Assembly (NCBI RefSeq): GCF_023169885.1 | Contig: NZ_AP025516.1 | Location: 4,009,501 to 4,073,500 of the forward strand | From: Desulfofustis limnaeus | GTDB taxonomy: Bacteria > Desulfobacterota > Desulfobulbia > Desulfobulbales > Desulfocapsaceae | Direction: 5' to 3' | DNA length: 64,000 nt | Shown: positions 1 through 64,000 of the stretch, one piece after another | How the letters are laid out: each line of letters opens with the position of its first letter | Position numbering within the stretch: position 1 is the stretch's first letter | Program-made: the position numbers and the translations under genes | The notes under the pieces: model-generated | Databases searched by the model: none | Told to the model about the DNA's origin: nothing | Seen by the model: the letters and a program-made list of their open reading frames with translations, nothing else

Positions 1-1
1 G

Positions 2-1651
2 GAATCAGGGCGCAGCGTGTTCGTTGATGAAGACCTGCAACCCCATTCAGACCAGTGGGCTTTTCTGGCATCCATCCGTCCCATGTCCCGGCGGGACTTG
101 GATGACGCCATTTTGCGGGCCAGCGGCGGTCGCCATCCCCTGGATGTCGCCTTTGCCGCCGAGGAAGAAGACAGCAAGCCATGGCAACGACCATCACCTG
201 TACCCGCCCGGATTGCTGGCCCATTGCCGGAATCGCTGACCCTGGTGCTGGCCAACCAGATTTTCATCGCCAAGGCCGACCTGTCGCAGCCGCTGGCCAA
301 CCGCCTGATCCGTCTCGCCGCCTTCCAGAATCCTGAATTCTACAAGGCCCAGGCCATGCGCCTGCCGGTGTGGAACAAACCGCGCATCATCGGCTGCGCC
401 GAGAATTTTCCGCAGCATATCGGCCTGCCGCGTGGCTGCCTCGATGAGGTGTTCGACCTGTTACAGGAGAACGACATCCGCCCGGAGCTGCAGGACGAAC
501 GCTTGGCCGGACGGAAAGTGACGGCCAAGTTCACCGGCACCTTGCGCAAGGACCAGAAAGCGGCGGTGCGGGAGATGCTCAAGCATGAGGTCGGCGTGCT
601 CTGCGCCCCGACGGCTTTCGGAAAGACGGTTACCGCAGCCGCCCTGATCGCCCGGCGCAAGGCCAGCACGCTGGTCCTGGTCCATCGCACTGAGTTGCTG
701 CGTCAGTGGCAGGAACGATTGACCGGGTTCTTGGAGTTTCCCAAAGGAAGCTTAGGCGTCATCGGCGGTGGCAAGAAGAAGCCGTCCGGCAAGATCGACA
801 TCGCGGTCATGCAGTCTCTTTCCCGTCGGGAGGATCTTGGCGAACTTCTCGACCAGTACGGACAGATCATCATCGACGAATGCCATCACCTGTCGGCATT
901 TTCCTTCGAAGCGATCCTCAAACAGGCCAAGGCGAAATTCGTGGTGGGGCTGACCGCTACACCGATCCGCCGCGACGGTCATCAGCCGATCATCTTCATG
1001 CAGTGCGGGCCAATCCGCCACAGCGCCGCCAGACCGGAAACCGCACCGGCGCAACTGGAAGTCTGGCCAAAGGTGCTGCCCGTGCCGAAAATCCCGCCTG
1101 ATTCGCCGATTCAGGACGTGTTCCGTATCCTCGCAGGCGATGCGACCCGCAACCAACGTATTGTAGGGGATGTGCTGGCCGCCTACCGCGAAGGGCGAAA
1201 GGTGCTTGTGCTTACCGAGCGAACGGATCATTTGCCGTTGTTGCAGGAGGCGTTGGGGGATGAGGTCGAGCACTGCTTTGTCCTTCATGGCCGTTTGTCG
1301 AAGAATCAGCGAACGGCGGTGTTTGCGGAACTGGATGTGTTGGACGAGTCGGCACCAAGAGTCTTGCTCGCCACCGGCCGCCTGATCGGCGAGGGCTTCG
1401 ACCATCCGCCCCTCGACACGCTGGTGCTGGCCATGCCGATCTCCTGGAAGGGAACCTTGCAGCAATACGCAGGACGCCTGCACCGGGAACACGCCGACAA
1501 GCATGATGTGCGCATCTACGATTACACAGAGACCGATCAGCTGCAGCTGGCCCGCATGTGGGACAAACGCCAGCGCGGCTACCGGGCCATGGGGTACGAG
1601 ATCAAACCGATGGAGACCGTAGTCTTAGGAAAAGGCACGAACCTAAAGTAA
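2..1651 (+). CDS. TOTE-type primase-helicase, C-terminal part (5' end outside window)
   Basis: The frame is open to the window edge, so the true start lies to the left; a GTG at 17 is internal. The visible part is a superfamily 2 helicase. Counted from that GTG, Walker A APTAFGKT is near residue 198, the Walker B/DEAH-like DECHH near 288, GLTATP near 312, and the motif VI-like QYAGRLHRE near 482. The first residues (ESGRSVFVDEDLQP, then DQWAFL) match the linker that follows the archaeo-eukaryotic primase domain in TOTE conflict-system proteins, which combine primase and helicase and are thought to act in defence against mobile DNA. The primase catalytic region is not in the window. The gene abuts a toxin-antitoxin pair and an integrase stub, which fits a mobile or defence island. 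The helicase assignment is firm. The TOTE assignment rests on recalled similarity of the N-terminal linker. Confidence 0.8.
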   Translation, partial: ESGRSVFVDEDLQPHSDQWAFLASIRPMSRRDLDDAILRASGGRHPLDVAFAAEEEDSKPWQRPSPVPARIAGPLPESLTLVLANQIFIAKADLSQPLANRLIRLAAFQNPEFYKAQAMRLPVWNKPRIIGCAENFPQHIGLPRGCLDEVFDLLQENDIRPELQDERLAGRKVTAKFTGTLRKDQKAAVREMLKHEVGVLCAPTAFGKTVTAAALIARRKASTLVLVHRTELLRQWQERLTGFLEFPKGSLGVIGGGKKKPSGKIDIAVMQSLSRREDLGELLDQYGQIIIDECHHLSAFSFEAILKQAKAKFVVGLTATPIRRDGHQPIIFMQCGPIRHSAARPETAPAQLEVWPKVLPVPKIPPDSPIQDVFRILAGDATRNQRIVGDVLAAYREGRKVLVLTERTDHLPLLQEALGDEVEHCFVLHGRLSKNQRTAVFAELDVLDESAPRVLLATGRLIGEGFDHPPLDTLVLAMPISWKGTLQQYAGRLHREHADKHDVRIYDYTETDQLQLARMWDKRQRGYRAMGYEIKPMETVVLGKGTNLK

Positions 1652-1676
1652 GGCGAGCCGCTATTTTAGGTTCGTG
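1636..1676. repeat. 12-bp inverted repeat spanning the helicase stop codon
   Basis: CACGAACCTAAA (1636-1647) and TTTAGGTTCGTG (1665-1676) are perfect inverted copies separated by 17 bases that contain the TAA stop. RNA from this point would form a strong stem. No T-run follows, so a simple intrinsic terminator is doubtful. It could be an mRNA 3' stability element, a recombinase site or a mobile-element end. Confidence 0.6.
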
Positions 1677-2234
1677 AGTCCATCTCCAACAGAACCGCCA
1701 GACCGGCACCACCTGGATGGTGCCGAAGCCCACGGGGATGGTTTCATCGGTGCGCCAGAAAGGTGAAAAGAACGAACAAAAGATTGAATTTCATGCCCTA
1801 CTCACGATCCTGCACAGGATTCGTATCCTTTTGAATTCAATTGATTTTAAGCGGTACTTATGTTTCCGCACCCCGAGGAAAGACCCGATTTCACCCCTCC
1901 GGCTAACTCGACCGGAAAGAGGCCGACAATCCATGCCACGGATCGGGTGAAAATACAACGAAACGATGTCGGTGGGAGGCAATAAGACGGGGAAGTTGGA
2001 GGGCGATTTGCGGTGTCCGGCCGGACTGCAAACCCGTTACCCTCGTCCGGTGCTGGGAAATCGGGGGAGAAAATGCTTCCTTTGACATGAACCGCTGCCG
2101 GATGTCTGCGAGCATTATTTCTGATGTTGCATCAAGAGGTTAACGGGCAAACCGAGGGTGGAGACTGTTTTGCGCCAGGTTGACGCACCCTCCAGGTGTT
2201 GACTGATTATTTCAATGCCAATCGATAGACGGTC
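1652..2234. other. Long intergenic stretch, no gene recognised
   Basis: No frame here has convincing coding character or a good ribosome binding site. It contains one perfect hairpin at 1704-1725 and otherwise low-information sequence, likely decayed mobile-element DNA between the helicase gene and the toxin-antitoxin pair. Confidence 0.5.
1704..1725. repeat. 8-bp perfect inverted repeat, 6-base loop
   Basis: CGGCACCA at 1704-1711 and TGGTGCCG at 1718-1725 flank CCTGGA. No T-run follows. Its role is unknown. It lies 28 bp downstream of the repeat at the end of the helicase gene. Confidence 0.5.
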
Positions 2235-2543
2235 TTAAAGGGTTTCAAACTTCTCTATCCGTACGCTTCCTTCCGGAAATTTTGCTATTATCTCCAGATC
2301 TCCTCCCATTGCTTTTATATATTTCCGAAGGGTTGAAATATACATATCCGCCTGACCTTCCATCTTTGAAACAGAGGCCTGCTTGATTTTCATCGAGTGC
2401 GCTAGTTGCTCCTGGGTTAATTGTCGCGCTTGACGAAGTTCTGCCAGCGGCATTGTTTTGATCAGCTCTTCTACCCGCTTATCGATCTTTGCTTTTCGCT
2501 CTTCGGATATTTTGCTTCTGATTATGTTGAATGATTTAGCCAT
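2235..2543 (-). CDS. XRE-family antitoxin (HigA-like)
   Basis: A 102-residue DNA-binding protein. Residues 45-75 form an XRE/Cro helix-turn-helix (ARQLTQEQLAHSMKIKQASVSKME), followed by a short C-terminal tail. It starts 8 bp inside the end of the upstream toxin gene, so the two are translationally coupled. In the HigBA arrangement the toxin gene comes first and the XRE antitoxin second, as here. It should neutralise the RelE/HigB-like toxin and repress the shared promoter. A palindrome upstream of the toxin (2907-2916) is a plausible binding site. Confidence 0.85.
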   Translation of the reverse strand: MAKSFNIIRSKISEERKAKIDKRVEELIKTMPLAELRQARQLTQEQLAHSMKIKQASVSKMEGQADMYISTLRKYIKAMGGDLEIIAKFPEGSVRIEKFETL

Positions 2544-2889
2544 GGTCTTCCAGCTCCTTCAGGTGATCAGCAAAAAGCTTATCTGCGATGGGAATAAAAG
2601 TTTTGTGCCAATTCTTCTTGCCTGCCTTGTTGCCGCCTATAAGCAAGATTGCTGTTCTGCGAGGATCGAATGCATATAACGTCCGATATGGTTGGCCGTC
2701 ATGCTGCGTTCGAAGTTCTTTCATGTTTGCAAAGCTGGATCCTTTTACCGTGTCCGAATAGGGTCTCGGCAGATTCGGACCCAATTTCTCCAGCAAGCCT
2801 ACGGTGACAGCTATCGAATCCTGTTCGTCAGGATCCAGCGTATTCCACCACTTCTCAAATTCGTCAGTATATTCAATTTCCCATTTCAT
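2536..2889 (-). CDS. HigB/RelE-like toxin (Gp49-like family)
   Basis: A 117-residue protein of the phage-derived Gp49-like (DUF891) branch of the RelE/HigB fold: FEKWWNTLD near the N-terminus, the core ELRTQHDGQPYRTLYAFDP, and the basic C-terminal run KKNWHKTFIPIADK. Family members are ribosome-dependent mRNA interferases. It is the first gene of a two-gene operon with the XRE antitoxin. The length is normal and the frame is intact, so the module may still be active. The ATG lies only 3 bases downstream of the best -10 candidate, so the transcript may be leaderless or the promoter may differ. Confidence 0.85.
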   Translation of the reverse strand: MKWEIEYTDEFEKWWNTLDPDEQDSIAVTVGLLEKLGPNLPRPYSDTVKGSSFANMKELRTQHDGQPYRTLYAFDPRRTAILLIGGNKAGKKNWHKTFIPIADKLFADHLKELEDHG

Positions 2890-2892
2890 AAA

Positions 2893-2922
2893 AGGATAGC
2901 TACGAGGCTATATAGCTGTCAA
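2893..2922 (-). promoter_or_regulatory. Candidate toxin-antitoxin promoter with internal palindrome
   Basis: Read leftward, TTGACA (2917-2922) is followed after 18 bases by TATCCT (2893-2898). The palindrome GCTATATAGC (2907-2916) sits directly beside the -35 box in the spacer, where an autorepressing XRE antitoxin would bind. The -10 box is weak and very close to the start codon. Confidence 0.4.
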
Positions 2923-2953
2923 GCTATTACAGCGCTTTTTTGTAGATAACCCG

Positions 2954-3253
2954 TTAATTCAGATGGTTGATGGTAATTAGCTTTTTTCTGTATGACACGA
3001 TCTTTCTGGATTGCGTTGGCTTGTCAACGTCCTGACCTGCTGAGGTCAGGCTGTAGACCTGGATGGCGTCCTGGCTGTTTCTTTGAAAATATCGTTCGAA
3101 TGCTTTGTTGGTGTTGTGCATTGTCCCGGCCTTGATTTGTTCCGGGCTGAGAATGTCTTTCAAGGCCGTGGCCGAGCTGTGACGAGTGCCGCCGTAAAGG
3201 TCGACGCCTTCGATGCCGAGGTCGCTGCAGGCTATCTTCCACCGCGCATGCAT
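2954..3253 (-). pseudogene. Tyrosine recombinase (integrase), C-terminal remnant
   Basis: About 99 residues remain of a phage-type integrase. The catalytic core pieces GGTRHSSATAL (conserved Arg-His of box II) and MHNTNKAFERYFQ (catalytic Tyr region) are visible. An in-frame TGA lies just upstream of the apparent start, and the rest of the catalytic domain and the DNA-binding domain are missing. The flanking sequence does not continue the integrase. Together with the neighbouring toxin-antitoxin pair and helicase, it marks the edge of an inactivated integrative element. No tRNA or direct-repeat attachment site was found. Confidence 0.7.
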
Positions 3254-3311
3254 AGTTCACTATGCGAAATGGAATATGAACTCAACAAAATATCCCCTGA
3301 TTGGTGGTGGG

Positions 3312-3913
3312 TTATTGGATGGTTATTGCTTTACCCTGGGTCAGAAAGCCGTTTCTGCTGTCTCGTTCGGTCGGGCCGGGTACCTCGCCGTAGCCGTACG
3401 GCCAGACTTCGTTGATCTTCTGTTTCATCTTCTCTTCCAATTCCGAGCGGCCGGTCTTCGGGTTGATCTCGCGGGCTTTGATCCGGCACCAGGTGTCAAC
3501 CTTACCCATCAGGTACATGATGATCTTCTCGATGTTGTCATGCGTGCAGCCGTAGATCGCGGCCATGTTCAGGGCGCCGCCGACCATCATCTCGGCCAGT
3601 TGGTGTTTGTCCTTCTGGGGGAGCAGTTTTCTGCGGCGGACCGGGTGATGTTGGCCCCAGGTGACGGACTGGATGAAGTGCCAGAAGTCGTGAATCCTGG
3701 CCCGGTCCTGGTGGCGGTTCTTGCGGTCGATCGGGTGTTGTGACAGTGGTGTTCGGTGTCGAGGTTCAGGGTGCCTTCGGTCTGGGTGATGGTGATGCCG
3801 AAAATGCGGTTCCGGTCGGAAAAGGAGTGCAGCCGGTTGACCCTGGTGCCCCAGTGGTTCCAATACGGTAAGAGGAGCTGTTCAATATCGAGGCCGATGC
3901 AGTCGGCGCACAC
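3312..3913 (-). pseudogene. Frameshifted gene of unknown function
   Basis: Two overlapping frames join into one plausible protein. The upstream frame reads CADCIGLDIEQLLLPYWNHW and on to NLDTEHH. Coding character then moves to another frame (RIHDFWHFIQSVTWGQHH, LAEMMVGGALNMAAIYGC, ELEEKMKQKINEVWPYGY) and ends at 3312. A single frameshift near 3740 would explain this. The upstream frame has no clear ribosome site and continues without a stop for some codons, so the 5' end may also be missing. I do not recognise the family. Its position next to the integrase stub suggests mobile-element cargo. Confidence 0.5.
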
Positions 3914-3982
3914 TTTACTTGCAGAAGGCGCGCGAAAGCGGTTACTAGATTTTAAGACGAACCAAGAGAAACAGGATCTGCC

Positions 3983-4834
3983 ATGAACACAAGAACTATC
4001 GCTCTGAAGCTACAACGCCAGCCGACTATCGAGGGCGCCGGAGTACACCTTCATCGGGTCTTCGGTTTTGCCGAGGTACCTCGCTTCGACCCGTTCCTGA
4101 TGCTGGATGATTTTCGTTCGGACACCCCCGAGCACTATCGCAGGGGATTTCCCTGGCACCCGCATCGCGGTATCGAGACGATCACCTATGTGACCAGGGG
4201 GAAGGTGGAGCACGGCGACAGCCTTGGCAACCGGGGCGTTATTGCTTCGGGTGACGTCCAGTGGATGACTGCCGGCAGCGGCATCATCCACCAGGAGATG
4301 CCGAAAGGCGACCCAGACGGGCGCATGCATGGGTTCCAGTTGTGGGCCAACCTACCTGCAGCTCAGAAAATGATGGCACCGCGCTATCGCGGCATCAGGA
4401 CTGAAGAGATTCCGGAAGTGGTGCTGGAAGATGGTGTAACGGTCCGTGTGATAGCCGGATCGATCGGGGGGGCTCGGGGGCCGGTCGATGACATCGTCAT
4501 CGACCCGGAATATTTCGACTGCCTGGTGCCGGCCGGCCGGACCTTTGTTCATCGAACGCAACCGGGTTACACGGCGTTCATCTATGTCATCGATGGGTCC
4601 GGTATAACCGTCGGAGAACCGCTCGAGAACGGGACGCTGGTGCTGCTCGACGAGGGCAACCACCTCTCCGTAAGCGCCGCCGACCGTCCCCTGCGCTTCT
4701 TGTTGTTGACCGGCAAGCCGCTGCGCGAACCGGTGGCCTGGCGCGGCCCCATCGTCATGAACACCACCGATGAAGTGGAGCTGGCATTTCGTGAATACCA
4801 AGCGGGGACATTTATCAAACACAATAACACATAG
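3983..4834 (+). CDS. Pirin family protein
   Basis: A 283-residue bicupin. The pirin signature HPHRGIETITY is near residue 52, and the second metal-ligand stretch (GSGIIHQEMP) is near residue 97. The C-terminal cupin is well preserved. Pirins bind Fe or another metal and are variously reported as quercetinases or redox sensors; the substrate here cannot be read from sequence. An AGGAT motif precedes the ATG. The CDGSH iron-sulfur gene follows 12 bp downstream, so the two are probably co-transcribed and may share an oxidative-stress or metal role (inference). Confidence 0.9.
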   Translation: MNTRTIALKLQRQPTIEGAGVHLHRVFGFAEVPRFDPFLMLDDFRSDTPEHYRRGFPWHPHRGIETITYVTRGKVEHGDSLGNRGVIASGDVQWMTAGSGIIHQEMPKGDPDGRMHGFQLWANLPAAQKMMAPRYRGIRTEEIPEVVLEDGVTVRVIAGSIGGARGPVDDIVIDPEYFDCLVPAGRTFVHRTQPGYTAFIYVIDGSGITVGEPLENGTLVLLDEGNHLSVSAADRPLRFLLLTGKPLREPVAWRGPIVMNTTDEVELAFREYQAGTFIKHNNT

Positions 4835-4846
4835 CAGGAGTCAGCC

Positions 4847-5464
4847 ATGAAGAAGAGCCAGGTCATTTTTAGCACCTATAGCCCGTATATGGCGGTTGAT
4901 ACGGAACTGGTCGGGAGCGACGGCAAACCGATCGCCACACCGCGGGTCTGTTCGCTCTGCCGTTGTGGAGAATCGGCGATGAAACCGCTGTGCGACGGGT
5001 CGCACGCTAAGGTCGGCTTTGTCGGCAAACGCGAGGATGCGAACAAACCTGCACTGGAATATTATCGCGGCCAGGACATCACCATCGTCTTCGATCGCTA
5101 TTTGTGCATGGGCGCCGGATACTGCGGCGAACTCGAGGCCGTTTTCGGTACCCATGATCAGCCGAAATATGAACCCGATGCGGCTCCGGTCGATGACATC
5201 ATCGCCACCATCAGGAAATGCCCTTCCGGTGCCCTGAGCTATATCATCGGCGAAGAACACTTTAAAAACTATTACGACGAGACCAGGATCGTGGTGGGAA
5301 AAGACGGGCCTCTCAATTGCCAGGGAGCGATCACGCTGATCGACGATCAGGATTCCGACGCCTTTCTGCCTGCTGCCGATCATTTCACCCTCTGCCGCTG
5401 TGGCGGATCAAAGAAAAAGCCGGTCTGCGACGGTTCCCATGAGAAAAAAGAGTTCAAGGGATAA
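4847..5464 (+). CDS. Double CDGSH iron-sulfur protein with central 4Fe-4S domain
   Basis: A 205-residue protein with two CDGSH-type motifs: CRCGESAMKPLCDGSH near residues 38-53 and CRCGGSKKKPVCDGSH near residues 183-198. Each has the C-x-C-x(n)-C-D-G-S-H ligand set of a 2Fe-2S cluster with one His ligand. Between them is a ferredoxin-like stretch with CMGAGYCGE and later KCPSGALSY, as in divergent single-cluster Fer4 domains fused to CDGSH proteins. It therefore probably carries three clusters and acts as an electron or cluster carrier. AGGAG precedes the ATG. It lies in an operon with pirin and is followed by a likely terminator. Confidence 0.9.
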   Translation: MKKSQVIFSTYSPYMAVDTELVGSDGKPIATPRVCSLCRCGESAMKPLCDGSHAKVGFVGKREDANKPALEYYRGQDITIVFDRYLCMGAGYCGELEAVFGTHDQPKYEPDAAPVDDIIATIRKCPSGALSYIIGEEHFKNYYDETRIVVGKDGPLNCQGAITLIDDQDSDAFLPAADHFTLCRCGGSKKKPVCDGSHEKKEFKG

Positions 5465-5526
5465 CGCGGTGACGTCAGCTGCATTGCCCCGTGTAAGAGA
5501 GGAAATCCCAGACATTGGTCAAGGAG

Positions 5527-5557
5527 CACTGCCGGACGGATGAACCCGGCAGTGTTT
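5527..5557 (+). terminator. Likely intrinsic terminator after the CDGSH gene
   Basis: CACTGCCGG (5527-5535) and CCGGCAGTG (5546-5554) are perfect inverted 9-mers with a 10-base loop, followed by TTTC. It lies 63 bp past the stop codon. The T-tract is short. Confidence 0.6.
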
Positions 5558-5608
5558 CAGACCTCTCCACTGCTGTTCCGCATCGGGGAGCGGGGATCCG
5601 CGTTCATC

Positions 5609-5890
5609 CTATCCTTTGACCAGCAGATCGGTGTTGAACGGAAGTTCTCGTAAGCGCACTCCGGTTGCGGCGAAAAGAGCGTTCGCCACCGCCGGGGCGA
5701 ACGAAGGAAGCACCGGTTCCCCGATGCCGCCTGCCGCCTTTTTCCAAGTGGTCCAGACGGAATTGCAGCGGATCAGCGGATCTGCCCCTGCGGCGTGGGC
5801 CAGTTCGTCCATGAAGGACTCGACGCTGAACACATTGGCCGAGTATCCCAATAAATGTATCGTTAACGCTATTCGTTCGTAAAATTTCAT
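5609..5890 (-). pseudogene. Molybdopterin aldehyde/isoquinoline dehydrogenase large subunit, deleted remnant
   Basis: The reading frame joins two distant parts of an IorB/CoxL-type large subunit. One is the conserved [24 protein letters not shown] segment. The other is the extreme C-terminal segment [23 protein letters not shown] and LRELPF. In intact members several hundred residues separate regions like these; here only about 15 do, and the N-terminal domains are absent. The frame is open, so this is an internal deletion plus truncation, not simple frameshifting. It is not expected to be functional. Confidence 0.7.
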
Positions 5891-6091
5891 AGATTACAAA
5901 TATATAATGAGTTTGACATCGTGATTGTTCCAATCGATTCTGGTGAATGTCCTGTTGGGCGCTGAAAGCTTCCCTTTTTGAAACGGCAGGAGCCGTGCTA
6001 TCATGAATTATCTTTCCATTCTACCCCTCCCTGAGCGGCCGGCAAAGGCTTCGAGAATCAGGCAACAATTCCTTCTTCAAGGTGGTCTTTG

Positions 6092-7267
6092 ATGATGAAC
6101 TGCGTTTTCCTTTCTCCCCATTTTCCTCCGCAATACCATCTCTTTTGCAGACATCTCAAGGAGGCGGGCGCCACAGCCCTCGGCATCGGTGATGCATCGT
6201 ACGAGACGCTTTCGCCGGAGATCCGCAGTTCGCTGACCGAATACTATCGGGTCAACCGGATGGATGACTATGATGAACTGCTCAGGGCGTGTGGCTATTT
6301 TACCCACGCCTACGGCAAGATCGATCGCATCGACAGCCTCAACGAGCACTGGTTGAGCACGGAGGCACAATTACGCGACGATTTCAATGTCTACGGGGTC
6401 AGGCAACACGATATCGGCATGATCCGTCGCAAGTCGGAGATGAAAAAACGATTTCGTGCGGCGGGCGTCCCGGTGGCTGCCGGCAGGGTCGTGCACAGCC
6501 TTGGCGACGCCGTTGCCCTGCTGAAGGAAATCGGTTTCCCGGTGGTGGTCAAGCCCGATGTGGGGGTGGGAGCACTGGATACCGCCCGCCTTGATTCTGT
6601 CGAGGATCTCGAGCGATTTTTCCTGGGCAAGGACCCTTCCGCTTATATCATTGAATCTTTTGTCAACGGGACCATCTGCTCGTTCGACGGACTCTGCAAC
6701 AGGGAGGGTGCGCCGATATTTTGGACTGCTCACGTGTTCAGCCAGGGGATCATGGAAACCGTCAATGAGTCCCGGCACCTCTCCTACCACTCGTTACGCG
6801 AGATTCCTCCGGCGCTGGAGGACGCGGGTCGGCGCTGCCTCAAGTCCTTCAACGTGCAGGAACAGTTTTTCCATCTCGAGTTTTTCCAGACGTCAGCGGA
6901 GCAATACACGGCGCTGGAAGTGAACATGCGGCCGCCGGGCGGTTTCACCACCGACATGTTCAACTACGCCTGCGACATTGACATCTATCGCATCTGGGCC
7001 GAATTGCTGGTCCGGAACAAGGATTGTCTCGAGTTCGAGCGAAGGTATCACTGTTGTTATGCCAGCCGCAAACATGGCCTTCCGTACAGCCATACGCACC
7101 AGGACATCATCGGACGTTATGGCGACTGGTTGTGCCAGGTCGTTCAGGTTCCCGGAGTATTCGCCGGTGCCCTCGGAGACATCGGTTATATCTTCCGATC
7201 CCGTGACCTGCAGCGAATTGAAGAAATATCCGGCTTCATCCATCAAACCAGCATCCACGAGGCCTGA
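6092..7267 (+). CDS. ATP-grasp domain protein (carboxylate-amine/thiol ligase type)
   Basis: A 391-residue protein with an ATP-grasp fold. Visible parts are a lid-like VVVKPDVGVGALDT segment near residue 152, an ATP-contacting IIESFVNGTICSFDG, and the metal-binding ALEVNMRPPGGFTTDMFNYA near residue 280. Such enzymes join a carboxylate to an amine through an acyl-phosphate; the substrates are unknown. I chose the ATG at 6092 because AAGGTGG lies 6 bases upstream. The esterase-family gene begins one base after this stop codon, so they form a two-gene operon. A peptide-like or amide product that the partner releases or modifies is a guess. Confidence 0.85.
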   Translation: MMNCVFLSPHFPPQYHLFCRHLKEAGATALGIGDASYETLSPEIRSSLTEYYRVNRMDDYDELLRACGYFTHAYGKIDRIDSLNEHWLSTEAQLRDDFNVYGVRQHDIGMIRRKSEMKKRFRAAGVPVAAGRVVHSLGDAVALLKEIGFPVVVKPDVGVGALDTARLDSVEDLERFFLGKDPSAYIIESFVNGTICSFDGLCNREGAPIFWTAHVFSQGIMETVNESRHLSYHSLREIPPALEDAGRRCLKSFNVQEQFFHLEFFQTSAEQYTALEVNMRPPGGFTTDMFNYACDIDIYRIWAELLVRNKDCLEFERRYHCCYASRKHGLPYSHTHQDIIGRYGDWLCQVVQVPGVFAGALGDIGYIFRSRDLQRIEEISGFIHQTSIHEA

Positions 7268-7268
7268 C

Positions 7269-8015
7269 ATGCAGAGTGAAGAGCATTGTTGGTTCAGTCC
7301 TCATCTGCATCGGGACATGGCCTTGAAAGTGTATGGGCATTGGGGACAACCGCTCCTGGTCTTTCCCTGTTCCCTCGGACGCTATTATGACTACGAGGGT
7401 ATGGGGATGATCGATGCGATCTCGGGTTTCATCGAGGGTGGCCGGGTCAAGGTGTTTGCGGTGGACAGCGTCGATGCGGAGTCCTGGTATCACTTCTCCG
7501 TGTCAGCGGCTGAGCGTAATGCACGGCATGAGGCATACGATCGCTATATTATCCACGAGGTCATCCCCTTTGTTCGCAACCACTGCCGGCAACCGGATAT
7601 CCGGGTGATGGCCAACGGCTGCAGCATGGGCGCTTTTCATGCCGTGAACAGCTTTCTCAAGCATCCTGACCTGTTTGCCGGAACCATCGCCCTGAGTGGT
7701 CTGTATCGTCTCGATCACCTGGAATTCGGCCTGACAGCAGGCGATATTCCGGCAGTCTATTTCAATTCGCCGCTCCACTATTTGCCGGGGCTCGATGATC
7801 GATGGTTTCTTGAGTGGTACCGGAAGAGCAGGATTGTCGTCTGCGTCGGGCAGGGTGCGTGGGAAAACGAAGCGCTGGATGATACTCGTCGCCTTGCTGC
7901 TATTTTTCGGGAGAAGGGCATTCCTGCCTGGATTGACGTCTGGGGACAGGATGTCGATCATGACTGGCCCTGGTGGTTTCGGCAGATGAACTATTTTCTC
8001 GAAATGATTCTCTGA
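7269..8015 (+). CDS. Esterase family alpha/beta hydrolase
   Basis: A 248-residue protein related to the putative esterase (esterase D/antigen 85-like) family. The nucleophile elbow is GCSMGAFHA near residue 118, and a C-terminal His lies in DVDHDWPWW. An N-terminal YGHWGQPLLVFPCSLG strand-loop forms the oxyanion region. There is no signal peptide, so it is probably cytoplasmic. Its ATG follows the ATP-grasp stop by one base. Longer upstream starts in the same frame overlap the ATP-grasp coding sequence and are unlikely. The substrate is unknown; by context it acts with the ATP-grasp enzyme. Confidence 0.85.
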   Translation: MQSEEHCWFSPHLHRDMALKVYGHWGQPLLVFPCSLGRYYDYEGMGMIDAISGFIEGGRVKVFAVDSVDAESWYHFSVSAAERNARHEAYDRYIIHEVIPFVRNHCRQPDIRVMANGCSMGAFHAVNSFLKHPDLFAGTIALSGLYRLDHLEFGLTAGDIPAVYFNSPLHYLPGLDDRWFLEWYRKSRIVVCVGQGAWENEALDDTRRLAAIFREKGIPAWIDVWGQDVDHDWPWWFRQMNYFLEMIL

Positions 8016-8404
8016 GAAGGGGTTGGCGACTCCTCGTTGTTAATTTTGATTGCTTCCTCGTACTTACTGGAGAGACGGAGAAGGTGTCGGGCGTTGTCTG
8101 AAATGTAGACGAGCTTGGCCCAAAAAAAAGGGAACCCATGATGTGTGGTTTTAGGGAAATCGGCGATTTTCCTTCACCACCAAGTGGCAACCACCATTGG
8201 TATCTTACGGTGCCAACTCTCCCGCGAGGACCATTTCTGCTTGTGAGGTGATCTGGGGTCGAACAATCCTGCGGAAGAGTGAGCAACGCGATGAACTTCC
8301 AACCCACATTCGCCATCACCAACCGCATGACCGAGGCGGCTGTGGTGAGGCGAAGCGGTGGCGCCAGCCTGTTATGTTCATCTACTCCCGACAATCCTTG
8401 GCGA
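8016..8404. other. Convergent intergenic stretch, no gene recognised
   Basis: The stretch lies between the esterase (rightward) and arsM (leftward). Open frames on both strands are short, lack ribosome sites and show no family signature. An imperfect stem (GGAAATC-GGC-GATTTTCC) near 8155-8172 could help terminate the arsenic operon but has no T-run. Confidence 0.5.
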
Positions 8405-9196
8405 TTATTTGTATGCGGTGATCGCCGCCGCGCGGACGTGTTGTTCGACGCCGCTGCCGGGAAACCAGTCACGGATGAATGCATCGCTCGTTTCCTGAAC
8501 GATGACTGATACGCTTGCAAAACCGGCCTGTTTCAATAGCTGCTCGATGTTGGTGATTGTTGCCGCACCCGTGACGCAGCCGCAATGGGCATCGACATCG
8601 TTTTTGATGTGCTCCGGCAGTGGTGAAATCGCCACGACATCGGATATGGCCAATCTGCCACCGGGTCGCAGTACCCGGTATGCTTCACGGAATACCTGCT
8701 CTTTGGCCGGGGATAGATTGATGACGCAGTTGGACATGATGACATCGACTGAATTGTCGGCGACCGGCAGATGTTCGATTTCTCCCAAACGGAACTCGAC
8801 ATTTTTCAGCTCGCTTTGCCGTGCGTTGTTCCTTGATTTGGCAATCATTTCCGGCGTCATATCCACACCGATCACCTGCCCGTCATCGCCAACCTGGCGA
8901 GCTGCCAGAAAACAGTCGAAGCCGCCGCCGCTACCGAGGTCGAGAACCACTTCGCCCGGTTTCAGGGCGGCGATGGTCTGGGGGTTACCGCAGCCAAGGC
9001 CCATGTTCGAGCCTTCCGGGACCCGAGCCAGTTCGTCTTTCGTATACCCCAGGCGGGTTGAAAAGGCAGCGTTGCCCAGGGTTGCCGGTGAGCAGCAACC
9101 GGTTGAACAACACGAATCAGACGTTTTCGCTATTTCAGCGTAGCGGGTGCGCACGTGCTCCCGGACACGATCGTCCTGCGAGTTTTCCATATTCAT
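8405..9196 (-). CDS. arsM: Arsenite S-adenosylmethionine methyltransferase
   Basis: A 263-residue class I methyltransferase. The SAM-binding loop is VLDLGSGGGFDCF near residue 84. It has the Cys set expected for As(III) binding: CCSTGCC near residues 29-35, CVIN in the MSNCVINLS segment, and GCVTG. ArsM methylates trivalent arsenic to mono-, di- and trimethyl forms. It is the last gene of arsR-arsC-arsM. Its ATG overlaps the arsC stop (ATGA), showing translational coupling. Confidence 0.95.
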   Translation of the reverse strand: MNMENSQDDRVREHVRTRYAEIAKTSDSCCSTGCCSPATLGNAAFSTRLGYTKDELARVPEGSNMGLGCGNPQTIAALKPGEVVLDLGSGGGFDCFLAARQVGDDGQVIGVDMTPEMIAKSRNNARQSELKNVEFRLGEIEHLPVADNSVDVIMSNCVINLSPAKEQVFREAYRVLRPGGRLAISDVVAISPLPEHIKNDVDAHCGCVTGAATITNIEQLLKQAGFASVSVIVQETSDAFIRDWFPGSGVEQHVRAAAITAYK

Positions 9197-9648
9197 CCCT
9201 CTTTTTTGTTTAATGATTCCGGCATGGTTTCGACAAATGCTTTGATTTCGTCTCTGATTCGGCGGTAACAGTCCAATTGCTCCTCCTCGGTGGCTCCCAT
9301 TTTTGCAAGCGCTCTTGCCATGTGCGGCGGATCGGCAAAGCCGACGTGGAACACCCTGCCGTTTCCTGGGAAAAACGGGCAGGTTTCATGAGCGTGGTCG
9401 CACACGGTGATGACGTAGTCCACTCTCGAATGGGTGAACTCATCGATATGTTTCGATCTGTGGCCGGAAATATCGACACCGGCTTCCGCCATGACGGTGA
9501 CGGCGCGCTGATCAAGGCCGTGCGTTTCAATGCCAGCAGAATAGGCCTCGATGACATCGCCTTTCAGGTGGTGTGCCCAACCTTCTGCCATCTGACTACG
9601 GCATGAGTTTCCCGTACACAGAAACAGTACCTTCAGTTTGTTGGTCAT
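9193..9648 (-). CDS. arsC: Thioredoxin-coupled arsenate reductase
   Basis: A 151-residue low-molecular-weight phosphatase-fold ArsC. The P-loop CTGNSCRSQMAEG is near residues 11-23. Further cysteines lie in VCDHAHETCPFFPG, matching the Cys82/Cys89 relay of the thioredoxin-dependent class. It reduces As(V) to As(III), which arsM can then methylate. No arsenite efflux pump gene (arsB/acr3) is present in the cluster, which is unusual: detoxification here would depend on methylation or on a pump encoded elsewhere. Confidence 0.95.
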   Translation of the reverse strand: MTNKLKVLFLCTGNSCRSQMAEGWAHHLKGDVIEAYSAGIETHGLDQRAVTVMAEAGVDISGHRSKHIDEFTHSRVDYVITVCDHAHETCPFFPGNGRVFHVGFADPPHMARALAKMGATEEEQLDCYRRIRDEIKAFVETMPESLNKKEG

Positions 9649-9780
9649 GGTTCAATACGTTATGCTCAATGGTAAAACGAATGAGATCGGGTCGTTTTCC
9701 TCAGAAGCTCATTCCATTATTCTGGTAACGTCGAAAGATAGAGGAAAAGATTTTACTGCACCAAGCGCCCCGTCATGTTT

Positions 9781-10089
9781 CTATTTCAGCTCATGGATTT
9801 TCTGCTGGAGTGAACAGCACTCGGAGAGCAGGAAATCGGCAAGCTCCCTGATCGCTTTGATCTGCGGTTGGCAATAGAGCGTGCGGCTGTCTCGTTTTTG
9901 CGTGACCAGGCCGACACGAACCAAGCGCTGTATATGGTGGGTGAGCGTCGAAGCCGGTACGTCCAGATTTTTTTGGATCGCACCGACCGGCAACCCGTCC
10001 TGTCCAGCCTTGACAAGTAGCCTGAGAATCGAAAGGCGGGTTTTGTTGCCCATCTCCGCGCACCGCTGGGCAGCTTGATCAAGATTCAT
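9781..10089 (-). CDS. arsR: ArsR-family arsenic-responsive repressor
   Basis: A 102-residue winged-helix protein: MGNKTRLSILRLLVKAG at the start of the domain, recognition helix VPASTLTHHIQRLVRVGLV, and a wing with RDSRTLYCQ. A C-terminal ECC pair near residue 92 could bind As(III) together with the Cys in the wing; the classical ELCVC site in helix 3 is absent. It is the first gene of the leftward arsenic operon. The promoter and an inverted-repeat operator lie immediately upstream. Confidence 0.92.
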   Translation of the reverse strand: MNLDQAAQRCAEMGNKTRLSILRLLVKAGQDGLPVGAIQKNLDVPASTLTHHIQRLVRVGLVTQKRDSRTLYCQPQIKAIRELADFLLSECCSLQQKIHELK

Positions 10090-10129
10090 CAGTATCTCTT
10101 ATTGGTTGACCTTTGAGGTGTCTGGCAGA

Positions 10130-10158
10130 ATGATAAAACCGAAGACGGTTCTCGTCAA
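10130..10158 (-). promoter_or_regulatory. arsR promoter
   Basis: Read leftward: TTGACG (-35, 10153-10158), 17-base spacer, TATCAT (-10, 10130-10135). The arsR start is about 40 bases downstream of the -10 box. This is a close match to the sigma70 consensus. Confidence 0.75.
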
Positions 10159-10161
10159 CTA

Positions 10162-10183
10162 TATTTCTAGTTTTATAGAAATA
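10162..10183. promoter_or_regulatory. Candidate ArsR operator
   Basis: The perfect inverted repeat TATTTCTA (10162-10169) / TAGAAATA (10176-10183) has a 6-base spacer. It lies 3 bases upstream of the arsR -35 box and between the divergent arsR and aldo/keto reductase genes, so one dimer could affect both. Confidence 0.6.
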
Positions 10184-10336
10184 AACACGATGTGACCTGT
10201 TCCTCTTCGGTAAAGGGTTGTCGTGTGCAGGCTTAGGTGCCCCGTGGTTGTTCTGTCCGAAAATTGTGTCTCGACCGGTCTGAATGGTTTTAAGTGGTGC
10301 GATGGGCCGTGAAACCAAAACCCTGAATGGAATCGT

Positions 10337-11314
10337 ATGAAGAAAAGACACGTTCTTGCAGATCTGTGCACTCCGGGCATTGGTTTTGGGTGCTGGGGCA
10401 TGTCCGATGCCTATGGCCCAGCAGATGAAAAAGAATCAGTTGCCACCCTGGAGGCCGCTTTGGCTGCCGGTATCCGACATTTCGATACGGCCGATGTTTA
10501 TGGCAACGGCCATAACGAAACCCTGTTGGGGAGGGTTCTTGCTGGTCGTCGGCACGACGTGTTTTTGGCGACAAAATTCGGTTTCGTCGGCGACGAGCAT
10601 GGACAGGTGTGTGTCGATGGTCGGCCGGAACGGGTCAAGAGCGCCTGTGAATCCAGTTTGCGCAGGCTTGGCACTGAGGTGATCGATCTCTACTACCTGC
10701 ATCGACGTGATGAACATGTGGCCATCGAGGAAACCGTAGGCGCCATGGCAGATCTTGTCAGTGAGGGTAAGGTGCGCTATCTCGGGCTTTCCGAAGTGTC
10801 AGCGGAAACCCTTCTCCGGGCGTCGGCCGTCCATCCCATTGCCGCCCTTCAGTCGGAATACAGCCTTTTCACCAGAACGCCGGAACGGACCGTGCTGCCG
10901 ATCTGCCGTGAACTCGGTACGGTACTGGTGGCTTTCTCCCCTCTTGGTCGCGGTTTGCTTACCGGTAAGCTGAAATCTCGGGCGCACCTGGCCGAAGGAG
11001 ACTATCGGCGAGAAATGCCTCGCTTTGCGGAAGGAAACCTGGAGAAAAACCTTGCCCTGGTTGCGGTTCTGGAGGCCATGGCGCTGGCCAAAAATGGCAC
11101 TGCCGCGCAAGTGGCACTTGCCTGGTTACTGGCTCAAGGGGAGGATATCCTGCCAATTCCCGGTATGAAACGGCAAGCCCATCTGCAGGACAACCTTGGG
11201 GCGCTGCGCATTCAGCTTACGCCTGAGGATCTCGCTTGTCTTTCCCGCTTGAGTGAGGCGGTCCACGGGCAGCGGCACAACCCCCATAACCTTCGGTTCA
11301 TTGAAGATAAATGA
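10337..11314 (+). CDS. Aldo/keto reductase
   Basis: A 325-residue TIM-barrel NADPH-dependent oxidoreductase. The catalytic tetrad is visible: Asp and Tyr in FDTADVYGNG, Lys in LATKFG and His in YYLHRRD. The C-terminal cofactor segment IPGMKRQAHLQDN resembles the AKR13/YakC-like branch. Carbonyl substrates are likely; the natural one is unknown. It is divergent from arsR and shares the regulatory region at 10090-10336, so arsenic-linked control is possible but unproven. Confidence 0.9.
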   Translation: MKKRHVLADLCTPGIGFGCWGMSDAYGPADEKESVATLEAALAAGIRHFDTADVYGNGHNETLLGRVLAGRRHDVFLATKFGFVGDEHGQVCVDGRPERVKSACESSLRRLGTEVIDLYYLHRRDEHVAIEETVGAMADLVSEGKVRYLGLSEVSAETLLRASAVHPIAALQSEYSLFTRTPERTVLPICRELGTVLVAFSPLGRGLLTGKLKSRAHLAEGDYRREMPRFAEGNLEKNLALVAVLEAMALAKNGTAAQVALAWLLAQGEDILPIPGMKRQAHLQDNLGALRIQLTPEDLACLSRLSEAVHGQRHNPHNLRFIEDK

Positions 11315-11428
11315 AACGAAGGGCTCATTGAACAAGTGAAAGAGTGAGGCGGTAGAGGCTATCGACAAAAAGCCGGTGAGCAACGCCCCGAACCGGAGAG
11401 AAAGACAAAACGATGCTCTTGACAACGA

Positions 11429-11480
11429 TTACCGGAAAATGACTGGTTTTGGTCGTTTTGCGCCTGGTATTTTCCGGTAA
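11429..11480. repeat. 12-bp perfect inverted repeat upstream of the flavodiiron gene
   Basis: TTACCGGAAAAT (11429-11440) and ATTTTCCGGTAA (11469-11480) are exact inverted copies, 28 bases apart, with starts 40 bp apart, roughly four helical turns. It lies 85 bp upstream of the fprA start. It may be a paired operator or an mRNA stem. Confidence 0.55.
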
Positions 11481-11565
11481 CCGACTTATCTTTCGAACTA
11501 TTATTGCAGCTACCCAAAGCCTTTCGATCATAGCCCTTATAACCTCACCTAATGGAGCGACATCA

Positions 11566-12792
11566 ATGCACATCAAGCCAGTGGTCGACGACATCTATCG
11601 GCTCTCTGTTAATATTGAAGATACAAACTATCTCTTCGAGGGTATTTGGCCCATTCCCCACGGCATTTCGATAAACGGCTACCTGATTAAGGCGGAAAAG
11701 AACGTCCTGATCGACCTGACACAGGATATTTTCAGCTTCCCGCAAGAGTTTGTTCAGCAGATGGGCGGGGTGGCTCTTGATATCGAGGATATCGATATCC
11801 TCGTCGTCAATCACATGGAACCGGATCACTCCGGGTGGTTGCGGGAATTCTGCAAAAGAAACAGCAAGGCGGTGATCTACTGTACCAAGAAGGCTGTACC
11901 GCTGCTCAACGCCTTTGCCGGGGTTCCGGCCGAGCGTGCCATTGCCATCAGCGATGGAATGATCCTGGAGGTGGGCGATTACCAACTGCAGTTTTTCGAT
12001 ACTCCCAACATCCACTGGCCGGAAACCATGATGACCTATGAGCGCAAACGAAAGATTCTTTTTTCCTGCGACGCCTTCGGGTCCTACGGCAGTATCGATG
12101 AGAACGCTATCTTCGATGATCAGGTATCCTCGGAGAAACACGCGTTCTTTGAACAAGAGGCCTTGCGCTATTACGCCAATATCGTAGCCACCTTCTCCCC
12201 GTTTGTTCTCAAGGGGTTGGAGAAATTGAGCGGCCTGGAGGTGAAGGTTATCTGCCCTTCGCACGGCATCATCTGGCGCGAGAATCCGGCGGTGATCATC
12301 AATCACTACCAGCGCTACGCCGAATACTGCAAAGGGCCGGCCGAACGGGAGGTGACGGTGGTGTGGAGCTCCATGTACGGCAACACCAAACAGGTATTGA
12401 ACCTGGTGATCGAGACCTTGCGCAAGCGCGACATCCCGGTACACGTGTTTCAGGTGCCCGGGGATGAGATCGGCTATATCCTTGCCAGCGCCTGGAAATC
12501 GGCCGGCCTGATCTTCGGTATGCCGACCTACGAATACAAGATGTTTCCGCCCATGGCCCATGTGATCGACGAGTTACAGGTGAAAAAGGTCACCAATAAA
12601 AAAGTATTCCGTTTTGGTTCGTATGGGTGGTCCGGCGGGGCACAGAAAGATTTCGAAAACAAGACTGAAAAATCCGGCTGGGACAAGCTCGGCTACTACG
12701 AGTGGCAGGGCGCTCCCACCGACCAGGACAAGGCTGCCATCCAGCAGGAACTTCACACCTACTGTGACGCCTTGATCGAATTCACCAGCTGA
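11566..12792 (+). CDS. fprA: A-type flavodiiron protein (O2/NO reductase)
   Basis: A 408-residue protein. The N-terminal metallo-beta-lactamase domain has the diiron signature NHMEPDHSG near residue 83 and a later CPSHGIIWR ligand segment. The C-terminal flavodoxin domain begins near residue 260, with FMN loop SMYGNTKQ. These proteins reduce O2 to water or NO to N2O using rubredoxin or other donors, protecting anaerobes. No rubredoxin domain is fused and no rubredoxin gene is adjacent. The start at 11566 is preceded by GGAG; an upstream extension in the same frame has no ribosome site. A long inverted repeat upstream suggests regulation. Confidence 0.93.
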   Translation: MHIKPVVDDIYRLSVNIEDTNYLFEGIWPIPHGISINGYLIKAEKNVLIDLTQDIFSFPQEFVQQMGGVALDIEDIDILVVNHMEPDHSGWLREFCKRNSKAVIYCTKKAVPLLNAFAGVPAERAIAISDGMILEVGDYQLQFFDTPNIHWPETMMTYERKRKILFSCDAFGSYGSIDENAIFDDQVSSEKHAFFEQEALRYYANIVATFSPFVLKGLEKLSGLEVKVICPSHGIIWRENPAVIINHYQRYAEYCKGPAEREVTVVWSSMYGNTKQVLNLVIETLRKRDIPVHVFQVPGDEIGYILASAWKSAGLIFGMPTYEYKMFPPMAHVIDELQVKKVTNKKVFRFGSYGWSGGAQKDFENKTEKSGWDKLGYYEWQGAPTDQDKAAIQQELHTYCDALIEFTS

Positions 12793-13124
12793 AAACATCG
12801 TTACGTGGCTCGTGGTAAGAGGGCGATAAGGGGGCACTCGTTACACGACGGGCATTGCCGTCTCTTGCTGCTCTAGTGACGCCTGCCGCGTGCGGCCGAA
12901 GGAAGCCACAGCACGCATAATCGATTGGCAGACGTTCGGCAGTTTATGGTAATGGTGAGTGCCGGTGAACACCTGCGGCTCCTGCCGTGAGCCCTGGTCC
13001 ATCCTCCGATGCCTCAGATGGCTAAGCGAGACGAACCACGGTGACTGCGGCAGACAGGAAAAGTTCCGGTAGCTGCCTACCGGGTTGATACGGATCGTCA
13101 ATCGCTGGTCATGGAGAGTACAAC
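12793..13124. other. Intergenic stretch with a strong hairpin, no gene recognised
   Basis: No supported gene. CCGGTAG (13066-13072) and CTACCGG (13077-13083) form a perfect 7-bp stem with a CTGC loop, about 40 bp upstream of the ACT-domain gene. Other GC-rich partial stems precede it, so a structured leader is possible. I could not match it to a known riboswitch. Confidence 0.4.
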
Positions 13125-13667
13125 ATGTCACACAGGTATATTTTGACGGCGTTCAGTAATGATCGCCCGGGCATCGTTGCCGATATTACCCAAATCATCT
13201 ATGAGAATAATTGCAACCTGGAAGAATCAGCCATGGCCAATCTGGCCGGGGAGTTCGCTCTGATTTTCCTCTTCTCACCATTGTCCGGTGACCGTGGCGA
13301 AAACCTGGAAGAGATTTTAACCAGGGAATGTCGCCGCCTCGAGCGTGACAAGGGGATTACCGCGTTCGTCCGATCAGTCGCACCATCGTCGCCCAATCCG
13401 GAGATGCAGGAGACCAAAGCGGCCGCTATTACCGTGGAAGGCCTTGATCACGCCGGCATCGTTTACAAGATCAGCCGGTTTCTTGCGGATAACCAGATCA
13501 ACATCAGCAGTCTCAACTCAACGGTCAAATCGTCACCGGAGAGCGGCGGAGCCGTCTACCGCATGCGTATCGAGGTGGAAATCCCGTCCAGCCTCAAACG
13601 GGAGGAGGTAGAAAGAGGACTGCGCCGGATTGGCGACGGATTGCTGGTAGACATTATTCTCGAATAG
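13125..13667 (+). CDS. Two-ACT-domain regulatory protein (GcvR-like)
   Basis: A 180-residue protein with tandem ACT domains. The first starts at residue 4 (ILTAFSNDRPGIVADITQIIYE) and the second near residue 100 (ITVEGLDHAGIVYKISRFLADNQINISSL). This architecture is shared with GcvR, the glycine cleavage repressor accessory protein of gammaproteobacteria, and with stand-alone amino-acid sensors. No DNA-binding domain is present, so it would act through a partner or as a metabolite sensor. GGAGAG precedes the ATG. No glycine cleavage genes are nearby. Confidence 0.85.
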   Translation: MSHRYILTAFSNDRPGIVADITQIIYENNCNLEESAMANLAGEFALIFLFSPLSGDRGENLEEILTRECRRLERDKGITAFVRSVAPSSPNPEMQETKAAAITVEGLDHAGIVYKISRFLADNQINISSLNSTVKSSPESGGAVYRMRIEVEIPSSLKREEVERGLRRIGDGLLVDIILE

Positions 13668-13740
13668 ACAGATGAGTTTGAAAAATTCGAAATATGATTA
13701 AAGATCGAAATGCGTTGGCACACTTTACCTCAGGCAGATT

Positions 13741-13890
13741 TATAATCTTCCGAAAGGAAACTGTGATTGCGCAACGTTGAGATGGTACCAAACGGCCCCT
13801 TTTCAAGGTTCCCAGCAAACAGAAGCAGATACTAAACGGTGATATCCAAAAAGGCCCGAGAGCTGACCGGCCTCTCCGGGCTCTTTTTTT
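13741..13890 (+). ncRNA. Candidate small RNA (promoter-like box to terminator)
   Basis: A perfect -10-like TATAAT lies at 13741-13746, with an imperfect -35 upstream (TTGGCA at 13715-13720, spacing 20). The stretch then runs without any coding signal to a strong intrinsic terminator ending at 13890, implying a transcript of about 135-140 nt. It does not resemble 6S, SRP, RNase P or tmRNA. It could also be only the 3' end of the ACT-gene transcript. Confidence 0.3.
13853..13890 (+). terminator. Intrinsic terminator
   Basis: GGCCCGAGAG (13853-13862) pairs with CTCTC-C-GGGCT (13872-13882) with one bulged C, followed by seven T residues (13884-13890). It terminates the ACT-domain gene or the candidate small RNA and separates both from the exchanger gene. 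Confidence 0.8.
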
Positions 13891-14012
13891 CGAGGATCTT
13901 TGGGGGATGGAGGGCCGCTCACTGGTTTCGGATCTCGTCACGCCGTAAAACGTGGCAAAAGGCGACCTCCAGAGAACAACAGTGCGGCCCGTTATTACTC
14001 TCATAGACAAAC

Positions 14013-14996
14013 ATGATTATACCATTTTTGGCAGTTATTTGTGGCTTGGCGCTGCTGGTCTGGGGCGCCGATCGATTTGTGGAAGGGTCAGCTTGCACGG
14101 CCCGTTATTTTGGTATGCCGCCGCTCCTCATCGGCATGGTGATCGTCGGGTTCGGCACCTCCGCACCGGAAATGGTGGTGTCGGCGCTGGCTGCTTCGCA
14201 AGGCAATCCGGGGATCGCCCTGGGTAATGCCTATGGCTCGAATATCACCAACATCGCCCTTATTCTCGGTCTCACCGCCATCATCAGCCCCATCGCCGTA
14301 CATTCGCAGGTGCTTCGTAAGGAGCTTCCCCTTCTCACCCTGGTAACCGCCTTGGCGGCTTGGCAGTTGTGGGATGGAGAGATCACGCGGACCGATGCGG
14401 CGGTGCTGCTGGCCGTGTTTGCCGGCCTGATGGCATGGACGGTTTGGCAAGGTTTGCAGAAAAAGGATGATTCGCTCGGCAGCGAAATGGAACAGGAACT
14501 GGAAATTCACCGCATGCCCATCCGCCGAGCCTCTTTCTGGTTGGTCGTCGGGTTACTATTTTTAATCCTCAGCTCTCGCATCCTGGTCTGGGGTGCGGTG
14601 GAAATTGCCAACGGCTTTGGGGTCAGCGATCTGATCATCGGTTTGACCATCGTCGCGGTCGGTACCTCGCTACCTGAACTGGCGTCGTCACTGATCGCTA
14701 CCCGTAAAGGGGAGCATGATATCGCTCTCGGGAATGTGCTCGGCTCCAACCTGTTCAACACCCTGGCCGTCGTCGGTATCGCCGGAGCCATTCACCCCCT
14801 GACCGTGGGCCCGGAGGTCTTTAACCGCGACATGTTGGTCATGGCTGCGTTGACCGTATCTCTGTTCGTCATCGGTTATGGCTTCCGGGGTCCGGGATTA
14901 GGACGTATCAACCGGATCGAGGGCGCTTTTCTGCTGGCCTGCTGGGTGGGATACACCGCTTTATTGATCAGCACGGTTTTTGGTCAGCCGATATAG
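14013..14996 (+). CDS. CaCA-family Na+/Ca2+ exchanger-like antiporter (YrbG-like)
   Basis: A 327-residue inner-membrane protein with two inverted repeats of about five transmembrane helices each. The alpha-repeat signatures are GFGTSAPEMVVSALAA with GNAYGSNITN (first half) and AVGTSLPELASSLIA with GNVLGSNLFN (second half). The acidic residues in SAPE and SLPE bind the cation. It is probably a cation/proton or Na+/Ca2+ antiporter; the ion cannot be decided from sequence. No good ribosome site precedes the ATG. It stands alone after a terminator. Confidence 0.92.
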   Translation: MIIPFLAVICGLALLVWGADRFVEGSACTARYFGMPPLLIGMVIVGFGTSAPEMVVSALAASQGNPGIALGNAYGSNITNIALILGLTAIISPIAVHSQVLRKELPLLTLVTALAAWQLWDGEITRTDAAVLLAVFAGLMAWTVWQGLQKKDDSLGSEMEQELEIHRMPIRRASFWLVVGLLFLILSSRILVWGAVEIANGFGVSDLIIGLTIVAVGTSLPELASSLIATRKGEHDIALGNVLGSNLFNTLAVVGIAGAIHPLTVGPEVFNRDMLVMAALTVSLFVIGYGFRGPGLGRINRIEGAFLLACWVGYTALLISTVFGQPI

Positions 14997-15010
14997 CGTG
15001 CCTCCCGTGT

Positions 15011-15181
15011 ATGATCACAGGGAAAGGGGTACCATCATCACTCGCGATTCCGGTTGTGACGTCAGCAACAATGGTTGCCGGCGGAGGTGTTGCAGCGGAG
15101 GAAATCAAGGGCGCCGCCACCCGGCCCGGCCTCTGGCAGACGGTACGGGCAGGTCAGGTGGCGGCAAGGGAGATCCGTTGA
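15011..15181 (+). CDS. Possible 56-residue small protein or gene remnant
   Basis: An uninterrupted frame from ATG 15011 to TGA 15181. The product begins MITGKGVPSSLAIPVVTSAT and continues as an Ala/Gly/Val-rich stretch ending TVRAGQVAAREIR. The composition looks protein-like, but no ribosome binding site is visible and I recognise no family. It lies just downstream of the exchanger gene and could be a decayed C-terminal fragment. Confidence 0.25.
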   Translation: MITGKGVPSSLAIPVVTSATMVAGGGVAAEEIKGAATRPGLWQTVRAGQVAAREIR

Positions 15182-15182
15182 A

Positions 15183-15959
15183 TCAGGAGGCCTTTTTAAA
15201 GACGATCAACGGGCAGTTTTTACAAATATCGGCACCCGGGAAGGCGTCTCCGGGGCGGGTAATGGAGGAACTGCCAAGTTTTTCCTTGCGCTCGAGCAGT
15301 CTTTGAACGAGCGGCTCGAGATGTTCGCCGGGAATGATGAAGTTGGTTTCACCACGTTCGGTTTTACCGGCGTTGTAGGACCCTGAACAGGCCGGCAGGG
15401 TGTTCGCCAGTTTTTCGTTGTATACGTATACGTTACCTGCGCATGCCGAGGAGTTCATCGTGATGTTAGGCCGCATCGGGTGATTGTCGGTGGCTGCCAT
15501 CCAGTCGACGGCAAGATGGTAGGCCTGCATGTTGTCACAATAGAAGTGGACCGTGTCGGGGACAAATTTAATGTCGCCCAGCGGGGCAACCACGACCCCG
15601 ATCAGCCCAGGCTTGAGACGCGGTTTGGAACGTACGAACCGTTCCGCCTGCGCCTCGTCCTTGACATACTTGAGATGGCTCTTGATCTCTTTATCGTCAA
15701 TGTCTTTCCAACCGAAACTGCATTGCGAGTTTGTGCATCCGAGCCCTTCCTGTTCGGCGTAGACGATCTGTCCCTTCATTCGGGCGGCGATCTCCCACTG
15801 GCAGAAAGTCATCGGTTTTACCGGCGTATAATATTCGTGATCCTTCTTGAATTGGTCAATTTCCTTTTGGTCGAAGAAGAATTTGACGGCAATGGGGAAG
15901 TGGTAAAGCCTTAATTCTTCCATCAGAGTGTGTTGCATTTCTTTGTAACTGAGCGCCAT
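15183..15959 (-). CDS. DUF169 family protein
   Basis: A 258-residue protein matching DUF169, a family common in sulfate reducers and other anaerobes. Visible features are FPIAVKFFFD near residue 20, conserved cysteines in TFCQW, GCTNSQCSFGW and ACSGSYN, and the C-terminal pair ICKNCPLIVF. The Cys content suggests a metal or Fe-S role; the function is unknown. I chose ATG 15959 because AGGAGG lies 7 bases upstream; the frame extends 30 residues further without another good site. A near-palindrome at 15991-16011 lies just upstream. Confidence 0.8.
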   Translation of the reverse strand: MALSYKEMQHTLMEELRLYHFPIAVKFFFDQKEIDQFKKDHEYYTPVKPMTFCQWEIAARMKGQIVYAEQEGLGCTNSQCSFGWKDIDDKEIKSHLKYVKDEAQAERFVRSKPRLKPGLIGVVVAPLGDIKFVPDTVHFYCDNMQAYHLAVDWMAATDNHPMRPNITMNSSACAGNVYVYNEKLANTLPACSGSYNAGKTERGETNFIIPGEHLEPLVQRLLERKEKLGSSSITRPGDAFPGADICKNCPLIVFKKAS

Positions 15960-15990
15960 AATATCCTCCTGTTGGCAGTTGACAACGATC

Positions 15991-16011
15991 TCATGGAGAG
16001 ATCTCTCATGA
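15991..16011. promoter_or_regulatory. Near-perfect palindrome upstream of the DUF169 gene
   Basis: The 21-base segment TCATGGAGAGATCTCTCATGA is a palindrome except for one extra G; its core GAGAGATCTCTC is exact. It lies about 35 bp upstream of the start codon on the leader side, where a repressor site or an mRNA stem could act. Confidence 0.4.
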
Positions 16012-16656
16012 CTTGCTGTGACAATCTTGAAGCTACCCATTAATAGCAAATTCCGTACCTGCTGGATGGAATCGTTCTCGAATCTGGTGGGCCTTTTGTA
16101 AAAGATCTTTGTGTTTGTTCCTAACGTACTGGTATAAAATGATTAATATGGCATTTTTGCCGGTCGAAATAGATGGGCAGACCAAGGGAGTTATTTTTGG
16201 CTGGAGATCAGAGGGGGGCCACCCGGTTTGAATTGAGTGGTTGAGACGCCTTTTCTGCATCAATTTTGTGGCATGAAGCTGCCATAAACATTTCAAGACG
16301 AACAATTATTATTTTGTATTAACATGTTATCTGGTGCAACATTTATGCTGCATCAGCTGCACCGACATGGATTTATGATCATGGATGAACAGGTCTGGCA
16401 CCAAAACAAATAGGCCTTTGCACCAACTAACGCGTGCAACAAAAGGGTTGCTGCTAAAAGGAAGGTCGTTGAGTGGCCGTTACGGCTCGCCGTGCCCCCT
16501 GCCGATGGAGGGTCGGGATTTTCGATAGGCTGTTGCGTTGAAGGGAAAGGGAAAGGCAGAATCGGTCACGTATCCATGGTCGAGGCAAGGGGAGCGGTGG
16601 CTGGAAAGAAACCAGCTGGCTGCCGGTACAGATCCGGTACGAGCAGGTATCTGTCC

Positions 16657-16688
16657 GGGGTCGCCGTCTTCTGCTAAACGGCGACCCC
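16657..16688. terminator. Strong stem-loop beyond the rnf operon
   Basis: GGGGTCGCCG (16657-16666) and CGGCGACCCC (16679-16688) are a perfect 10-bp stem with a 12-base loop. It lies about 100 bases past the rnfB stop in the direction of transcription. No T-run follows on the leftward strand, so termination may be factor-assisted, or the stem may protect the mRNA end. Confidence 0.45.
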
Positions 16689-16785
16689 GTTTGTGCTGGT
16701 CGGGCTGTAGATGGCACCGTGACTCGTGCGGTTTGACTCGGTTGTCAGCGATTGCGGTGCCGGGCCAACTGGTGTGGCGGACGTA

Positions 16786-18921
16786 TCAGTTCGGTAAGGC
16801 CATTTCCTCCTTCTCGACGATGTGTGGCTCGTTGGGGCAGGATCTGGCGATACGCGTCTGGTCCCTTGGCAGGTCATCCTGGTCGTAGCAATAGATGCCG
16901 CAGTTCAGACAGCGGTTTGCTTCCTGCTGGCACTGCTGCTCGGTAATCGTCCCTTCGACCTCCCGGAACGTGCCCATCCGATCCTCGACCGGGATGACCG
17001 GCTTAATCGCGCTGGTGGGAGTCGGGATCACATTGACCAGTGAGTCGATCATCGCCGGTGCCATCATCTCGCGTTGGCGGTATTCGATGGGCGGGATGGC
17101 GCCGGTGGTAACATAATAATGAATCGATCGAGCGGCATATCTTCCGGCGGCGATGGCCTCGACCATCAAGCGCGGCCCGCTGTAACAGTCACCGCCGGCA
17201 AATACTCCCGGCAACGAGGTTTGTAGCGTGTCCTCGTCGGCATCGATGGTGCTGTAGCGGGTTTTGGCCAACCCATCGGCCGCGATAATATCGTTGAGGT
17301 CGGCAGCTTGGCCCACCGCCTGAATAACCACATCACAGTCTACTATCTCGTTTGATCCTTCAACCGGTATGACTTCAGGCAGGCCGCCGGTGGGTGAATG
17401 GCGCAAGGTCACCTCCTGCACTTCGATTCCGGTCAGTCGGCCGTTTTCACCGATGAACCGCACCGGGGAGACGAGGCAGCGCATGATCACGCCCTCGTTT
17501 TCCGCATCGGTGATTTCGTGAGCGTTGGCTTCCATCAGGTCACGGGAGAAACGGAAAATCAGTAGCACGCTGGAGGCCCCTGCGCGCAGCGCCGAGCGGG
17601 CACAGTCCATGGCCACGTTACCGGCGCCGATCACCACAAAGCGTTTGCCTTGGATAATTTCCTCATCGGTGTGAAAACGCCGAAGGTAGTCGATACCGCT
17701 GTAGATTCCGGTCAGTTCTTTACCCTCCAGGGGGATCATTCGGCCGAACCAGGCTCCGATGGCCAGGTAGACAGCGTCGAATCCGTTGTTGCGCAGGAAC
17801 TGGATGGTGAAGTCTTTGCCCAGGGTGACGTTGGTATGTGCGGTGATGCCGAGTTCCAAGATGCCTTCGATATCCCAGTCAAGTTGCTCATCAGACAAAC
17901 GGTAATCTGGAATCCCGTAACGGGGCATACCGCCCAATTTGGGCATCTTCTCGAAAATTTCCACCTGATGGCCGAGGCGACGCAGGTAATAGGCGGCGGA
18001 CAGTCCGGATGGGCCACCACCGACCACTGCGATTTTATAGCCGGTATCGGCAGCCACGGAAACCGGGATTCGTTTGCCGCTGCTGCGTTCCCAATCGGAG
18101 ACGAAGCGCTTGACCGGGTTGATGGCGAGCGGATCATCGTTGATCGTACGCCGGCATTCGGTGGCGCACAATTCCGGACAGACCCGGCCGGTTGCCACGG
18201 GCAGTGGGTTGTTGTCCTTGATGGTCATCAGCGCTGCACCGTATTCGCCGCGGCGCGCATGAGCGAGGTATTTGGGGATGTTGATTTGGGCCGGACAGCG
18301 CTGCCGACACGGCGACAAGCACTGGGTATACTGGTTCCAGTGCAGGATCTTGGTCTTTTCGCCCACCAGGGAGATGATGCCTTTGGGGCAGGCCTCAATG
18401 CAACTGCCGCAGCCGACGCACCGATCCGGATCGAAAACCGGCAGGCCGCTGACGTTATCCATGCGAATGGCCGAAAACTTACAGGCCTTGAAACAGGAGC
18501 CCAGGCCGAGGCAACCGTTTTCGCAGCGGATGAAGCCGTGGTAGAGTTGAAGTGCCGCCCGGCAATCCTGCAGGCCGGAATAATGGTACTTCCGCGCGGC
18601 CCGGTAGCCACCCTCACAGGTTGAGCAGGCGAGTTTTGGTTCGGAACCGGTCACATCGTAACCGAGCAAAGTGCCGATGGCCTCGGCGGTTTCGGTGCCG
18701 CCCACCACGCAGACGTTCACCTCGAGTCTTCTCTGCACGATCGCTTCAGCGGTGGCGTTACAACCGGCTTGCCCGCAACCGCCGCAGTTGGCGCCGGGCA
18801 GCAGGTTGGCGACCGCCTCGATTCTCGGATCCTCGTCAACATAAAATAATCTGCCGGCTATCCCAAGGATGACGGCAGCGACAAAACCAATACTGGTCAG
18901 TAATACGATCGGCGTAATCAC
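16786..18921 (-). CDS. rnfB: RnfB fused to GltD-like NAD(P)H/FAD oxidoreductase
   Basis: A 711-residue fusion. Residues 1-25 are the RnfB membrane anchor. The RnfB Fe-S domain has ANCGGCGQAGC at 45-54. Further Cys motifs follow at 99-102, 120-147 and 168-178 (CVGCGSCIEACP). A domain of the small glutamate synthase subunit/NfnB type then starts near residue 200. Its Cys-rich N-terminus lies at 201-256 (CLSPCRQRCP, CPELCATEC), the FAD loop GGGPSG at 301-306 and the NAD(P) loop IGAGNVA at 431-437. AGGDC (FAD pyrophosphate) is near 580, and a final CLNCGIYC Cys set is near 680. RnfB normally accepts electrons from ferredoxin and ends near 280-330 residues. The added module would give Rnf a second NAD(P)H site (inference). 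It is the last gene of the operon. Confidence 0.93.
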   Translation of the reverse strand: MITPIVLLTSIGFVAAVILGIAGRLFYVDEDPRIEAVANLLPGANCGGCGQAGCNATAEAIVQRRLEVNVCVVGGTETAEAIGTLLGYDVTGSEPKLACSTCEGGYRAARKYHYSGLQDCRAALQLYHGFIRCENGCLGLGSCFKACKFSAIRMDNVSGLPVFDPDRCVGCGSCIEACPKGIISLVGEKTKILHWNQYTQCLSPCRQRCPAQINIPKYLAHARRGEYGAALMTIKDNNPLPVATGRVCPELCATECRRTINDDPLAINPVKRFVSDWERSSGKRIPVSVAADTGYKIAVVGGGPSGLSAAYYLRRLGHQVEIFEKMPKLGGMPRYGIPDYRLSDEQLDWDIEGILELGITAHTNVTLGKDFTIQFLRNNGFDAVYLAIGAWFGRMIPLEGKELTGIYSGIDYLRRFHTDEEIIQGKRFVVIGAGNVAMDCARSALRAGASSVLLIFRFSRDLMEANAHEITDAENEGVIMRCLVSPVRFIGENGRLTGIEVQEVTLRHSPTGGLPEVIPVEGSNEIVDCDVVIQAVGQAADLNDIIAADGLAKTRYSTIDADEDTLQTSLPGVFAGGDCYSGPRLMVEAIAAGRYAARSIHYYVTTGAIPPIEYRQREMMAPAMIDSLVNVIPTPTSAIKPVIPVEDRMGTFREVEGTITEQQCQQEANRCLNCGIYCYDQDDLPRDQTRIARSCPNEPHIVEKEEMALPN

Positions 18922-18938
18922 AACAACTCTCCTTTTCC

Positions 18939-19514
18939 TTAATTGGCCATACCCCGGAAACCGATAAACGCGAGCGACATGATCCCGGCAGTCACCAGGG
19001 CGATGGCCGTACCCTGCATGCTTCTCGGGATTGCGGATATCTGCAGCCGCTCGCGATGCCCGGCGAACAGCAGAAGGGCTAAGGCATAACCAACCGCACT
19101 GGTGCTCGAGAAGACCAGCATTTCAATGAATGCCAGCTCTTTGCGGGCAACGAGCAAAACCACGCCCAGGACCGCGCAGTTGGTGGTGATCAAAGCAAGA
19201 TAGACACCAAGGGCGTCGTAGAGCACCTTGCTTTTCTTTTTTAATATAATTTCAACAAATTGAACGAGTGAGGCAATAATGAGGATAAAGGTCAGGGTCT
19301 GGAGGAACTCGAGACCGTAAGGACGAAGCATGTAGACGAGTACCGCCCAGGTGAAGACGGCGGAGAGGATGGTCACGAAGATGATGGCAGCCGCCATGCC
19401 GGCAGCCGTTTCGATCCTCTTGGAGACGCCGAGAAACGGACAGTTTCCGAGATACTGGGCAAGAAGGATATTGTTGACGAAGGTCGCCGATATGGCGAGG
19501 TAAAAAAGATCCAT
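18939..19514 (-). CDS. rnfA: Rnf complex subunit RnfA
   Basis: A 191-residue integral membrane protein of the RnfA/NqrE family with six predicted helices. Typical sequences are NNILLAQYLGNCPFLGVSKR near residue 14 and TNCAVLGVVLL near residue 110. Each half carries a conserved Cys (GNCPFLG, TNCAVLG) that in this family ligates the intramembrane Fe-S cluster formed with RnfE. It lies between rnfE and rnfB in a leftward operon with short gaps of 11 and 17 bp. Confidence 0.96.
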   Translation of the reverse strand: MDLFYLAISATFVNNILLAQYLGNCPFLGVSKRIETAAGMAAAIIFVTILSAVFTWAVLVYMLRPYGLEFLQTLTFILIIASLVQFVEIILKKKSKVLYDALGVYLALITTNCAVLGVVLLVARKELAFIEMLVFSSTSAVGYALALLLFAGHRERLQISAIPRSMQGTAIALVTAGIMSLAFIGFRGMAN

Positions 19515-19525
19515 GGAGCTACCCC

Positions 19526-20149
19526 TTAACCCTGTATGAATTTTTCACCGCGCCAGCGGGAAAAGAGATTCTGCAGACCGAGCAGGATACCGAGCGTGAC
19601 AAACGCGCCCGGCGCCAGGATGAGAAAAGCGAGCGGTTCGAATGCTTCCCCGAAGACAGGCATGCCGAACCACAAACCGGTGCCGAACAATTCCCGGATC
19701 GACCCGATCAGCGTCAGCGAAATGGTATAGCCGATGCCGACACTCAGCCCGTCTGTCATGGAAAGAAGCGGCGGGTTCTTCGAGGCGAAGCCTTCCGCTC
19801 GTCCGAGGACGATGCAGTTGACCACGATCAGGGGGATATAGATGCCAAGCTGCTCGGACAACGGGAAGAAATAGGCCTTCATCAGTATCTCGACAATGGA
19901 GACCAGGGTGGCGATGATAACTATGTAGGAAGCAATGCGGACCTTGCTGGGAATGACGGTTCGCAAAGCGGAGATGATGCCGTTGGACATGATGACGACA
20001 AAGGCCAGGGCGAGCCCCATGCCCAGTCCGTTTTCCGCCGAAGTGGTAATCGCCAGTGCCGGACAGAGACCGAGGACCAGGCGAAACGGCGGCAGCCGCT
20101 TCCACAGGCCGGCTTTCAGTGTTGCCCCCAGGAGTTGTGCCTGACTCAT
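19526..20149 (-). CDS. rnfE: Rnf complex subunit RnfE
   Basis: A 207-residue membrane protein of the RnfE/NqrD family and homologue of RnfA, with six helices. Conserved Cys-containing segments are LVLGLCPALAITTSAENGLGMG near residue 25 and VVNCIVLGRAEGFASKNP near residue 110. With RnfA it forms the membrane half-channels around an Fe-S centre. The start overlaps the end of rnfG by 4 bp. Confidence 0.96.
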   Translation of the reverse strand: MSQAQLLGATLKAGLWKRLPPFRLVLGLCPALAITTSAENGLGMGLALAFVVIMSNGIISALRTVIPSKVRIASYIVIIATLVSIVEILMKAYFFPLSEQLGIYIPLIVVNCIVLGRAEGFASKNPPLLSMTDGLSVGIGYTISLTLIGSIRELFGTGLWFGMPVFGEAFEPLAFLILAPGAFVTLGILLGLQNLFSRWRGEKFIQG

Positions 20150-20745
20150 ATCCTTTCCTCGAGTTTTGAGATTGATTGCAGGATCTGATCCTTATGATCG
20201 CGCAGGAACTGCAAAACGTCGTTGGTCCCGGCGACGGCGGCTCGAGATGTTGTCGTGGCGCCGCTGATGCCGTCGATATCGCCGCCGTCCTTGGTCAGTG
20301 CCACCGTTTTATCGGTGGGTAAACCCTGCCACTGACGTCTGAACGAAACCTCCTCGATGCGGGCCCCGAGCCCTGGCGTCTCGCTGTGGCTGACCACTTC
20401 CAGACCTGTCTGGCGGCCGGAACGGAGGTCGACGCCGAACATCAGCTTCAGGTCGCCACCGAATCCGCCCTTGCCGGTAGCCTCGATGGCGAGGGTGGCG
20501 ATATCATCGCCTTGCTTGCTGAAAAAGACCGGGATGACCGCCCCCTCCAGGGGGATCGTTACCTTGTTGTTCAATACCTCGGTTGCCGGCTTGCCGAATA
20601 ATCGTTCCAACGCCGGACCGCGAACATAATAGTCGGTTTGTTGCTCAATTCGAGGAGCCAGGCTTTGGTCGGCAAAGGTGAGAATCGCCGAACAGATGCC
20701 GGCGATGAGTGAGAGAACGACCACCATGCGTACAATCTCAGACAT
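20146..20745 (-). CDS. rnfG: Rnf complex FMN-binding subunit RnfG
   Basis: A 199-residue protein with one N-terminal membrane helix and a periplasmic FMN-binding domain. The covalent flavin attachment motif is GISGATTTS near residue 158, where a Thr is phosphoester-linked to FMN after ApbE action. No apbE gene lies in the window, so flavinylation must rely on a gene elsewhere. It overlaps rnfD by 8 bp and rnfE by 4 bp. Confidence 0.95.
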   Translation of the reverse strand: MSEIVRMVVVLSLIAGICSAILTFADQSLAPRIEQQTDYYVRGPALERLFGKPATEVLNNKVTIPLEGAVIPVFFSKQGDDIATLAIEATGKGGFGGDLKLMFGVDLRSGRQTGLEVVSHSETPGLGARIEEVSFRRQWQGLPTDKTVALTKDGGDIDGISGATTTSRAAVAGTNDVLQFLRDHKDQILQSISKLEERI

Positions 20746-21733
20746 TTCTCCCCCCTTTCACCTTCGGCTTGATCATATCCAGGAGTGGCGAGCAAATATT
20801 TGCCAGCAGCACCGCATAGACGACGCCGTCCACATGCTGTGAGTAGCCCCGGATGAGCATGAGCAGGACACCGGCGAGGATGCCGTAGCAGAACATGGGC
20901 ACCTTGTTGACCGGTGAGGTGGTGTGGTCGGTTATCAGGAAAAGACCCATGAATGCGGTGCCACCGCTCAGCAAGTGAAAGATCGGGGTGGCGAAGACCT
21001 CCGGGTTGGACACGTGCAGCAGGTAGGCGGTGGTCAGCAGACCGGCCAGGAATCCGGCGGGCACCTGCCATTGAATCTCGCGCACCAAGACCAGAAATAG
21101 ACCGCCCAGGAGCAGTAGCAAGACCATGCCATCGGCCGTACCGGCCACCTGGCGGCCGAGGAAAAGATCGGCCCACTGATACTGGATTTCAGCATTAGCC
21201 CCGATGGACTTGAGCAGACGCAGTGGCTCGATCATGGTGGTCGGCCAGTCCATATCCTTCAAGGCGCCGGTGTTGTCCATGCGGCCGGGCCAGGAAAGCT
21301 GGAGAACCGCGATACTGAGAACAGCCGGGTGAGCAGGGAAGGCGCCGACGCCGCCGAAAAGCTTCTTGCCCACGATCACCATGAAAAAGCAGCCGGTGAG
21401 GATGAGCCACCAGGGAGCGTTGACCGGCAACATGAAGGCAAGCAACAGCGCCAAAACCACACTGCTCCAATTGGAAGTGAGATCGCGAGAAGGAGCCAAT
21501 CGTTCGGCAAGAAGATCCAGGGCCACAGCGAAACAGATAGATAAACCGACGACCCGCAGCGCTGCCGGTCCGTGAAAATAGAGACTGCCCAACAGTGCCG
21601 GCAGCAGGGCAATCGCCCAGCGCTGGTGAGCCAGGGCCAAGCCGGTTCCCATGCGACAATGGGGACCGACAGCCACATCGAGCGTGCCCGGCTCAGTCGG
21701 CCGCGGCGGCTGATACATTTTCAGTTCTGTCAT
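20738..21733 (-). CDS. rnfD: Rnf complex subunit RnfD
   Basis: A 331-residue polytopic membrane protein of the NqrB/RnfD family. A soluble N-terminal stretch (QPPRPTEPGTLDVAVGPHC) leads into about nine helices. The segment FLITDHTTSPVNKVPM near residue 245 corresponds to the region that holds covalent FMN-Thr in the family. With RnfG it forms the flavin path and ion-pumping core. Its ATG overlaps the rnfC stop (ATGA). Confidence 0.95.
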   Translation of the reverse strand: MTELKMYQPPRPTEPGTLDVAVGPHCRMGTGLALAHQRWAIALLPALLGSLYFHGPAALRVVGLSICFAVALDLLAERLAPSRDLTSNWSSVVLALLLAFMLPVNAPWWLILTGCFFMVIVGKKLFGGVGAFPAHPAVLSIAVLQLSWPGRMDNTGALKDMDWPTTMIEPLRLLKSIGANAEIQYQWADLFLGRQVAGTADGMVLLLLLGGLFLVLVREIQWQVPAGFLAGLLTTAYLLHVSNPEVFATPIFHLLSGGTAFMGLFLITDHTTSPVNKVPMFCYGILAGVLLMLIRGYSQHVDGVVYAVLLANICSPLLDMIKPKVKGGRNV

Positions 21734-23049
21734 TTCTTGGCCTTCTCGTTCCAGTTATATCGTTCTGCCTGAGTCACTTCGTGGTTGCAGAAATGAAGGA
21801 GTTGCACGATCGGTCGCTGGGCTGGACACACATGGGCGCAGAGACCGCATTCGTGGCATGCTTCCGGATGGAGATCTTTAGCCGCTTCCAGTTCGCCAAA
21901 CTCGATCATCCGGTTGACCAGATGTACCTGAATGCCGGCCGGACAGACTCGCGTGCAGCGCCCGCAGAAGATGCATGGGGCGACGGGGTCGAACGGGGAA
22001 AGGTCCTCGGCGATAAGGAAGATGCCGCTTTTATACGTGACCGGAGTCAAATCGGAATATTGGGCGACTCCCGTCATCGGTCCGCCGACCACGGTACGCT
22101 TATAGTCGGAAGCTTTCAGCCCTTGGCTGCCGAGGATGTGCCGCACCGAACTGCCCAGCGGGAAGCGTACGGTAATCGCTTTATCCTGGTTGGTGCCGCT
22201 GATCGTCAGACATTTCTGGAGGAACGGGGAGGTGCCCTGCAGGGCGTCGACCGTGGCTAGCAGGTATTCCAGGTCCTGAACAATGATCCCCTGGCTGATG
22301 AAGCTCTCGGTGTTCAGGATCCTCTGACCGAGCAGACGGGCAACGAGTTCGCGCTCGATGCGGGCCGTATAGTGAGTCGGTACGGCTACGACCTCCACCC
22401 ATTCTGAAAATCGGCTTTGAGCCCAGGAGTGCAAATGCTCCGGGACGGTAAGCCAGATGGGTACGTCGGGGAGCAATGAACGGCCTATCCGAAGCCCTTC
22501 CGATAGCGTATCGGCGCGCTGTTCGAGCAGCAACTGGGCAGTGAGGATCGTTGGTTCCTCGTGGATTCCTTTAATAATCACCGCCTTGATCCGTGGCAGT
22601 CCCTCGATCTGGCCGTCTCCGTAATCGCGACCGGATAAGCGCCAGGGTGGGTTCACACCGGCGGAGCGGATCCGGGCCAGGGCCGAGTATGGATCGCCGA
22701 CAGTAACAGGTCCATCGAACATTTCCTCCGGGGTTAATCCTTGTTTCCCGTCGTTTTCTATGACCACGGCCGGAGAATGGACGCTGTGGGTTGTCCAGGT
22801 GGTGGTTATCTCCTTGACCTTGCCGCTGATACTGGCAAAAGCGCAGTTGCCGAGTCGCGAACGGCCGATGACCTGCCCCCGGCGGACGGAGTCCCCGGCC
22901 TGCACGGTTGGCAGATAATGAATTCGGCCTGGGTAATCCAGAGGGATCACGACGCGGTCCGGCTCTTCCACTTGGCGGATGACGGGATCGAAATCAGGTA
23001 CGGTGGGTAGTTCCGATTTGTTGCTGAACAGTTTGAAGAATCCTTGCAT
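21730..23049 (-). CDS. rnfC: Rnf complex NADH-binding subunit RnfC
   Basis: A 439-residue peripheral subunit with an N-terminal barrel-sandwich domain (VVIPLDYPGRIHYLPTVQAGDSV), a central NADH/FMN-binding Rossmann-like domain, and a C-terminal ferredoxin domain with two clusters (CIFCGRCTRVCPAG and CHECGLCAHVCPAQ). It normally oxidises or reduces NAD. I place the start at ATG 23049, 18 bp after the cytochrome stop; a GTG in frame at 23091 would overlap the cytochrome gene. No strong ribosome site is visible, so coupling to the upstream gene is likely. It shares its last 4 bp with rnfD. Confidence 0.95.
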   Translation of the reverse strand: MQGFFKLFSNKSELPTVPDFDPVIRQVEEPDRVVIPLDYPGRIHYLPTVQAGDSVRRGQVIGRSRLGNCAFASISGKVKEITTTWTTHSVHSPAVVIENDGKQGLTPEEMFDGPVTVGDPYSALARIRSAGVNPPWRLSGRDYGDGQIEGLPRIKAVIIKGIHEEPTILTAQLLLEQRADTLSEGLRIGRSLLPDVPIWLTVPEHLHSWAQSRFSEWVEVVAVPTHYTARIERELVARLLGQRILNTESFISQGIIVQDLEYLLATVDALQGTSPFLQKCLTISGTNQDKAITVRFPLGSSVRHILGSQGLKASDYKRTVVGGPMTGVAQYSDLTPVTYKSGIFLIAEDLSPFDPVAPCIFCGRCTRVCPAGIQVHLVNRMIEFGELEAAKDLHPEACHECGLCAHVCPAQRPIVQLLHFCNHEVTQAERYNWNEKAKK

Positions 23050-23066
23050 GGCTGGTTCGTGAGTTC

Positions 23067-23702
23067 TTAGCGTAAGTGACAAGCCCCGCACAATACCTCT
23101 TTATCGGCTTGCGCGAATCGTTCCGGTGACGTGTCCAGGTGGCAGTTTGAACAGGTAAAGTGGTATGCATCGGCAAGAGATCGGGGGGCATGGCAGCCCA
23201 GGCAGGAATGCTCTTCTATCTCGAGGTATTCGTCATGGCTCATGATCTCCGGAGTATAGCTGTCATCGTGGCAGCTGGCGCAGCTCACGGTGTCGGCCTC
23301 CTCCTGTTGCAACGTCGGGTGGCACTGGCGGCACGAGGCGGCCTGTTCGTCGCCGGCCTGTTGCTCGTGGCACTGGCTGCAGTCCTGGTTGTGCAACTCT
23401 TTGAGGCTGTCATGGTCAAGGTCGTCTTTGTCACGGCCATCGTCATGGCAGTCGGCGCAGGAAACAGCTTGTGCCGCAGCGTAGAGCGGATGATGGCAGG
23501 CGGCGCAGGATGCAACGTACTCGCTTTGATGAGCGCCATGGTCAAAAAGCACCGGTCCGGCCGTGGCGCGAAGATATTTTCGATCCGTTTCCACGGCATC
23601 GCTGTCGATCAGATAGCCGCCAATGACTGCAGCCACAGCAACAACGACTACAACCGTCAGCGATCGGGTCCAGTTGCGCCGATCGGGGAGATTACCACTC
23701 AT
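23067..23702 (-). CDS. Membrane-anchored octahaem cytochrome c of the rnf operon
   Basis: A 211-residue protein with one N-terminal membrane helix (residues 14-32) and eight CxxCH haem sites: CAACH, CADCH, CSQCH, CRQCH, CASCH, CLGCH, CSNCH and CGACH. Additional histidines could act as distal ligands. The motif spacing resembles class III or NapC/cytochrome-c3-like multihaem proteins. Multihaem cytochromes at the head of rnf operons are known in sulfate reducers and methanogens and may link Rnf to periplasmic electron carriers. The start overlaps the upstream zinc-ribbon gene by 11 bp. Confidence 0.92.
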   Translation of the reverse strand: MSGNLPDRRNWTRSLTVVVVVAVAAVIGGYLIDSDAVETDRKYLRATAGPVLFDHGAHQSEYVASCAACHHPLYAAAQAVSCADCHDDGRDKDDLDHDSLKELHNQDCSQCHEQQAGDEQAASCRQCHPTLQQEEADTVSCASCHDDSYTPEIMSHDEYLEIEEHSCLGCHAPRSLADAYHFTCSNCHLDTSPERFAQADKEVLCGACHLR

Positions 23703-24168
23703 GACTATCCCTTAAAATAAGCCGTTCGTTGTCCTCGTCGCTCATCTCGTACCAGCGGCATGAACGGCGGATACAGCTGACGAGCTTCAACCGTTTCGAG
23801 TTGGAAATGGTTACGTGGAAGGCTGCCAGTTTGCAGCCGTCTTGCTTGCAGCGATGCCCGGGCTCGATAAGAGAGACGTGGCAGTGCGGACATCTCACAT
23901 CGGCCAGCTCTTCGTCATCGTCCACCTGCAGGGTGCTTTCCTGGTCCAGGACGTTGAGGTAGGCGGCGATCTTGCTAATCCCGACCTGCCCCTGGTTGTT
24001 GACGATCTCGAAGACGGCCCGGTCCCCTTGATTGAGCCCGGCTTGGCAATGCGGACACCAGCAGGTCAAGTAGGTATCGTGATTGATGTGGGAGCGTTTC
24101 ATCAACGGGGGGGCGTCCCATACCTCTTCTTCCCAACTGGCCGGCCGGCCTGGTTCCTTTTGTTTCAT
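23692..24168 (-). CDS. Cys-rich zinc-ribbon-like protein, first gene of the rnf operon
   Basis: A 158-residue soluble protein of unrecognised family. It has a first Cys pair CWCPHCQ near residue 36, a second set CPHCHVSLIEPGHRCKQDGC near residues 96-115, and CIRRSC near residue 137: three zinc-ribbon-like knuckles around a helical middle segment that may be winged-helix-like (VGISKIAAYLNVLDQ). I chose ATG 24168 because GGAG lies 6 bases upstream; an ATG at 24180 is possible. Its position first in the operon and its 11-bp overlap with the cytochrome gene suggest regulation or assembly of the Rnf/cytochrome complex (inference). Confidence 0.75.
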   Translation of the reverse strand: MKQKEPGRPASWEEEVWDAPPLMKRSHINHDTYLTCWCPHCQAGLNQGDRAVFEIVNNQGQVGISKIAAYLNVLDQESTLQVDDDEELADVRCPHCHVSLIEPGHRCKQDGCKLAAFHVTISNSKRLKLVSCIRRSCRWYEMSDEDNERLILRDSHEW

Positions 24169-24627
24169 CAGCAGCTCCATGAAAAAGGGGAGTTCGGATG
24201 TGGCACATCCCGGCAGTGGAACCACAACGCAATGGTTCCTCGAGCTTCCGTTGGCGCAAAATCGTCATGAAATCATTGAAATCATCAAGGCGCCGATGGG
24301 GCATCTGTGGTATGACCACGTCCGCCCACGGTATTACTACAGTGTGTCAAGAGGAATGTCAAATCAATTAGCCTGATAGATAACTCATGCGAAGAGCAAT
24401 CACGACGCTTCTGGCCCTGGTTTGTCGAAGCTGCCGTACCCTGGTCTTGATGTCGAAACGCTTGGATTCTGTGTTCTTCTGAGTTTTTCGATCGGTCATG
24501 TTGGAGAAATCGTGGTATACTCAATCGTTCCGTGGATGACGCGGGAATGGGAGCGCCGGGTTTGCTTGATCCTGCCAGCGCGTCGGGTTCCGCCAATCAT
24601 TGGGTCGATTTCGTCAAGAGATAGCTG
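24169..24627. other. Divergent intergenic region between rnf and mla operons
   Basis: It contains the likely leftward rnf promoter at 24333-24362. No clear rightward promoter for mla was found; a TATACT at 24518 lacks a matched -35 box. No gene was recognised. Confidence 0.5.
24333..24362 (-). promoter_or_regulatory. Candidate rnf operon promoter
   Basis: Read leftward: a perfect TTGACA (-35, 24357-24362), 18-base spacer, AGTAAT (-10, 24333-24338). A second TTGACA at 24345-24350 overlaps the spacer. The leader to the first gene would be about 155 bases. Confidence 0.5.
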
Positions 24628-25791
24628 ATGTCAGACAGAGAGCCGGTAACGCTGAACCATCGAGCCAGTTTGGCTGTCGCTGAGTGTATCCGTGACGGTG
24701 ATGACCTGCTTCGCCTGCGGCTGGCCGGTGACTGGCTGGTCGGCTGCATACCGCGGTCCCACCGACGGCTGCTGCACGACCTGGCGGTTAAACCGCCGAC
24801 CCGGTTGATCCTGTGCGCAGCTGACGTGGGCCGGTGGGACAGCGGTCTCATCACTTATGTGCTCAAGGTGCGCAAGGTCTGCGAGCAACAGGGGGTTGGC
24901 TTTACCACCGAGGGGTTGGCGGCGGGCGCGCAACGGCTGCTGCGTCTGGCTGATGTGGCGATGGAACAGCACGCCGCTGCGGGACGTGTCCTGCGGGTAC
25001 CGTTTCTGGAACGGCTTGGTGGCCAGGCCTTGGCGTGCTGGCATCATGGGGTGGAGATGGTCGGTTTTCTCGGTGAGGTGAGTGTGGCCTTCGTTCGGCT
25101 GCTGTCCGGGCGGGCGCGCTGCCGGTCATCCGATGTGCTGACGGTGATGCTGAACTGCGGTGCGCGAGCCTTGCCGATCGTCTCGCTGATCAGCGTACTG
25201 GTGGGCTTGATTCTGGCTTTTGTCGGCGCGGTACAGCTCTCCTTGTTCGGTGCCCAGATCTACGTGGCCAGTCTGGTGGGTATTGCCGTTGTCCGGGTCA
25301 TGGGTGCGGTGATGGCCGGCATCATCATGGCTGGTAGAACCGGAGCGGCTTTTGCCGCCGAACTGGGCACCATGCAGGTCAACGAGGAAATAGACGCCCT
25401 GCGGACGTTGGGAATTGATCCGATCGAGTTCCTGGTACTGCCCCGGGTGCTCGGGATGGTGCTGATGATGCCGCTGCTGTGCCTGTATGCCGATATGATG
25501 GGAATTCTAGGCGGGCTGCTGGTCGGCGTGTTCATGCTCGATCTCAACGTTATGGAATATCTGGAGATGACCAAGAAGGCGGTAAAGCTCAGCTATTTCT
25601 GGATCGGGTTGTTCCACAGCGCTGTGTTCGGGGTCCTGGTCGCTTTTGCCGGTTGCCTGCGGGGGATGCAATGCGGTCGCAGTGCCTCGGCGGTCGGCGC
25701 GGCCGCCACTTCGGCAGTGGTCACCGGCATAGTCAGCATCATTGCGGCAACTGCGGTTATCACCGTGATCTGCAACGTACTTGGCATTTAA
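24628..25791 (+). CDS. mlaE: MlaE-type ABC transporter permease with N-terminal STAS domain
   Basis: A 387-residue protein. Residues 1-115 form a STAS-like domain (LRLRLAGDWLVGCIP, then the LILCAADVGRWDSG strand-loop). Residues 150-387 are the MlaE permease with five to six helices and the family segment GRTGAAFAAELGTMQVNEEIDALRTLGIDP near 240. In two-component Mla systems STAS is a separate subunit (MlaB); here it is fused, as in many deltaproteobacteria. It moves phospholipids between the inner and outer membranes. It is the first gene of the operon. Confidence 0.93.
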   Translation: MSDREPVTLNHRASLAVAECIRDGDDLLRLRLAGDWLVGCIPRSHRRLLHDLAVKPPTRLILCAADVGRWDSGLITYVLKVRKVCEQQGVGFTTEGLAAGAQRLLRLADVAMEQHAAAGRVLRVPFLERLGGQALACWHHGVEMVGFLGEVSVAFVRLLSGRARCRSSDVLTVMLNCGARALPIVSLISVLVGLILAFVGAVQLSLFGAQIYVASLVGIAVVRVMGAVMAGIIMAGRTGAAFAAELGTMQVNEEIDALRTLGIDPIEFLVLPRVLGMVLMMPLLCLYADMMGILGGLLVGVFMLDLNVMEYLEMTKKAVKLSYFWIGLFHSAVFGVLVAFAGCLRGMQCGRSASAVGAAATSAVVTGIVSIIAATAVITVICNVLGI

Positions 25792-25794
25792 ACC

Positions 25795-26601
25795 ATGACC
25801 GGTAGCGCTTCTCCGACCGCTCCGGCCATCGAAGTCCAAGGCCTGACCATGGCTTACGGCGATCGGGTAATACAAAGAGATTTGAGCTTTACCGTCGCCC
25901 AGGGAGATGTCTTTGTCATCATGGGTGGAAGTGGTTGCGGCAAGAGCACGTTGTTGCGTCATCTCGTCGGGTTACATGAGCCGGTGTCCGGAATTGTACG
26001 GTATCGCGGAGTGGATTTCTGGCATTTGAGCGAAACGCAGCGGCAAAAGTTGATGCGTCGATTCGGCATCCTCTACCAGAGCGGTGCCCTGTGGAGTTCC
26101 ATGACGGTCAAGGAGAACGTGGCCCTGCCCCTGGAGCACTATACCGACCTGCCAGCGGGCGATATCGATGAACTGGTTTCCTATAAGCTGGCCTTGGTCG
26201 GTTTGGCCGGGTTTGGCAATTTTTATCCAAGCGAGTTGAGTGGTGGCATGCGCAAGCGAGCTGGTCTGGCCAGAGCCATGGCGCTTGACCCGGACATCCT
26301 CTATTTTGACGAACCGTCGGCCGGGCTTGATCCGCTCAGCAGCCGCCAGCTGGATGATTTGATCATTGAGTTGCGCGACAGTCTCGGCACCACCATTGTC
26401 GTGGTCACGCACGAACTTCCAAGTATTTTCGCCATTGGCACCAATTCGGTCTTTCTCGACGCCGACAGCCGGACCATGATCGCCGCCGGTGATCCACGAC
26501 GGCTGAAAGACGAATGCGAAAACCCGTTGGTCCGTCGTTTCCTCAACAGAGGAGACACCACGATGGCGGAAAATAACCTGAGTCAAGGGGGGATAGCCTG
26601 A
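25795..26601 (+). CDS. mlaF: MlaF-type ABC transporter ATPase
   Basis: A 268-residue ABC ATPase with Walker A GGSGCGKST near residue 44, signature LSGGMRKRAGLARAMA near 147, Walker B ILYFDEPSAGLDP near 170, and an H-loop in VVTHELPS. It energises lipid transport by the MlaE permease. It begins 3 bp after mlaE, and its last base is the first base of the mlaD start codon. Confidence 0.95.
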   Translation: MTGSASPTAPAIEVQGLTMAYGDRVIQRDLSFTVAQGDVFVIMGGSGCGKSTLLRHLVGLHEPVSGIVRYRGVDFWHLSETQRQKLMRRFGILYQSGALWSSMTVKENVALPLEHYTDLPAGDIDELVSYKLALVGLAGFGNFYPSELSGGMRKRAGLARAMALDPDILYFDEPSAGLDPLSSRQLDDLIIELRDSLGTTIVVVTHELPSIFAIGTNSVFLDADSRTMIAAGDPRRLKDECENPLVRRFLNRGDTTMAENNLSQGGIA

Positions 26602-27596
26602 TGCGAGGCAAGACCGGCAAGACGCTCATCGGGCTATTCGTTTTGGGCGCCTTGGCGCTGGTGGTGGCTGGTGTCGTCATGTTCGGTTCCGGCAAGCTCT
26701 TTGTTCCGTCGAAAAAGTATGTCATGTATTTTGACGGTTCGGTCAAGGGGTTGTCGGTCGGGGCCCCGGTTGTCTTTCGTGGCGTAAAGGTGGGATCGGT
26801 GATCGACATCATTTTGCAGGGTAATCTGCACGACATGCTGTTTACCGTGCCGGTGATCGTCGAGGTCGATCTGAGCCGTTTTCAGATTGTCGGTGGCGAG
26901 AGTGTGTCCGACGATCTTGACAAGGCCTTGATCGAACGTGGTCTGCGCGCTCAATTACAGCCGCAGAGTCTGGTAACGGGACAGCTGGTGATTGATGTCG
27001 ATTTTCGTCCCGGTCGGCCCATGCGTGTGGCGAGCGATGCCACCGGTCTGCCGCAGATCCCGACCATCCCGTCCACCGCCGAGGAACTGGCGCAAAAATT
27101 GGAAGAGCTGCCGCTGCAGCAGCTGGTGAATCGGTTGAACGAGTTGGTGGGGGGCCTCGAGCGCCTGGCCAACTCGCCCGATATGCAAAACGTCCCGCAG
27201 GCGTTGAATCAGGCTATCAGCGAAATGCATCAGGTGTTTGCGACGATCGATCGGGAAGTGGCGTCGTTGGCGGCGGAGGCGAGAGATGTCCTCGTGGCCG
27301 TGACCGAGACCGTGGACCGCGTGGATCGGACCTTGTCCTTCCAGGAAGGGGCACCGGCCGAGATGGCTGACAATCTCAACCAGTTTTTGAACGAGGCTCG
27401 CCAATCCTTGGCGGTCTTCGATCAGACCGTGGAATCCGTCCGCTCGACCCTCGGTGACGAGCGTTCTGCCTACGAATTGCGTCATGCCTTGCGCGAATTG
27501 CGTCGGACCGCTCAGGCGCTCGGGGTGTTGGCGGATTCCCTCGATCGCCAACCAGACATATTGCTGTGGGGCAAACCAGCCGAGGAGGCGCCATGA
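26601..27596 (+). CDS. mlaD: MCE-domain lipid-binding protein MlaD
   Basis: A 331-residue protein with one N-terminal membrane helix (residues 9-28), a single MCE domain (about 37-125, including GLSVGAPVVFRGVKVGSV), and a long C-terminal helical coiled-coil region (about 150-315). The helical tail resembles the needle-forming regions of longer MCE proteins and may reach toward the outer membrane through the downstream lipoprotein. It is longer than E. coli MlaD (about 180 residues). Confidence 0.92.
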   Translation: MRGKTGKTLIGLFVLGALALVVAGVVMFGSGKLFVPSKKYVMYFDGSVKGLSVGAPVVFRGVKVGSVIDIILQGNLHDMLFTVPVIVEVDLSRFQIVGGESVSDDLDKALIERGLRAQLQPQSLVTGQLVIDVDFRPGRPMRVASDATGLPQIPTIPSTAEELAQKLEELPLQQLVNRLNELVGGLERLANSPDMQNVPQALNQAISEMHQVFATIDREVASLAAEARDVLVAVTETVDRVDRTLSFQEGAPAEMADNLNQFLNEARQSLAVFDQTVESVRSTLGDERSAYELRHALRELRRTAQALGVLADSLDRQPDILLWGKPAEEAP

Positions 27597-28243
27597 ATGT
27601 GAAGTTGCGGGTCGTGTGGTGGATCACCGTACTGGCGATCCTGACCATCTGTGCCGGCTGCAGTAGCAGGCCACCGACACACTATTACGCGCTGTCGGTG
27701 CTGGCTGACGATTCCACAATGCCACTGAGCCCGCGGGATCCTGAACGGCGGCAGGTGCTCGGGGTGGGCCCGATCGCACTGCCGGCCTACCTCGATCATC
27801 CGTCGATTACCATACGCAGCGACGAGACGACACTGTTTCGCTCCGATCTGCATCGCTGGGGCGGGTCCCTGCATGACGAGGTGAGCCGGGTGCTGGTGGA
27901 AAATCTTGACCGTTTGTTGCCGGAGGAGCGTTTCATTGTCCTGCCTTGGATGGAAACCGCGGTCAGCGACTTCCGCGTGCAGATCTCCATCAGCCGCTTT
28001 GAGGGTGTGGCTGAACAAGGGGTGGTGCTGCATGGATCGTGGCTCCTGTTTGGCGGGCGGAGCTCCACTCCACTTGCCGCGGATACGGTGGAAGTGCGCG
28101 AAGAGATTGAAGGCGACGGTTATCGTGAGCTGGTGTTGGCCATGAGCAGGTGTCTGGTCGCCATGGGCGGCAGCATCGCCGGTGCGATCATCGATCGTCA
28201 GGCGGTCTACACCACTGAGCGGGTGACGCAAGAGGCACCCTGA
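27593..28243 (+). CDS. ABC-type transport auxiliary lipoprotein (PqiC/DUF330-like)
   Basis: A 216-residue lipoprotein. The signal segment ends in a lipobox-like ICAGCSS near residue 21. A PqiC/LptE-like domain follows, with THYYALSVL and VGPIALPAYLDHPSI. PqiC-type lipoproteins anchor MCE-protein complexes at the outer membrane. The start at ATG 27593 has GAGGAGG upstream and overlaps the mlaD stop; an earlier frame start lacks a site. It extends the Mla-like system across the periplasm. Confidence 0.88.
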   Translation: MNVKLRVVWWITVLAILTICAGCSSRPPTHYYALSVLADDSTMPLSPRDPERRQVLGVGPIALPAYLDHPSITIRSDETTLFRSDLHRWGGSLHDEVSRVLVENLDRLLPEERFIVLPWMETAVSDFRVQISISRFEGVAEQGVVLHGSWLLFGGRSSTPLAADTVEVREEIEGDGYRELVLAMSRCLVAMGGSIAGAIIDRQAVYTTERVTQEAP

Positions 28244-28244
28244 A

Positions 28245-28973
28245 ATGAGCACGGGAAGTGAAGCGACCATGACTGCAGATTTGAGCCCTTATCTTCGGGC
28301 GACCAGGTTTATCGATTACGATCAACCGTCGGTACAGGCCTTCGCCGAACGGGTCTGTGCGCCGCTTGCCGGCGCCGGCGCGCGGGAAAAAGCGGTTCAG
28401 CTCTATTACGCGGTACGGGATGAGATTCGCTACGACCCCTATGATTTGAGCATCGTTCCCGACGCCCTGCGGGCCAGTGGTGTGATCACCAAAGGGGTCG
28501 GCTATTGTGTGACCAAGGCCGTGGTTCTTACGGCAGTTGCCCGGCAGCAAGGTATTCCCAGCCGACTCGGATTCGCCGATGTGCGTAATCATCTGTCGAC
28601 CAAGCGGTTACGCCAGGTGATGGAGACCGATGTCTTCTTTTATCACGGCTTCACCGAGCTGTTCCTCGAAGGGCGTTGGGTCAAGGCGACGCCTGCTTTC
28701 AATCTGGCTCTTTGTCGACGTTTTCAGGTGAAACCGTTGGAATTCGACGGGATCAACGATTCCATCTTTCACGAATGCAACGCGGTTGGGCAAAAGCATC
28801 TCGAATATCTGCGCGAGCATGGCAGTTTTGCCGATCTCCCCCATGAGCAGTTGTTTGCCGCCTACCGGCATCATTATCCGGCTCTGTTTCGGCTCCTGGA
28901 AAAAACCGCCTCTTTTGATTTTCACGAGGAAGCGGAGCAAGAGCGGCGAAGATCAAGACCGTCGCGGTGGTGA
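28245..28973 (+). CDS. Transglutaminase-like cysteine protease-fold protein
   Basis: A 242-residue protein with a transglutaminase-like core. The catalytic Cys is in GVGYCVTKAVVLTAVARQQGIPSRLG near residue 86, and the His is in FYHGFTELFLEGRWVKATPAF near residue 127. The usual Asp that follows the His strand is not obvious (TPAFN in its place), so the third catalytic residue is uncertain. There is no signal peptide. It starts 1 bp after the lipoprotein stop and is the last gene of the mla operon, which suggests processing linked to the envelope; that link is inferred only from position. Confidence 0.82.
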   Translation: MSTGSEATMTADLSPYLRATRFIDYDQPSVQAFAERVCAPLAGAGAREKAVQLYYAVRDEIRYDPYDLSIVPDALRASGVITKGVGYCVTKAVVLTAVARQQGIPSRLGFADVRNHLSTKRLRQVMETDVFFYHGFTELFLEGRWVKATPAFNLALCRRFQVKPLEFDGINDSIFHECNAVGQKHLEYLREHGSFADLPHEQLFAAYRHHYPALFRLLEKTASFDFHEEAEQERRRSRPSRW

Positions 28974-28991
28974 CCGGGGCGGCGCAAAAAC

Positions 28992-30308
28992 CTAAGCGCG
29001 ATCGCCGTCTTTTCCAGCGTCACGTTCGAAGATGAAGAGGTCGCCCGGGATCCAGGTTCCGTTTTCCTTTCTGATATCATGCGTTTGGTGTCCAACTTTT
29101 TGGAATCCGTGACGAGCGGCACAACCGATCAAATACGCGGCCGTGTGGGCAAATCGGCCCGAGGGGCGCAGACGGTAGCCCAACGATGTTTCATCGAATA
29201 ACCTTTCGATGGAGCAGGCAAGGACGGCGTGACGGCAAGCCGTTCGTGACAAGCCGGCACATATTCTCTCCAGTTCACCCAGATAAATGAAGACATCGGC
29301 GGCGAGGAACAGATCGTAGCGAGCCGCGGTGCGATCAAGAAAGGCGCCGAGCTCATCCTGGATTAGATGGTGATAGTGGCCTTTGCGGGCGGCCACCTCG
29401 AGCATTCGCGGGGAAAGGTCGATGCCGGTGAGCTGGTGTACTTCATTGTACAGCGCGGCACCGACCAGGCCGGTGCCGCAGCCCAGATCGATACCGCTGG
29501 CGAACTTCCGGTCGGGATAATGGGCCAGGATCATCTCGGCGAGGCGCTGGGGAACGGTATAGCCCAGGTTGGAGCCAATGTGTCGTTCGAAGCGGTACGC
29601 GTATTTGTCGAACGTTTCGGTTACATAACCCGGCGGGGCACTTTCCCGGACTGAGCCGTCGAGGGCGGCGAGCATGTACTGGGCTGATTCGTGGTTGGGC
29701 TGCAGGGCCAGCAGCCGTTGCAGAGTCTGTCTGGCCATTTCCAGGTCGCCCCGGCAGTTATAGAGGCCGGAGAGATTGAACAGAAGGTCTGAGTTGGTCG
29801 GGTCCTTTTGCAGGCTCTGTTCGAAAGCGGCGGCGGCGCCCTGAAAGTCGCCGCTGTCGCTGAGGATAACCCCGAGGTTGTTCAGGGCCAAGGGATTGTC
29901 CGGTTCGACGGTCAGGGCGTGCCGGATCAGCGCCAGCCCTCGCTCACTCTGGCCCAGCAGGTGGTATAGTTTGCCCAGGTTGTTCAACGCCTTGGCGTGA
30001 TGGGGGGCGAGAGCCAAGGCCTGCTCGTAGGTCGCTGCCGCTTCGTCGACCCGTGACAACGATTCATAAACCGCGCCGAGATTGACCAACTGGTTGGGGT
30101 CGCCTGGTGCTTGTCGCACCGCTTTCAGGCAGAAGCCAAGAGCATCGTCCGCTCGGCCGAGATCCCGGTAAACAAGGCCGACATTACTCAGCAGGTTGAC
30201 GTTGTCGGGCAGAACGTCGAGGATGAGGAGGTATCTGTTCAGGGCTTCCTGGTATTTTCCCACCTGGTGCAATTGCACCGCTTCGGTAAAAACTGACTGC
30301 AAATCCAT
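28992..30308 (-). CDS. TPR-repeat protein with C-terminal SAM methyltransferase domain
   Basis: A 438-residue protein. Residues 1-215 hold about six tetratricopeptide repeats (units such as NPLALNNLGVILSDSGDFQGAAAAFEQSL). Residues 225-435 form a class I methyltransferase with the motif I loop DLGCGTGLVGAAL near 275. TPR-methyltransferase fusions of this type are widespread in proteobacteria; substrates are unknown but often lie in the envelope or are proteins. It converges with the mla operon and is divergent from the glycosyltransferase fusion. Confidence 0.88.
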   Translation of the reverse strand: MDLQSVFTEAVQLHQVGKYQEALNRYLLILDVLPDNVNLLSNVGLVYRDLGRADDALGFCLKAVRQAPGDPNQLVNLGAVYESLSRVDEAAATYEQALALAPHHAKALNNLGKLYHLLGQSERGLALIRHALTVEPDNPLALNNLGVILSDSGDFQGAAAAFEQSLQKDPTNSDLLFNLSGLYNCRGDLEMARQTLQRLLALQPNHESAQYMLAALDGSVRESAPPGYVTETFDKYAYRFERHIGSNLGYTVPQRLAEMILAHYPDRKFASGIDLGCGTGLVGAALYNEVHQLTGIDLSPRMLEVAARKGHYHHLIQDELGAFLDRTAARYDLFLAADVFIYLGELERICAGLSRTACRHAVLACSIERLFDETSLGYRLRPSGRFAHTAAYLIGCAARHGFQKVGHQTHDIRKENGTWIPGDLFIFERDAGKDGDRA

Positions 30309-30582
30309 CGTCTCTTGTTATCAATCGGTTCGCGCATAAGGGGTTTTCACGGTAATCGGTCAAGTACGACAGTGTACGATATGCAAAGTGTGCAGTCAAC
30401 CATAGGGCGCATAAGGAGCCGGGGATGCCTGTCGCAAGAAGGTGCATATCCCTTCGATCGAGCCCCATCCGACCGGGACGGGAGCTTACTTTCATATCGG
30501 CGCAAAGCGTGCTATCGTTGATCTACGACGCTGTTTTGAAAAGGATCGATCGAGCCCACACCTCATGCGAGAGGAACCGCTG

Positions 30583-32802
30583 ATGCGTCGCTTTGGCCGT
30601 CTGAAACTGCTTTTTTATCTCAATTTGTTGATCGTCTTTCTGCTGGTCTTTTACAAGCTGTATCTCACCATGTTCGAAGCGGACTACGAAGGGGTTCACG
30701 CCGACCAGGTCGAACGAATCGAGTCGGCTCTGCAGGGCCGTTCCTCATACGCCTTCGCGGTAGTTGGCAACATCAACAATTCGGTGGGGTTGTTCGAGCG
30801 AAAGATTGTTCCGTTACTGAACCGAAGCGGCCTTGATTTTGTCGTTTCGGCAGGCAACGCCGTCAGTGGCGGCGGCGAGGATAAGTACCGGGCGCTGCAC
30901 CGAACGCTGGAGCGCCTCCGTCTGCCTTACGTGTTGACCTATGGAAAAAACGAGCACAGCGCATTTGGCGGTTTCCGCTACTACGACCATTACGGCCCGT
31001 ATGTCTTTGCCTTTTCCGCCGGCAACAGCCGCTTCATCTTTCTCGACAGTTCCGGCAAGACACCGTGGAAGTGGCAGCTGCGCTGGCTGGATGAAGAACT
31101 GGCGGTGGCTCCCCGGGAGCATGTCTTTCTCTTCGTCGGTCAGGCCGTACATCCGGTGGAACTCGGGGACGGCCTGCTTGGTTTGCGAGATGATTATCTG
31201 CTCGATGATGATTTCCGGCTGCCGCTCAGCAGATTGATCGAGCAGGCTGGCGTCGATGCGGTTTTCTCGGCCGATTTACCGCTCTTCTTCCGGCAGCGAT
31301 TCGGCCAGACCAGCCATGTGGTGACCGGTGGGGCCGGGGGGCTGGTTTTCAACAACGAGCATAGCTACTATCACTATCTGGAGGTACGTGTTGCCGGAGG
31401 TGAGGTCTCCATTCGTCCGGTGCGTCTGGGTATCGGGCAAAACCGGTTTTTTCGCACCGTTGAGAGTGTGTGGTTGGTGGTCCACTCGATTTTTTATGTG
31501 GGGTACCTCAACTATCTGATCGTGCTTGGGTTGCTGTCGCTGACTGCCGTCTGGCTCTATTACGCCGTCTTTACCGAGCACAATTATTACCCGGATTTTG
31601 ACCTTCCTACCGATCTGGCCCTGGAAAAACCGATTCGTGTGGCCATGTTCACCAATAATTTTCTACCCTACATCGGCGGGGTACCCATTTCCATCGATCG
31701 TTTACGGCGCAGCCTGCAGGCCCTCGGCCATCGGGTTCTGGTCTTCGCCCCGAGCTACGCTGGACAGCGCCAGGACCCGGAGGTGGTCAGACTGCCGCGT
31801 TTGCTGTCCCGTATAGGTGGCAAGGAGCTGGTCATGGCCAATATCTTTTCGCTGCGGCTGTTTCGCCAGTTCCGGCTGTTTCAACCGGACGTGCTGCATA
31901 TCCACCACCCCTTCTGGATGGGATCCATGGGGCGTTTCCTGGGGAGGCGCTTCGGGGTGCCGGTGGTCTATACCTACCACACCCGTTTTGAACACTACTC
32001 GTATGCCGTGCCGCTGCCCGAGCTCTTTTTTAAAAATTATCTGGCCCACAAACTGGTGCGACGGATCGGCAATCGCTGTGACGCAGTGGTTGTGCCCACC
32101 GAAGGGGCGGAACACTACCTGCGGATGATTGGGGTGAAGAGCACCGTCTTCGTGATCCCGACCGGGATCGAATGCGATCTCTACCGGCAGATCCCCGAAG
32201 CGGACCTGGACGCCCTGCGGCGACGCTACGATCTCGGTGCGGCGCGGATTTTGCTGAGCGTCTCCCGACTGAGTAGGGAAAAGAATATCGACTTCATGCT
32301 GGAGGGAGTACGTGAGCTCGTTCGTCGGTGTAAGACCCCGTTTCGCTTGTTGATTGTCGGTGACGGCCCGGAACGGAACCGCCTGGAGCAGAAGATCGCC
32401 CAGTTGCAGTTGCAAACGCTTGTTCTGTTGACCGGAGCGGTTTCGCCCGACCAGATCGCCGCCTATTATCGATTGGCCGATATCTTCGTTTTTGCGTCTC
32501 GCACCGAGACGCAGGGGATGGTCGTCCTGGAGGCGATGGCGAGCGGATTACCGGTGGTGGCCGTGCGCGCCAGCGGCATCGACGATTTTGTGAAAAACGG
32601 TGTCAACGGGTTCAAGACCGGTTTGCGCCATGACCAGTGGGCTGAACGTATTGCCGAGATACTGGGTGACCAGCAGCTCTATCGGCGTCTGTCGGAACAG
32701 GCCGAGACCATGGCCGGTGACCATGACGTCGCGCGGTTCGGTGAAAAAATGACGAGGGTCTACGCCCATGTGCTCGCCCAGCGTCAGGCTGCTGAACCGT
32801 GA
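30583..32802 (+). CDS. Metallophosphoesterase-like/GT4 glycosyltransferase membrane fusion
   Basis: A 739-residue protein. Residues 7-28 are a membrane helix. Residues 45-285 form a calcineurin-like phosphoesterase-type domain. Residues 303-334 form one or two further helices. Residues 345-739 are a GT4 glycosyltransferase, with acceptor-side NNFLPYIGGVPISI near 352 and the donor-binding ASRTETQGMVVLEAMASG near 638. In the phosphoesterase part the usual metal-ligand motifs are altered: SAGNAVSGG where GDxxxxG is expected, YGKNEH for GNHD, and VGQAVHP for the THHPP-like motif. Catalysis there is probably lost. The fold should face the periplasm if the GT domain is cytoplasmic. I chose ATG 30583 for its AGAGGA site; ATG 30565 lacks one. 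It is likely a lipid or glycolipid glycosyltransferase. Confidence 0.85.
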   Translation: MRRFGRLKLLFYLNLLIVFLLVFYKLYLTMFEADYEGVHADQVERIESALQGRSSYAFAVVGNINNSVGLFERKIVPLLNRSGLDFVVSAGNAVSGGGEDKYRALHRTLERLRLPYVLTYGKNEHSAFGGFRYYDHYGPYVFAFSAGNSRFIFLDSSGKTPWKWQLRWLDEELAVAPREHVFLFVGQAVHPVELGDGLLGLRDDYLLDDDFRLPLSRLIEQAGVDAVFSADLPLFFRQRFGQTSHVVTGGAGGLVFNNEHSYYHYLEVRVAGGEVSIRPVRLGIGQNRFFRTVESVWLVVHSIFYVGYLNYLIVLGLLSLTAVWLYYAVFTEHNYYPDFDLPTDLALEKPIRVAMFTNNFLPYIGGVPISIDRLRRSLQALGHRVLVFAPSYAGQRQDPEVVRLPRLLSRIGGKELVMANIFSLRLFRQFRLFQPDVLHIHHPFWMGSMGRFLGRRFGVPVVYTYHTRFEHYSYAVPLPELFFKNYLAHKLVRRIGNRCDAVVVPTEGAEHYLRMIGVKSTVFVIPTGIECDLYRQIPEADLDALRRRYDLGAARILLSVSRLSREKNIDFMLEGVRELVRRCKTPFRLLIVGDGPERNRLEQKIAQLQLQTLVLLTGAVSPDQIAAYYRLADIFVFASRTETQGMVVLEAMASGLPVVAVRASGIDDFVKNGVNGFKTGLRHDQWAERIAEILGDQQLYRRLSEQAETMAGDHDVARFGEKMTRVYAHVLAQRQAAEP

Positions 32803-32822
32803 ACACGCATTCTCCCGATTGG

Positions 32823-35800
32823 TTAGACAGAAACGTCCAGTCGGCGGCAGCCGGGACCGGAAATCCGACTTCTTCCGCCGGTCATCGGACTTACCTGGAT
32901 CCGGGTGGAGATCCGCTCCCGGAGAGGTTGCACGTGAGAAATGATGCCGATCACCTTACCTTCCTGCTGCAGGCTGGTCAGGGTGTCCAGCGCGGTGTCG
33001 AGTGCTTCTTCATCGAGTGTCCCGAATCCTTCATCGAGAAACAGAGAATCGACCCGTACGTTCCTGCTGGCCATGTGCGATAGGCCGAGGGCCAGTGCCA
33101 GACTGACGATGAAGCTCTCGCCGCCGGAGAGGTTTTTGGTGGAGCGAATTTCGCCCGCCTGGTAGGTGTCGAGTACTTTGAGCTCCAGTGGCTGGTCATC
33201 GGTACGGATGAGCAGGTAGCGGTCGCTCATGGTTTGCAGCTGTCGATTGGCCTGGTCGACCATGATGGCAAAGGTCAGGCCTTGCGCAAAATTCCTGAAT
33301 TTCTTGCCGTCGGCCGAGCCGATCAACTGGTGTAACTGATCCCAGCGTGCCCATTCCCGCTGTTGCGCCTCTACCGCACGCGCTTGATCCTGCTGTCGGC
33401 GCTTGCGCTCCTCGTTTTCCGCAAGCTGGTGACGCAGGCCGCCGATTTCGCGCTGCAGTTCTTTCTGTCGTTCGACCAGTGCAGCCTGGCGTTGCTGGAG
33501 TTCCGTCAGCGGTTCCACGGCCAGTTCCTTGTGTTGCAGGCGGTGCAGGAGCTCGGCCTTTTCCCGTTGCTGGGCGAGAAGCCCGCTGTTTTCCTCGGTG
33601 AGCCGTTGGGCCTGGGCGGCCAGTTTTATCCGCTCCTGTTCGGGGAGACAGACTGAGCGATACGCCTCTTCGTCGCGAAAACCGGATTCTTGCAGCTGCG
33701 TCAGAAAGGTGACGGTTGCCGTCTCCAGATGGTTACCGCGAGTTCTAAGCGCTTGCTCCAGATCGCTAATTCTGCCCTGAAGACGAGTCAGATCCTGTTG
33801 TGCCGCTTCCCACTGGACTCGTGTCCGATCCCATTCCTGCTCTGCTGCTTCGATCGTTGCGGCGAGCCGCGCCTCCTCCTCGTCCGGGTTTTTGCACCCG
33901 AAAAGCCTGGTTCGCTCTGCGTCGAGTTCTCGTTTTTGCCGGTTCAATTCGGTGAGCCGATCCCGGAGGTTACCAAGCTCTTTTTCCCGGCGCTCAATCT
34001 GCTCAGCCTGGTGGGCGGTGGTCAGCTGGAGCGCTGACAGTTCTTTGGTGAGTCGATCCTGCTCCTGTTGCCGGGTGACCCATTGGTCACGGCGGTCGGT
34101 TAAAAGCCGCAGCGTTTCTTCCAACGTGTCGAGATCGAGGGTCTCGACCGCAAAAGGCCGCAATCTTTCCGCCAGCGCAGAACGATCCTGTTCCAGCCGT
34201 GACCGGAATTCGTCGGCCTCTTTCTCCTGTTGTTTCAGTAGTTCATCGGTCGATTCTACCGCGTGGGCGGCAGCCTGGCATGCTTTCTCCGCCTGGAAGC
34301 GCGACTCCTTGGCCAGATCGAGTTGGTCACGCACCACCGTTAGGCTCTGCTCGGTATGGACCGCCGCTTCCAGTATGGTGGTGGCGGAGGTCAGGCGTTG
34401 GTTGTTTTCTTCGCCAAGCGCGTCGAGAAATTGTTGCCGATCGGCCCCGACAACCATCGGGGGAACAGCCACCGCCAGTTCCTGTGCTGCGTGATGGAGG
34501 AATTTCTCGGCGGTGCTGATCGTCTCGTCGCATGCTGCCAGGTCGGTGGCGGTTTGTTGGCGATCTCTCTCCAAGTGGGCCAACTCGACTCGCAGTGCGG
34601 AAATCTCGGCCACTAAGGTCTTCAAGTCGGCACGAACGGCTGCCAGGCGCGCCGTGGTCTGATCAGGAACAGGAATGGCACCGCGCGCATAGGGATGTTC
34701 GGTGGCGCCGCACAGGGGGCAGGGGGTGCCGTTCTCGAGACGGCCGCGCAGCGTTTCCAGATCCGCTATGGCGGTCAGCAGGGTGAGCTGCGTTTCCAGC
34801 AGTCCCATTTCCTTTTCCAGCGACTCCTGCCGCTCAACCCGGCTGGTAAGGCGGTCTTGTCGTTTGGTTAAGTCTGCCTGCAGGCTCGCATGACGTTCGG
34901 TGAGTCCGACACGGCGCGACCGTGCGTCGTTGACGGCCCGGGCCGCTTCCTGGGCCCGGCCAATCATCTCCTGACGATGGCGCAAATTGGCGGTCAACTG
35001 CCGCCACCCCTCCAGATTTCGATCGGCAAGCGTCTTCTTCAGCTCGGTCTGTTGGGTCGTCACCTGGGCCAGCAGGTGGTCGACTGTTTGCTGCCGCTGT
35101 TTCTGCAGCTTCTGTTGCTCATCCAAGGCGCGACGAGCCTTGGCTAAACGCTGTTCGGTTTGTTTGCTATCGTCTGCTTGTCTACTCATCCGGGCCTGCA
35201 GCTGTTGCAGGTTTTCCAGACGGCTGGCGATCCCGGCAAGCTGCTCGACCAGTTCACCGTCCATCCGGGACGCCTCCAGTTTCTGCTGGACGGCTATCAG
35301 GGCCGTTTGCCTGGCGGCGAGTTCTCGGCTGCCATGCGCCTGCGCGGTTTTCAGAGCGTCGCGGTCGGAGTCGGCTCGAGTGATGGTGTCTTCGGTCTCC
35401 TTGATGACGGAGTTCCGGGCTGCCATGGTCCAATCAAGATCACGGACCTGACGGATGATCGGCACCATGGCTTGCTGCTCGGCTTTGCCGGTTTGCAGTC
35501 GTTCGGCGGCTACCTTCATCGCCTGCTCTGCTCGCTGGGTTCGCTTGATCCTTTCGGGCAGGGAGGAGCGGCAGCCCGACAGCGCTTGCCGGTCGGCTTC
35601 CTGTTCCTGGCGCATGGCGGAAAGAGTGGCGGCACTGCCGTTGTGCTCAAGGGCACGGGTGGCGGCATCGAGCCGGGCACGTTGCGGAGCAAAGGCTGTC
35701 AGGCGATCCTGCAGCTGTGCACGGGCCTGTTCTATCAGGCGCAACTCCTCGGTAAGCCGTGCGATGTCCAGTCTCCAGGTGATGGCCTGGTTCGTCTGCT

Positions 35801-36518
35801 CGATCTGATCGGCCAGGTATTGATCCTGGCCGTTGCGTTCCTCCAGCCACTGACGGACCTGTTTTTCCTCAGCTTCTGCTAAAATCGGCAGGCCGGCAAG
35901 CTCCATTTGTAAAATCTGTAACCGTTTTTTCTCTTCAGCCTGGCGCTCGTGCACGCGGATGGACAGATGGCTGTAGAGTTCCGTACCGGTGATCTGCTCC
36001 AACAGGGGTGCCCGTTCGTCGGGGGACGCCTGGAGAAAAGCGGCGAACCCGCCCTGAGCCAGCAGCATGGAGCGGGTAAAGCGGTCGAAGTCCATGCCGG
36101 TGGCCGCCTCGATCTGTTCGGCGACCTCCTTGCTCTTTGTTTCATAGATGGTACCGGTATCGGCGTCGGCCAGTTCATGTCTGGCAGCCTGCAGCTCACC
36201 TTCCGGTCTTTTTCGAGCCCGGTGCTGACTCCAGTGGCAGCGGAAGCGACCCGACTGGGTCTCGAAGGTCACCTCGGCAAAGCATTCCCCGGTCCGCCGC
36301 GACATGATCTCGTTGCTGCTTTTGGTAATCTTGCCCAACCGGGGAGTCCGGCCATAGAGCGCGAGGCAGATGGCGTCTAGGATGGTCGTCTTGCCGGCTC
36401 CGGTCGGTCCGACAATGGCGAAAATGGTGTCGGACAGAAAGGCCGGGTGAGTCAGGTCGACCTCCCATTCGCCGACCAAGGAATTGAGGTTCTTGAACCG
36501 TACGTGCAGGATGCGCAT
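32823..36518 (-). CDS. sbcC: Exonuclease SbcC (Rad50-like ATPase)
   Basis: A 1231-residue SMC-like ATPase with Walker A GPTGAGKTT near residue 36. Long antiparallel coiled coils follow, with a zinc hook CPLC near residue 599. The C-terminal half has the ABC signature NLSGGESF near 1129 and Walker B SLFLDEGFGTLDEEAL. With SbcD it processes hairpins and DNA ends. It begins 5 bp after the sbcD stop. Confidence 0.96.
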   Translation of the reverse strand: MRILHVRFKNLNSLVGEWEVDLTHPAFLSDTIFAIVGPTGAGKTTILDAICLALYGRTPRLGKITKSSNEIMSRRTGECFAEVTFETQSGRFRCHWSQHRARKRPEGELQAARHELADADTGTIYETKSKEVAEQIEAATGMDFDRFTRSMLLAQGGFAAFLQASPDERAPLLEQITGTELYSHLSIRVHERQAEEKKRLQILQMELAGLPILAEAEEKQVRQWLEERNGQDQYLADQIEQTNQAITWRLDIARLTEELRLIEQARAQLQDRLTAFAPQRARLDAATRALEHNGSAATLSAMRQEQEADRQALSGCRSSLPERIKRTQRAEQAMKVAAERLQTGKAEQQAMVPIIRQVRDLDWTMAARNSVIKETEDTITRADSDRDALKTAQAHGSRELAARQTALIAVQQKLEASRMDGELVEQLAGIASRLENLQQLQARMSRQADDSKQTEQRLAKARRALDEQQKLQKQRQQTVDHLLAQVTTQQTELKKTLADRNLEGWRQLTANLRHRQEMIGRAQEAARAVNDARSRRVGLTERHASLQADLTKRQDRLTSRVERQESLEKEMGLLETQLTLLTAIADLETLRGRLENGTPCPLCGATEHPYARGAIPVPDQTTARLAAVRADLKTLVAEISALRVELAHLERDRQQTATDLAACDETISTAEKFLHHAAQELAVAVPPMVVGADRQQFLDALGEENNQRLTSATTILEAAVHTEQSLTVVRDQLDLAKESRFQAEKACQAAAHAVESTDELLKQQEKEADEFRSRLEQDRSALAERLRPFAVETLDLDTLEETLRLLTDRRDQWVTRQQEQDRLTKELSALQLTTAHQAEQIERREKELGNLRDRLTELNRQKRELDAERTRLFGCKNPDEEEARLAATIEAAEQEWDRTRVQWEAAQQDLTRLQGRISDLEQALRTRGNHLETATVTFLTQLQESGFRDEEAYRSVCLPEQERIKLAAQAQRLTEENSGLLAQQREKAELLHRLQHKELAVEPLTELQQRQAALVERQKELQREIGGLRHQLAENEERKRRQQDQARAVEAQQREWARWDQLHQLIGSADGKKFRNFAQGLTFAIMVDQANRQLQTMSDRYLLIRTDDQPLELKVLDTYQAGEIRSTKNLSGGESFIVSLALALGLSHMASRNVRVDSLFLDEGFGTLDEEALDTALDTLTSLQQEGKVIGIISHVQPLRERISTRIQVSPMTGGRSRISGPGCRRLDVSV

Positions 36519-36523
36519 GGCCG

Positions 36524-37750
36524 CTAGTCCGCCCGCTTGTCTTCTTCAACGAGAGACAACAGAATCTCCCGGTAGGCGTCAATCAGGTCCGGTCGCCGAT
36601 CTTCTTCGATCCCGTGGGCGTCGAGGCACCGTTCGAAGACCTCCATCGCGTCCAGGTCGTCGAGCGTCTCCGTGTGGTGGCTGGGATGCAGAACTTGTTC
36701 GACGATTCGCTGGTTTTTGATCCGCAGAATATCCAGAGCCGTGCCGGCACAGAGGGTATCGATCCGTTCCCGCAGGTGTCCGGCAAGGTCGGCACCGTCG
36801 TAGATGACCTCGACCCAGACGGGGGCACCGCTTTGCGCAAGCCGCATAAGGTGTCCCTCGATGGTCGGCCAGTCGCCTCGTACCTGTTCGAGCTTCTGGA
36901 AAACGGGGATTTCGAGCAGCTCCACAGTGGCCGCTCGGCCGTTAAAATCAACCTGGCAGACGCTCTTGCGCTGGCCTGTTTCACCGAAGCCAATGGCCAG
37001 CGGGGAACCGCTGTAACGTCGGTTGTTGGAGCCGTTCACCATCTGCGGGACATGGAGGTGGCCGAGGGCCAGATAGTCGATGGCAGTTGAAAAGATATCG
37101 GCACAGACATGGGCCAAGGACCCGACGTACAGCTCTCGCACCCCGTCGCCGGTAACGGTTTGCCCACCGGCGGTGAACAGATGGCCGAGCGCGACGATGG
37201 GGATGGCTCTGCCCAGCTCGGTTCGTTTCCGTGTCGCGGCGGTGCTGACCGTTTGGTAGTGCTCGCGAATACCATCGAGCAGTTTCTGCTGCTTGTCGGC
37301 AACACTTTCCCCGGCTTCAACCGTGCGCATATCCCGATCCCGCAGGTAGGGAACGGCGCAGACGATCATCGCCGGTGATCCGTTCCGGCCGGAGAGGACG
37401 AAGATCTCGTCTTCGGGCTGGGTGGCGGCGGTGCCGACCACGTGCACATTCATGGTTTTGAGCAACTCCCGGGGAGCGTTAAGAAATGAAGGGGAGTCAT
37501 GGTTGCCGGCGATAACCACCACATGGCGGCAAACGGCAGCAGCCCGGCAGAGGAAACGGTAATAGAGTTCCTGGGCCCGATTGCTCGGAGCAGTACTATC
37601 AAAGATATCACCGGCTATCACCAGTACATCGACATTTTGGCGGTGCAGGGTGACAATCAGCCAGTCGAGAAAGGCATCATGTTCATGGTACCGTTTTCTG
37701 CCGTAAAGGGTACGACCCAGGTGCCAATCGGAGGTATGAATAAGACGCAT
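36524..37750 (-). CDS. sbcD: Exonuclease SbcD (Mre11-like nuclease)
   Basis: A 408-residue metallophosphoesterase nuclease with SDWHLG near residue 7, AGDIFD near 48, AGNHDSP near 85, and GHLH near 222. It pairs with the downstream SbcC. I place the start at ATG 37750, giving the canonical MRLIHTSDWHLG N-terminus; a longer frame adds 26 residues without conservation. The operon order sbcD-sbcC is standard. Confidence 0.96.
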   Translation of the reverse strand: MRLIHTSDWHLGRTLYGRKRYHEHDAFLDWLIVTLHRQNVDVLVIAGDIFDSTAPSNRAQELYYRFLCRAAAVCRHVVVIAGNHDSPSFLNAPRELLKTMNVHVVGTAATQPEDEIFVLSGRNGSPAMIVCAVPYLRDRDMRTVEAGESVADKQQKLLDGIREHYQTVSTAATRKRTELGRAIPIVALGHLFTAGGQTVTGDGVRELYVGSLAHVCADIFSTAIDYLALGHLHVPQMVNGSNNRRYSGSPLAIGFGETGQRKSVCQVDFNGRAATVELLEIPVFQKLEQVRGDWPTIEGHLMRLAQSGAPVWVEVIYDGADLAGHLRERIDTLCAGTALDILRIKNQRIVEQVLHPSHHTETLDDLDAMEVFERCLDAHGIEEDRRPDLIDAYREILLSLVEEDKRAD

Positions 37751-37907
37751 CCGTGTTCTTCTCGTGCAGGTGGTCCCTATGGCCTTGTCTCGGCCGACGC
37801 CGGTGATTTCTTCGTACTGTATTGACAAGGGCGGTGAATGTAAACGCTTTCCAGCGAAGATGAGGGAAAAGCAGTTCGTTCGGCCGCCGTGATCAGCACG
37901 GCCGTGG

Positions 37908-38324
37908 TCAACGGGCCAACGCCATGACGGTCAGATAGCGCAGTGATTTGCCCAGACCGACAAGGATCAGAAACAGCCACAAACGAACCCGCATGACGCC
38001 GGCGACCAGAGTCAGCACGTCACCGCCGAGCGGCAGCCAGGCGAAAAGCAGCGACCAGACCCCGTAACGCTGGAACCAATGCTGGGCTTTGTCGATCTGC
38101 TCAGTGGTGAAATAAAACCAGGGACGCTCCCGGAAATGCAGGAGATAACGGCCCAATCCCCAGTTGACGGCACTCCCCACGGTGTTGCCGAGGGTGGCTG
38201 CCAGCAGCAGCGGCCCTGCCGGGCTGTCGCCTTGGAGCAGGGCGTAGAGCATGACCTCCGAAGAGATGGGCAGGATCGTCGCGGCAAGCAGTGAGGTGGT
38301 AAAGAGGGCGAGGTAAACGGACAT
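37908..38324 (-). CDS. YqaA-like small DedA/SNARE-associated membrane protein
   Basis: A 138-residue membrane protein of the DedA superfamily. The conserved segments are LPISSEVMLYALL near residue 19 and GNTVGSAVNWGLGRYL near 46, with the re-entrant hairpin typical of the family and an FAWLPLGGDVLTLVAGVMRV segment near 95. The long YqaA form is similar in length. Roles in lipid flipping or membrane homeostasis are proposed for the superfamily. AAGGA precedes the ATG. Confidence 0.85.
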   Translation of the reverse strand: MSVYLALFTTSLLAATILPISSEVMLYALLQGDSPAGPLLLAATLGNTVGSAVNWGLGRYLLHFRERPWFYFTTEQIDKAQHWFQRYGVWSLLFAWLPLGGDVLTLVAGVMRVRLWLFLILVGLGKSLRYLTVMALAR

Positions 38325-38362
38325 GGCCGTCCTTTACCAGCGGGCAGTTGGAAGCGGTTCGA

Positions 38363-39784
38363 TCACCGGTGTTGCCCCCCGGTGTCGGTGTCATGGTGCA
38401 GCGACCCGCGAAACCAGGAAAAATAGACTCCGGTCAGGCAGAGTATGGCGGATATGAGATAAACGGTGTGGACGCTGCGCAGAAACAAGTGGTAATTGGC
38501 CGGCACGATGGCCTGCCGGCCGATGACCAGGGCCAGTACCACGGTGGCCATGGCCATGCTGAACATCTGACCGATCAGGCGCATGGTCGCCACCGTTCCC
38601 GAGGCCAGGCCGTAGTGGCGCTTCTCCACGGCACCCATGATGGCGCTCATGTTCGGTGAGCTGAACAGGGCGAATCCGGTACCCAGCAGGGTCAGGTTGG
38701 CGACGATCAGGGGCAGCGGGGTGTCCGGCTCCAACCGCGTGAACAGCGACACCCCGACCACCGTGATGGTCATACCGGCGGTGGCCAGTAACCGTGGTTC
38801 CACACGGTCAGACAGCCGGCCGGCCAGCGGCGACAGCAGGGCCATCATCACCGGCTGTGCCATCAGCACCAGTCCGGCTGCATGCGGGGTGAGGCCTTTG
38901 AGATACTGCAGATAGAGGCTGAGCAGAAAGGTGACGGCAAAGGTTGCCGAATAGTTGAGCAATGCCGCCAGGCTGGAAAAAGCGAACGTCTTGTTGTCGG
39001 CAAAAAGTGAAACATTGAAGACCGGATAGCGGGCCTGGCGCTGGTGAAGGACAAACAGCACCAGCAGCAGGGTGCCGATGACCAGCAGCAAGATGCCCAC
39101 CGGCGCGGGCAGCCTGGTTGCCCCGTAGACCAGGGCGGTGATGGCGACACCGTAAAGGAGGCAGGCGGGGGTATCCAGGCGCTGTCCCGGCTCACCGCGC
39201 CATTCCCCATGCAGATAACGAAGGGTCAGCAGGGTCAGAAACAGACCGAGCGGCAGCATCAGCAGAAAGATGCTGCGCCAGCCGAAATGGTGGGTGAGCA
39301 GGCCGCCGGCAAAGGGGCCCACCGAGAGGCCGACGTAGACTGCCGCCACATAGATACCGATGACCCGGCCGCGCCGATGCGGTGGAAAGATCGAAGTGAG
39401 GATGGCCATGCCGGTGGTGATGAACATCGCGGCCCCGAAACCCTGCAAGACTCGCAATCCGATGAGCAGCGCGGCGGAGCCGGCAAAGGCGGCCCCGGTC
39501 GAGGCGATGGTGTAGACCACCAGGCCGAGGGTGAACACCTTTTTGCGGCCGTGGATGTCTGCCACTTTGCCTGCCGGGATGAGGCCGACGGCAACGGCCA
39601 GCAGGTAGGCGGTGGCGATCCAGCTCAACTGCACGGCATCCATCTGCAGATCGGCCTGAATGGCCGGCAGAGCAACGTTTACTGAAGAGATGATAAACGG
39701 TCCGACGAAGGAGGTCAGGGTGGCAACGATCAATGCGGATCGTTCCAACGTTGCGGCATCGGGGAGAGAGGGGGTCTGTTTCAT
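38363..39784 (-). CDS. MFS drug exporter, DHA2 (14-TM) type
   Basis: A 473-residue transporter with 14 predicted helices. The loop 2-3 motif is GKVADIHGRKKVF near residue 77; motif C-like glycine-rich helix 5 (GLSVGPFAGGLL) is near 150. The arrangement is that of EmrB/QacA-type proton-coupled exporters. The substrate is unknown, and no membrane-fusion partner is adjacent. It is leftward, 38 bp beyond the yqaA-like gene. Confidence 0.9.
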   Translation of the reverse strand: MKQTPSLPDAATLERSALIVATLTSFVGPFIISSVNVALPAIQADLQMDAVQLSWIATAYLLAVAVGLIPAGKVADIHGRKKVFTLGLVVYTIASTGAAFAGSAALLIGLRVLQGFGAAMFITTGMAILTSIFPPHRRGRVIGIYVAAVYVGLSVGPFAGGLLTHHFGWRSIFLLMLPLGLFLTLLTLRYLHGEWRGEPGQRLDTPACLLYGVAITALVYGATRLPAPVGILLLVIGTLLLVLFVLHQRQARYPVFNVSLFADNKTFAFSSLAALLNYSATFAVTFLLSLYLQYLKGLTPHAAGLVLMAQPVMMALLSPLAGRLSDRVEPRLLATAGMTITVVGVSLFTRLEPDTPLPLIVANLTLLGTGFALFSSPNMSAIMGAVEKRHYGLASGTVATMRLIGQMFSMAMATVVLALVIGRQAIVPANYHLFLRSVHTVYLISAILCLTGVYFSWFRGSLHHDTDTGGQHR

Positions 39785-39953
39785 GGGTGAGCGGGTTCTT
39801 TTGCCGCGAGTCTACCGTGCCGTTGCGTTGGTGCAAAGAGCTTTATGCAGGAAGCCCGTTTTTTTCTTACAAGAGAGGTGGCAGTTTCCACACGGTTGAG
39901 GCGGGGCCGCTGATTGACGCCACTCCTTGCGTCTCCGGAGGGGATTGCCTCGA

Positions 39954-40853
39954 TCAACCGTTTCTGATCTCGTCGTAGGGTGGGCACGACCGGGTGGGCA
40001 GGGCGAAGGTCTTTCCCCACTCCTGCCACTGGCTGGTGATAGCATCGACGACGGTAGAAAGTTTTTCCGTGGTGCCGATGAGCTTCGCCGCCATCGTCTC
40101 AGTTTCCTCGAACCAGTCGATGGCTGGACGAAATCCTTGACACAGCAGGGAGATGCGACAGGCCAGATGAAGCAGTTCTGCAGCCTTTCTGGTGGTTGAT
40201 TCGCCCAGTTCACTGGTTTCCAGTTCCTCATGGAAGGCGGCGGCGAGGGCAAAGGGAGCCGGTAGTCCCCAGTCCAGAAACAGTTCGGCGGCGAGTTCGG
40301 CGCTGTCGATATCGAAACGCAGGCGCTCCATGGTCCGGCGTTCTTCTGCGGAGGTCTGTTCGTTCAGGATGATTTCGTATTCCTCGGGAAAGATGCTGGC
40401 CAGGACCAGCTCCCCCATATGGGACAGCAACGCACAACTGAAGAGTTCGTCGGGGTCGAAGGAGCCGCTGCGCCTGGCCAATGCTTTGCCGGCCACAGCC
40501 CTGGCCAGAGAGGCCGACCAGAAGCCGGAATAATCGAACCCACGGCAGCGTCCCTGACGGTTCGAGGCAAACAGGGACAGGCAGAGCGCCAGCCGGGAGA
40601 TGGTCTGCATGCCGAGTTTGACCGCGGCCCGCTGAACGGAAGCAACTTGGGCACCGGTGGCCAGAAATGCGGAGTTGGCGTATTTGAGTATTTCGGCGGA
40701 CAGCGTCGGATCCACCTGGACCAGTTGGGCGATATCGTCCAGTGATGACGTGTCACTGCGACACAGCTTCATAATCTCGATGGCCGTCGGTGATGGCGTT
40801 GGTAATTGGTGCATGTTCTGCAACGAGATAAACACTTCTTTTCGATTCGGCAT
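39954..40853 (-). CDS. HDOD-domain signalling protein
   Basis: A 299-residue protein. The HDOD core (about residues 12-205) includes LPTPSPTAIEIMKLCRSDTSS and AEILKYANSAF. The HD-like metal residues are degenerate, as is usual for HDOD. Such proteins act in signalling and chemotaxis. I use ATG 40853; the longer frame adds 40 unconserved residues. It is divergent from the sigma54 activator gene (248 bp between), so it shares that promoter region. A second HDOD gene lies at 61631-62518. Confidence 0.85.
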   Translation of the reverse strand: MPNRKEVFISLQNMHQLPTPSPTAIEIMKLCRSDTSSLDDIAQLVQVDPTLSAEILKYANSAFLATGAQVASVQRAAVKLGMQTISRLALCLSLFASNRQGRCRGFDYSGFWSASLARAVAGKALARRSGSFDPDELFSCALLSHMGELVLASIFPEEYEIILNEQTSAEERRTMERLRFDIDSAELAAELFLDWGLPAPFALAAAFHEELETSELGESTTRKAAELLHLACRISLLCQGFRPAIDWFEETETMAAKLIGTTEKLSTVVDAITSQWQEWGKTFALPTRSCPPYDEIRNG

Positions 40854-41101
40854 GACTGTTCCGTTTTCATTGATTTTTTCAACAATGGACAGGTGTGCAC
40901 CTATCATAGGAGAGGACGACGCAGAAGTCAAACCGTCGACAGAGGCGGACCGTGGCCGGAGAGGCTGCAACATTTTCGTTGCGCCTTTTAAGGAAAGGCT
41001 TATATCTAATCTGACAACCGGTCTGGTTGGCTGGGGATGACGATTTTTCGTTCCACCGGGCCGACGTTGTCATCTTCCGGTCTTCAGAGGAGGAATTGGT
41101 C

Positions 41102-42529
41102 ATGACGAACAGGCGAATATTGGTGGTTGACGATGAACCGGATATGCGGGGACTCCTGGCCCGTCTGTTGAAGAAAAAGGGCGGCTATGAGGTTCGCCAG
41201 GCCGATTCCGGCGATCACGGGCTGGAGACGATCGCCTTCTGGCGCCCCGATGTGGTCATCACCGACATCAAGATGCCCGGCATGGATGGGGTCGCCTTCT
41301 TTCGACGGATCAGGGAGATCGACCCCACCATCACCACCATCATCATGACCGGTTTCGGAACGGTGGAGCTTGCCGTGGAGACCTTGAAGAACGGGGCCTA
41401 CGACTTTTTCGAAAAGCCGTTTGACAACAACCAGATCATCCATGCTGTTGCCCGGGCCATGGAGCGCACCGAACTGCTGCGCCAGAGGCAGCGGTTCGAG
41501 GAGCTGAACCGGAAGCTCTCAGACCAGGGAACGTTTTACGGATTTGTCGGAACCTCGCCGCGGATGCAGCAGATGCAGGACCTGCTTCGCCGTCTGGCTC
41601 CGAGCAGTATGACGGTGCTGATTCGTGGTGAGTCCGGAACCGGAAAGGAGTTGGCGGCTCGAGCCCTACATGCGCTTTCCGGGCGAGCCGATCGACCGAT
41701 GGTAACGGTGAATTGTCCGGCTCTGCCCGAGCAGATCCTGGAAAGCGAATTGTTCGGCTACCGCCGTGGGGCTTTTACCGGTGCCGACCGGGACAAGGCC
41801 GGTTTGTTCCTGGAGGCGGATCATTCCACCCTGTTGCTCGATGAGATCGCCGATATTCCCGTTTCCATCCAGACCAAGCTTTTACGGGTGTTGCAGGAGA
41901 AAGAAATCCAACCTCTCGGGCAAAATCGCAGTTACCCGGTTGACGTTCGGGTGATTGCGTCCACCAATCAGGCGATCGAGGAAAAGATTGGCCGCGGCGA
42001 GTTCCGGGAAGATCTGTTCTATCGCCTCAACGTGGTAACGCTCACCATGCCCAACTTGGACGAGATCAGCAGCGATCTGCCGGCGTTGATTCACCACTTT
42101 TTCAACCGTTTTCGGACGGAGCACGAGCGGCAAGACCTGGTGCTCGATGACTCGGCGGTTCAGGCCTTGCTGCAGCGGCGTTGGCGCGGCAACGTGCGGG
42201 AGTTGCAAAACGTCATCAATCGCGCCGTGTTGCTGGACAGAGATGGACGCTTAACCAGGCAGGATCTGATGCTTGAAGATTCTCTCAGCGCGCAACCGGC
42301 CAAGGCTGACGACGTCCCTTTTGCTACCCTGCACGACTTTCCGTATGCCGAGGCCAAGGAGGAGGTCCTGCGTTCTTTTTCCGAGTCGTATCTGCGTGCT
42401 GCCATCCAGCGGGCGGAGGGAAACATCTCCCTTGCCGCCAAGGCGTGCGGTATGGAGCGGCAGGCCCTGCAAAGATTGGTGCGCCGCTACCAGATTCCCG
42501 TCGATGACCTGAAACGGGGCACCAGGTAG
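41102..42529 (+). CDS. Sigma54-dependent response regulator (NtrC family)
   Basis: A 475-residue enhancer-binding activator. Receiver: VDDEPD near residue 9 and phospho-acceptor Asp near 54 in ITDIKMPGMDG. AAA+ domain: Walker A GESGTGKE near 176, the sigma54-contacting GAFTGA near 222, and LLLDEIADIP as Walker B. C-terminal Fis-type helix-turn-helix: NISLAAKACGMERQALQRLVRRYQI. AGGAGG precedes ATG 41102. It heads a kinase-rich region, and the likely cognate kinase is at 43402 or 49068. Palindromes at 42626-42692 are candidate enhancer sites. Confidence 0.94.
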   Translation: MTNRRILVVDDEPDMRGLLARLLKKKGGYEVRQADSGDHGLETIAFWRPDVVITDIKMPGMDGVAFFRRIREIDPTITTIIMTGFGTVELAVETLKNGAYDFFEKPFDNNQIIHAVARAMERTELLRQRQRFEELNRKLSDQGTFYGFVGTSPRMQQMQDLLRRLAPSSMTVLIRGESGTGKELAARALHALSGRADRPMVTVNCPALPEQILESELFGYRRGAFTGADRDKAGLFLEADHSTLLLDEIADIPVSIQTKLLRVLQEKEIQPLGQNRSYPVDVRVIASTNQAIEEKIGRGEFREDLFYRLNVVTLTMPNLDEISSDLPALIHHFFNRFRTEHERQDLVLDDSAVQALLQRRWRGNVRELQNVINRAVLLDRDGRLTRQDLMLEDSLSAQPAKADDVPFATLHDFPYAEAKEEVLRSFSESYLRAAIQRAEGNISLAAKACGMERQALQRLVRRYQIPVDDLKRGTR

Positions 42530-42672
42530 TCTTTTGCTGCTGCGGCGAGTTTTGCTGGTGCTCCACTCCTGATTGCCAGCCTGCTCCGGCTGTTCACCGT
42601 TTATCACCTTGAAATAACGCAAAAGCAACCGGTTGTCTTGGGCAAGGGGGCGTCGCAACAGAAAAGCTGCGG

Positions 42673-42692
42673 GCGCAACAAAAGTGTTGCGC
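42673..42692. repeat. GCGCAACA inverted repeat
   Basis: GCGCAACA (42673-42680), spacer AAAG, TGTTGCGC (42685-42692): a perfect palindrome. CGCAACA also occurs at 42654-42660 and GTTGCA at 42698-42703. It may be a binding site cluster for the adjacent sigma54 activator, or a stem-loop terminating its gene. Confidence 0.5.
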
Positions 42693-42828
42693 TTTCCGTT
42701 GCAGTCTTCTTCCGTCCAGAACTGATCGTTCCTGTCAGAATCTTACAATTACAAGCAACTGCGGGAGTCCTGTAGAAACTGTCGTTGCCCGGCAAAGCTG
42801 GAATGGAACCTGCATTGTCGTCGACGAC

Positions 42829-42858
42829 AAGGGGCTGCCCCTGGCCAGCCCTTTTTTT
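42829..42858 (+). terminator. Intrinsic terminator-like hairpin
   Basis: AAGGGGCTG (42829-42837) pairs with CAGCCCTT (42846-42853) with one bulged G, and the T-run continues through 42858. It lies about 300 bases past the activator gene and 70 bases before the next one. Confidence 0.65.
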
Positions 42859-42931
42859 GCTCGGTGCGTGCCGATGACCGGTTTGACCACGCACTAACCT
42901 GAAAATGATCGATGGATGACGAGTACATGGC

Positions 42932-43405
42932 ATGAAACGGGGCCCTTTCCTGAGCATAGCAATTGCCTGCAGTCTGGTCGTTGCCGGCGCTTCAGACGCC
43001 GTTGCTTTGCAGACCCATGGCGGTTCGGAAGGCTTTGTCGTCCATCAGCTGGCCCATGTTCAGTACCTCGGAGCATTGGGGTATTTGATCTGGGACATTC
43101 GTCGCAGTGGTTTTAGCGGCAAAGGGTGGCTTCACCTGCAATGGTTTTGTCGGTTGATGATCGCCTGGAATGCGCTGGCCTTTATCGGCCATTTCGCCCA
43201 GATGGCGCTGTCTGACGATGCGCTGTCGGCCCCTGACGGATACCTGTCCTCAGAACTGCTGATGCCGCTGTCCTTGGTTCGTCTCACCTATTTTGTGACC
43301 GCCTTGGATCACCTGCTCATCACCCCCGGGCTGCTTTTTCTGTTTTTGGCCATGCGCTGGTTTTATCGGGTCGAGGCAACTGCCGACAAAGGGGTGAGCC
43401 GATGA
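42932..43405 (+). CDS. Small membrane protein paired with a histidine kinase
   Basis: A 157-residue protein with a signal-like N-terminus and about four membrane helices. Conserved-looking histidines lie in VVHQLAHVQYLGALGY (near 36), FIGHFAQMAL and TALDHLLITPG. Histidines at helix ends could bind haem or a metal, but this is speculative. The family is not recognised. The last 4 bp overlap the kinase start (ATGA), so it is translationally coupled and may be the sensory partner of that kinase. The ribosome site is weak. Confidence 0.75.
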   Translation: MKRGPFLSIAIACSLVVAGASDAVALQTHGGSEGFVVHQLAHVQYLGALGYLIWDIRRSGFSGKGWLHLQWFCRLMIAWNALAFIGHFAQMALSDDALSAPDGYLSSELLMPLSLVRLTYFVTALDHLLITPGLLFLFLAMRWFYRVEATADKGVSR

Positions 43406-44970
43406 GAAGTCTGTCGCTGCTGCCGGCTATTGGCCTCGATATCGTCGGCTCCGCCGCCAATATCGTCTTTTCCTTTCTGGCGCTGCATTATGCCCGGATG
43501 CTTTCCCGTCGGCAGCCCGATAACTTTGTCTGGGGGTATCTGTTTTATGTGACCTTTGCCATTGCCGCCTTCACTATCTCTCGTGCCGTCGGGCATCTGG
43601 TCAAGCAGTTTCTCCTGATCGGCGGTGGCGATCGGATTTGGCACGCCTTGTCCCCTTTTTCCGGAGGTTTCAACACCCTGTTCATGATCTCGGTGGCGGC
43701 GGTGATGATCTTCTACCACAAAGGAGTGCAGGCCTACGAAGCGCTGGAACAGGAGGCGGGCAAGCTCAAGGATGCCAACAGCGACCTCGCCGCCGCCGCC
43801 AGTCAGCTGCGTGATCTGAATCAGAACCTGGAACACAAGGTGGAGGAACGAACCGAGGAATTGTCCCGCTCGGAACGTAAGTTCCGCCATCTGTTCACCG
43901 CTTCTAAGGACATGGTGTTTTTCTGTGAGGCTGGAGGACGGTTGGTGGACATGAACGATTCCGGTTTCGAGATGCTCGGCTATTCCCGTGATGATGCAAA
44001 GAGCTTGAGTCTAGCTGTGTTGTTCGCCGATGCCACCATGGTTGAAACGTACCACCGCCGGCTGGCACTGGACGGCTACATCAAGGATCTCAACGTGGAA
44101 ATGAACCGCAAGGACGGCAGCGTCATTTCCGTTCTGCTCTCCGCGACCGCCTTACTTGAAGATAACGGCCGGATGTCCGGTTCGGAGGCGATCGCCAAGG
44201 ACCTGACCAAGGTGAAGGTCATGCTCGAGCAGCTGGCTTCCAGTGAGAAGATGGCCTCGATCGGACAGATGGCGGCAGGCGTGGCCCACGAGATAAATAC
44301 GCCGCTGGGTATTATTCTCGGTTATACCCAGCTGTTGATGGATGATTTCCCCGAGGGGAGCGAGCAGCACGAAAGTCTGCGGGTGATCGAGCGCCAGACG
44401 AGAGCGAGCCGAAAGATAGTTGCCGATCTGTTGAAGTTCTCCCGCCAGTCCGGTTCCACCCGGGAAGACCTCGATATCAACGAGATTCTTTCCGACGTGA
44501 TGGCCGTTACCGAACATACTCTCAGCCTCAGCCATATTGACACCCATCTCGAACGCTATCCTGACGTGCCGCGGATCATCGGTGATGCGGAAAAGCTCCG
44601 GCAGGTATTCGTCAATCTGATCAACAACGCCCATCATGCCATGCAGGAGCAGGGCGGGCATCTGTTCCTCCGCAGTAGTTACGATCCGCAGCAGGAGATG
44701 GTCCGGGTCGAGGTTCGCGATACCGGTTGCGGTATCCCCGAGCGGCATCAGCCCCGGATCTTCGACCCGTTTTTCACCACCAAGCCGGTAGGGCAGGGAA
44801 CCGGGCTCGGGCTTTCGGTCTCCTACGGGATCGTGCATGAACATGGCGGCACCATTAGCGTGCAGAGCCCGGTTGCGGATGGGCAGGGAACAACGGCGGC
44901 GGGGACCAGGTTCATCATCAGCCTGCCGGCAGCCGGTCCGCAGCAGGGAGCAGACCTCATCAAGAGTTAG
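43402..44970 (+). CDS. Membrane PAS-domain sensor histidine kinase
   Basis: A 522-residue kinase. There are three membrane helices in residues 1-110, a coiled coil at 112-155, and a PAS domain at about 160-275. The DHp phospho-acceptor His is in AAGVAHEINTPLGIILGYTQL near 296. HATPase_c lies at about 390-515 with N-box VNLINNAHHAM and the G boxes DTGCGIPE and GTGLGLSVSYGI. It follows the small membrane protein with a 4-bp overlap and precedes a lone receiver gene by 33 bp, forming a three-gene sensory unit. Confidence 0.93.
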   Translation: MRSLSLLPAIGLDIVGSAANIVFSFLALHYARMLSRRQPDNFVWGYLFYVTFAIAAFTISRAVGHLVKQFLLIGGGDRIWHALSPFSGGFNTLFMISVAAVMIFYHKGVQAYEALEQEAGKLKDANSDLAAAASQLRDLNQNLEHKVEERTEELSRSERKFRHLFTASKDMVFFCEAGGRLVDMNDSGFEMLGYSRDDAKSLSLAVLFADATMVETYHRRLALDGYIKDLNVEMNRKDGSVISVLLSATALLEDNGRMSGSEAIAKDLTKVKVMLEQLASSEKMASIGQMAAGVAHEINTPLGIILGYTQLLMDDFPEGSEQHESLRVIERQTRASRKIVADLLKFSRQSGSTREDLDINEILSDVMAVTEHTLSLSHIDTHLERYPDVPRIIGDAEKLRQVFVNLINNAHHAMQEQGGHLFLRSSYDPQQEMVRVEVRDTGCGIPERHQPRIFDPFFTTKPVGQGTGLGLSVSYGIVHEHGGTISVQSPVADGQGTTAAGTRFIISLPAAGPQQGADLIKS

Positions 44971-45003
44971 ACAGCGCATGAATTTCAACAAACGGAACTG
45001 ATC

Positions 45004-45390
45004 ATGGCAGAGATATTGGTATTGGACGACGTGCTCGACGCGACCGTCTTGGTCGGCAAGATCCTGACCAAGAAAGGGCATACGGTGCATACCTTCACCG
45101 AAGAGGAGGACGCATTGCGTCATGTGGAGCAGAACCGGGTCGACCTGGCCATCCTCGACATCAAACTGAAGAAGATGAGCGGGATCGAAGTCCTGGCGGA
45201 AATGAAGAAAAAGAACGCCGAGATGCGGGCGATCATGTTGACCGGTTATCCGACCGTGGAAACGGCTCGGGAGGCGATCAACCTCGGAGCTGAAGAATAT
45301 TGCGTCAAGCCGATCGATCGTCTGGAACTGGAGGAAAAGGTCGAAAAGGTGCTCAAGAATGCAGCGCAGCCCGGCGGTCTTCGAGCCTGA
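45004..45390 (+). CDS. Stand-alone receiver-domain response regulator
   Basis: A 128-residue CheY-like receiver without an output domain. Acidic pocket LVLDDVLD near residue 7; phospho-acceptor Asp in LAILDIKLKKMSG near residue 52; Thr in MLTGYPTVETAR; Lys in YCVKPID. Without an effector domain it probably relays phosphate or acts by protein contact. It lies between the PAS kinase and the GAF/DHp protein, which could accept its phosphoryl group. Confidence 0.92.
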   Translation: MAEILVLDDVLDATVLVGKILTKKGHTVHTFTEEEDALRHVEQNRVDLAILDIKLKKMSGIEVLAEMKKKNAEMRAIMLTGYPTVETAREAINLGAEEYCVKPIDRLELEEKVEKVLKNAAQPGGLRA

Positions 45391-45438
45391 TCGGCTGGGC
45401 GACGGATCGATGCGGGGACAGATGAGGACAGTGACGGA

Positions 45439-47106
45439 ATGAGCGATACCCCCCAGCAAGACCGGGATCGACGTTATCTGCTGGTTTTCCAGCAGGTGAC
45501 GAAGCTGATTTCGATGGCTCACGATCCCCGGGCAGTGATGGAGACGATCGTCTCCATTCTGCCGGAACTGCTTGGCAGCGACGCCTGTACCATCCGGCTG
45601 CTCGACCCGGACACCGACGCCTTTGTGCTCGGTGCGGCAGCGGGTGTCTCGCGGGAATACCTGGATCGGCATGACGTGGACTCGGCCGAAACCATGGACC
45701 TGGTGTCGGCAGGAAGACCGGTGGCGACGGAGGATGTGGCGACCAGCCCGCACCGGCCGTTTCGCGAAGCTGCTCGTCGCGAGGGAGTTGTCTCGGTGTT
45801 GACCTTGCCCATCTCCTATCAGGGCAAGGTCACCGGAATCATGCGCTTGCTTACCCGCAATCGCCGCGTCTTTTCCGGAGAGGAGATCGATTTCGCGCAT
45901 GCCCTGGCGGAACAGGTGGGAATTGCCCTGGCCAATGCCTCGATGTTCCGGCAACTCGAGCAGCAAGTTGATTTTCTCAAGGAGGTTCAGGCCATTTCTA
46001 AGATGGTCAACTCGACGCTGGATCTCGATTCGATCCTGCAGACGATTGTCGAGTTGCTGCCCCGCAGCCTTCGGGCCCAGGGCTGCACCATCAGGTTGCT
46101 GGCGCCGCAGAGTAGCCGGTTGGAATTGGCCGCTTCGTTTGGTTTGTCCAAGCGCTATTTGGAGCGGGGTGAGGTGGCCGGGGAGGAGAATACGGTTCGG
46201 GCCCTACAGGGCGAACCGGTGGCGATTGCCAACGTGGAACATGACAGCCGGGTCCTTTACCATGAACATATGCGCCGTGAAGGCATCAAATCGTTGCTGG
46301 CCGTACCGATCAAGGTGAGCCGGGAGGTGATCGGGGTCATCAGGATCTTGGCCCGGGAGCGGCGGACCTTCGGTGCCGCCGAGATCAACTTCGCTTCGGC
46401 GGTGGCCGAGGTCGGCGGGGCGGCCATCAAGAATGCCGCCACCTACCGGCAGATCACCCTGCTCTTCAACCAGATTGAAGAGCATGAGCAGTTTCTGGGC
46501 AACATCATCGATTGCATCCGCCCGCAGTTGCTGGTGGTCGACAAGAACGGGCATGTGGTCATGGCCAATAAGGCTTTTCTCGAGGCAAACGGTAAGAGCG
46601 AGGGGGAGGTGTTGGGCATGGCCTACGGTCAGGTCTGCCGGACCGAAGACGGTGAGGGGAGCTGTCCGGTGCCCCAGGTGCTCGTCACCGGTCAGATGGT
46701 CAGTGTCGTCCAATCGCAGGTGGAAGAGGATGGCCGGCATTGGTATGAGCGATCGGCGACGCCGATGCGCACGAACAGTGGTGAGGTCGAGTATGTGATC
46801 GAGGTGATCCGGGATCTGACCGCCCAACGTCGTCTCGAAGAGGAGCAGGCGGAGCGGAGCAAACTGGAAGGGGTGATCGAATTGGCCGGTACCGTGGCCC
46901 ATGAAATCAATACCCCGCTCTTCGCAGCGCTGGGAACGGCCCAACTGATGGAGGCCGATCTCGATGACCAGGAATCGGGCGACGACCTGCGGACCATTAT
47001 CCGTAATCTCCAGGCTATCGGGGATTTGACCAGGAAGATGGCGACCATGACCGGCTATCGGGGCAAGCAATACGTGGGTGAAACCCGCATCATCGACCTC
47101 GGTTGA
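45439..47106 (+). CDS. GAF-GAF-PAS protein with DHp domain but no ATPase domain
   Basis: A 555-residue cytoplasmic protein. It has a GAF domain at about 20-165, a second GAF at about 195-340, a PAS at about 355-465, and then a DHp-type helical hairpin with the kinase His in LAGTVAHEINTPLFAALGTAQL near 489. The protein ends about 65 residues after that His, with no HATPase_c domain and no frameshift: the gene stops at TGA 47104-47106, and the next 90 bases are non-coding before the TSUP gene. It may act as a phosphotransfer or dimerisation partner for neighbouring kinases, or as a decoy. Confidence 0.88.
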   Translation: MSDTPQQDRDRRYLLVFQQVTKLISMAHDPRAVMETIVSILPELLGSDACTIRLLDPDTDAFVLGAAAGVSREYLDRHDVDSAETMDLVSAGRPVATEDVATSPHRPFREAARREGVVSVLTLPISYQGKVTGIMRLLTRNRRVFSGEEIDFAHALAEQVGIALANASMFRQLEQQVDFLKEVQAISKMVNSTLDLDSILQTIVELLPRSLRAQGCTIRLLAPQSSRLELAASFGLSKRYLERGEVAGEENTVRALQGEPVAIANVEHDSRVLYHEHMRREGIKSLLAVPIKVSREVIGVIRILARERRTFGAAEINFASAVAEVGGAAIKNAATYRQITLLFNQIEEHEQFLGNIIDCIRPQLLVVDKNGHVVMANKAFLEANGKSEGEVLGMAYGQVCRTEDGEGSCPVPQVLVTGQMVSVVQSQVEEDGRHWYERSATPMRTNSGEVEYVIEVIRDLTAQRRLEEEQAERSKLEGVIELAGTVAHEINTPLFAALGTAQLMEADLDDQESGDDLRTIIRNLQAIGDLTRKMATMTGYRGKQYVGETRIIDLG

Positions 47107-47200
47107 GAAGGTTGGGCAGGATGAGAAACACCCGTTCAGCAAAGCGCAGGAACGGAAGTCGTAGTAAAAATCTATTTTTTTAACTCAGTGGAGGTGTATC

Positions 47201-48355
47201 GTGACAAAGAGACAGAGTTATTGGCTCATTGGCGGTTTGTTGGCACTCCTGATGATCGGAGTGCTCCAGGATCCGGCCTGGGCGGGCAAGCTTGAAGAGG
47301 CGATTGCCAGTGCGCCGCAAGGTACCGAACCGGGCCAGATCGACCCGAGTAAGCCCGCCGGATTCCTTGGTATTCCCGGTGGTCCCCAGGTGAATATGAT
47401 CGTCGCTTTTCTGTGGGCCGTCTGGGTCGGCTGGATCTTCTCCACCGTCGGTGCCTTCGGTGGTGTCATGGCCGGTGTCGGCCACATGGGCGTGTTCGGG
47501 CTGGGCGATTATGCCAAGACCTTCAAACAGACTGCACCGACTCTCAATAAGAGCATCACCGACTCGATCCGTGGTTCGAACCAGTTCCTGGTTGGCTTTT
47601 CGGCATTGATCTCGTCATTCAACTATTACAAAATGGGCCGTTTAGTGGTGCCGCTGGCGATCGCTCTCGGGCTCGGTTCCATCGTCGGTGCCTGGGGTTC
47701 GGTGACCCTGTCGGCCGGTAAGATCTCATTCAGTGCCTACCAGGGTTACTTCGGCCTCTTTGTCCTGGCTCTGGGTGTGTATCTGTTCTGGGAAACCTCT
47801 CCGGCCGGCCAGGCCAACAAGAAGAAGGCGAAAGCGGCAGCCCAGGCGTTCGAGGCAACGGTGAAGAAGCAAAAAAGCGGGGAGAACATCGATACCGCCT
47901 CGCTTGGCGTCAAGGTCACCAAGATGTCCTTGACCCAGATCATGTTCACCTTTTACGGCGTCGAGTTTAAGTTCAACCCGCTCATTCCCTTTTTCGGTGG
48001 TGTCGTTATTGCGGCGATTGCCGCGTTTCTCGGCGTCGGCGGCGGCTTCCTGCTGGTGCCGTTTCTCACCAGTGTAGCCGAACTGCCCATGTACCTGGCG
48101 GCCGGAACATCGGCCCTGGCAGTTCTGATCAGCATGATCACCAGCATCATCACCCTGATCTCCAAAGGTGTTCAGTTTGACTGGGCGCTGATCGGACTGG
48201 AACTAGTCGGTATCGCCGTCGGTTCGGTCGTCGGCCCGCGTACCTCCAAATACTTCTCCGATATCTGGCTGAAGCGGTTGTTCATCGTGCTGGCCCTTTA
48301 TGTCGGTATCGACTATGTTTTGCGTGGATTCTTCGGTATCCGGCTTGTCGGCTGA
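47201..48355 (+). CDS. TSUP (TauE/SafE) family permease
   Basis: A 384-residue transporter with an N-terminal helix or signal, a roughly 30-residue extracytoplasmic loop (GKLEEAIASAPQG to VNMIVAF) and about eight further helices. The family hallmarks are FSTVGAFGGVMAGVGHMGVFG near residue 88 and IAAFLGVGGGFLLVPFLTSV near residue 275. A soluble Lys/Ala-rich loop of about 50 residues separates the two halves. TSUP proteins carry sulfite, sulfoacetate, thiosulfate or sulfate; in sulfate reducers several are proposed sulfate transporters. The start is GTG 47201 with GGAGGTG upstream. It follows the signalling genes, suggesting regulated anion uptake. Confidence 0.88.
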   Translation: MTKRQSYWLIGGLLALLMIGVLQDPAWAGKLEEAIASAPQGTEPGQIDPSKPAGFLGIPGGPQVNMIVAFLWAVWVGWIFSTVGAFGGVMAGVGHMGVFGLGDYAKTFKQTAPTLNKSITDSIRGSNQFLVGFSALISSFNYYKMGRLVVPLAIALGLGSIVGAWGSVTLSAGKISFSAYQGYFGLFVLALGVYLFWETSPAGQANKKKAKAAAQAFEATVKKQKSGENIDTASLGVKVTKMSLTQIMFTFYGVEFKFNPLIPFFGGVVIAAIAAFLGVGGGFLLVPFLTSVAELPMYLAAGTSALAVLISMITSIITLISKGVQFDWALIGLELVGIAVGSVVGPRTSKYFSDIWLKRLFIVLALYVGIDYVLRGFFGIRLVG

Positions 48356-48380
48356 TCGTTATCCCGCATGATGTGCTGTG

Positions 48381-48411
48381 AGCCCGGGTGGCAAAAAGAG
48401 TCACCCGGGCT
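48381..48411 (+). terminator. Hairpin between the TSUP gene and its membrane partner
   Basis: AGCCCGGGTG (48381-48390) and CACCCGGGCT (48402-48411) form a perfect 10-bp stem with an 11-base loop containing AAAAAG. Only two T residues follow, and the next start codon is 11 bases on. It may be a partial terminator, or may control translation of the downstream gene. Confidence 0.5.
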
Positions 48412-48421
48412 TGTGAGGCTT

Positions 48422-48991
48422 ATGGATCTACAATCCGTTCTGCATTTTTTCGATCCCTGGTTGATCGAACCGTATCGCTGGATGTCACCGGCGATTGCCG
48501 GTTATCTGTTGGGTACCGCCATACTGGCTGGCTACTGCGTCATTATCGGAGATCTCTCCGCCACGCTGGTGGCCTTTTTCAACCGCGGCTATCTCGCCAA
48601 ACTGCGCCACGGCATGGAGCATCACCACAAGCTCTCCGAGGAGGCGTTGAAGCGCGGTGACAAGGAGAGCTACAAGGCCGTCAATCGTCAGGGGCTCGAT
48701 TCTTTTGGTTATTCCTTTTCCATGGGAGCGGCGCTGTTCTGTGTGTCGATTTGGCCGATGCCCTTTGCCCTGGCCTGGATGAACCTGCGTTTCGCCGACG
48801 CACCACTGCCGTTGCCGGCCGGATTCCCGTTCTGGGGCGGCAAAGAGGTGCATTATTTCACCTCGTTCTTGCTTTGCTATATCCTCGTAAGAATCATCTA
48901 CTCCCAGATCATGGGGCGGATTTCCTGGTATAACACCTGGAAATCAAAGGTTACCGGCTCCTATCCACAGCCCGGCACGACTGACTCCTGA
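48422..48991 (+). CDS. Membrane protein downstream of the TSUP permease
   Basis: A 189-residue protein with an N-terminal helix (about 20-46), a charged helical cytoplasmic segment (KLRHGMEHHHKLSEEALKRGDKESYKAVNRQG), and two more helices near 103-122 and 150-170. The TM, charged coiled segment, TM-pair layout recalls EMC3/DUF106-type insertases. That resemblance is only topological and may be accidental. The likely start is ATG 48422; there is no strong ribosome site, and a hairpin lies just upstream. It is probably co-transcribed with the TSUP gene. Confidence 0.7.
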   Translation: MDLQSVLHFFDPWLIEPYRWMSPAIAGYLLGTAILAGYCVIIGDLSATLVAFFNRGYLAKLRHGMEHHHKLSEEALKRGDKESYKAVNRQGLDSFGYSFSMGAALFCVSIWPMPFALAWMNLRFADAPLPLPAGFPFWGGKEVHYFTSFLLCYILVRIIYSQIMGRISWYNTWKSKVTGSYPQPGTTDS

Positions 48992-49067
48992 AAACGATGA
49001 AAAACAGACCTGCACCGGCGTACGGGAGCAGGTCCCTGTCGTTGTCCACTTATGCGGGTGTGTGCGG

Positions 49068-51143
49068 TCACGTGGTGGATATGGATGGTGGCGATACGGT
49101 TTCGGTGCTGCGTGTCTGCGGCAGTTCAACGATAAAGACCGTGCCTGGTCCCCCGTTTTTGGGTTTGGGCAGATCGTCGGGGAAGAACGGCGGTGGCGGC
49201 GGGCTCAGGGCGGTGATGGTGCCGCCGTGGTCCTTGATGATGCCAATCGATACCGAGAGGCCCAGTCCGGTCCCCTTGCCCACCTGCTTGGTGGTGAAAA
49301 ACGGATCGAACAGCTTGCCGAGATGGTGTTGGGCCACGCCCTTCCCGGTGTCCGCCACGCTGACTTCCAGTCGTTGCGTGTCGGGGAGCAGGCGTGAGCG
49401 AACGATGATCAGGCCGTCCTGACCGATGGCATCCGCCGCATTGTTCAACAGGTTGAGCCACACCTGGCGGAGCCGTTCTTTGTCACCGTGCAGCGTGGTT
49501 ACTGCCGTGTCCGGCAGAAAAACCACCTTGATGCGATTGAGAAAAAAGGCGTGCTCCACCAGGTTGATGACCTCCTGCAGCGATTCGTTGATAGCGACCT
49601 CGCCGACCACCGATTGCGATTGTCGCGAATAGCCGAGCAGATCGGCGACGATCTTGCGGCACACCTTCGTCTGTTTTTCAATGGTCTTCAAGCCGTCGAG
49701 CAGCTCTTGGTCATGGATGTCGTCCATCAACAACTGGGTATATCCGAGAATAATACCCAAGGGGGTGTTGATCTCGTGGGCGACGCCGCCGGCCAGACGT
49801 CCCAGGTCCTCGAGTTTCTGGGACTGAATCAGCTGCTCCTGAAATTTTTTCAGCATGGTGATGTCCCGGGCGGTCAGCAGAATGCCCATGATACTGCCGT
49901 CCTGGTCGTGGACCGGGACCTTCACCACGTGGAACCAGTGGTGTTCCCCGGCCCGCTTGATCGACACCTCTTTGGCCAGCGGTTTGCCGGTGGCGAGGAT
50001 CTCCCGGTCTTCTTCGGTGTTGCTTCGTGCTCGGGTTTCCGAGAAGATGGCAAAGTCGTTTTTACCGATAACGTCGGCCTCGGTCAGGCCGAAATAGTCG
50101 CAAAACGATTTTCCGGCGAAAGTGTAGCGCAGATCCCGGTCCTGCAACGTGATGAAATCCGGGGTAACATTGACGATGGTCTTCAGGATACCCTGCTGGC
50201 GGGCGATGGTCCGCTCCCGTTCGGTAAGTTCCTCAATGTGGTTTTTTACGGTGACGGCCATGGCATCGAAGGCCTCTGCCAGATCCTGCAACTCGTCGCC
50301 GAAATTGTGTCTGAAGACCGGGCACTGGCGGCAGCTTTCCATCTTGAACGGATATTCACCGACTTGGCAGTTGGGGCAGAGGGTTCCGGCCAGATACCAG
50401 CACCGTCGTTGTTTGTCTCCATAAGCCGGGCATTCTTGCCGGTGGCAATTCATGATCTGCCAGCAGTACTTGGCCAGGGTGGTGCCGGCGTGGACGTCGA
50501 GATTGCCGGTGACGATCTCTTCCACTGATGACCTGAGCCGGTTCAGGCGATGGGTGATGGTCCGGGCAAACCACAGGGACAGCATGACGCCGACGCCGAC
50601 CACGGCCAGCGTGCTGACCAGGCTGGCCATTTGCTGGCGCTTGATCTGGGCGTCAATGGCGCTTCGTGACAGGCCTAGCCGGACCGTGCCGAGGGTATTG
50701 TTGCCGAGGGTGATCGGGGCGCTGAAGTCGTAGACCCGCCCTTGCTCGGTATCGAGCAGCAACGGGCGCCCTTCGCTCCTGGTGTCGCTGATACGGAGCA
50801 GATCGGTGGGGAATCCTCCGGCAAACGTGTGCGAAAGGACGTTGGCGCCGGCATCGGTGAGGAAGACGTAGAGGATGTCGTCGTACTGCCGTTGAGCATT
50901 GTCCAGAAGATTGCTCATCTGCAAAAAGTCCATGGCCAGCAGTGGTTCGGTTAAACGAAAGGCCAGGCCGGTGGTCATTGCCTTACCCCGCTTCTTTCCT
51001 TCTTCGAGCAACGCCTCCGAAGACATGGATGACAGGGTCAAGCCGATACCGATGCCGCAGAAGACGAGCATGCAGGTCATGCCCAGAGTGATCTTGGTCC
51101 GGAAACGCAGATTGTGCAGGAAACGGGTCAGGTCGCTAATCAA
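49068..51143 (-). CDS. Transmembrane HAMP-PAS histidine kinase with Cys-rich insert
   Basis: A 691-residue kinase. TM1 is at about 19-40, a periplasmic sensor region at about 41-172, and TM2 at about 174-196, followed by HAMP. A Cys cluster lies at about 226-275 (CWQIMNCHRQECP, CWYLAGTLCPNC, CRQCP), resembling the two-CW cysteine domain of signalling proteins. PAS lies at about 320-430, the DHp His is near 454 in GVAHEINTPLGIILGYTQL, and HATPase_c is C-terminal. The DHp closely resembles that of the kinase at 43402. It overlaps by 8 bp the upstream PhnD-like lipoprotein gene, probably its sensory partner. Confidence 0.92.
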   Translation of the reverse strand: MISDLTRFLHNLRFRTKITLGMTCMLVFCGIGIGLTLSSMSSEALLEEGKKRGKAMTTGLAFRLTEPLLAMDFLQMSNLLDNAQRQYDDILYVFLTDAGANVLSHTFAGGFPTDLLRISDTRSEGRPLLLDTEQGRVYDFSAPITLGNNTLGTVRLGLSRSAIDAQIKRQQMASLVSTLAVVGVGVMLSLWFARTITHRLNRLRSSVEEIVTGNLDVHAGTTLAKYCWQIMNCHRQECPAYGDKQRRCWYLAGTLCPNCQVGEYPFKMESCRQCPVFRHNFGDELQDLAEAFDAMAVTVKNHIEELTERERTIARQQGILKTIVNVTPDFITLQDRDLRYTFAGKSFCDYFGLTEADVIGKNDFAIFSETRARSNTEEDREILATGKPLAKEVSIKRAGEHHWFHVVKVPVHDQDGSIMGILLTARDITMLKKFQEQLIQSQKLEDLGRLAGGVAHEINTPLGIILGYTQLLMDDIHDQELLDGLKTIEKQTKVCRKIVADLLGYSRQSQSVVGEVAINESLQEVINLVEHAFFLNRIKVVFLPDTAVTTLHGDKERLRQVWLNLLNNAADAIGQDGLIIVRSRLLPDTQRLEVSVADTGKGVAQHHLGKLFDPFFTTKQVGKGTGLGLSVSIGIIKDHGGTITALSPPPPPFFPDDLPKPKNGGPGTVFIVELPQTRSTETVSPPSISTT

Positions 51144-52056
51144 GGTTCAGCCCCACCTTTTGACTCAAGGTCCGGATTCGGTCGAAATCCTGATCATCGG
51201 ATGGCACAAAGCCAATGAAGTTGGCGGCGTCAAGAATCGCCCGGTGCTGCGCGTTGTTCTGATAATCGAGGGCAAGCAGGGCGTTGCGAATCAGGTCGAC
51301 CGTATCGGCGGAAAGCCTGGGGCTATGGGCATAGACCCACCCCGGGTACCAAGGCGAATGGTCGATTACCTTGAGCTGCCCAAGGTCGATTTTCCCGGCC
51401 ACCACCTGCAGAGACCCCTCCCGAATCGAACCGATATCGTGCAGACCGGCATAGACGCCGAGAATGACATTCTCCTGGCGACCGCCGGCAAACACTACTT
51501 CACGGAAATCGTCGAGCCGCAGGCCGTGATCAAAAAAATGGCCGAGAGGAAAGAGGTATCCACCGGCCGAGGAGGGATCGACGGCCACCCATGATTTTCC
51601 CCGGCAGTCGGCAAGGCTGGTGATCCGGTCATTGTCTCTGCGGGCGATGATCTGCCCGCGGAACTCGGCACGACCGTTTTTTTCGATGATTCTGGCCATG
51701 GCCCGGGCCCCGTAACGATTGGCCAGCTTGACGTAGATGAACGGGTTGGAAAAGGAAACATCGATCTCTCCCTGGCCGAACATGCTCAGGTGATGATCGA
51801 AGGTATCGGGGAAGACCTGCCGCACGGGCAGGCCGGTCGCTTCGGAGAGATATTCGACCAGTTGATGATGTCGCTGGAAAGACTCGGTGTGGGAATATTG
51901 CGGCAAATAGGCGTAAGTGATGGCCGGCTGTCGCGGTTGAATGCTGATCTCCTGGCGTTTTTCCAGGGAAACGGTGATCGGTGGTTCATCCTCGCTGCAA
52001 CCGACCAGCAGAAGCGAGGCGACGAGCAGCAACGAAAGGAGCAGACGACTGGTCAT
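51136..52056 (-). CDS. PhnD-like periplasmic binding lipoprotein
   Basis: A 306-residue lipoprotein with signal peptide and lipobox LLLVGCSE near residue 17. The PhnD/phosphonate-binding fold is supported by YLPQYSHTESFQRHHQLVEYLSEATG, IDVSFSNPFIYVKLA, and VAVDPSSAGGYLFPLGHF. No ABC permease or ATPase follows. Instead it overlaps a histidine kinase gene, the arrangement seen when a binding protein presents a ligand to a kinase sensor domain. The ligand could be an oxyanion; this is unproven. Start ATG 52056 gives the proper signal peptide. Confidence 0.85.
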   Translation of the reverse strand: MTSRLLLSLLLVASLLLVGCSEDEPPITVSLEKRQEISIQPRQPAITYAYLPQYSHTESFQRHHQLVEYLSEATGLPVRQVFPDTFDHHLSMFGQGEIDVSFSNPFIYVKLANRYGARAMARIIEKNGRAEFRGQIIARRDNDRITSLADCRGKSWVAVDPSSAGGYLFPLGHFFDHGLRLDDFREVVFAGGRQENVILGVYAGLHDIGSIREGSLQVVAGKIDLGQLKVIDHSPWYPGWVYAHSPRLSADTVDLIRNALLALDYQNNAQHRAILDAANFIGFVPSDDQDFDRIRTLSQKVGLNLD

Positions 52057-52514
52057 GTGAGTTGTTGGCAAAACGGCCGGCACCCTCCGCTGATGGCGGT
52101 TGCAAAGTTTTCTTATGTCACACAATCATCAGTATAGCCTGTCGGCGACCAATACAAAAGGGGTTCGTCCGATTCAAGCGTACGTCTCTACAACCGGGGA
52201 GGCGGAGGGTATCGCTGGAAAACGCCTCGCGGAGGCCCGTCGGCGCGCCACAGCAGGCCCGCAGGGTTGCGGACAGGACGTCCGCAACTGACAGCAGGCC
52301 ATGGATGGCCTGTCTGTCAGCCGTGGCGTGACGGCGAAGGAGCCGAAGAGCAGCGTTTGGAAGCGATGCCCTTCGCCTTGTTCTTTGACGGTAACTCAAA
52401 AAAGTACGCTCAATCCGGATGAACCACAAAAGGTTCCAGTGCCGCCGGTTGATACAATACCCGGGTCAGTAGGGAAACAGCGGCGAGGGCGGTGGGGCAG
52501 GGTTTTCCGGCCGC
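52057..52514. other. Intergenic region with tandem hairpins
   Basis: It lies between the end of the leftward NAGGN operon and the phnD-like gene. It contains at least three perfect stems at 52224-52320. Short open frames on both strands are byproducts of GC-rich palindromes; no supported gene was seen. Confidence 0.6.
52224..52320. repeat. Tandem palindromic hairpins, REP-like
   Basis: Stem 1: GCCTC (52224-52228)/GAGGC (52232-52236). Stem 2: GTTGCGGAC (52266-52274)/GTCCGCAAC (52280-52288), loop AGGAC. Stem 3: CTGACAG plus CAGGCCAT (52288-52302) with ATGGCCTG (52305-52312) and CTGTCAG (52314-52320), a 15-bp stem with one extra T. This resembles dispersed REP-type palindromes, or a structured 3' region of the NAGGN transcript. 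Confidence 0.6.
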
Positions 52515-53663
52515 TCATGAACCGACCGAGCTGCCGGGGGTCTTGTCAGGTGCCGGTTGACAGATCATAGGGTAACTGGATTCCGGGCCGATGACGTTTT
52601 TGTCCTGCGCAAAAAGCGGGGCGGAGGTGAGGTAGGCGGCGATGAGGCCGGCGACGCTGGTCAGGGAGCGGAGATGCGTCCGTTCGTAGCCGTGTGACGC
52701 GTCGAGGGCAAAACAGACCAAGGCCGTTCTGATATCGTTGCCGGCTTCCAATGCCGCGGCGGCATCGCTATGGTAGTGGAGAAAGATGTCGCGGCTGAAG
52801 AAGATCTCCTGTTCCATGCAGAGCCTGATCAGATGGTTGGTCAGATGCCGGTCGTAGGGGCCGCTTGAGTCCTGCATGGCGATGGTCGCCCCGAATTCGC
52901 TGCTGTTCTGCTCCGGGGCGATGATGCCGTTGTCGACTGAGACCATTTCCGCGACGTTGCCGCGCAGCACGTGGGAGGCACCGACGCCAACTTCTTCCGA
53001 GATGGTGAACAGCAGCGAACAGTCTAGCCGTACGGGGCAGTTGTGGTCGCGCAAGGCTCGGGCTGCGGCAAGGATGGCCGCCACTCCGGCCTTGTCGTCA
53101 AGGAACCGGGAGTTGATGAAACCGCTGCCGCTGACCTCCATGGTCGTGGTGATGGAAACATAATCGCCGACCCGGATGCCGAGATCCCAGAGTGCTTCGA
53201 TGGACGAGCAACACTCGTCAACCCGGATTTCCAGATTGGACCAGGCGGTCGGCTGACGATCGACTTCCTCGTTGTAGCGATGACCGGAGGCCTTGAGGGG
53301 CAGGATCGTGCCCTGGTAGGTCAGTCCGTGGTCGCAATGAATGGTCACGCGGGCGCCTTCGGCAAAGCGGGCCGACCAGGTACCGATTGGCACGATGGCC
53401 AGTCGACCGTTGTCCTTGAGTCGTCTGACCATTGCTCCGAGGGTGTCGAGATGGGCGACCAAGGCCCGACGCGGTTTTGGGTCGATGCCGCCGAGGTGGG
53501 CGCGAATGGCACCCCGGCGGGTCAATTCGTACGGGATATCCAGGGTATCGAGTTCGTCGCAGACGGTTCGAACGATATCATCGGTCATGCCGGTGGGACT
53601 TGGGATAGCGATGAGGTGGCCCAGTATCTCGGTCAGATAATCTTGATTGATGAGGTGGATCAC
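52515..53663 (-). CDS. NAGGN-system M42 family peptidase
   Basis: A 382-residue M42 aminopeptidase-fold protein of the kind found in N-acetylglutaminylglutamine amide (NAGGN) osmolyte operons. Metal and active-site residues appear in VAHLDTLG near 70, RFLDDKAG near 195, FTISEEVGVG near 232, SVDNG, and HYHSDAAAAL near 320. It may degrade NAGGN or trim its precursor. The start is GTG 53663, 6 bp after ngg. The C-terminal 25 residues are a non-conserved tail. Confidence 0.92.
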   Translation of the reverse strand: MIHLINQDYLTEILGHLIAIPSPTGMTDDIVRTVCDELDTLDIPYELTRRGAIRAHLGGIDPKPRRALVAHLDTLGAMVRRLKDNGRLAIVPIGTWSARFAEGARVTIHCDHGLTYQGTILPLKASGHRYNEEVDRQPTAWSNLEIRVDECCSSIEALWDLGIRVGDYVSITTTMEVSGSGFINSRFLDDKAGVAAILAAARALRDHNCPVRLDCSLLFTISEEVGVGASHVLRGNVAEMVSVDNGIIAPEQNSSEFGATIAMQDSSGPYDRHLTNHLIRLCMEQEIFFSRDIFLHYHSDAAAALEAGNDIRTALVCFALDASHGYERTHLRSLTSVAGLIAAYLTSAPLFAQDKNVIGPESSYPMICQPAPDKTPGSSVGS

Positions 53664-53669
53664 GGGATT

Positions 53670-55409
53670 TCAGCTGAAGATATGTTTGGTCTGGGGAAAC
53701 AAGAGGTCGATGAACCGTTCTGCAGTCGGTTGCGGTTCATGGTTGGCCAGGCCGGGGCGTTCGTTGGCCTCGATGATGACATAGTCTTTGCCAGTGACGT
53801 CGGCCACCAGAAAGTCGAAACCGACGACCGGCACGCGCAGGGTTCTGGCGGCGGTCACGGCCACCTGGCGCAGGTGCGGGTGCAGCTCGGCGGTGACGTC
53901 ATGAATGGTGCCGCCGGTGTGTAGGTTGGCCGTTTTTCTCACCTGGATTTCAGTGCCCGCCGGTACCACGTCATCCAGGATGTAGTGCTGGTCGGCGACC
54001 GTTCGCTCGGTCTCGCCATCGAGGGGAATGGTGCTCTCCCCGTTGGTGGCGGCCGCACGTCGCCGGCTCTGTTTTTCGATCAGCTGGCGGACACTCATTT
54101 CCCCGTTGCCTCTAATGCGGGCCGGCTGGCGCACCGCGGCCGCCACGACTTCCTCGTTGATAACGATGATGCGCAGGTCTTGGCCGGTGACGTATTCCTC
54201 GACGATGACCTTGTCACACCAGGATCCCGCTTGGGCGACCGCCGCTTGGATCTGGTGAAAATCATCGAGATCGACGAATACCCCGGCACCCTGTTCTCCT
54301 CGGGCCGGTTTCACCACCACTCTCTGCCGGTCTTTGAGAAAGTCCCGCAGTGTTTCGTCGTTGCCGGCGACCATCTGCGCCGGGACCCTGAGGTTGGCTC
54401 GCTGCAACAGCTTGCGGGTCACCGTCTTGTCGTCACACCAGCTCATGGCCACCGCGGTGGTGAGTTCGCTGAGTGATTCGCGGCAGGCTACGGTCCGGCC
54501 GCCGAGAGAAAGAACAAAGTAACCGTTCTCGGCATCGACCACTTCGACACCGATGCCGCGGCGCCGTGCCTCGTCGGTGATGATTCGGGCGTAGATGTTG
54601 AGCTGTTCTTCCGGTTCGGGACCGATGAAGAGTGGTTCGTTGATGGGGTTCTTCTTTTTGATGCAATAGACCGGAACTGCCTGGAAACCGATCTTGTCAT
54701 AGAGGGCGATCGCCTGTTTGTTGGTGTGCATCACCGACAGGTCGAGAAAGCTGCGGCCCCGCTCGATGAAGGTGTTGATCAGCTCGCGCACCAGCGCCTC
54801 GCCGACCCTGGGCAGCCGGCATTGCGGGTCGACGGCCAGGGCCCAGAGGCTGCAGCCGTTGTCCGGATCTCTGAAGGCCTGAAGATGATCGACTCCGGTG
54901 ACTGCACCGACGATCTCGTCGTCAGCGTCGAGCGCCACGAGGATGACCAGCCGCTGGTCCTCCAGCGCCTGTCGGTAAAACCCCGGGTGTGCCGGGACCA
55001 TCCCCCGGGTTTGATAGATCCGATTGACGGCCGTCTCATCATCGTCGGAACGCAAAGGACGAACGGTCAGGCCCTCGAGGCGGCACGGCCGGGCACGGTA
55101 AACGCTGAAGTCGATACGGTAGGTCAGGGAGGGGTCGATAAAGAGTTCCTGTGGAGCGTACGAAACGACCACAAGGGGTTCCCGCATATACATGGCCACA
55201 TCGCGCCGTCCCTTGATTTCGTCCCGGATGACGTCGGCCAGCCGGCGGGCATCGGTAAAGGTCTGGCCGAAAATGAGCCGACCCCAGCCGCAATCGACCC
55301 AGGCATCGGCCGGTCCTTCCTGGAGCGGATCATCGGCGAGGGGGGCGCCCCAGTGCTTGAGTGAACACATGGTGGTCGGGTCAAGGGGGTTTTTACATTT
55401 CGCGTCCAT
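53670..55409 (-). CDS. ngg: N-acetylglutaminylglutamine synthetase
   Basis: A 579-residue fusion. Residues 1-115 are family-specific, about 115-265 form a GNAT acetyltransferase (CSLWALAVDPQCRLPRVGEALV, MHTNKQAIALYDKIGF), and about 290-575 form an ATP-grasp ligase (VVVKPARGEQGAGVFVDL, VVGFDFLVADVTGKDYVIIEANERPG). It acetylates glutamine and ligates it to a second glutamine, giving the dipeptide that AsnO amidates. It begins 17 bp after asnO, and GAGAG precedes its ATG. Confidence 0.94.
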   Translation of the reverse strand: MDAKCKNPLDPTTMCSLKHWGAPLADDPLQEGPADAWVDCGWGRLIFGQTFTDARRLADVIRDEIKGRRDVAMYMREPLVVVSYAPQELFIDPSLTYRIDFSVYRARPCRLEGLTVRPLRSDDDETAVNRIYQTRGMVPAHPGFYRQALEDQRLVILVALDADDEIVGAVTGVDHLQAFRDPDNGCSLWALAVDPQCRLPRVGEALVRELINTFIERGRSFLDLSVMHTNKQAIALYDKIGFQAVPVYCIKKKNPINEPLFIGPEPEEQLNIYARIITDEARRRGIGVEVVDAENGYFVLSLGGRTVACRESLSELTTAVAMSWCDDKTVTRKLLQRANLRVPAQMVAGNDETLRDFLKDRQRVVVKPARGEQGAGVFVDLDDFHQIQAAVAQAGSWCDKVIVEEYVTGQDLRIIVINEEVVAAAVRQPARIRGNGEMSVRQLIEKQSRRRAAATNGESTIPLDGETERTVADQHYILDDVVPAGTEIQVRKTANLHTGGTIHDVTAELHPHLRQVAVTAARTLRVPVVGFDFLVADVTGKDYVIIEANERPGLANHEPQPTAERFIDLLFPQTKHIFS

Positions 55410-55426
55410 TGGCGTCTCTCATTGTT

Positions 55427-57199
55427 TTAGAGATGGTGCTGCTGCAGCCACATTTCGAGAACGGCTACCTGCCAGAGCTTGGAGCCGCGCAGCGGCGTCA
55501 GATGCTCGTCGGGTCGATCCAGCAGATCATCGATATAGTCTTGACGAAACAGCCCGCGCGCCCGGGCCGCATCGTTGGCCAGATGTTCTTTGACCAGGTC
55601 GAGATAAGGCCCTTCAATATGCTTCAGGGCCGGGACCGGAAAATAGCCTTTGGGCCGGTCGATAACGTCGGCCGGGACAACCGAGCGAGCCGCTTCTTTG
55701 AGGACCCATTTGCCGGTGTCGCGAACTTTGAGTTCGAACGGTATGGTCGCAGCCAACTCCACCAGTTCGTGATCGAGAAAGGGTACCCGGGCCTCGAGGC
55801 TGGCAGCCATGGTCATGTTGTCCACCCGTTTGACCGGATCGTCCACCAGCATGATCGTGGTATCGATCCGCAAGGCTTGGTCGACCGCGTGCTCGGCGCC
55901 GGGCCGGGCGAAATAATCGGCGACAAAGGCGCGGCTGTGGTCTTCGCCCACCAGGTCTTCTCTGACCATCTGGGCGTATTCGTGGTGATCTCGGTCAAAG
56001 AATACGCGGCTATAATCGGCGACTGGTTCGGAACTGGTCACCAGGTGGCGATACCAGTGGTAGCCGCCGAACACCTCGTCGGCACCTTGACCGCTCTGCA
56101 CGACTTTTACCCACTTGGCAACTTCCTGGGACAGGAGGTAAAAGCCAATGGCGTCGTAGCTGACCATCGGTTCGGACATGGCCGCGATACAGCCGGGCAG
56201 ATGTTCCAGCAGGCGTGCCGATTCGACGAAGATCTTGTGGTGGTTCGTGGCAAACTGTCTAGCGATCAGGTCGGAGTAATGAAACTCATCGCCGCTCTCG
56301 CCGCCGGCCGATTCGAAACCGACCGAAAAGGTGTTGAGATCGTCTTGACCCTCTTCGGCGAGCAGACCGACCAGCAAACTGGAGTCGACTCCACCGGAGA
56401 GCAGCACGCCGACCGGAACGTCGGCGACCATCCGCCTTTTGACTGAGAGGCGTAACCGCTCAAGGACCCGTTCCGTCCATTGGTCTTCCGTCAGGGAGCG
56501 GTGTTCACTCTCGGGTGCCATGGACAACCGCCAGTAGCAGTGATCCTTGGCCGTCCCGTCCGGGTGATAGATGCGCACGGTTGCCGGTGGCAGCTTGCTG
56601 ATGCCGTTTATGATGGTATGCGGCGCCGGGACGACACCATGCCAATGCAGGTAATGGTGCAGGGCAACGGGGTTGATGCCGGTGTCGACCGTCGGGTCGG
56701 TGAGCAGGGCCGGCAGTGATGAGGCGAAGCGAAGCAGGTGGGGGCGGGCATCGAGATAGAGCGGTTTGATGCCGAGCCGGTCGCGGGCCAGGATGAGTCG
56801 GCCGCTGTCCCGTTCATGGATGGCAAAAGCGAACATGCCGTTGAGCCGTTGCAGGCAATCGATTCCCCAGGCGTGATAGGCCTTGAGAATCACCTCGCTG
56901 TCGCCCTCGGAAAAAAAGCGGTAGCCGGCCTGTTCCAGCTCGCGCCTGAGCTCACGATAGTTATAGATACAGCCGTTGAACACCATGTCGAGGCCGAGGT
57001 AAGGATCACTCAATGGCTGCCGCGATTGTTCCGACAGGTCGATAATTTTCAGTCGCCGATGGCCCAGGGCTCCGGTCTGGTAGAGCCCGGCGCCGCTACC
57101 GTCGGGACCGCGGGGGATCATGGCTGTCATCATTTTTTCGATGGCCGCCAGCGAGGGCGGTTCGTCATCGAAACGAAACTCTCCTGCTATTCCGCACAT
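55427..57199 (-). CDS. asnO: NAGGN amidotransferase (asparagine synthase-like)
   Basis: A 590-residue class II glutamine amidotransferase. The catalytic Cys2 is in MCGIAGEFRF; the synthetase domain has the ATP loop LLSGGVDSSLLVGLL near residue 260. In this operon context it forms the C-terminal amide of N-acetylglutaminylglutamine. It is the first gene of the asnO-ngg-M42 operon. The promoter and palindrome lie about 180 bases upstream, leaving a long leader. Confidence 0.94.
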   Translation of the reverse strand: MCGIAGEFRFDDEPPSLAAIEKMMTAMIPRGPDGSGAGLYQTGALGHRRLKIIDLSEQSRQPLSDPYLGLDMVFNGCIYNYRELRRELEQAGYRFFSEGDSEVILKAYHAWGIDCLQRLNGMFAFAIHERDSGRLILARDRLGIKPLYLDARPHLLRFASSLPALLTDPTVDTGINPVALHHYLHWHGVVPAPHTIINGISKLPPATVRIYHPDGTAKDHCYWRLSMAPESEHRSLTEDQWTERVLERLRLSVKRRMVADVPVGVLLSGGVDSSLLVGLLAEEGQDDLNTFSVGFESAGGESGDEFHYSDLIARQFATNHHKIFVESARLLEHLPGCIAAMSEPMVSYDAIGFYLLSQEVAKWVKVVQSGQGADEVFGGYHWYRHLVTSSEPVADYSRVFFDRDHHEYAQMVREDLVGEDHSRAFVADYFARPGAEHAVDQALRIDTTIMLVDDPVKRVDNMTMAASLEARVPFLDHELVELAATIPFELKVRDTGKWVLKEAARSVVPADVIDRPKGYFPVPALKHIEGPYLDLVKEHLANDAARARGLFRQDYIDDLLDRPDEHLTPLRGSKLWQVAVLEMWLQQHHL

Positions 57200-57377
57200 G
57201 GGTATGCCTCACCGAGATTGATTGTGGTTTATTTTGGAATTATTGAATGTTACGGACGCCACGGGTTGGGCGGACCTGATCGTGAAGACTTTGTTTCAGA
57301 CAGTGGCCGCTGTAGGGATGTTACAGCCCATGGTAGAGGCGTGGGCGTCTGCGAACGGGGTTTAATTTTATCTAAAA

Positions 57378-57395
57378 TAATATTGTACAATATTA
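57378..57395. promoter_or_regulatory. 18-bp perfect palindrome (operator candidate)
   Basis: TAATATTGTACAATATTA is fully symmetric and overlaps the NAGGN -10 box. The TTGTACAA core fits a GntR-like or other dimeric regulator. It could control both divergent operons. Confidence 0.65.
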
Positions 57396-57415
57396 ATATC
57401 GTCTGACTTTGTCAA
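57387..57415 (-). promoter_or_regulatory. NAGGN operon promoter
   Basis: Read leftward: TTGACA (-35, 57410-57415), 17-base spacer, TATTGT (-10, 57387-57392). The -10 box lies within the palindrome. Confidence 0.7.
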
Positions 57416-57577
57416 GGGCCTCGGCTGCGGGCCTGGTGGAAGAGCTTGAGAAATTTCAAAAAGGCTTTACAGTGAACATTTTTGATTGGAAAGAATGTTC
57501 CCGGGTGGTTGCTCGGCCTTTTCCTCGGCCGTCTTTCCGCCCTTTTCCCGGTGATTTGATGAGATGAATGTGAATCT

Positions 57578-59266
57578 ATGAAACGAGATTGTCTGGCCCT
57601 GCAGACGACGGTGTTCGATGCCGTCATAATCGGCGGCGGCATTACCGGCGCTTGTGTGGCCTATGACGCCGCCCTACGCGGGTTGCGGGTCGCTTTGGTG
57701 GAAAAAGGCGATTTCGGCATGAGCACCTCTTCGGCCTCTTCGAAATTGTTGCACGGAGGCATCAGGTATCTGCAGAAGCTGCAATTGTGCAAGGTCCGTG
57801 AATCGGCGCGAGAACGCACGTTTTTCCAGGTCATTGCGCCGCATGCCACAACCACCGTACCTTTCCTCATACCCACCATCAGTGGCAGCCTGATGAAAGG
57901 AAAGGCGGCCCTGATTGCCGGCATGACCATGTACCGACTGCTTTGTAGCGGATTAAACTCATTGATCAGGGATCAAGGCAAACGAATCCCCGCCGGCCGG
58001 TTCTTTTCGCGACAACAGGTACTGGGACTGGTCCCAGCGCTGCAGACCATTGACGGTCTGGACGGGGCGCACACGCTGTTTGAAGTGCATATGAACAACT
58101 CGGAACGGGTGACGCTGGCCTTTCTCAAGACGGCGGCGGCGAACCGGGCGGTCATTGCCAACCATGTCCGCATGCTTTCATTTGTGCAGGAAGAGAACCG
58201 TATTGCCGGAATTGTCTGTCGGGATGAATTGAACGGCGGTGAATTTACCATCCATGCCCATCTGGTGATCAACGCCGCCGGCCCCTTTTTGCCCAGCATC
58301 AATACCCTGCTGCCGAGAGCCCGGTTGCACAAGGATACAACCGGCTTTTCCAAGGGAGTTCATCTCGTTACCCGGCAGATTGAAGGCACTTACGCGCTGG
58401 CCTTGAGCAGCGGCAAAAAAACGGAGGGATTGGTGACGCGCGGCGGCCGGCACATTTTCATCATCCCCTGGCGGGGACGCTCGCTGATCGGCACCACCAA
58501 CGTCCCCTTCAACGGTAGCCTCGATGAGGTGCGGGTCACCCGTCGCGATGTGACCGATTTTCTGCAGGATATTAACGCCATCCTGCCCGGCGTGTCCCTC
58601 TCCGAAGCCGACGTTCACTACGCCTTTGCCGGCTTGTACCCGTTGATCAGCGATGAGATAAAGACCGATACCTATCAGGGAACCGGTGAGTACCAGGTGG
58701 TGGATCACGCCGAGCAGGGGCACATGGAAGGGATCCTGTCCGTGCTTGGAGCCAAGTATACGACGGCCCGGGCCATTGCCGAACAGGCGGTGGACGTTGC
58801 CCTGAAAAAACTGCACCGGAATCCGGTGCGTTGCCAGACAGCTTATCGCCCCCTGGTCGAAGGGGTCGGGGGTAAGATGGCTTCGTTCATCCAAACGAAA
58901 CAACGCCAGTATGGTCACCTGCTGCCGCCTGCCGCCATTGCCCATCTGATTGCCTCATATGGCAGTGAAATCGATCGGGTGATGGAATTCCTGCAACGGG
59001 TTCCCGGATATCTCGAGCCCTTGACGGACAACCGGGAGACCTTGACGGGGGAAGTTGCCTGGGCGGTGGCGCAGGAAATGGCCGGCACATTAGAGGATGT
59101 GGTCTTTGCCCGCACCGGCCTCGGAACCATCGGACATCCGGGAGAGGCGGTACTGCAGAAAGTGTTTGCCGTCATGGCGACGCTGCTGAAGTGGCCTGAC
59201 CGGCGCTACGCGACGGAACGGGAACGGGTGGAGCAACGGTATCGTTTTCTGGATGAGCAACCATGA
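57578..59266 (+). CDS. glpD: Glycerol-3-phosphate dehydrogenase/oxidase (GlpD family)
   Basis: A 562-residue FAD enzyme. The Rossmann loop VIIGGGITGACVAYDAALRG starts near residue 13; the substrate-side ASSKLLHGGIRYLQ is near 52; a C-terminal GlpD-type domain (about 415-545) follows. It oxidises glycerol-3-phosphate to dihydroxyacetone phosphate, passing electrons to quinones or another acceptor. Start ATG 57578 has only a weak ribosome site. It overlaps the glycosyltransferase gene by 4 bp, so it is coupled to it rather than to a glycerol kinase or facilitator. Confidence 0.88.
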   Translation: MKRDCLALQTTVFDAVIIGGGITGACVAYDAALRGLRVALVEKGDFGMSTSSASSKLLHGGIRYLQKLQLCKVRESARERTFFQVIAPHATTTVPFLIPTISGSLMKGKAALIAGMTMYRLLCSGLNSLIRDQGKRIPAGRFFSRQQVLGLVPALQTIDGLDGAHTLFEVHMNNSERVTLAFLKTAAANRAVIANHVRMLSFVQEENRIAGIVCRDELNGGEFTIHAHLVINAAGPFLPSINTLLPRARLHKDTTGFSKGVHLVTRQIEGTYALALSSGKKTEGLVTRGGRHIFIIPWRGRSLIGTTNVPFNGSLDEVRVTRRDVTDFLQDINAILPGVSLSEADVHYAFAGLYPLISDEIKTDTYQGTGEYQVVDHAEQGHMEGILSVLGAKYTTARAIAEQAVDVALKKLHRNPVRCQTAYRPLVEGVGGKMASFIQTKQRQYGHLLPPAAIAHLIASYGSEIDRVMEFLQRVPGYLEPLTDNRETLTGEVAWAVAQEMAGTLEDVVFARTGLGTIGHPGEAVLQKVFAVMATLLKWPDRRYATERERVEQRYRFLDEQP

Positions 59267-60507
59267 CGAATCGGCCTGGGAAGACGGCCCTTGCCGGCGG
59301 TGCGATCGATGGTCCGGTGGTGCATATTGCGCCGACGCCGTTTTTTTCAAATCGCGGCTGCCACATCAGGATCCTCAACGAATACGAAGCGCTGCGTCAG
59401 GCAGGACAGCGGGTGATCATCTGCGCCTATGGGCTCGGTAGCGAGGTGGCCGGTGTGGAGGTCAGGAGGATTGGCAAGATTCCCGGGTATACCAAAACCT
59501 CAGCCGGATTTTCACCGTTCAAGCCCTTTGCCGATGTCCTGCTGTTTTTTCTGGTGTTGAAAGTTGTTTTCCAAGAACGCGCCGCGATCATCCACGGCCA
59601 TCTACACGAAGGCGGGCTGATCGGCTGGTGGGTGAAACTGGTATTGTTTTGGCGACGCATCTCTTTGGTGATGGACGTGCAGGGCAGTCTTTCCGGTGAG
59701 CTTAAAGCTTACGGAACCTTCCGCCGGGTTCCCTGGGTGCTTCCCCTCTTTTACGCTCTCGAGCGTCTGGTTCTGTGGCTGCCGGACCTGATTGTTTGCT
59801 CTTCCCATGCGAGTTTGGACTTTCTCACCCGACAGTGCCGGATCTCGCGGAAGAAACTGGAGGTGGTCGGCGATGTGGTACCATCGTCGTTCTTCGAGCA
59901 GCGGGATCGGTTGGAACAGCGTCGGCGGCTGGGGGTACCAAGCGAAGGGATGGTCGTCCTGTACAGCGGCTCTTTGTTGCCGGGCAAGGGCGTCGATCTG
60001 CTCCTGGCAGCCGTTGACCTTTTGTTGCAGAGGCGCCAGGATGTGACGGTGGTGCTGGTCGGTTATCCCAAACAATGGATCGAAAAGCAGACTGTTCAGT
60101 GGCCGGCGTATCGCAGCCGGCTGCTGTTGCCAGGGGAAGTGGCCTATGGCGAACTGGCTGGTTGGCTGGCCACCGCCGACCTTGCCGTTGATCCGAAACG
60201 GGGTGCGTCCGGCGAGGCGAGCGGCAAAATCCTGCACTATATGGCAAGCGGGCTGCCGGTCGTCTGCTTTGCATCCGAAAATAACCGGTTGTTTCTCGGA
60301 TCGGAGGCCTTTTTCGTCGACCACGAGACGGCCGAATCCCTCGCCGCAGCGCTTGATTTGGCATTGACAGATATTCAGACAAGGAATAAGTATGGTGCGT
60401 CCGGCCGTGACCGGGCCGCTGCCTCCTTCACCCTGGCTGCACGTGGTCGGCAACTGGCCGATATCTATCAGCGTATCCAACGCGTAACAAAGACGATAAG
60501 AACCTAA
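59263..60507 (+). CDS. GT4-family glycosyltransferase
   Basis: A 414-residue GT-B enzyme. The N-terminal acceptor domain has APTPFFSNRGCHIRILNEYEALRQ near 23. The donor-binding half has YSGSLLPGKGVDLLLAAV near 232, AVDPKRGASGEASGKILHYMASGLP near 310, and an acidic residue set for the nucleotide-sugar. The donor is unknown. The gene overlaps glpD by 4 bp and precedes an epimerase/dehydratase gene, suggesting a small glycolipid or surface-sugar pathway. Confidence 0.88.
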   Translation: MTNRPGKTALAGGAIDGPVVHIAPTPFFSNRGCHIRILNEYEALRQAGQRVIICAYGLGSEVAGVEVRRIGKIPGYTKTSAGFSPFKPFADVLLFFLVLKVVFQERAAIIHGHLHEGGLIGWWVKLVLFWRRISLVMDVQGSLSGELKAYGTFRRVPWVLPLFYALERLVLWLPDLIVCSSHASLDFLTRQCRISRKKLEVVGDVVPSSFFEQRDRLEQRRRLGVPSEGMVVLYSGSLLPGKGVDLLLAAVDLLLQRRQDVTVVLVGYPKQWIEKQTVQWPAYRSRLLLPGEVAYGELAGWLATADLAVDPKRGASGEASGKILHYMASGLPVVCFASENNRLFLGSEAFFVDHETAESLAAALDLALTDIQTRNKYGASGRDRAAASFTLAARGRQLADIYQRIQRVTKTIRT

Positions 60508-60562
60508 CAAGATAGATGGCGGAATCTGACGATAGAACAGAGGAGCGCCGGAGGAGTGGTTT

Positions 60563-61546
60563 ATGAAGATATTGGTCACCGGAGGAACGGGATTTACCGG
60601 GAAAGCCCTGGTACACCGCTTGCTGCAGGATGGGCATCACGTCGTGGCTCTTGATTTTCAGGAAGGCTTGAAGACGCAGGAGTTGCGGGATTGGGGTGCC
60701 GAGGTGGTCATTGGCACGGTGACCGACAAGGCGGTCGTTGATCGCTGCATGAAGGGAGTGGAAGTCGTTCACCACTTAGCGGCCGCGTTCCGCCAACTCA
60801 ATGTTCCCAATAGCTATTATTGGGATGTCAATGTGGGTGGAACAAAGATTGTGCTGGAGGCGGCCTGGCGGGAAAAAGTCAAAAAATTCGTCTATTGCAG
60901 CACCTGCGGGGTGCATGGCAATGTGGACAATCCGCCGGGGGATGAGAATGGTCCGATCAATGCCGCCGATTATTATCAGCAGACCAAGTATGAAGCCGAG
61001 CCTCTCGTACGTCAATACCAGGAGAAGGGGATGTCCACGACCATCCTGCGGCCCGCCGCCATTTATGGCCCCGGCGATCCGGAACGGTTTTTCATGATCT
61101 TCAAAAGGGTAAACAAAGGGGTTTTTCCGATGTTCGGCAATGGCAAGACTCTCTACCACCCGCTTTATATAGACCATCTGATCGACGCCCATGTCCTTGC
61201 TCAGGAGCCGGGCCGGGGCGAAGGCGAGGCCTATCTCATCGCCGACGAACACTACGTTGAGATCGAGACCCTGGTGAAAAAGACTGCCGCGGCCCTCGGT
61301 GTTTCGGTCAAAATCCCCCATCTTCCCATCTGGCCGGTTATCGTTATCGGCCATATCTGTGAAAAAGTCTGTAAACCGCTGAAGGTGACACCGCCTATTT
61401 TCCCTCGGCGAGTCGATTGGTTCAGGCAAAACCGTGCCTTTTCGATTGAAAAGGCGAAGCGCGATCTTGGTTATCATCCCACGATCGACCTCGATGAGGG
61501 GCTGCGCCGTACCGCGGCCTGGTACCGGCAAGAAGGATATCTCTAG
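60563..61546 (+). CDS. NAD-dependent epimerase/dehydratase (3-beta-HSD-like SDR)
   Basis: A 327-residue extended SDR. NAD loop VTGGTGFTGKALV near residue 5; catalytic YYQQTK (YxxxK) near 140; a substrate-binding C-terminal half with a hydrophobic segment near 255. It resembles the 3-beta-hydroxysteroid dehydrogenase/hopanoid-associated type rather than UDP-sugar epimerases. GGAGGAG precedes the ATG. It is probably the last gene of glpD-GT4-epimerase. Confidence 0.87.
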   Translation: MKILVTGGTGFTGKALVHRLLQDGHHVVALDFQEGLKTQELRDWGAEVVIGTVTDKAVVDRCMKGVEVVHHLAAAFRQLNVPNSYYWDVNVGGTKIVLEAAWREKVKKFVYCSTCGVHGNVDNPPGDENGPINAADYYQQTKYEAEPLVRQYQEKGMSTTILRPAAIYGPGDPERFFMIFKRVNKGVFPMFGNGKTLYHPLYIDHLIDAHVLAQEPGRGEGEAYLIADEHYVEIETLVKKTAAALGVSVKIPHLPIWPVIVIGHICEKVCKPLKVTPPIFPRRVDWFRQNRAFSIEKAKRDLGYHPTIDLDEGLRRTAAWYRQEGYL

Positions 61547-61630
61547 GAATCGGTCTATCGCCGCAGCCTGCTCGTCGGTACCAAAGGTATGCCAGGTTCC
61601 CCGACAGTTGGAGACATGCGCCCGATTTTT

Positions 61631-62518
61631 TCAGCGAGTAGCGAGTATATCGAGGATGGCCCTCCCGTGACTGCGGTCTACCCACAGCCAAGCGAACAGA
61701 TATTCAAGCGTGGTCTCTTCCCAGGGCAACTTTCCCTGCCGCCATTGCTCCACAAAGGCGGGAAGCTGCTCGGCGAGTAGCTCCTTGAGCGTCGTTTCGT
61801 TGGGTTTCTCCTCCGCATTGCAGCAGTGCGCCAGGAAGTCGGCGAGTTGGACAACCAACGCATAACCGCAATGGCTGCCGGCCTGGTTTGGCTGGTGGTG
61901 GTGGCGAAGAGCTGAGATCAGCGTGTCGGGGAACTGCCAGTGCTGGAGCAGCCTGCTACCGACGACGGCGTGGGAAACGCCAAAATCTGCCATTTCTTGC
62001 TTCAGAAGCCGGCCATCACTGAGGGCTGTCATCCAGTTTCGTATTTCATACTTCCCGGGAAAAGCAAGCAACATCGCCAGTTTGCCAAAATCATGGAGGA
62101 GCCCGGCCATGAAAAATTGCCCGGACTGCAGACCGATATACTCGGCAATAATCCGAGCCGCCAGGCCGCACGTAAAGGCGTGATCCCAGAATCCTTCCAG
62201 TTCGGCCTGGTGATTCCGGAGCATATCCCGGAACGTAGTGAGCGCCGCCTTACCGAGGACGATGGAGCGAATTTCATCGAATCCGAGAACGACGATGGCC
62301 TTTTCTAAAGAGGCCACCTTTTTGGGCCTGCCGTAGAGGGCAGAATTGGCGACTCTCAGGATGGTCACGCACATTGTCTGATCCGGCAGGATCGCTTTCA
62401 TTAGATCGTTCGCCGAACTCTCCGGGTTGGCGGTCACGTGCAGGACCCGGGTAACGGTGACCGGCAGCGGCGGCAACCGCTCGAGTTGCTTGTCGATGGA
62501 CGGGTGTTGCGTGGTCAT
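61631..62518 (-). CDS. HDOD-domain signalling protein (second copy)
   Basis: A 295-residue HDOD protein: LPPLPVTVTRVLHVTANPESSANDLMKAI and LRVANSALYGRPKKVASLEKAIVVLGFDEI near residues 14-85, with an HD-like GLLHDFGKLAMLL near 145. Such proteins regulate behaviour, often with cyclic di-GMP proteins. ATG 62518 starts the conserved domain; a longer frame upstream is not conserved. It converges with the epimerase gene. Confidence 0.87.
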   Translation of the reverse strand: MTTQHPSIDKQLERLPPLPVTVTRVLHVTANPESSANDLMKAILPDQTMCVTILRVANSALYGRPKKVASLEKAIVVLGFDEIRSIVLGKAALTTFRDMLRNHQAELEGFWDHAFTCGLAARIIAEYIGLQSGQFFMAGLLHDFGKLAMLLAFPGKYEIRNWMTALSDGRLLKQEMADFGVSHAVVGSRLLQHWQFPDTLISALRHHHQPNQAGSHCGYALVVQLADFLAHCCNAEEKPNETTLKELLAEQLPAFVEQWRQGKLPWEETTLEYLFAWLWVDRSHGRAILDILATR

Positions 62519-62738
62519 GGTGTCTGTATGTGACGTGATACCTTTGTTTTCAGAGCGACACAACAACAACCCATTACAGCAGGGAACGGACCGACATGCA
62601 AGGCCTTTCTTGGTGAGGAGTTGTAAAAAAGCCGGTGTGTTATCCGGCAAAACCGGGTAGAAAAGGGGCAACAGCCGGGTCGCAGCCGTCTGGCCGGCTG
62701 GCAGATTACCTAAACACGGATCTTACCGGGGTGTTGTC

Positions 62739-63659
62739 GTGATCGTTCTGAATGCGCTTTTCCCTATCTTTTCCCTGCTCTTTCTCGGGAGTATGCTGCG
62801 AAGCCGGGGGCTGACCACTGCCGCCTTCCTCAAGACCGCCGATCGCCTGGTCTACTACATTTTTTTTCCCATCATGCTGTTTTGGAAAGTCGGGAGCGCC
62901 CCGCAGGGTTCCGGCGACCAGTGGCAGTTCATCGGTGCCACCATGGTCGCGGTGGTCATCGCTTTCTGCCTCAGCATCCTGCTCATCAGGATACTGCCGG
63001 TGGCCCCGTTTCAGGCCGGAACCTTCTCCCAGAGTTGCTACCGGTTCAACACCTATATCGGGGTTGCGGTGATCATGAACAGCCTTGGCTCGGCCGGTAT
63101 CGGCTACTACGGCGTGATGATCGCCATGGTCATTCCGCTGATCAATGTCGGCGCCGTTACCGTTCTCATCTGGTATTCCGGAGTGGCCGCCGACAGCAGG
63201 GAAAAGGGGAGGATCGTGCTCCGGGCCCTGCTCGCCAATCCTTTGATCATCGGCTGTGTGCTCGGGGCCTTGTTCGCCCGTTTCGGTGGCGGCCATTTCC
63301 CGGTGTTCATAGATAATTCCCTGCAGTTGATGTCGATGGTCACCCTGCCCCTGGCCCTGCTTTCCATTGGCGGCGCTCTCTCGTTTCGCGGCGTGTTTCG
63401 TCATCTGCCGTTGTCACTGGTGGCCGCAGCCGTTAAACTGGCGGCCTTGCCGCTCATCGGCGCGGCCGTCTATGGCTGGTTTGGCGTGGCAGGGGTTGCC
63501 TGGCAAACGGGAATGATCTTTTTCTGCCTGCCCACCTCCACCGCGATCTATGTGCTGTCGTCCCAGTTGAACAGCGATACGGAATTGGCCTCGGCGGCGA
63601 TCGTCATCTCAACGCTGCTGTCCTTTGCACCGTTATCGGTAGTCCTGCTTCTCTCCTGA
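62739..63659 (+). CDS. AEC (auxin efflux carrier) family transporter
   Basis: A 306-residue membrane protein with about ten helices in two five-helix halves. The conserved segments are RLVYYIFFPIMLFWKVG near residue 46, FNTYIGVAVIMNSLGSAGIGYYG near 105, and ALLANPLIIGCVLGALFA near 167, with the C-terminal half VAWQTGMIFFCLPTSTAIYVLSSQL. AEC proteins export malate, auxin-like acids or other organic anions. The start is GTG 62739; no strong ribosome site is visible. Confidence 0.88.
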   Translation: MIVLNALFPIFSLLFLGSMLRSRGLTTAAFLKTADRLVYYIFFPIMLFWKVGSAPQGSGDQWQFIGATMVAVVIAFCLSILLIRILPVAPFQAGTFSQSCYRFNTYIGVAVIMNSLGSAGIGYYGVMIAMVIPLINVGAVTVLIWYSGVAADSREKGRIVLRALLANPLIIGCVLGALFARFGGGHFPVFIDNSLQLMSMVTLPLALLSIGGALSFRGVFRHLPLSLVAAAVKLAALPLIGAAVYGWFGVAGVAWQTGMIFFCLPTSTAIYVLSSQLNSDTELASAAIVISTLLSFAPLSVVLLLS

Positions 63660-63671
63660 TCGGGTAAACGT

Positions 63672-64000
63672 TCAGGAGCTACAGGACAGCATTGAGCAGC
63701 CGGCTCTGTTGCGCGCCCACTCCGGGCGCCGGGCGGCAAGATGGGACCTGTCCGGCTGATCGTCGTAGGGATGGCGCAGGACATCGAGGAGCTCCGTCAG
63801 CAGCGCCGTATTGCCCTGTTCGACCTGCTCGATGGCAAGTTGGGCCAGATAGTTGCGAAAGACGTATTTGGGGTTGGTCCGGTTCATCTGGTGCCGTCGT
63901 TGCAGGGGGGCGAGGCGGTAGCTGTTCAAGCGGCGTCGATAGGCACCCAGCCAGTCGTCCAGCGCTGTTTGCTCCGATGCGGGGATCGAGTGATACAGGG
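63672..64000 (-). CDS. selO: SelO/YdiU protein adenylyltransferase, C-terminal end (start outside window)
   Basis: The reading frame enters from the right edge and gives the last 109 residues or so: LDDWLGAYRRRL, NRTNPKYVFRNYLAQLAIEQ, and the terminal RAGCSMLSCSS. The C-terminal Cys motif and the NPKYVFRNYLAQ segment identify SelO (UPF0061), a pseudokinase-fold enzyme that AMPylates proteins in redox control. The ATP-binding part is beyond the window. Confidence 0.9.
   Translation of the reverse strand, partial: LYHSIPASEQTALDDWLGAYRRRLNSYRLAPLQRRHQMNRTNPKYVFRNYLAQLAIEQVEQGNTALLTELLDVLRHPYDDQPDRSHLAARRPEWARNRAGCSMLSCSS

Follow-up and report, generated by a model that had tools for sequence, protein, structure and literature searches.

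An RnfB with a fused NAD(P)H module and predicted loss of flavin sites on RnfC and RnfD in a cytochrome-associated Rnf complex of Desulfofustis limnaeus

Canonical Rnf passes electrons from ferredoxin through RnfB, RnfA/E, the FMN of RnfG, the FMN of RnfD, riboflavin, the clusters of RnfC and finally the FMN of RnfC to NAD+, and direct electron transfer between RnfB and RnfC is considered unlikely. A 64,000-nucleotide stretch of the Desulfofustis limnaeus genome (positions 4,009,501 to 4,073,500 of contig NZ_AP025516.1, hereafter the window) raises the question of what such a complex does when RnfB carries an NAD(P)H module of its own. A sequence-only reading of this locus had proposed that the module adds a second pyridine-nucleotide site to that of RnfC. 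The fused architecture itself is already published as "Tol2-type" Rnf2, of which the window complex is a further member.

The fused rnfB gene occupies 16786..18921, where that reading had placed it, and lies on the minus strand, as do all features of the operon given below. We found a single frame of 711 codons with zero stops, and Pfam and PDB matches to both parts bear out the proposed union of RnfB with a GltD/NfnB-like module. The RnfB core (residues 1-190; 18352..18921) begins with one hydrophobic, putatively transmembrane helix, followed by an FeS domain (Pfam, residues 41-72; C46, C49, C54, C71) and an eight-cysteine ferredoxin dicluster (residues 134-184), and residues 2-193 match the RnfB structures of A. 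woodii and C. tetanomorphum in the PDB. Behind it stand a Fer4_20 cluster domain (residues 200-281; 18079..18324), whose cysteines C201, C205, C209, C248, C252 and C256 are supported by Pfam and the alignment of fusions, and the FAD and NAD(P)H module (residues 295-606; 17104..18039), in which Pyr_redox_2 matches residues 295-593 with 108 bits and the previously listed loops GGGPSG, IGAGNVA and AGGDC are all found. Residues ~199-680 match NfnA, StnC, NfnL and GltD in the PDB, with E values down to 1e-110. The C-terminal tail (16786..17103) carries RCLNCGIYC (C671, C674, C678); since residues 646-675 align to residues 14-43 of NfnL, its N-terminal CLxC region, the set of cluster cysteines is complete, in permuted order. 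The tail cysteines are invariant in all 60 aligned fusions and those of the core likewise, save in three proteins without the N-terminus. The AlphaFold2 model of the protein, built from 11 close sequences, reached a mean pLDDT of 41, too low to be relied on.

An assembly or frameshift artefact joining two genes, a possibility that the sequence-only reading had itself raised, was ruled out: in addition to the open frame, the host assembly is a single contig of 4.23 Mb, the same full-length frame, 75-86% identical, was recovered independently from ten relatives (Desulfofustis, Desulfopila, Desulforhopalus and related MAGs), and comparison with two relatives gave dN/dS values of 0.06-0.09 (fused module) and 0.08-0.10 (RnfB core). 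The fused part is thus under purifying selection. Furthermore, the loss of FAD/NADPH-binding residues in close relatives that had been considered is not seen there: their glycine motifs for both FAD and NAD(P) are in place.

The gene order of the operon is cyt-rnfC-D-G-E-A-B, with the rnfB fusion last. Its first gene encodes a class III-type cytochrome c (23067..23702) with eight CxxCH motifs and an N-terminal hydrophobic helix; rnfC (21730..23091), rnfD (20738..21733), rnfG (20146..20745, with the covalent-FMN motif SGATTT), rnfE (19526..20149) and rnfA (18939..19514) follow, the last two each encoding both metal-ligand cysteines. Translation of rnfB starts at a GTG at 18921, and a purine-rich, Shine-Dalgarno-like stretch lies between it and the rnfA stop. 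Downstream of rnfB, a DUF169 gene (Pfam) occupies 15183-16049 on the same strand, and further along, at 8405-10089 of the minus strand, arsenite methyltransferase-, low-molecular-weight arsenate reductase- and ArsR-like genes were recognised by eye.

The decisive subunit for the question of a second site is RnfC. The window RnfC retains the eight cysteines of two [4Fe-4S] clusters and is without the FMN/NADH site: VNPPWRLSG (22630..22656) stands at the position of the FMN loop GxGGAGFPT of intact RnfC, the ECEPY and YPxGxE motifs are missing, and the protein gives no Pfam match to Complex1_51K (PF01512) or SLBB (PF10531). It scores 179 bits against the rnfC family model TIGR01945, whose cut-off is 246, versus 529 for the second RnfC of the genome. 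The latter has all FMN/NADH motifs, Complex1_51K (188 bits) and SLBB, and belongs to a standard rnf operon (~C1:4.135-4.143 Mb) whose RnfB has 311 aa and which includes an ApbE gene. The complete rnfCDGEAB set of the window would suit an ordinary ferredoxin:NAD+ Rnf to which the fusion is an accessory, but with RnfC below the family cut-off and FMN sites gone from both RnfC and RnfD (see below), we regard this as scarcely credible.

As the first site is already gone from RnfC, the proposal of a second one has to be rejected. Judged by its motifs, the NAD(P)H site was relocated to RnfB and not added there, the RnfB site being the sole recognisable one. The earlier reading was therefore right that the module is fused and its loops are intact, and wrong in leaving NAD to RnfC. 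It had further suggested that a doubly equipped complex could extend to NADPH or work by NfnAB-like confurcation, in line with the homology of the module to NfnL and StnC and with the retained ferredoxin dicluster of RnfB; the missing RnfC site and the change of a YRR motif to FRF make this improbable. YRR is typical of NADPH-linked NfnL/GltD-type members. We found YRR in solved NfnL/StnC-group homologues and in most other fusions of the alpha group defined below, and FRF throughout the window clade (in the window FRFSRD, residues 456-461; 17539..17556). In its two Rossmann motifs, GGD motif and Fer4_20 clusters the module conforms to the NfnL/GltD type, but it does not share YRR. The replacement suggests a weaker preference for NADPH, the NADPH specificity of the window-clade RnfB is doubtful, and the nucleotide of these complexes may be NADH rather than NADPH.

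To place the window operon among its relatives, we compared 128 rnf operons from a 395-genome Desulfobacterota sample and named relatives, scoring RnfC on three motifs (GxGGAGFPT, NGAECEPY and YPxGxEKQL; maximum 27). The scores are bimodal, with 63 operons at 3-11 (lost), 65 at 19-27 (intact) and none between. Some lost-site RnfCs retain weak Complex1_51K matches (28-78 bits), so that the loss appears graded at the level of the fold, and all eight cluster cysteines are retained in 63 of 63. This survey, which the sequence-only reading had suggested, returned 35 rnf operons with a fused RnfB, every one with a lost-site RnfC; none of the 65 intact operons is fused. RnfB is unfused in 74 operons, 62 of them intact, and in the remainder the stretch read contains no RnfB. 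The 12 unfused lost-class operons show that the RnfC site can be lost without the fusion. Among 93 Desulfocapsaceae genomes, lost-site RnfC and fused RnfB occur in the identical 14, each of which also gives a canonical-type RnfC match. Lost-site RnfC with an unfused RnfB of 269-318 aa is seen at L177-L180, L099, L111, L113 and L123, and L177-L180 have a ten-haem cytochrome, like the published D. alaskensis operon. Within the genus of the window, one genome has a second fusion (G513:C49:54861-60759), 44% identical and beside another RnfC-like gene, which is probably a second Rnf2 operon; on the second contig of the Desulfofustis PB-SRB1 assembly, the Rnf2 operon L049 is split into short frames, probably by sequencing error.

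We then asked which other cofactor sites differ between the two classes, reading RnfD and RnfA from aligned columns. FMN is attached to RnfD at Thr153 in the structure of C. tetanomorphum Rnf (PMC9588780) and at Thr156 in a second Rnf structure. In the window, Glu169 (codon 21227..21229) is aligned with Thr153. All intact-class operons except one that is truncated at that point (56 of 57) have the threonine. In the lost class it is found in 5 of 57, the residue in this column usually being Tyr, Glu, Pro, Asp or Ser; the [ST]xATx[LI] motif is left in three of these 57, one of which (L196) lies outside the lost-class clade. By this alignment, the covalent-FMN threonine of RnfD is lost along with the RnfC site. 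Our literature search, which covered papers outside their supplements, found no earlier report of this RnfD change in these bacteria. Other sites of the lost class persist: the RnfA/E metal cysteines in 57 of 57 operons, the FMN motif of RnfG (as an SGAS variant in six, several of which are closely related to that of the window), and the riboflavin-ligand Asn in 42 of 57, with Asp or Glu in 57 of 57.

A tree built on RnfD+E+A gathers 56 of the 57 lost-class tips in a single clade (support 0.86), whose deepest branches are unfused operons; the window operon falls within it and may share its descent with the Rnf2 of Desulfobacteraceae. The fusion sub-clade (support 0.72) includes unfused members. 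The association between fusion and site loss is dominated by this single clade and thus amounts to about one evolutionary event, not 35, and Fisher p values make it look stronger than it is. The fused modules themselves form one weakly supported clade (0.53), including three shorter 600-aa forms, and within it a beta clade (support 1.0) has broken NAD(P) and GGD motifs; the window belongs to alpha, with the motifs intact. Beta fusions that keep their cluster cysteines without NAD(P) and GGD motifs would fit a module with a structural or regulatory, non-catalytic role, but every glycine motif is present in the alpha group of the window and its module evolves at a dN/dS of only 0.06-0.09, and we consider such a role highly improbable here. 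Several variants were observed among the fusions. Beta members (L051, L054, L057, L062, L066 and others) often lie outside rnf operons, beside an RseC-like gene, and many genomes have one alpha and one beta copy. At L073 and L077 an alpha fusion adjoins a NarI-like membrane subunit and an Fe-S protein resembling DsrMK. The 600-aa forms (L067, L068, L069) are without the membrane helix and FeS domain and neighbour 2-oxoacid:ferredoxin oxidoreductase, fumarate reductase-like and succinyl-CoA ligase-like genes.

The cytochrome gene also follows the class of the operon. When any ORF with three or more CxxCH motifs was counted up to 3 kb from the operon, whether or not it resembled the window cytochrome, a multihaem cytochrome c gene was found near 47 of 63 lost-class operons and one of 65 intact-class operons; the 16 lost-site operons without one include 10 with a fused RnfB. 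With the outward limb of the complex intact, the donor end of RnfB changed to NAD(P)H/FAD and the return limb deprived of two flavin sites, electron exchange with a periplasmic cytochrome at RnfG is the simplest reading. We propose, at about an even chance, that the window complex acts as a membrane NAD(P)H:cytochrome c oxidoreductase in which the RnfC/NAD return limb is dismantled. NAD(P)H would exchange electrons with the FAD of the RnfB module, sited where other RnfBs have extra ferredoxin clusters, and the electrons would run along the RnfB clusters to the RnfA/E metal centre and the FMN of the periplasmic RnfG, from where they would pass to the co-encoded octahaem cytochrome c rather than back via RnfD and RnfC. 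The limb to which Na+ coupling is assigned in A. woodii Rnf, the outward one (PMC11889175), would be retained. The flow could also be reversed, with periplasmic electrons imported and NAD(P)H made.

This oxidoreductase reading draws support from the coincidence of RnfC-site loss and fusion, the disappearance of the RnfD threonine beside conserved RnfA/E and RnfG sites, the skewed distribution of the cytochrome, and the homology of the module, with all its cluster cysteines, to solved NAD(P)H-FAD modules. There is also precedent, as a route from NAD(P)H to the outside that needs no flavinylated RnfD has been proposed for Nqr/Rnf-like complexes, and the reading is compatible with D. alaskensis vesicles, in which Fd:NAD+ coupling could not be demonstrated, if the RnfC of that species is of the lost class. 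Several points weigh against it: lost-site operons without a nearby cytochrome exist, mutants in the D. alaskensis operon cytochrome dhcA have almost no fitness defect, unlike rnf mutants, non-covalent FMN could persist on RnfD, and the association traces to about one event in a single clade. Furthermore, a dead-end RnfC should not need the clusters that it invariably keeps. Because both [4Fe-4S] clusters are there, a ferredoxin exit stays conceivable: NAD(P)H would enter at RnfB and electrons would return via RnfD, by riboflavin and non-covalent FMN, to the RnfC clusters and a ferredoxin-like one-electron carrier. The conserved cluster cysteines, the cluster that an RnfC without FMN would expose and the prevalence of the riboflavin-ligand residue favour such a route. 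It is nevertheless unlikely, as the RnfD FMN site is gone, the cytochrome gene is left unexplained, and with ferredoxin placed at the normal delivery end of the pump, its oxidation would not drive outward pumping.

Extending the cytochrome-linked reading beyond the window, we tentatively suggest, with somewhat less than an even chance, that those Rnf complexes of sulfate reducers which are associated with cytochromes work as "half-U" machines and not as ferredoxin:NAD+ pumps. The return limb (RnfD-FMN and RnfC-FMN/NAD) would have been dismantled once, with electron entry and exit between RnfG and cytochrome c, and one sub-lineage would then have gained a GltD-type RnfB module, with NAD(P)H replacing ferredoxin. 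Energy balances in which Rnf2 figures as a ferredoxin:NAD+ pump would have to be revised if RnfB indeed holds the relocated NAD(P)H site and the RnfD/RnfC limb is missing. A natural complex without the second half of the electron path would also make the coupling site of Rnf testable.

Among known systems, canonical Rnf of A. woodii and C. tetanomorphum (9eri, 7zc6) shares with the window RnfA/E/G, the RnfB core and the cluster and metal ligands, and differs in having no RnfB extension and in possessing the RnfC FMN/NADH site and the RnfD FMN threonine. The NfnL/GltD/StnC/NfnA modules share the Fer4_20 and Pyr_redox_2 order and the full set of cluster cysteines, with the CLxC pair at the C-terminal end in the window RnfB, StnC and NfnA and not in NfnL; in the window the module is joined to a membrane-anchored RnfB and YRR is changed. 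Na+-NQR likewise admits NAD(P)H at the B/F position via FAD and has a C/A subunit without an FMN/NADH site, but NqrF is an unrelated FNR-type protein and the acceptor is quinone; NqrA is also without clusters, whereas the window RnfC keeps them and the core is RnfB-type, which sets the window complex apart from Na+-NQR. The Rnf of Methanosarcina acetivorans, compared by description and not by sequence, is linked to the multihaem cytochrome c MmcA, is fed by ferredoxin and has no fused NAD(P)H module.

The most similar known system is Tol2-type Rnf2. Desulfobacula toluolica Tol2 and Desulfococcus multivorans were described with a large RnfB and a reduced RnfC, the mode of action being left open (PMC5109826). 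In another study, Rnf2 is reported to be abundant and constitutive in marine Desulfobacteraceae and is viewed as a sodium pump coupling NADH, ferredoxin and NADP pools jointly with Nfn (PMC11887813). Tol2-type Rnf2 and the window share a ~700-aa RnfB with NAD-binding sites (PMC5109826, PMC11887813), an RnfC without NADH-ubiquinone oxidoreductase and SLBB domains, and a cytochrome gene in the rnf cluster, and D. multivorans, like the window genome, has a second, classical Rnf. The fused RnfB with reduced RnfC was therefore known; the loss of the RnfD FMN threonine seen in the window goes without mention in the passages on Tol2-type Rnf2 that our search returned, and we found no previous report of it. 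The window complex further differs from the Tol2-type members in its Desulfocapsaceae host, a family in which the type is patchy (14 of 93 genomes), in its octahaem cytochrome and in the replacement of YRR.

Follow-up and report, generated by a model that had tools for sequence, protein, structure and literature searches.

The window, a stretch of 64,000 nucleotides of the Desulfofustis limnaeus genome, contains a gene whose product joins a metallophosphoesterase-like domain to a GT4 glycosyltransferase. The main features of the gene and its surroundings are as follows.

24628-28243, + strand: MlaE-MlaF-MlaD/PqiB-like-PqiC-like phospholipid transport genes, about 2.3 kb before the fusion and on the same strand
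28992-30308, − strand: TPR protein with a C-terminal methyltransferase domain (domain search)
30570..30575, + strand: ribosome-binding-like AGAGGA, 7 bases 5' of the ATG at 30583 (read from the sequence)
30583..32802, + strand: coding sequence of the fusion protein, 739 aa, stop included (open frame and translation)
30598..30675, + strand: N-terminal transmembrane helix, residues 6-31 (hydropathy; a helix in the model)
30679..31455, + strand: pseudo-metallophosphoesterase (MPE) domain, residues 33-291 (profile 9.2e-7; model Z 21.7)
31444..31581, + strand: second membrane segment, residues 288-333, with a helix at 288-305 and a transmembrane helix at 308-330 (hydropathy and model)
31630..32787, + strand: GT4 glycosyltransferase domain, residues 350-735 (PF00534, PF13439 and a structure match to MshA)
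32506..32532, + strand: E642-x7-E650, the GT4 signature, kept (alignment; the columns are nearly invariant)
37908-38324, − strand: short VTT/DedA-type protein, 138 aa (PF09335, 1.4e-14), the nearest VTT gene, 5.1 kb from the fusion

We considered a longer frame that opens with GTG at 30442 and preferred the ATG at 30583, which fits both the ribosome-binding-like site and the starts of the relatives. Hydropathy gives two hydrophobic segments, and the structure model places helices at residues 6-31 and 308-330. The layout that the first-pass annotation had claimed, an MPE-like domain between membrane helices and then a GT4 enzyme, is borne out, with exact coordinates and 739 residues free of stops. 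The predicted topology is bitopic, with the MPE domain outside the inner membrane and GT4 inside. The fusion is flanked by the TPR-methyltransferase gene and by a gene of 1231 residues that we took for sbcC (a PF00149/SbcD_C gene comes after it). Both neighbors are on the opposite strand, so the fusion is a transcription unit of its own in this genome.

The same parts in the same order recur in 19 further distinct loci, which is more than chance would produce. A domain-profile search covered 395 genomes from the phylum of the window and 369 from the class of Marinobacter; the fusion is carried by six of the former and seven of the latter, counting the two genomes from which the search started. 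Named loci come from a Desulfobacteraceae MAG, Lacimicrobium, Halomonas/Vreelandella, Ectothiorhodospira, Marinobacter, and a gammaproteobacterial MAG. The total is 20 distinct fusions from the window's phylum and the Gammaproteobacteria (all counts of 20 leave out L052, which is identical to L013). The doubt that the fusion might be missing from relatives holds only nearby: it is absent from the same-genus species and from three sampled family members, but 19 other distinct relatives, which span two phyla or more, do carry it.

It is scarcely conceivable that the gene is a misassembly or two adjoining genes read as one, as the window genome is complete and in one contig and 18 other distinct copies are unbroken or interrupted by an assembly gap only. 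What speaks for such an artefact is a frame break within the gene of Marinobacter similis (L014); nothing comparable is seen for the window. In that complete genome, the fusion is split into two frames of 444 and 288 aa (L014:5971-8165), by either decay or a sequencing error.

The C-terminal domain is clearly a GT4 glycosyltransferase. It matches PF00534 (2.9e-39) and PF13439 (4.3e-32), it has a GT-B fold that matches MshA (Z 38.9, 3.3 Å, 365 residues aligned), and it keeps E-x7-E, which we take to be the GT4 catalytic signature. The best NCBIfam profile is NF049988, alpha-monoglucosyl-DAG synthase (3.3e-54 over residues 352-734), but its score of 184.8 bits falls far short of the cut-off, which is 400. 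GpgS, the GlcNAc-PG synthase (NF053787), gives 3.2e-31 and 108.5 bits (110.4 in the genome-level search) against a cut-off of 480. Judging by the titles of their structures, GT4 relatives use inositol phosphate, malate, or phosphatidylinositol as acceptors. This variety, together with the scores far below both cut-offs, means that homology does not fix the acceptor. Four gammaproteobacterial genomes with the fusion (G765, G763, G669, and G558) also encode a GpgS-like protein elsewhere, above or just below the cut-off, so the product of the fusion is probably not GlcNAc-PG there. Still, the profile matches, along with the flippase and GlcNAc-PG-deacetylase neighbors described below, favor the proposed "lipid-type" glycosyl transfer as the probable activity. 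GT4 domains are presumably joined to other partners as well: by eye, L041 (364 onwards) and L042 (403 onwards) have an N-terminal PHP-looking region, and in L030 (1465 onwards) GT4 is followed by what looks like a DUF374-type lipid acyltransferase region.

When the N-terminal region of the window's fusion protein was searched singly against Pfam, NCBIfam, and the PDB, there was no useful match and no MPE domain. As Pfam misses the domain in this protein, its recognition in the first-pass annotation went beyond standard annotation. A profile built from 14 relatives did match purple acid phosphatases in the PDB (9.2e-7), and in that alignment the phosphatase His-x-His metal loop lies opposite a loop of the fusion family without histidine. 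PF00149 is matched by 6 of 14 family members singly (best 5e-6), the window protein not among them. Because a structure search with the whole protein returned the GT4 domain only, we folded and searched the MPE domain alone (AlphaFold2, 10 sequences, mean pLDDT 78.5, pTM 0.84; residues 93-106, beside the former GNHE motif, are of low confidence). The best structure match of this model is GpdQ (Z 21.7, 2.7 Å, 219 aligned), followed by Rv0805, purple acid phosphatases (Z 19.5-18.3), and GAP50 (Z 18.8). The closest free-standing relative matches the domain profile at 4.7e-55 and PF00149 at 4.2e-12. Fold and descent thus confirm that the N-terminal domain belongs to the metallophosphoesterase superfamily, whose mark is a calcineurin-like alpha/beta sandwich.

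An active MPE has a dinuclear metal site with the ligands D, D, N, H, and H-x-H. When aligned with intact relatives, the window domain keeps none of these six ligands, and so it lacks the residues that mark an active metallophosphoesterase. The altered sites, all from the alignment, are these:

30766..30783, + strand: GNINNS, residues 62-67; the first metal Asp is replaced by Asn
30853..30858, + strand: G91-N92; the second metal Asp is replaced by Asn, as in 20 of 20 fusions
30943..30954, + strand: GKNE, residues 121-124, in place of GNHE/GNHD; the Glu is invariant and the metal Asn is lost
31135..31155, + strand: VGQAVHP, residues 185-191, in place of MHVPL; the metal His is replaced by Gly
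31267..31281, + strand: SADLP, residues 229-233, in place of SHIHG; both metal His are lost

The three altered motifs that had been read directly from the translation, AGNAVSGG (90-97), GKNEH (121-125), and VGQAVHP, are all present as quoted. The loss extends to the whole family: 17 of the 20 distinct fusions keep no ligand and three keep one, so that no fused orthologue has a full metal site. The first Asp is kept in 0 of 19 (18 Asn, 1 Glu; L021 has an assembly gap in this column), while the second Asp, the Asn of GNHE, the first His, and the first His of HxH are each kept in 0 of 20, and the second His of HxH is kept in three. By comparison, all six ligands are present in 16 of 24 free-standing relatives (L085-L108, the 24 top-ranking matches with loci in the phylum search). 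Yet 12 polar residues are invariant among 13 fusion members (N66, S67, N92, Y102, E124, Y134, D155, T160, W164, Q165, W168, and T248), whereas none of these members' histidines within residues 31-292 is invariant. The metal center is thus gone, yet several of the residues that surrounded it do not vary. The proposal that this domain has a role in binding rather than in catalysis is therefore well supported in its second half, by the loss of ligands across the fusions; a binding role is what we infer from it.

Could the domain still be an enzyme that uses other residues or a single metal? In favor of this, E124, D155, T160, and a TGGxGG loop are invariant and dN/dS is low (see below). However, both metal Asp, the Asn of GNHE, and the first two metal His are gone in 19 of 19 or 20 of 20 fusions, and there is no invariant His to take over within residues 31-292, so we consider residual catalysis very improbable.

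Separately, five of the free-standing relatives (L091, L094, L096, L101, and L102) keep only 3, 3, 1, 2, and 3 of the six ligands, respectively. Since these proteins are not fused, loss of the metal center seems to be recurrent in this family of membrane-anchored MPEs.

We compared the selection on the two domains. In five close pairs, dN/dS was 0.135, 0.150, 0.165, 0.138, and 0.068 for the dead domain and 0.185, 0.152, 0.195, 0.102, and 0.069 for GT4 (for the fifth pair, dS is over 1.4 and the ratio is rough). On average, two fusions are 48% identical in the dead domain and 50% identical in GT4 (L014 and L021 left out), and 33 of 236 positions in the dead domain are invariant across the 13 members. 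By these measures the dead MPE domain is under purifying selection similar to that on GT4 and is not decaying. The domain might instead be a passive relic that merely lengthens the membrane anchor, and the decayed metal sites in the five unfused proteins just mentioned would fit with that. Purifying selection like that on GT4 in all five pairs, and the number of invariant positions, make a relic quite improbable, if slightly less so than residual catalysis. Rather, preservation of a former phosphatase domain suggests that it is a binding or control part.

The fusion has a single origin, as trees of both halves show from their sequences: 19 fusions form one clade in the MPE tree (support 100/100; L021 left out because of its assembly gap) and in the GT4 tree (support 96/99; L014 left out because of its frame break). 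(L014 was also left out of structure alignment A2, and L021 of alignment A3.) Both trees group the window with a gammaproteobacterium (L009), L007, and L017. As L007 is a Desulfobacteraceae MAG, and as the genus-mate and three family members of the window genome do not have the fusion, horizontal spread is likely. The composition of the gene gives no sign of recently acquired foreign DNA (GC content of 57.5% versus 57.6% for the window), so the acquisition was probably not very recent. The same-genus genome (G395) lacks the fusion and has VTT and MFS genes after sbcC; a homolog of the window's short VTT protein adjoins sbcC there. This locus is rearranged, so gain and loss of the fusion look alike.

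What kind of protein was joined to GT4? The nearest free-standing relatives are membrane-anchored MPEs, several of them with hydrophobic segments on both sides (by eye). Across the 16 of their loci that we read, the neighbors include PAP2, PMT/PMT_2, GT2, LPG_synthase_TM, polysaccharide deacetylase, and EptA, although several loci have no such neighbors (for example, L110 and L112). In L089:715-2406 and L092:733-2433, the MPE domain retains all six ligands and has a VTT/DedA domain (found by Pfam in L092) fused to it; these are possibly lipid-phosphate phosphatases joined to a flippase. Also, L128:1083-3005 (− strand) is a single open frame with PMT_2 and a Metallophos stretch; beside it lie two ORFs, one similar to LPG_synthase_TM proteins and one GT2-like. 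Given these neighbors and the fusions to VTT and PMT_2, the MPE family seems to be tied to envelope-lipid chemistry, and it seems that the fusion took up a copy from this family and silenced it. We rejected a cluster of separate genes for an intact MPE and a GT4 (L109) as the ancestor, as its GT4 is far from the fused clade (branch of 3.6); it is at most a parallel association.

The genes next to the fusion also point to lipids. LPG_synthase_TM (PF03706, TIGR00374) is flippase-like. In 12 of 20 loci, a gene for such a protein lies directly upstream on the same strand, and its end touches or runs into the beginning of the fusion gene (L007, L008, L009, L012, L013, L014, L015, L017, L018, L053, L054, and L055; called with a profile of seven of them, and with Pfam for L008, L009, L012, L015, L017, and L018). 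In L010, L011, L056, and L057, a VTT/DedA gene adjoins the fusion, either divergently or convergently. In L126 (the same locus as L020), the order is the fusion, a GlcNAc-PG deacetylase (NF053788, 338 bits, above the cut-off of 280), a downstream LPG_synthase_TM (NF053789, 272 bits, just below the cut-off of 320), and a VTT-PAP2-LssY protein. Altogether, one or the other type of gene abuts the fusion in 17 of 20 loci. Because the window genome has so few of these genes (two LPG_synthase_TM and three VTT), this would hardly be chance, with the caveat that related loci are not independent. The exceptions are the window, L019, and L021, where neither an LPG_synthase_TM nor a VTT gene adjoins the fusion. 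In the window genome, the LPG_synthase_TM genes lie elsewhere, and in L021 it is a GlcNAc-PG deacetylase that adjoins the fusion instead. This deacetylase (NF053788) was found in 2 of 20 genomes searched, not including that of the window, and it adjoins the fusion in both; neither of these two genomes has a GpgS above cut-off. So, all three parts of a GpgSDF-type operon are together in L126, where the fusion stands in the place of GpgS, while the window has no such operon. The arrangement in L126 is our best clue to function.

How does the fusion compare with systems that have been studied? We know of no MPE domain in alpha-monoglucosyldiacylglycerol synthases (NF049988). PlcP (an MPE phospholipase) and Agt (a GT4-type glycolipid synthase) are separate active enzymes in one membrane, and a pair of this kind would be a conceivable origin of the fusion. 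GpdQ and the purple acid phosphatases share the fold of the N-terminal domain, but the window protein is without all six of their metal ligands. A literature search of open PMC papers found no description of an MPE-GT4 fusion. In Pseudomonas aeruginosa, mutants and expression in E. coli showed that gpgSDF makes GlcNAc-PG and GlcN-PG (PMC12713373). That operon brings together genes for a GT4 synthase, a deacetylase, and an AglD2/YbhN-type flippase, and L126 has the same gpgS-D-F order with the fusion as its first gene. GpgS is described as cytoplasmic and without transmembrane helices (PMC12713373), whereas the GT4 of the fusion is tethered to a predicted periplasmic pseudo-MPE; and unlike gpgSDF, the window locus is without D and without an adjacent F. 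HexSDF of Clostridioides difficile follows a similar logic of synthase, deacetylase, and MprF-like flippase to make a glycolipid (PMC10128005). It differs in being Gram-positive and in that its synthase is annotated as monogalactosyl-DAG synthase (PMC10128005), and it is not known to us to include a pseudo-MPE. Finally, MprF joins lipid aminoacylation and a flippase in one unit (PMC11980842). There the partner of the synthase is the flippase; in the fusion its partner is a dead phosphatase, and flipping is left to a protein of its own. The fusion probably works like the GpgS/HexS-type synthases, although by curated scores it does not belong to the GpgS or alMGS equivalogs.

On balance, we favor, with some reserve, the view that the fusion is a membrane-anchored GT4 glycolipid synthase with a periplasmic, non-catalytic pseudo-MPE that most likely binds a headgroup or docks a flippase and so couples synthesis to translocation or to the level of product. 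By homology, the cytoplasmic GT4 would use a nucleotide sugar to glycosylate a membrane lipid, either a phospholipid (such as phosphatidylglycerol) or diacylglycerol. Judging from the neighbors, the product would then be carried to the outer leaflet, usually by the adjacent LPG_synthase_TM (GpgF/HexF/MprF-flippase-like) or DedA/VTT protein. The pseudo-MPE, held by the membrane helices of the GT4 itself, may bind a phosphate-bearing or glycosylated headgroup or dock the flippase, and this binding or docking could be what couples synthesis to translocation or product level. The change of both metal Asp to Asn removes charge and metal while the pocket is kept. A binding protein would be expected to show this, although it is an argument rather than a test.

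A first variation is that the enzyme is the same but that the pseudo-MPE is a scaffold on which the flippase or some other envelope protein docks, without any binding of lipid. We view this as a minority possibility, though a serious one. The adjacency in 17 of 20 loci fits with it, as do the VTT fusions of intact MPE domains from the same family (L089 and L092). In Plasmodium, the MPE-fold protein GAP50 is used as a membrane anchor (PMC8949495); earlier work reports acid phosphatase activity, so GAP50 is not a clean precedent for a pseudoenzyme. On the other hand, the window locus has no such partner adjoining, and N66, S67, N92, and E124, which are invariant and lie in the loops of the old active-site motifs, would suit a kept pocket over a new surface. 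(To our knowledge, GAP50 has no glycosyltransferase.)

Second, the GT4 might act on a polyprenyl-phosphate-linked sugar, LPS, or a polysaccharide rather than on bulk membrane lipid. The free-standing MPEs have PMT/PMT_2, GT2, PAP2, EptA, and polysaccharide deacetylase as neighbors, which are typical of lipid-linked sugar and lipid A modification, and the Ectothiorhodospira locus (L012/L013) has further GT4-like genes a few kb downstream. Also, DedA proteins are reported as undecaprenyl-phosphate flippases (PMC10127716 and PMC12893004). But most of the loci that we read show no gene cluster for LPS or polysaccharide near the fusion, and the GlcNAc-PG deacetylase that adjoins the fusion in two genomes indicates a phospholipid. 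We think that such an acceptor is unlikely.

Within our preferred reading of a glycolipid synthase with a binding or docking domain, a more specific and tentative idea is a built-in sensor: the dead phosphatase would read a headgroup in the outer leaflet and feed back on the cytoplasmic GT4. Candidate targets are its own flipped product, a phosphate-bearing lipid, or lipid A. If so, glycolipid synthesis would be tuned to what has arrived in the outer leaflet.

How bacteria match the synthesis of modified lipids at the inner leaflet with their arrival at the outer leaflet is poorly understood. The fusion family unites both sides of the membrane in one polypeptide, as predicted, and its outer part is a strictly conserved former enzyme. 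It would also extend glycolipid modules of the GpgSDF/HexSDF type to Desulfobacteraceae-like genomes and to marine and halophilic gammaproteobacteria. More broadly, the fusion leads to an entire phosphoesterase family, membrane-anchored and found in envelope-lipid loci, in which several members have lost the metal site too.
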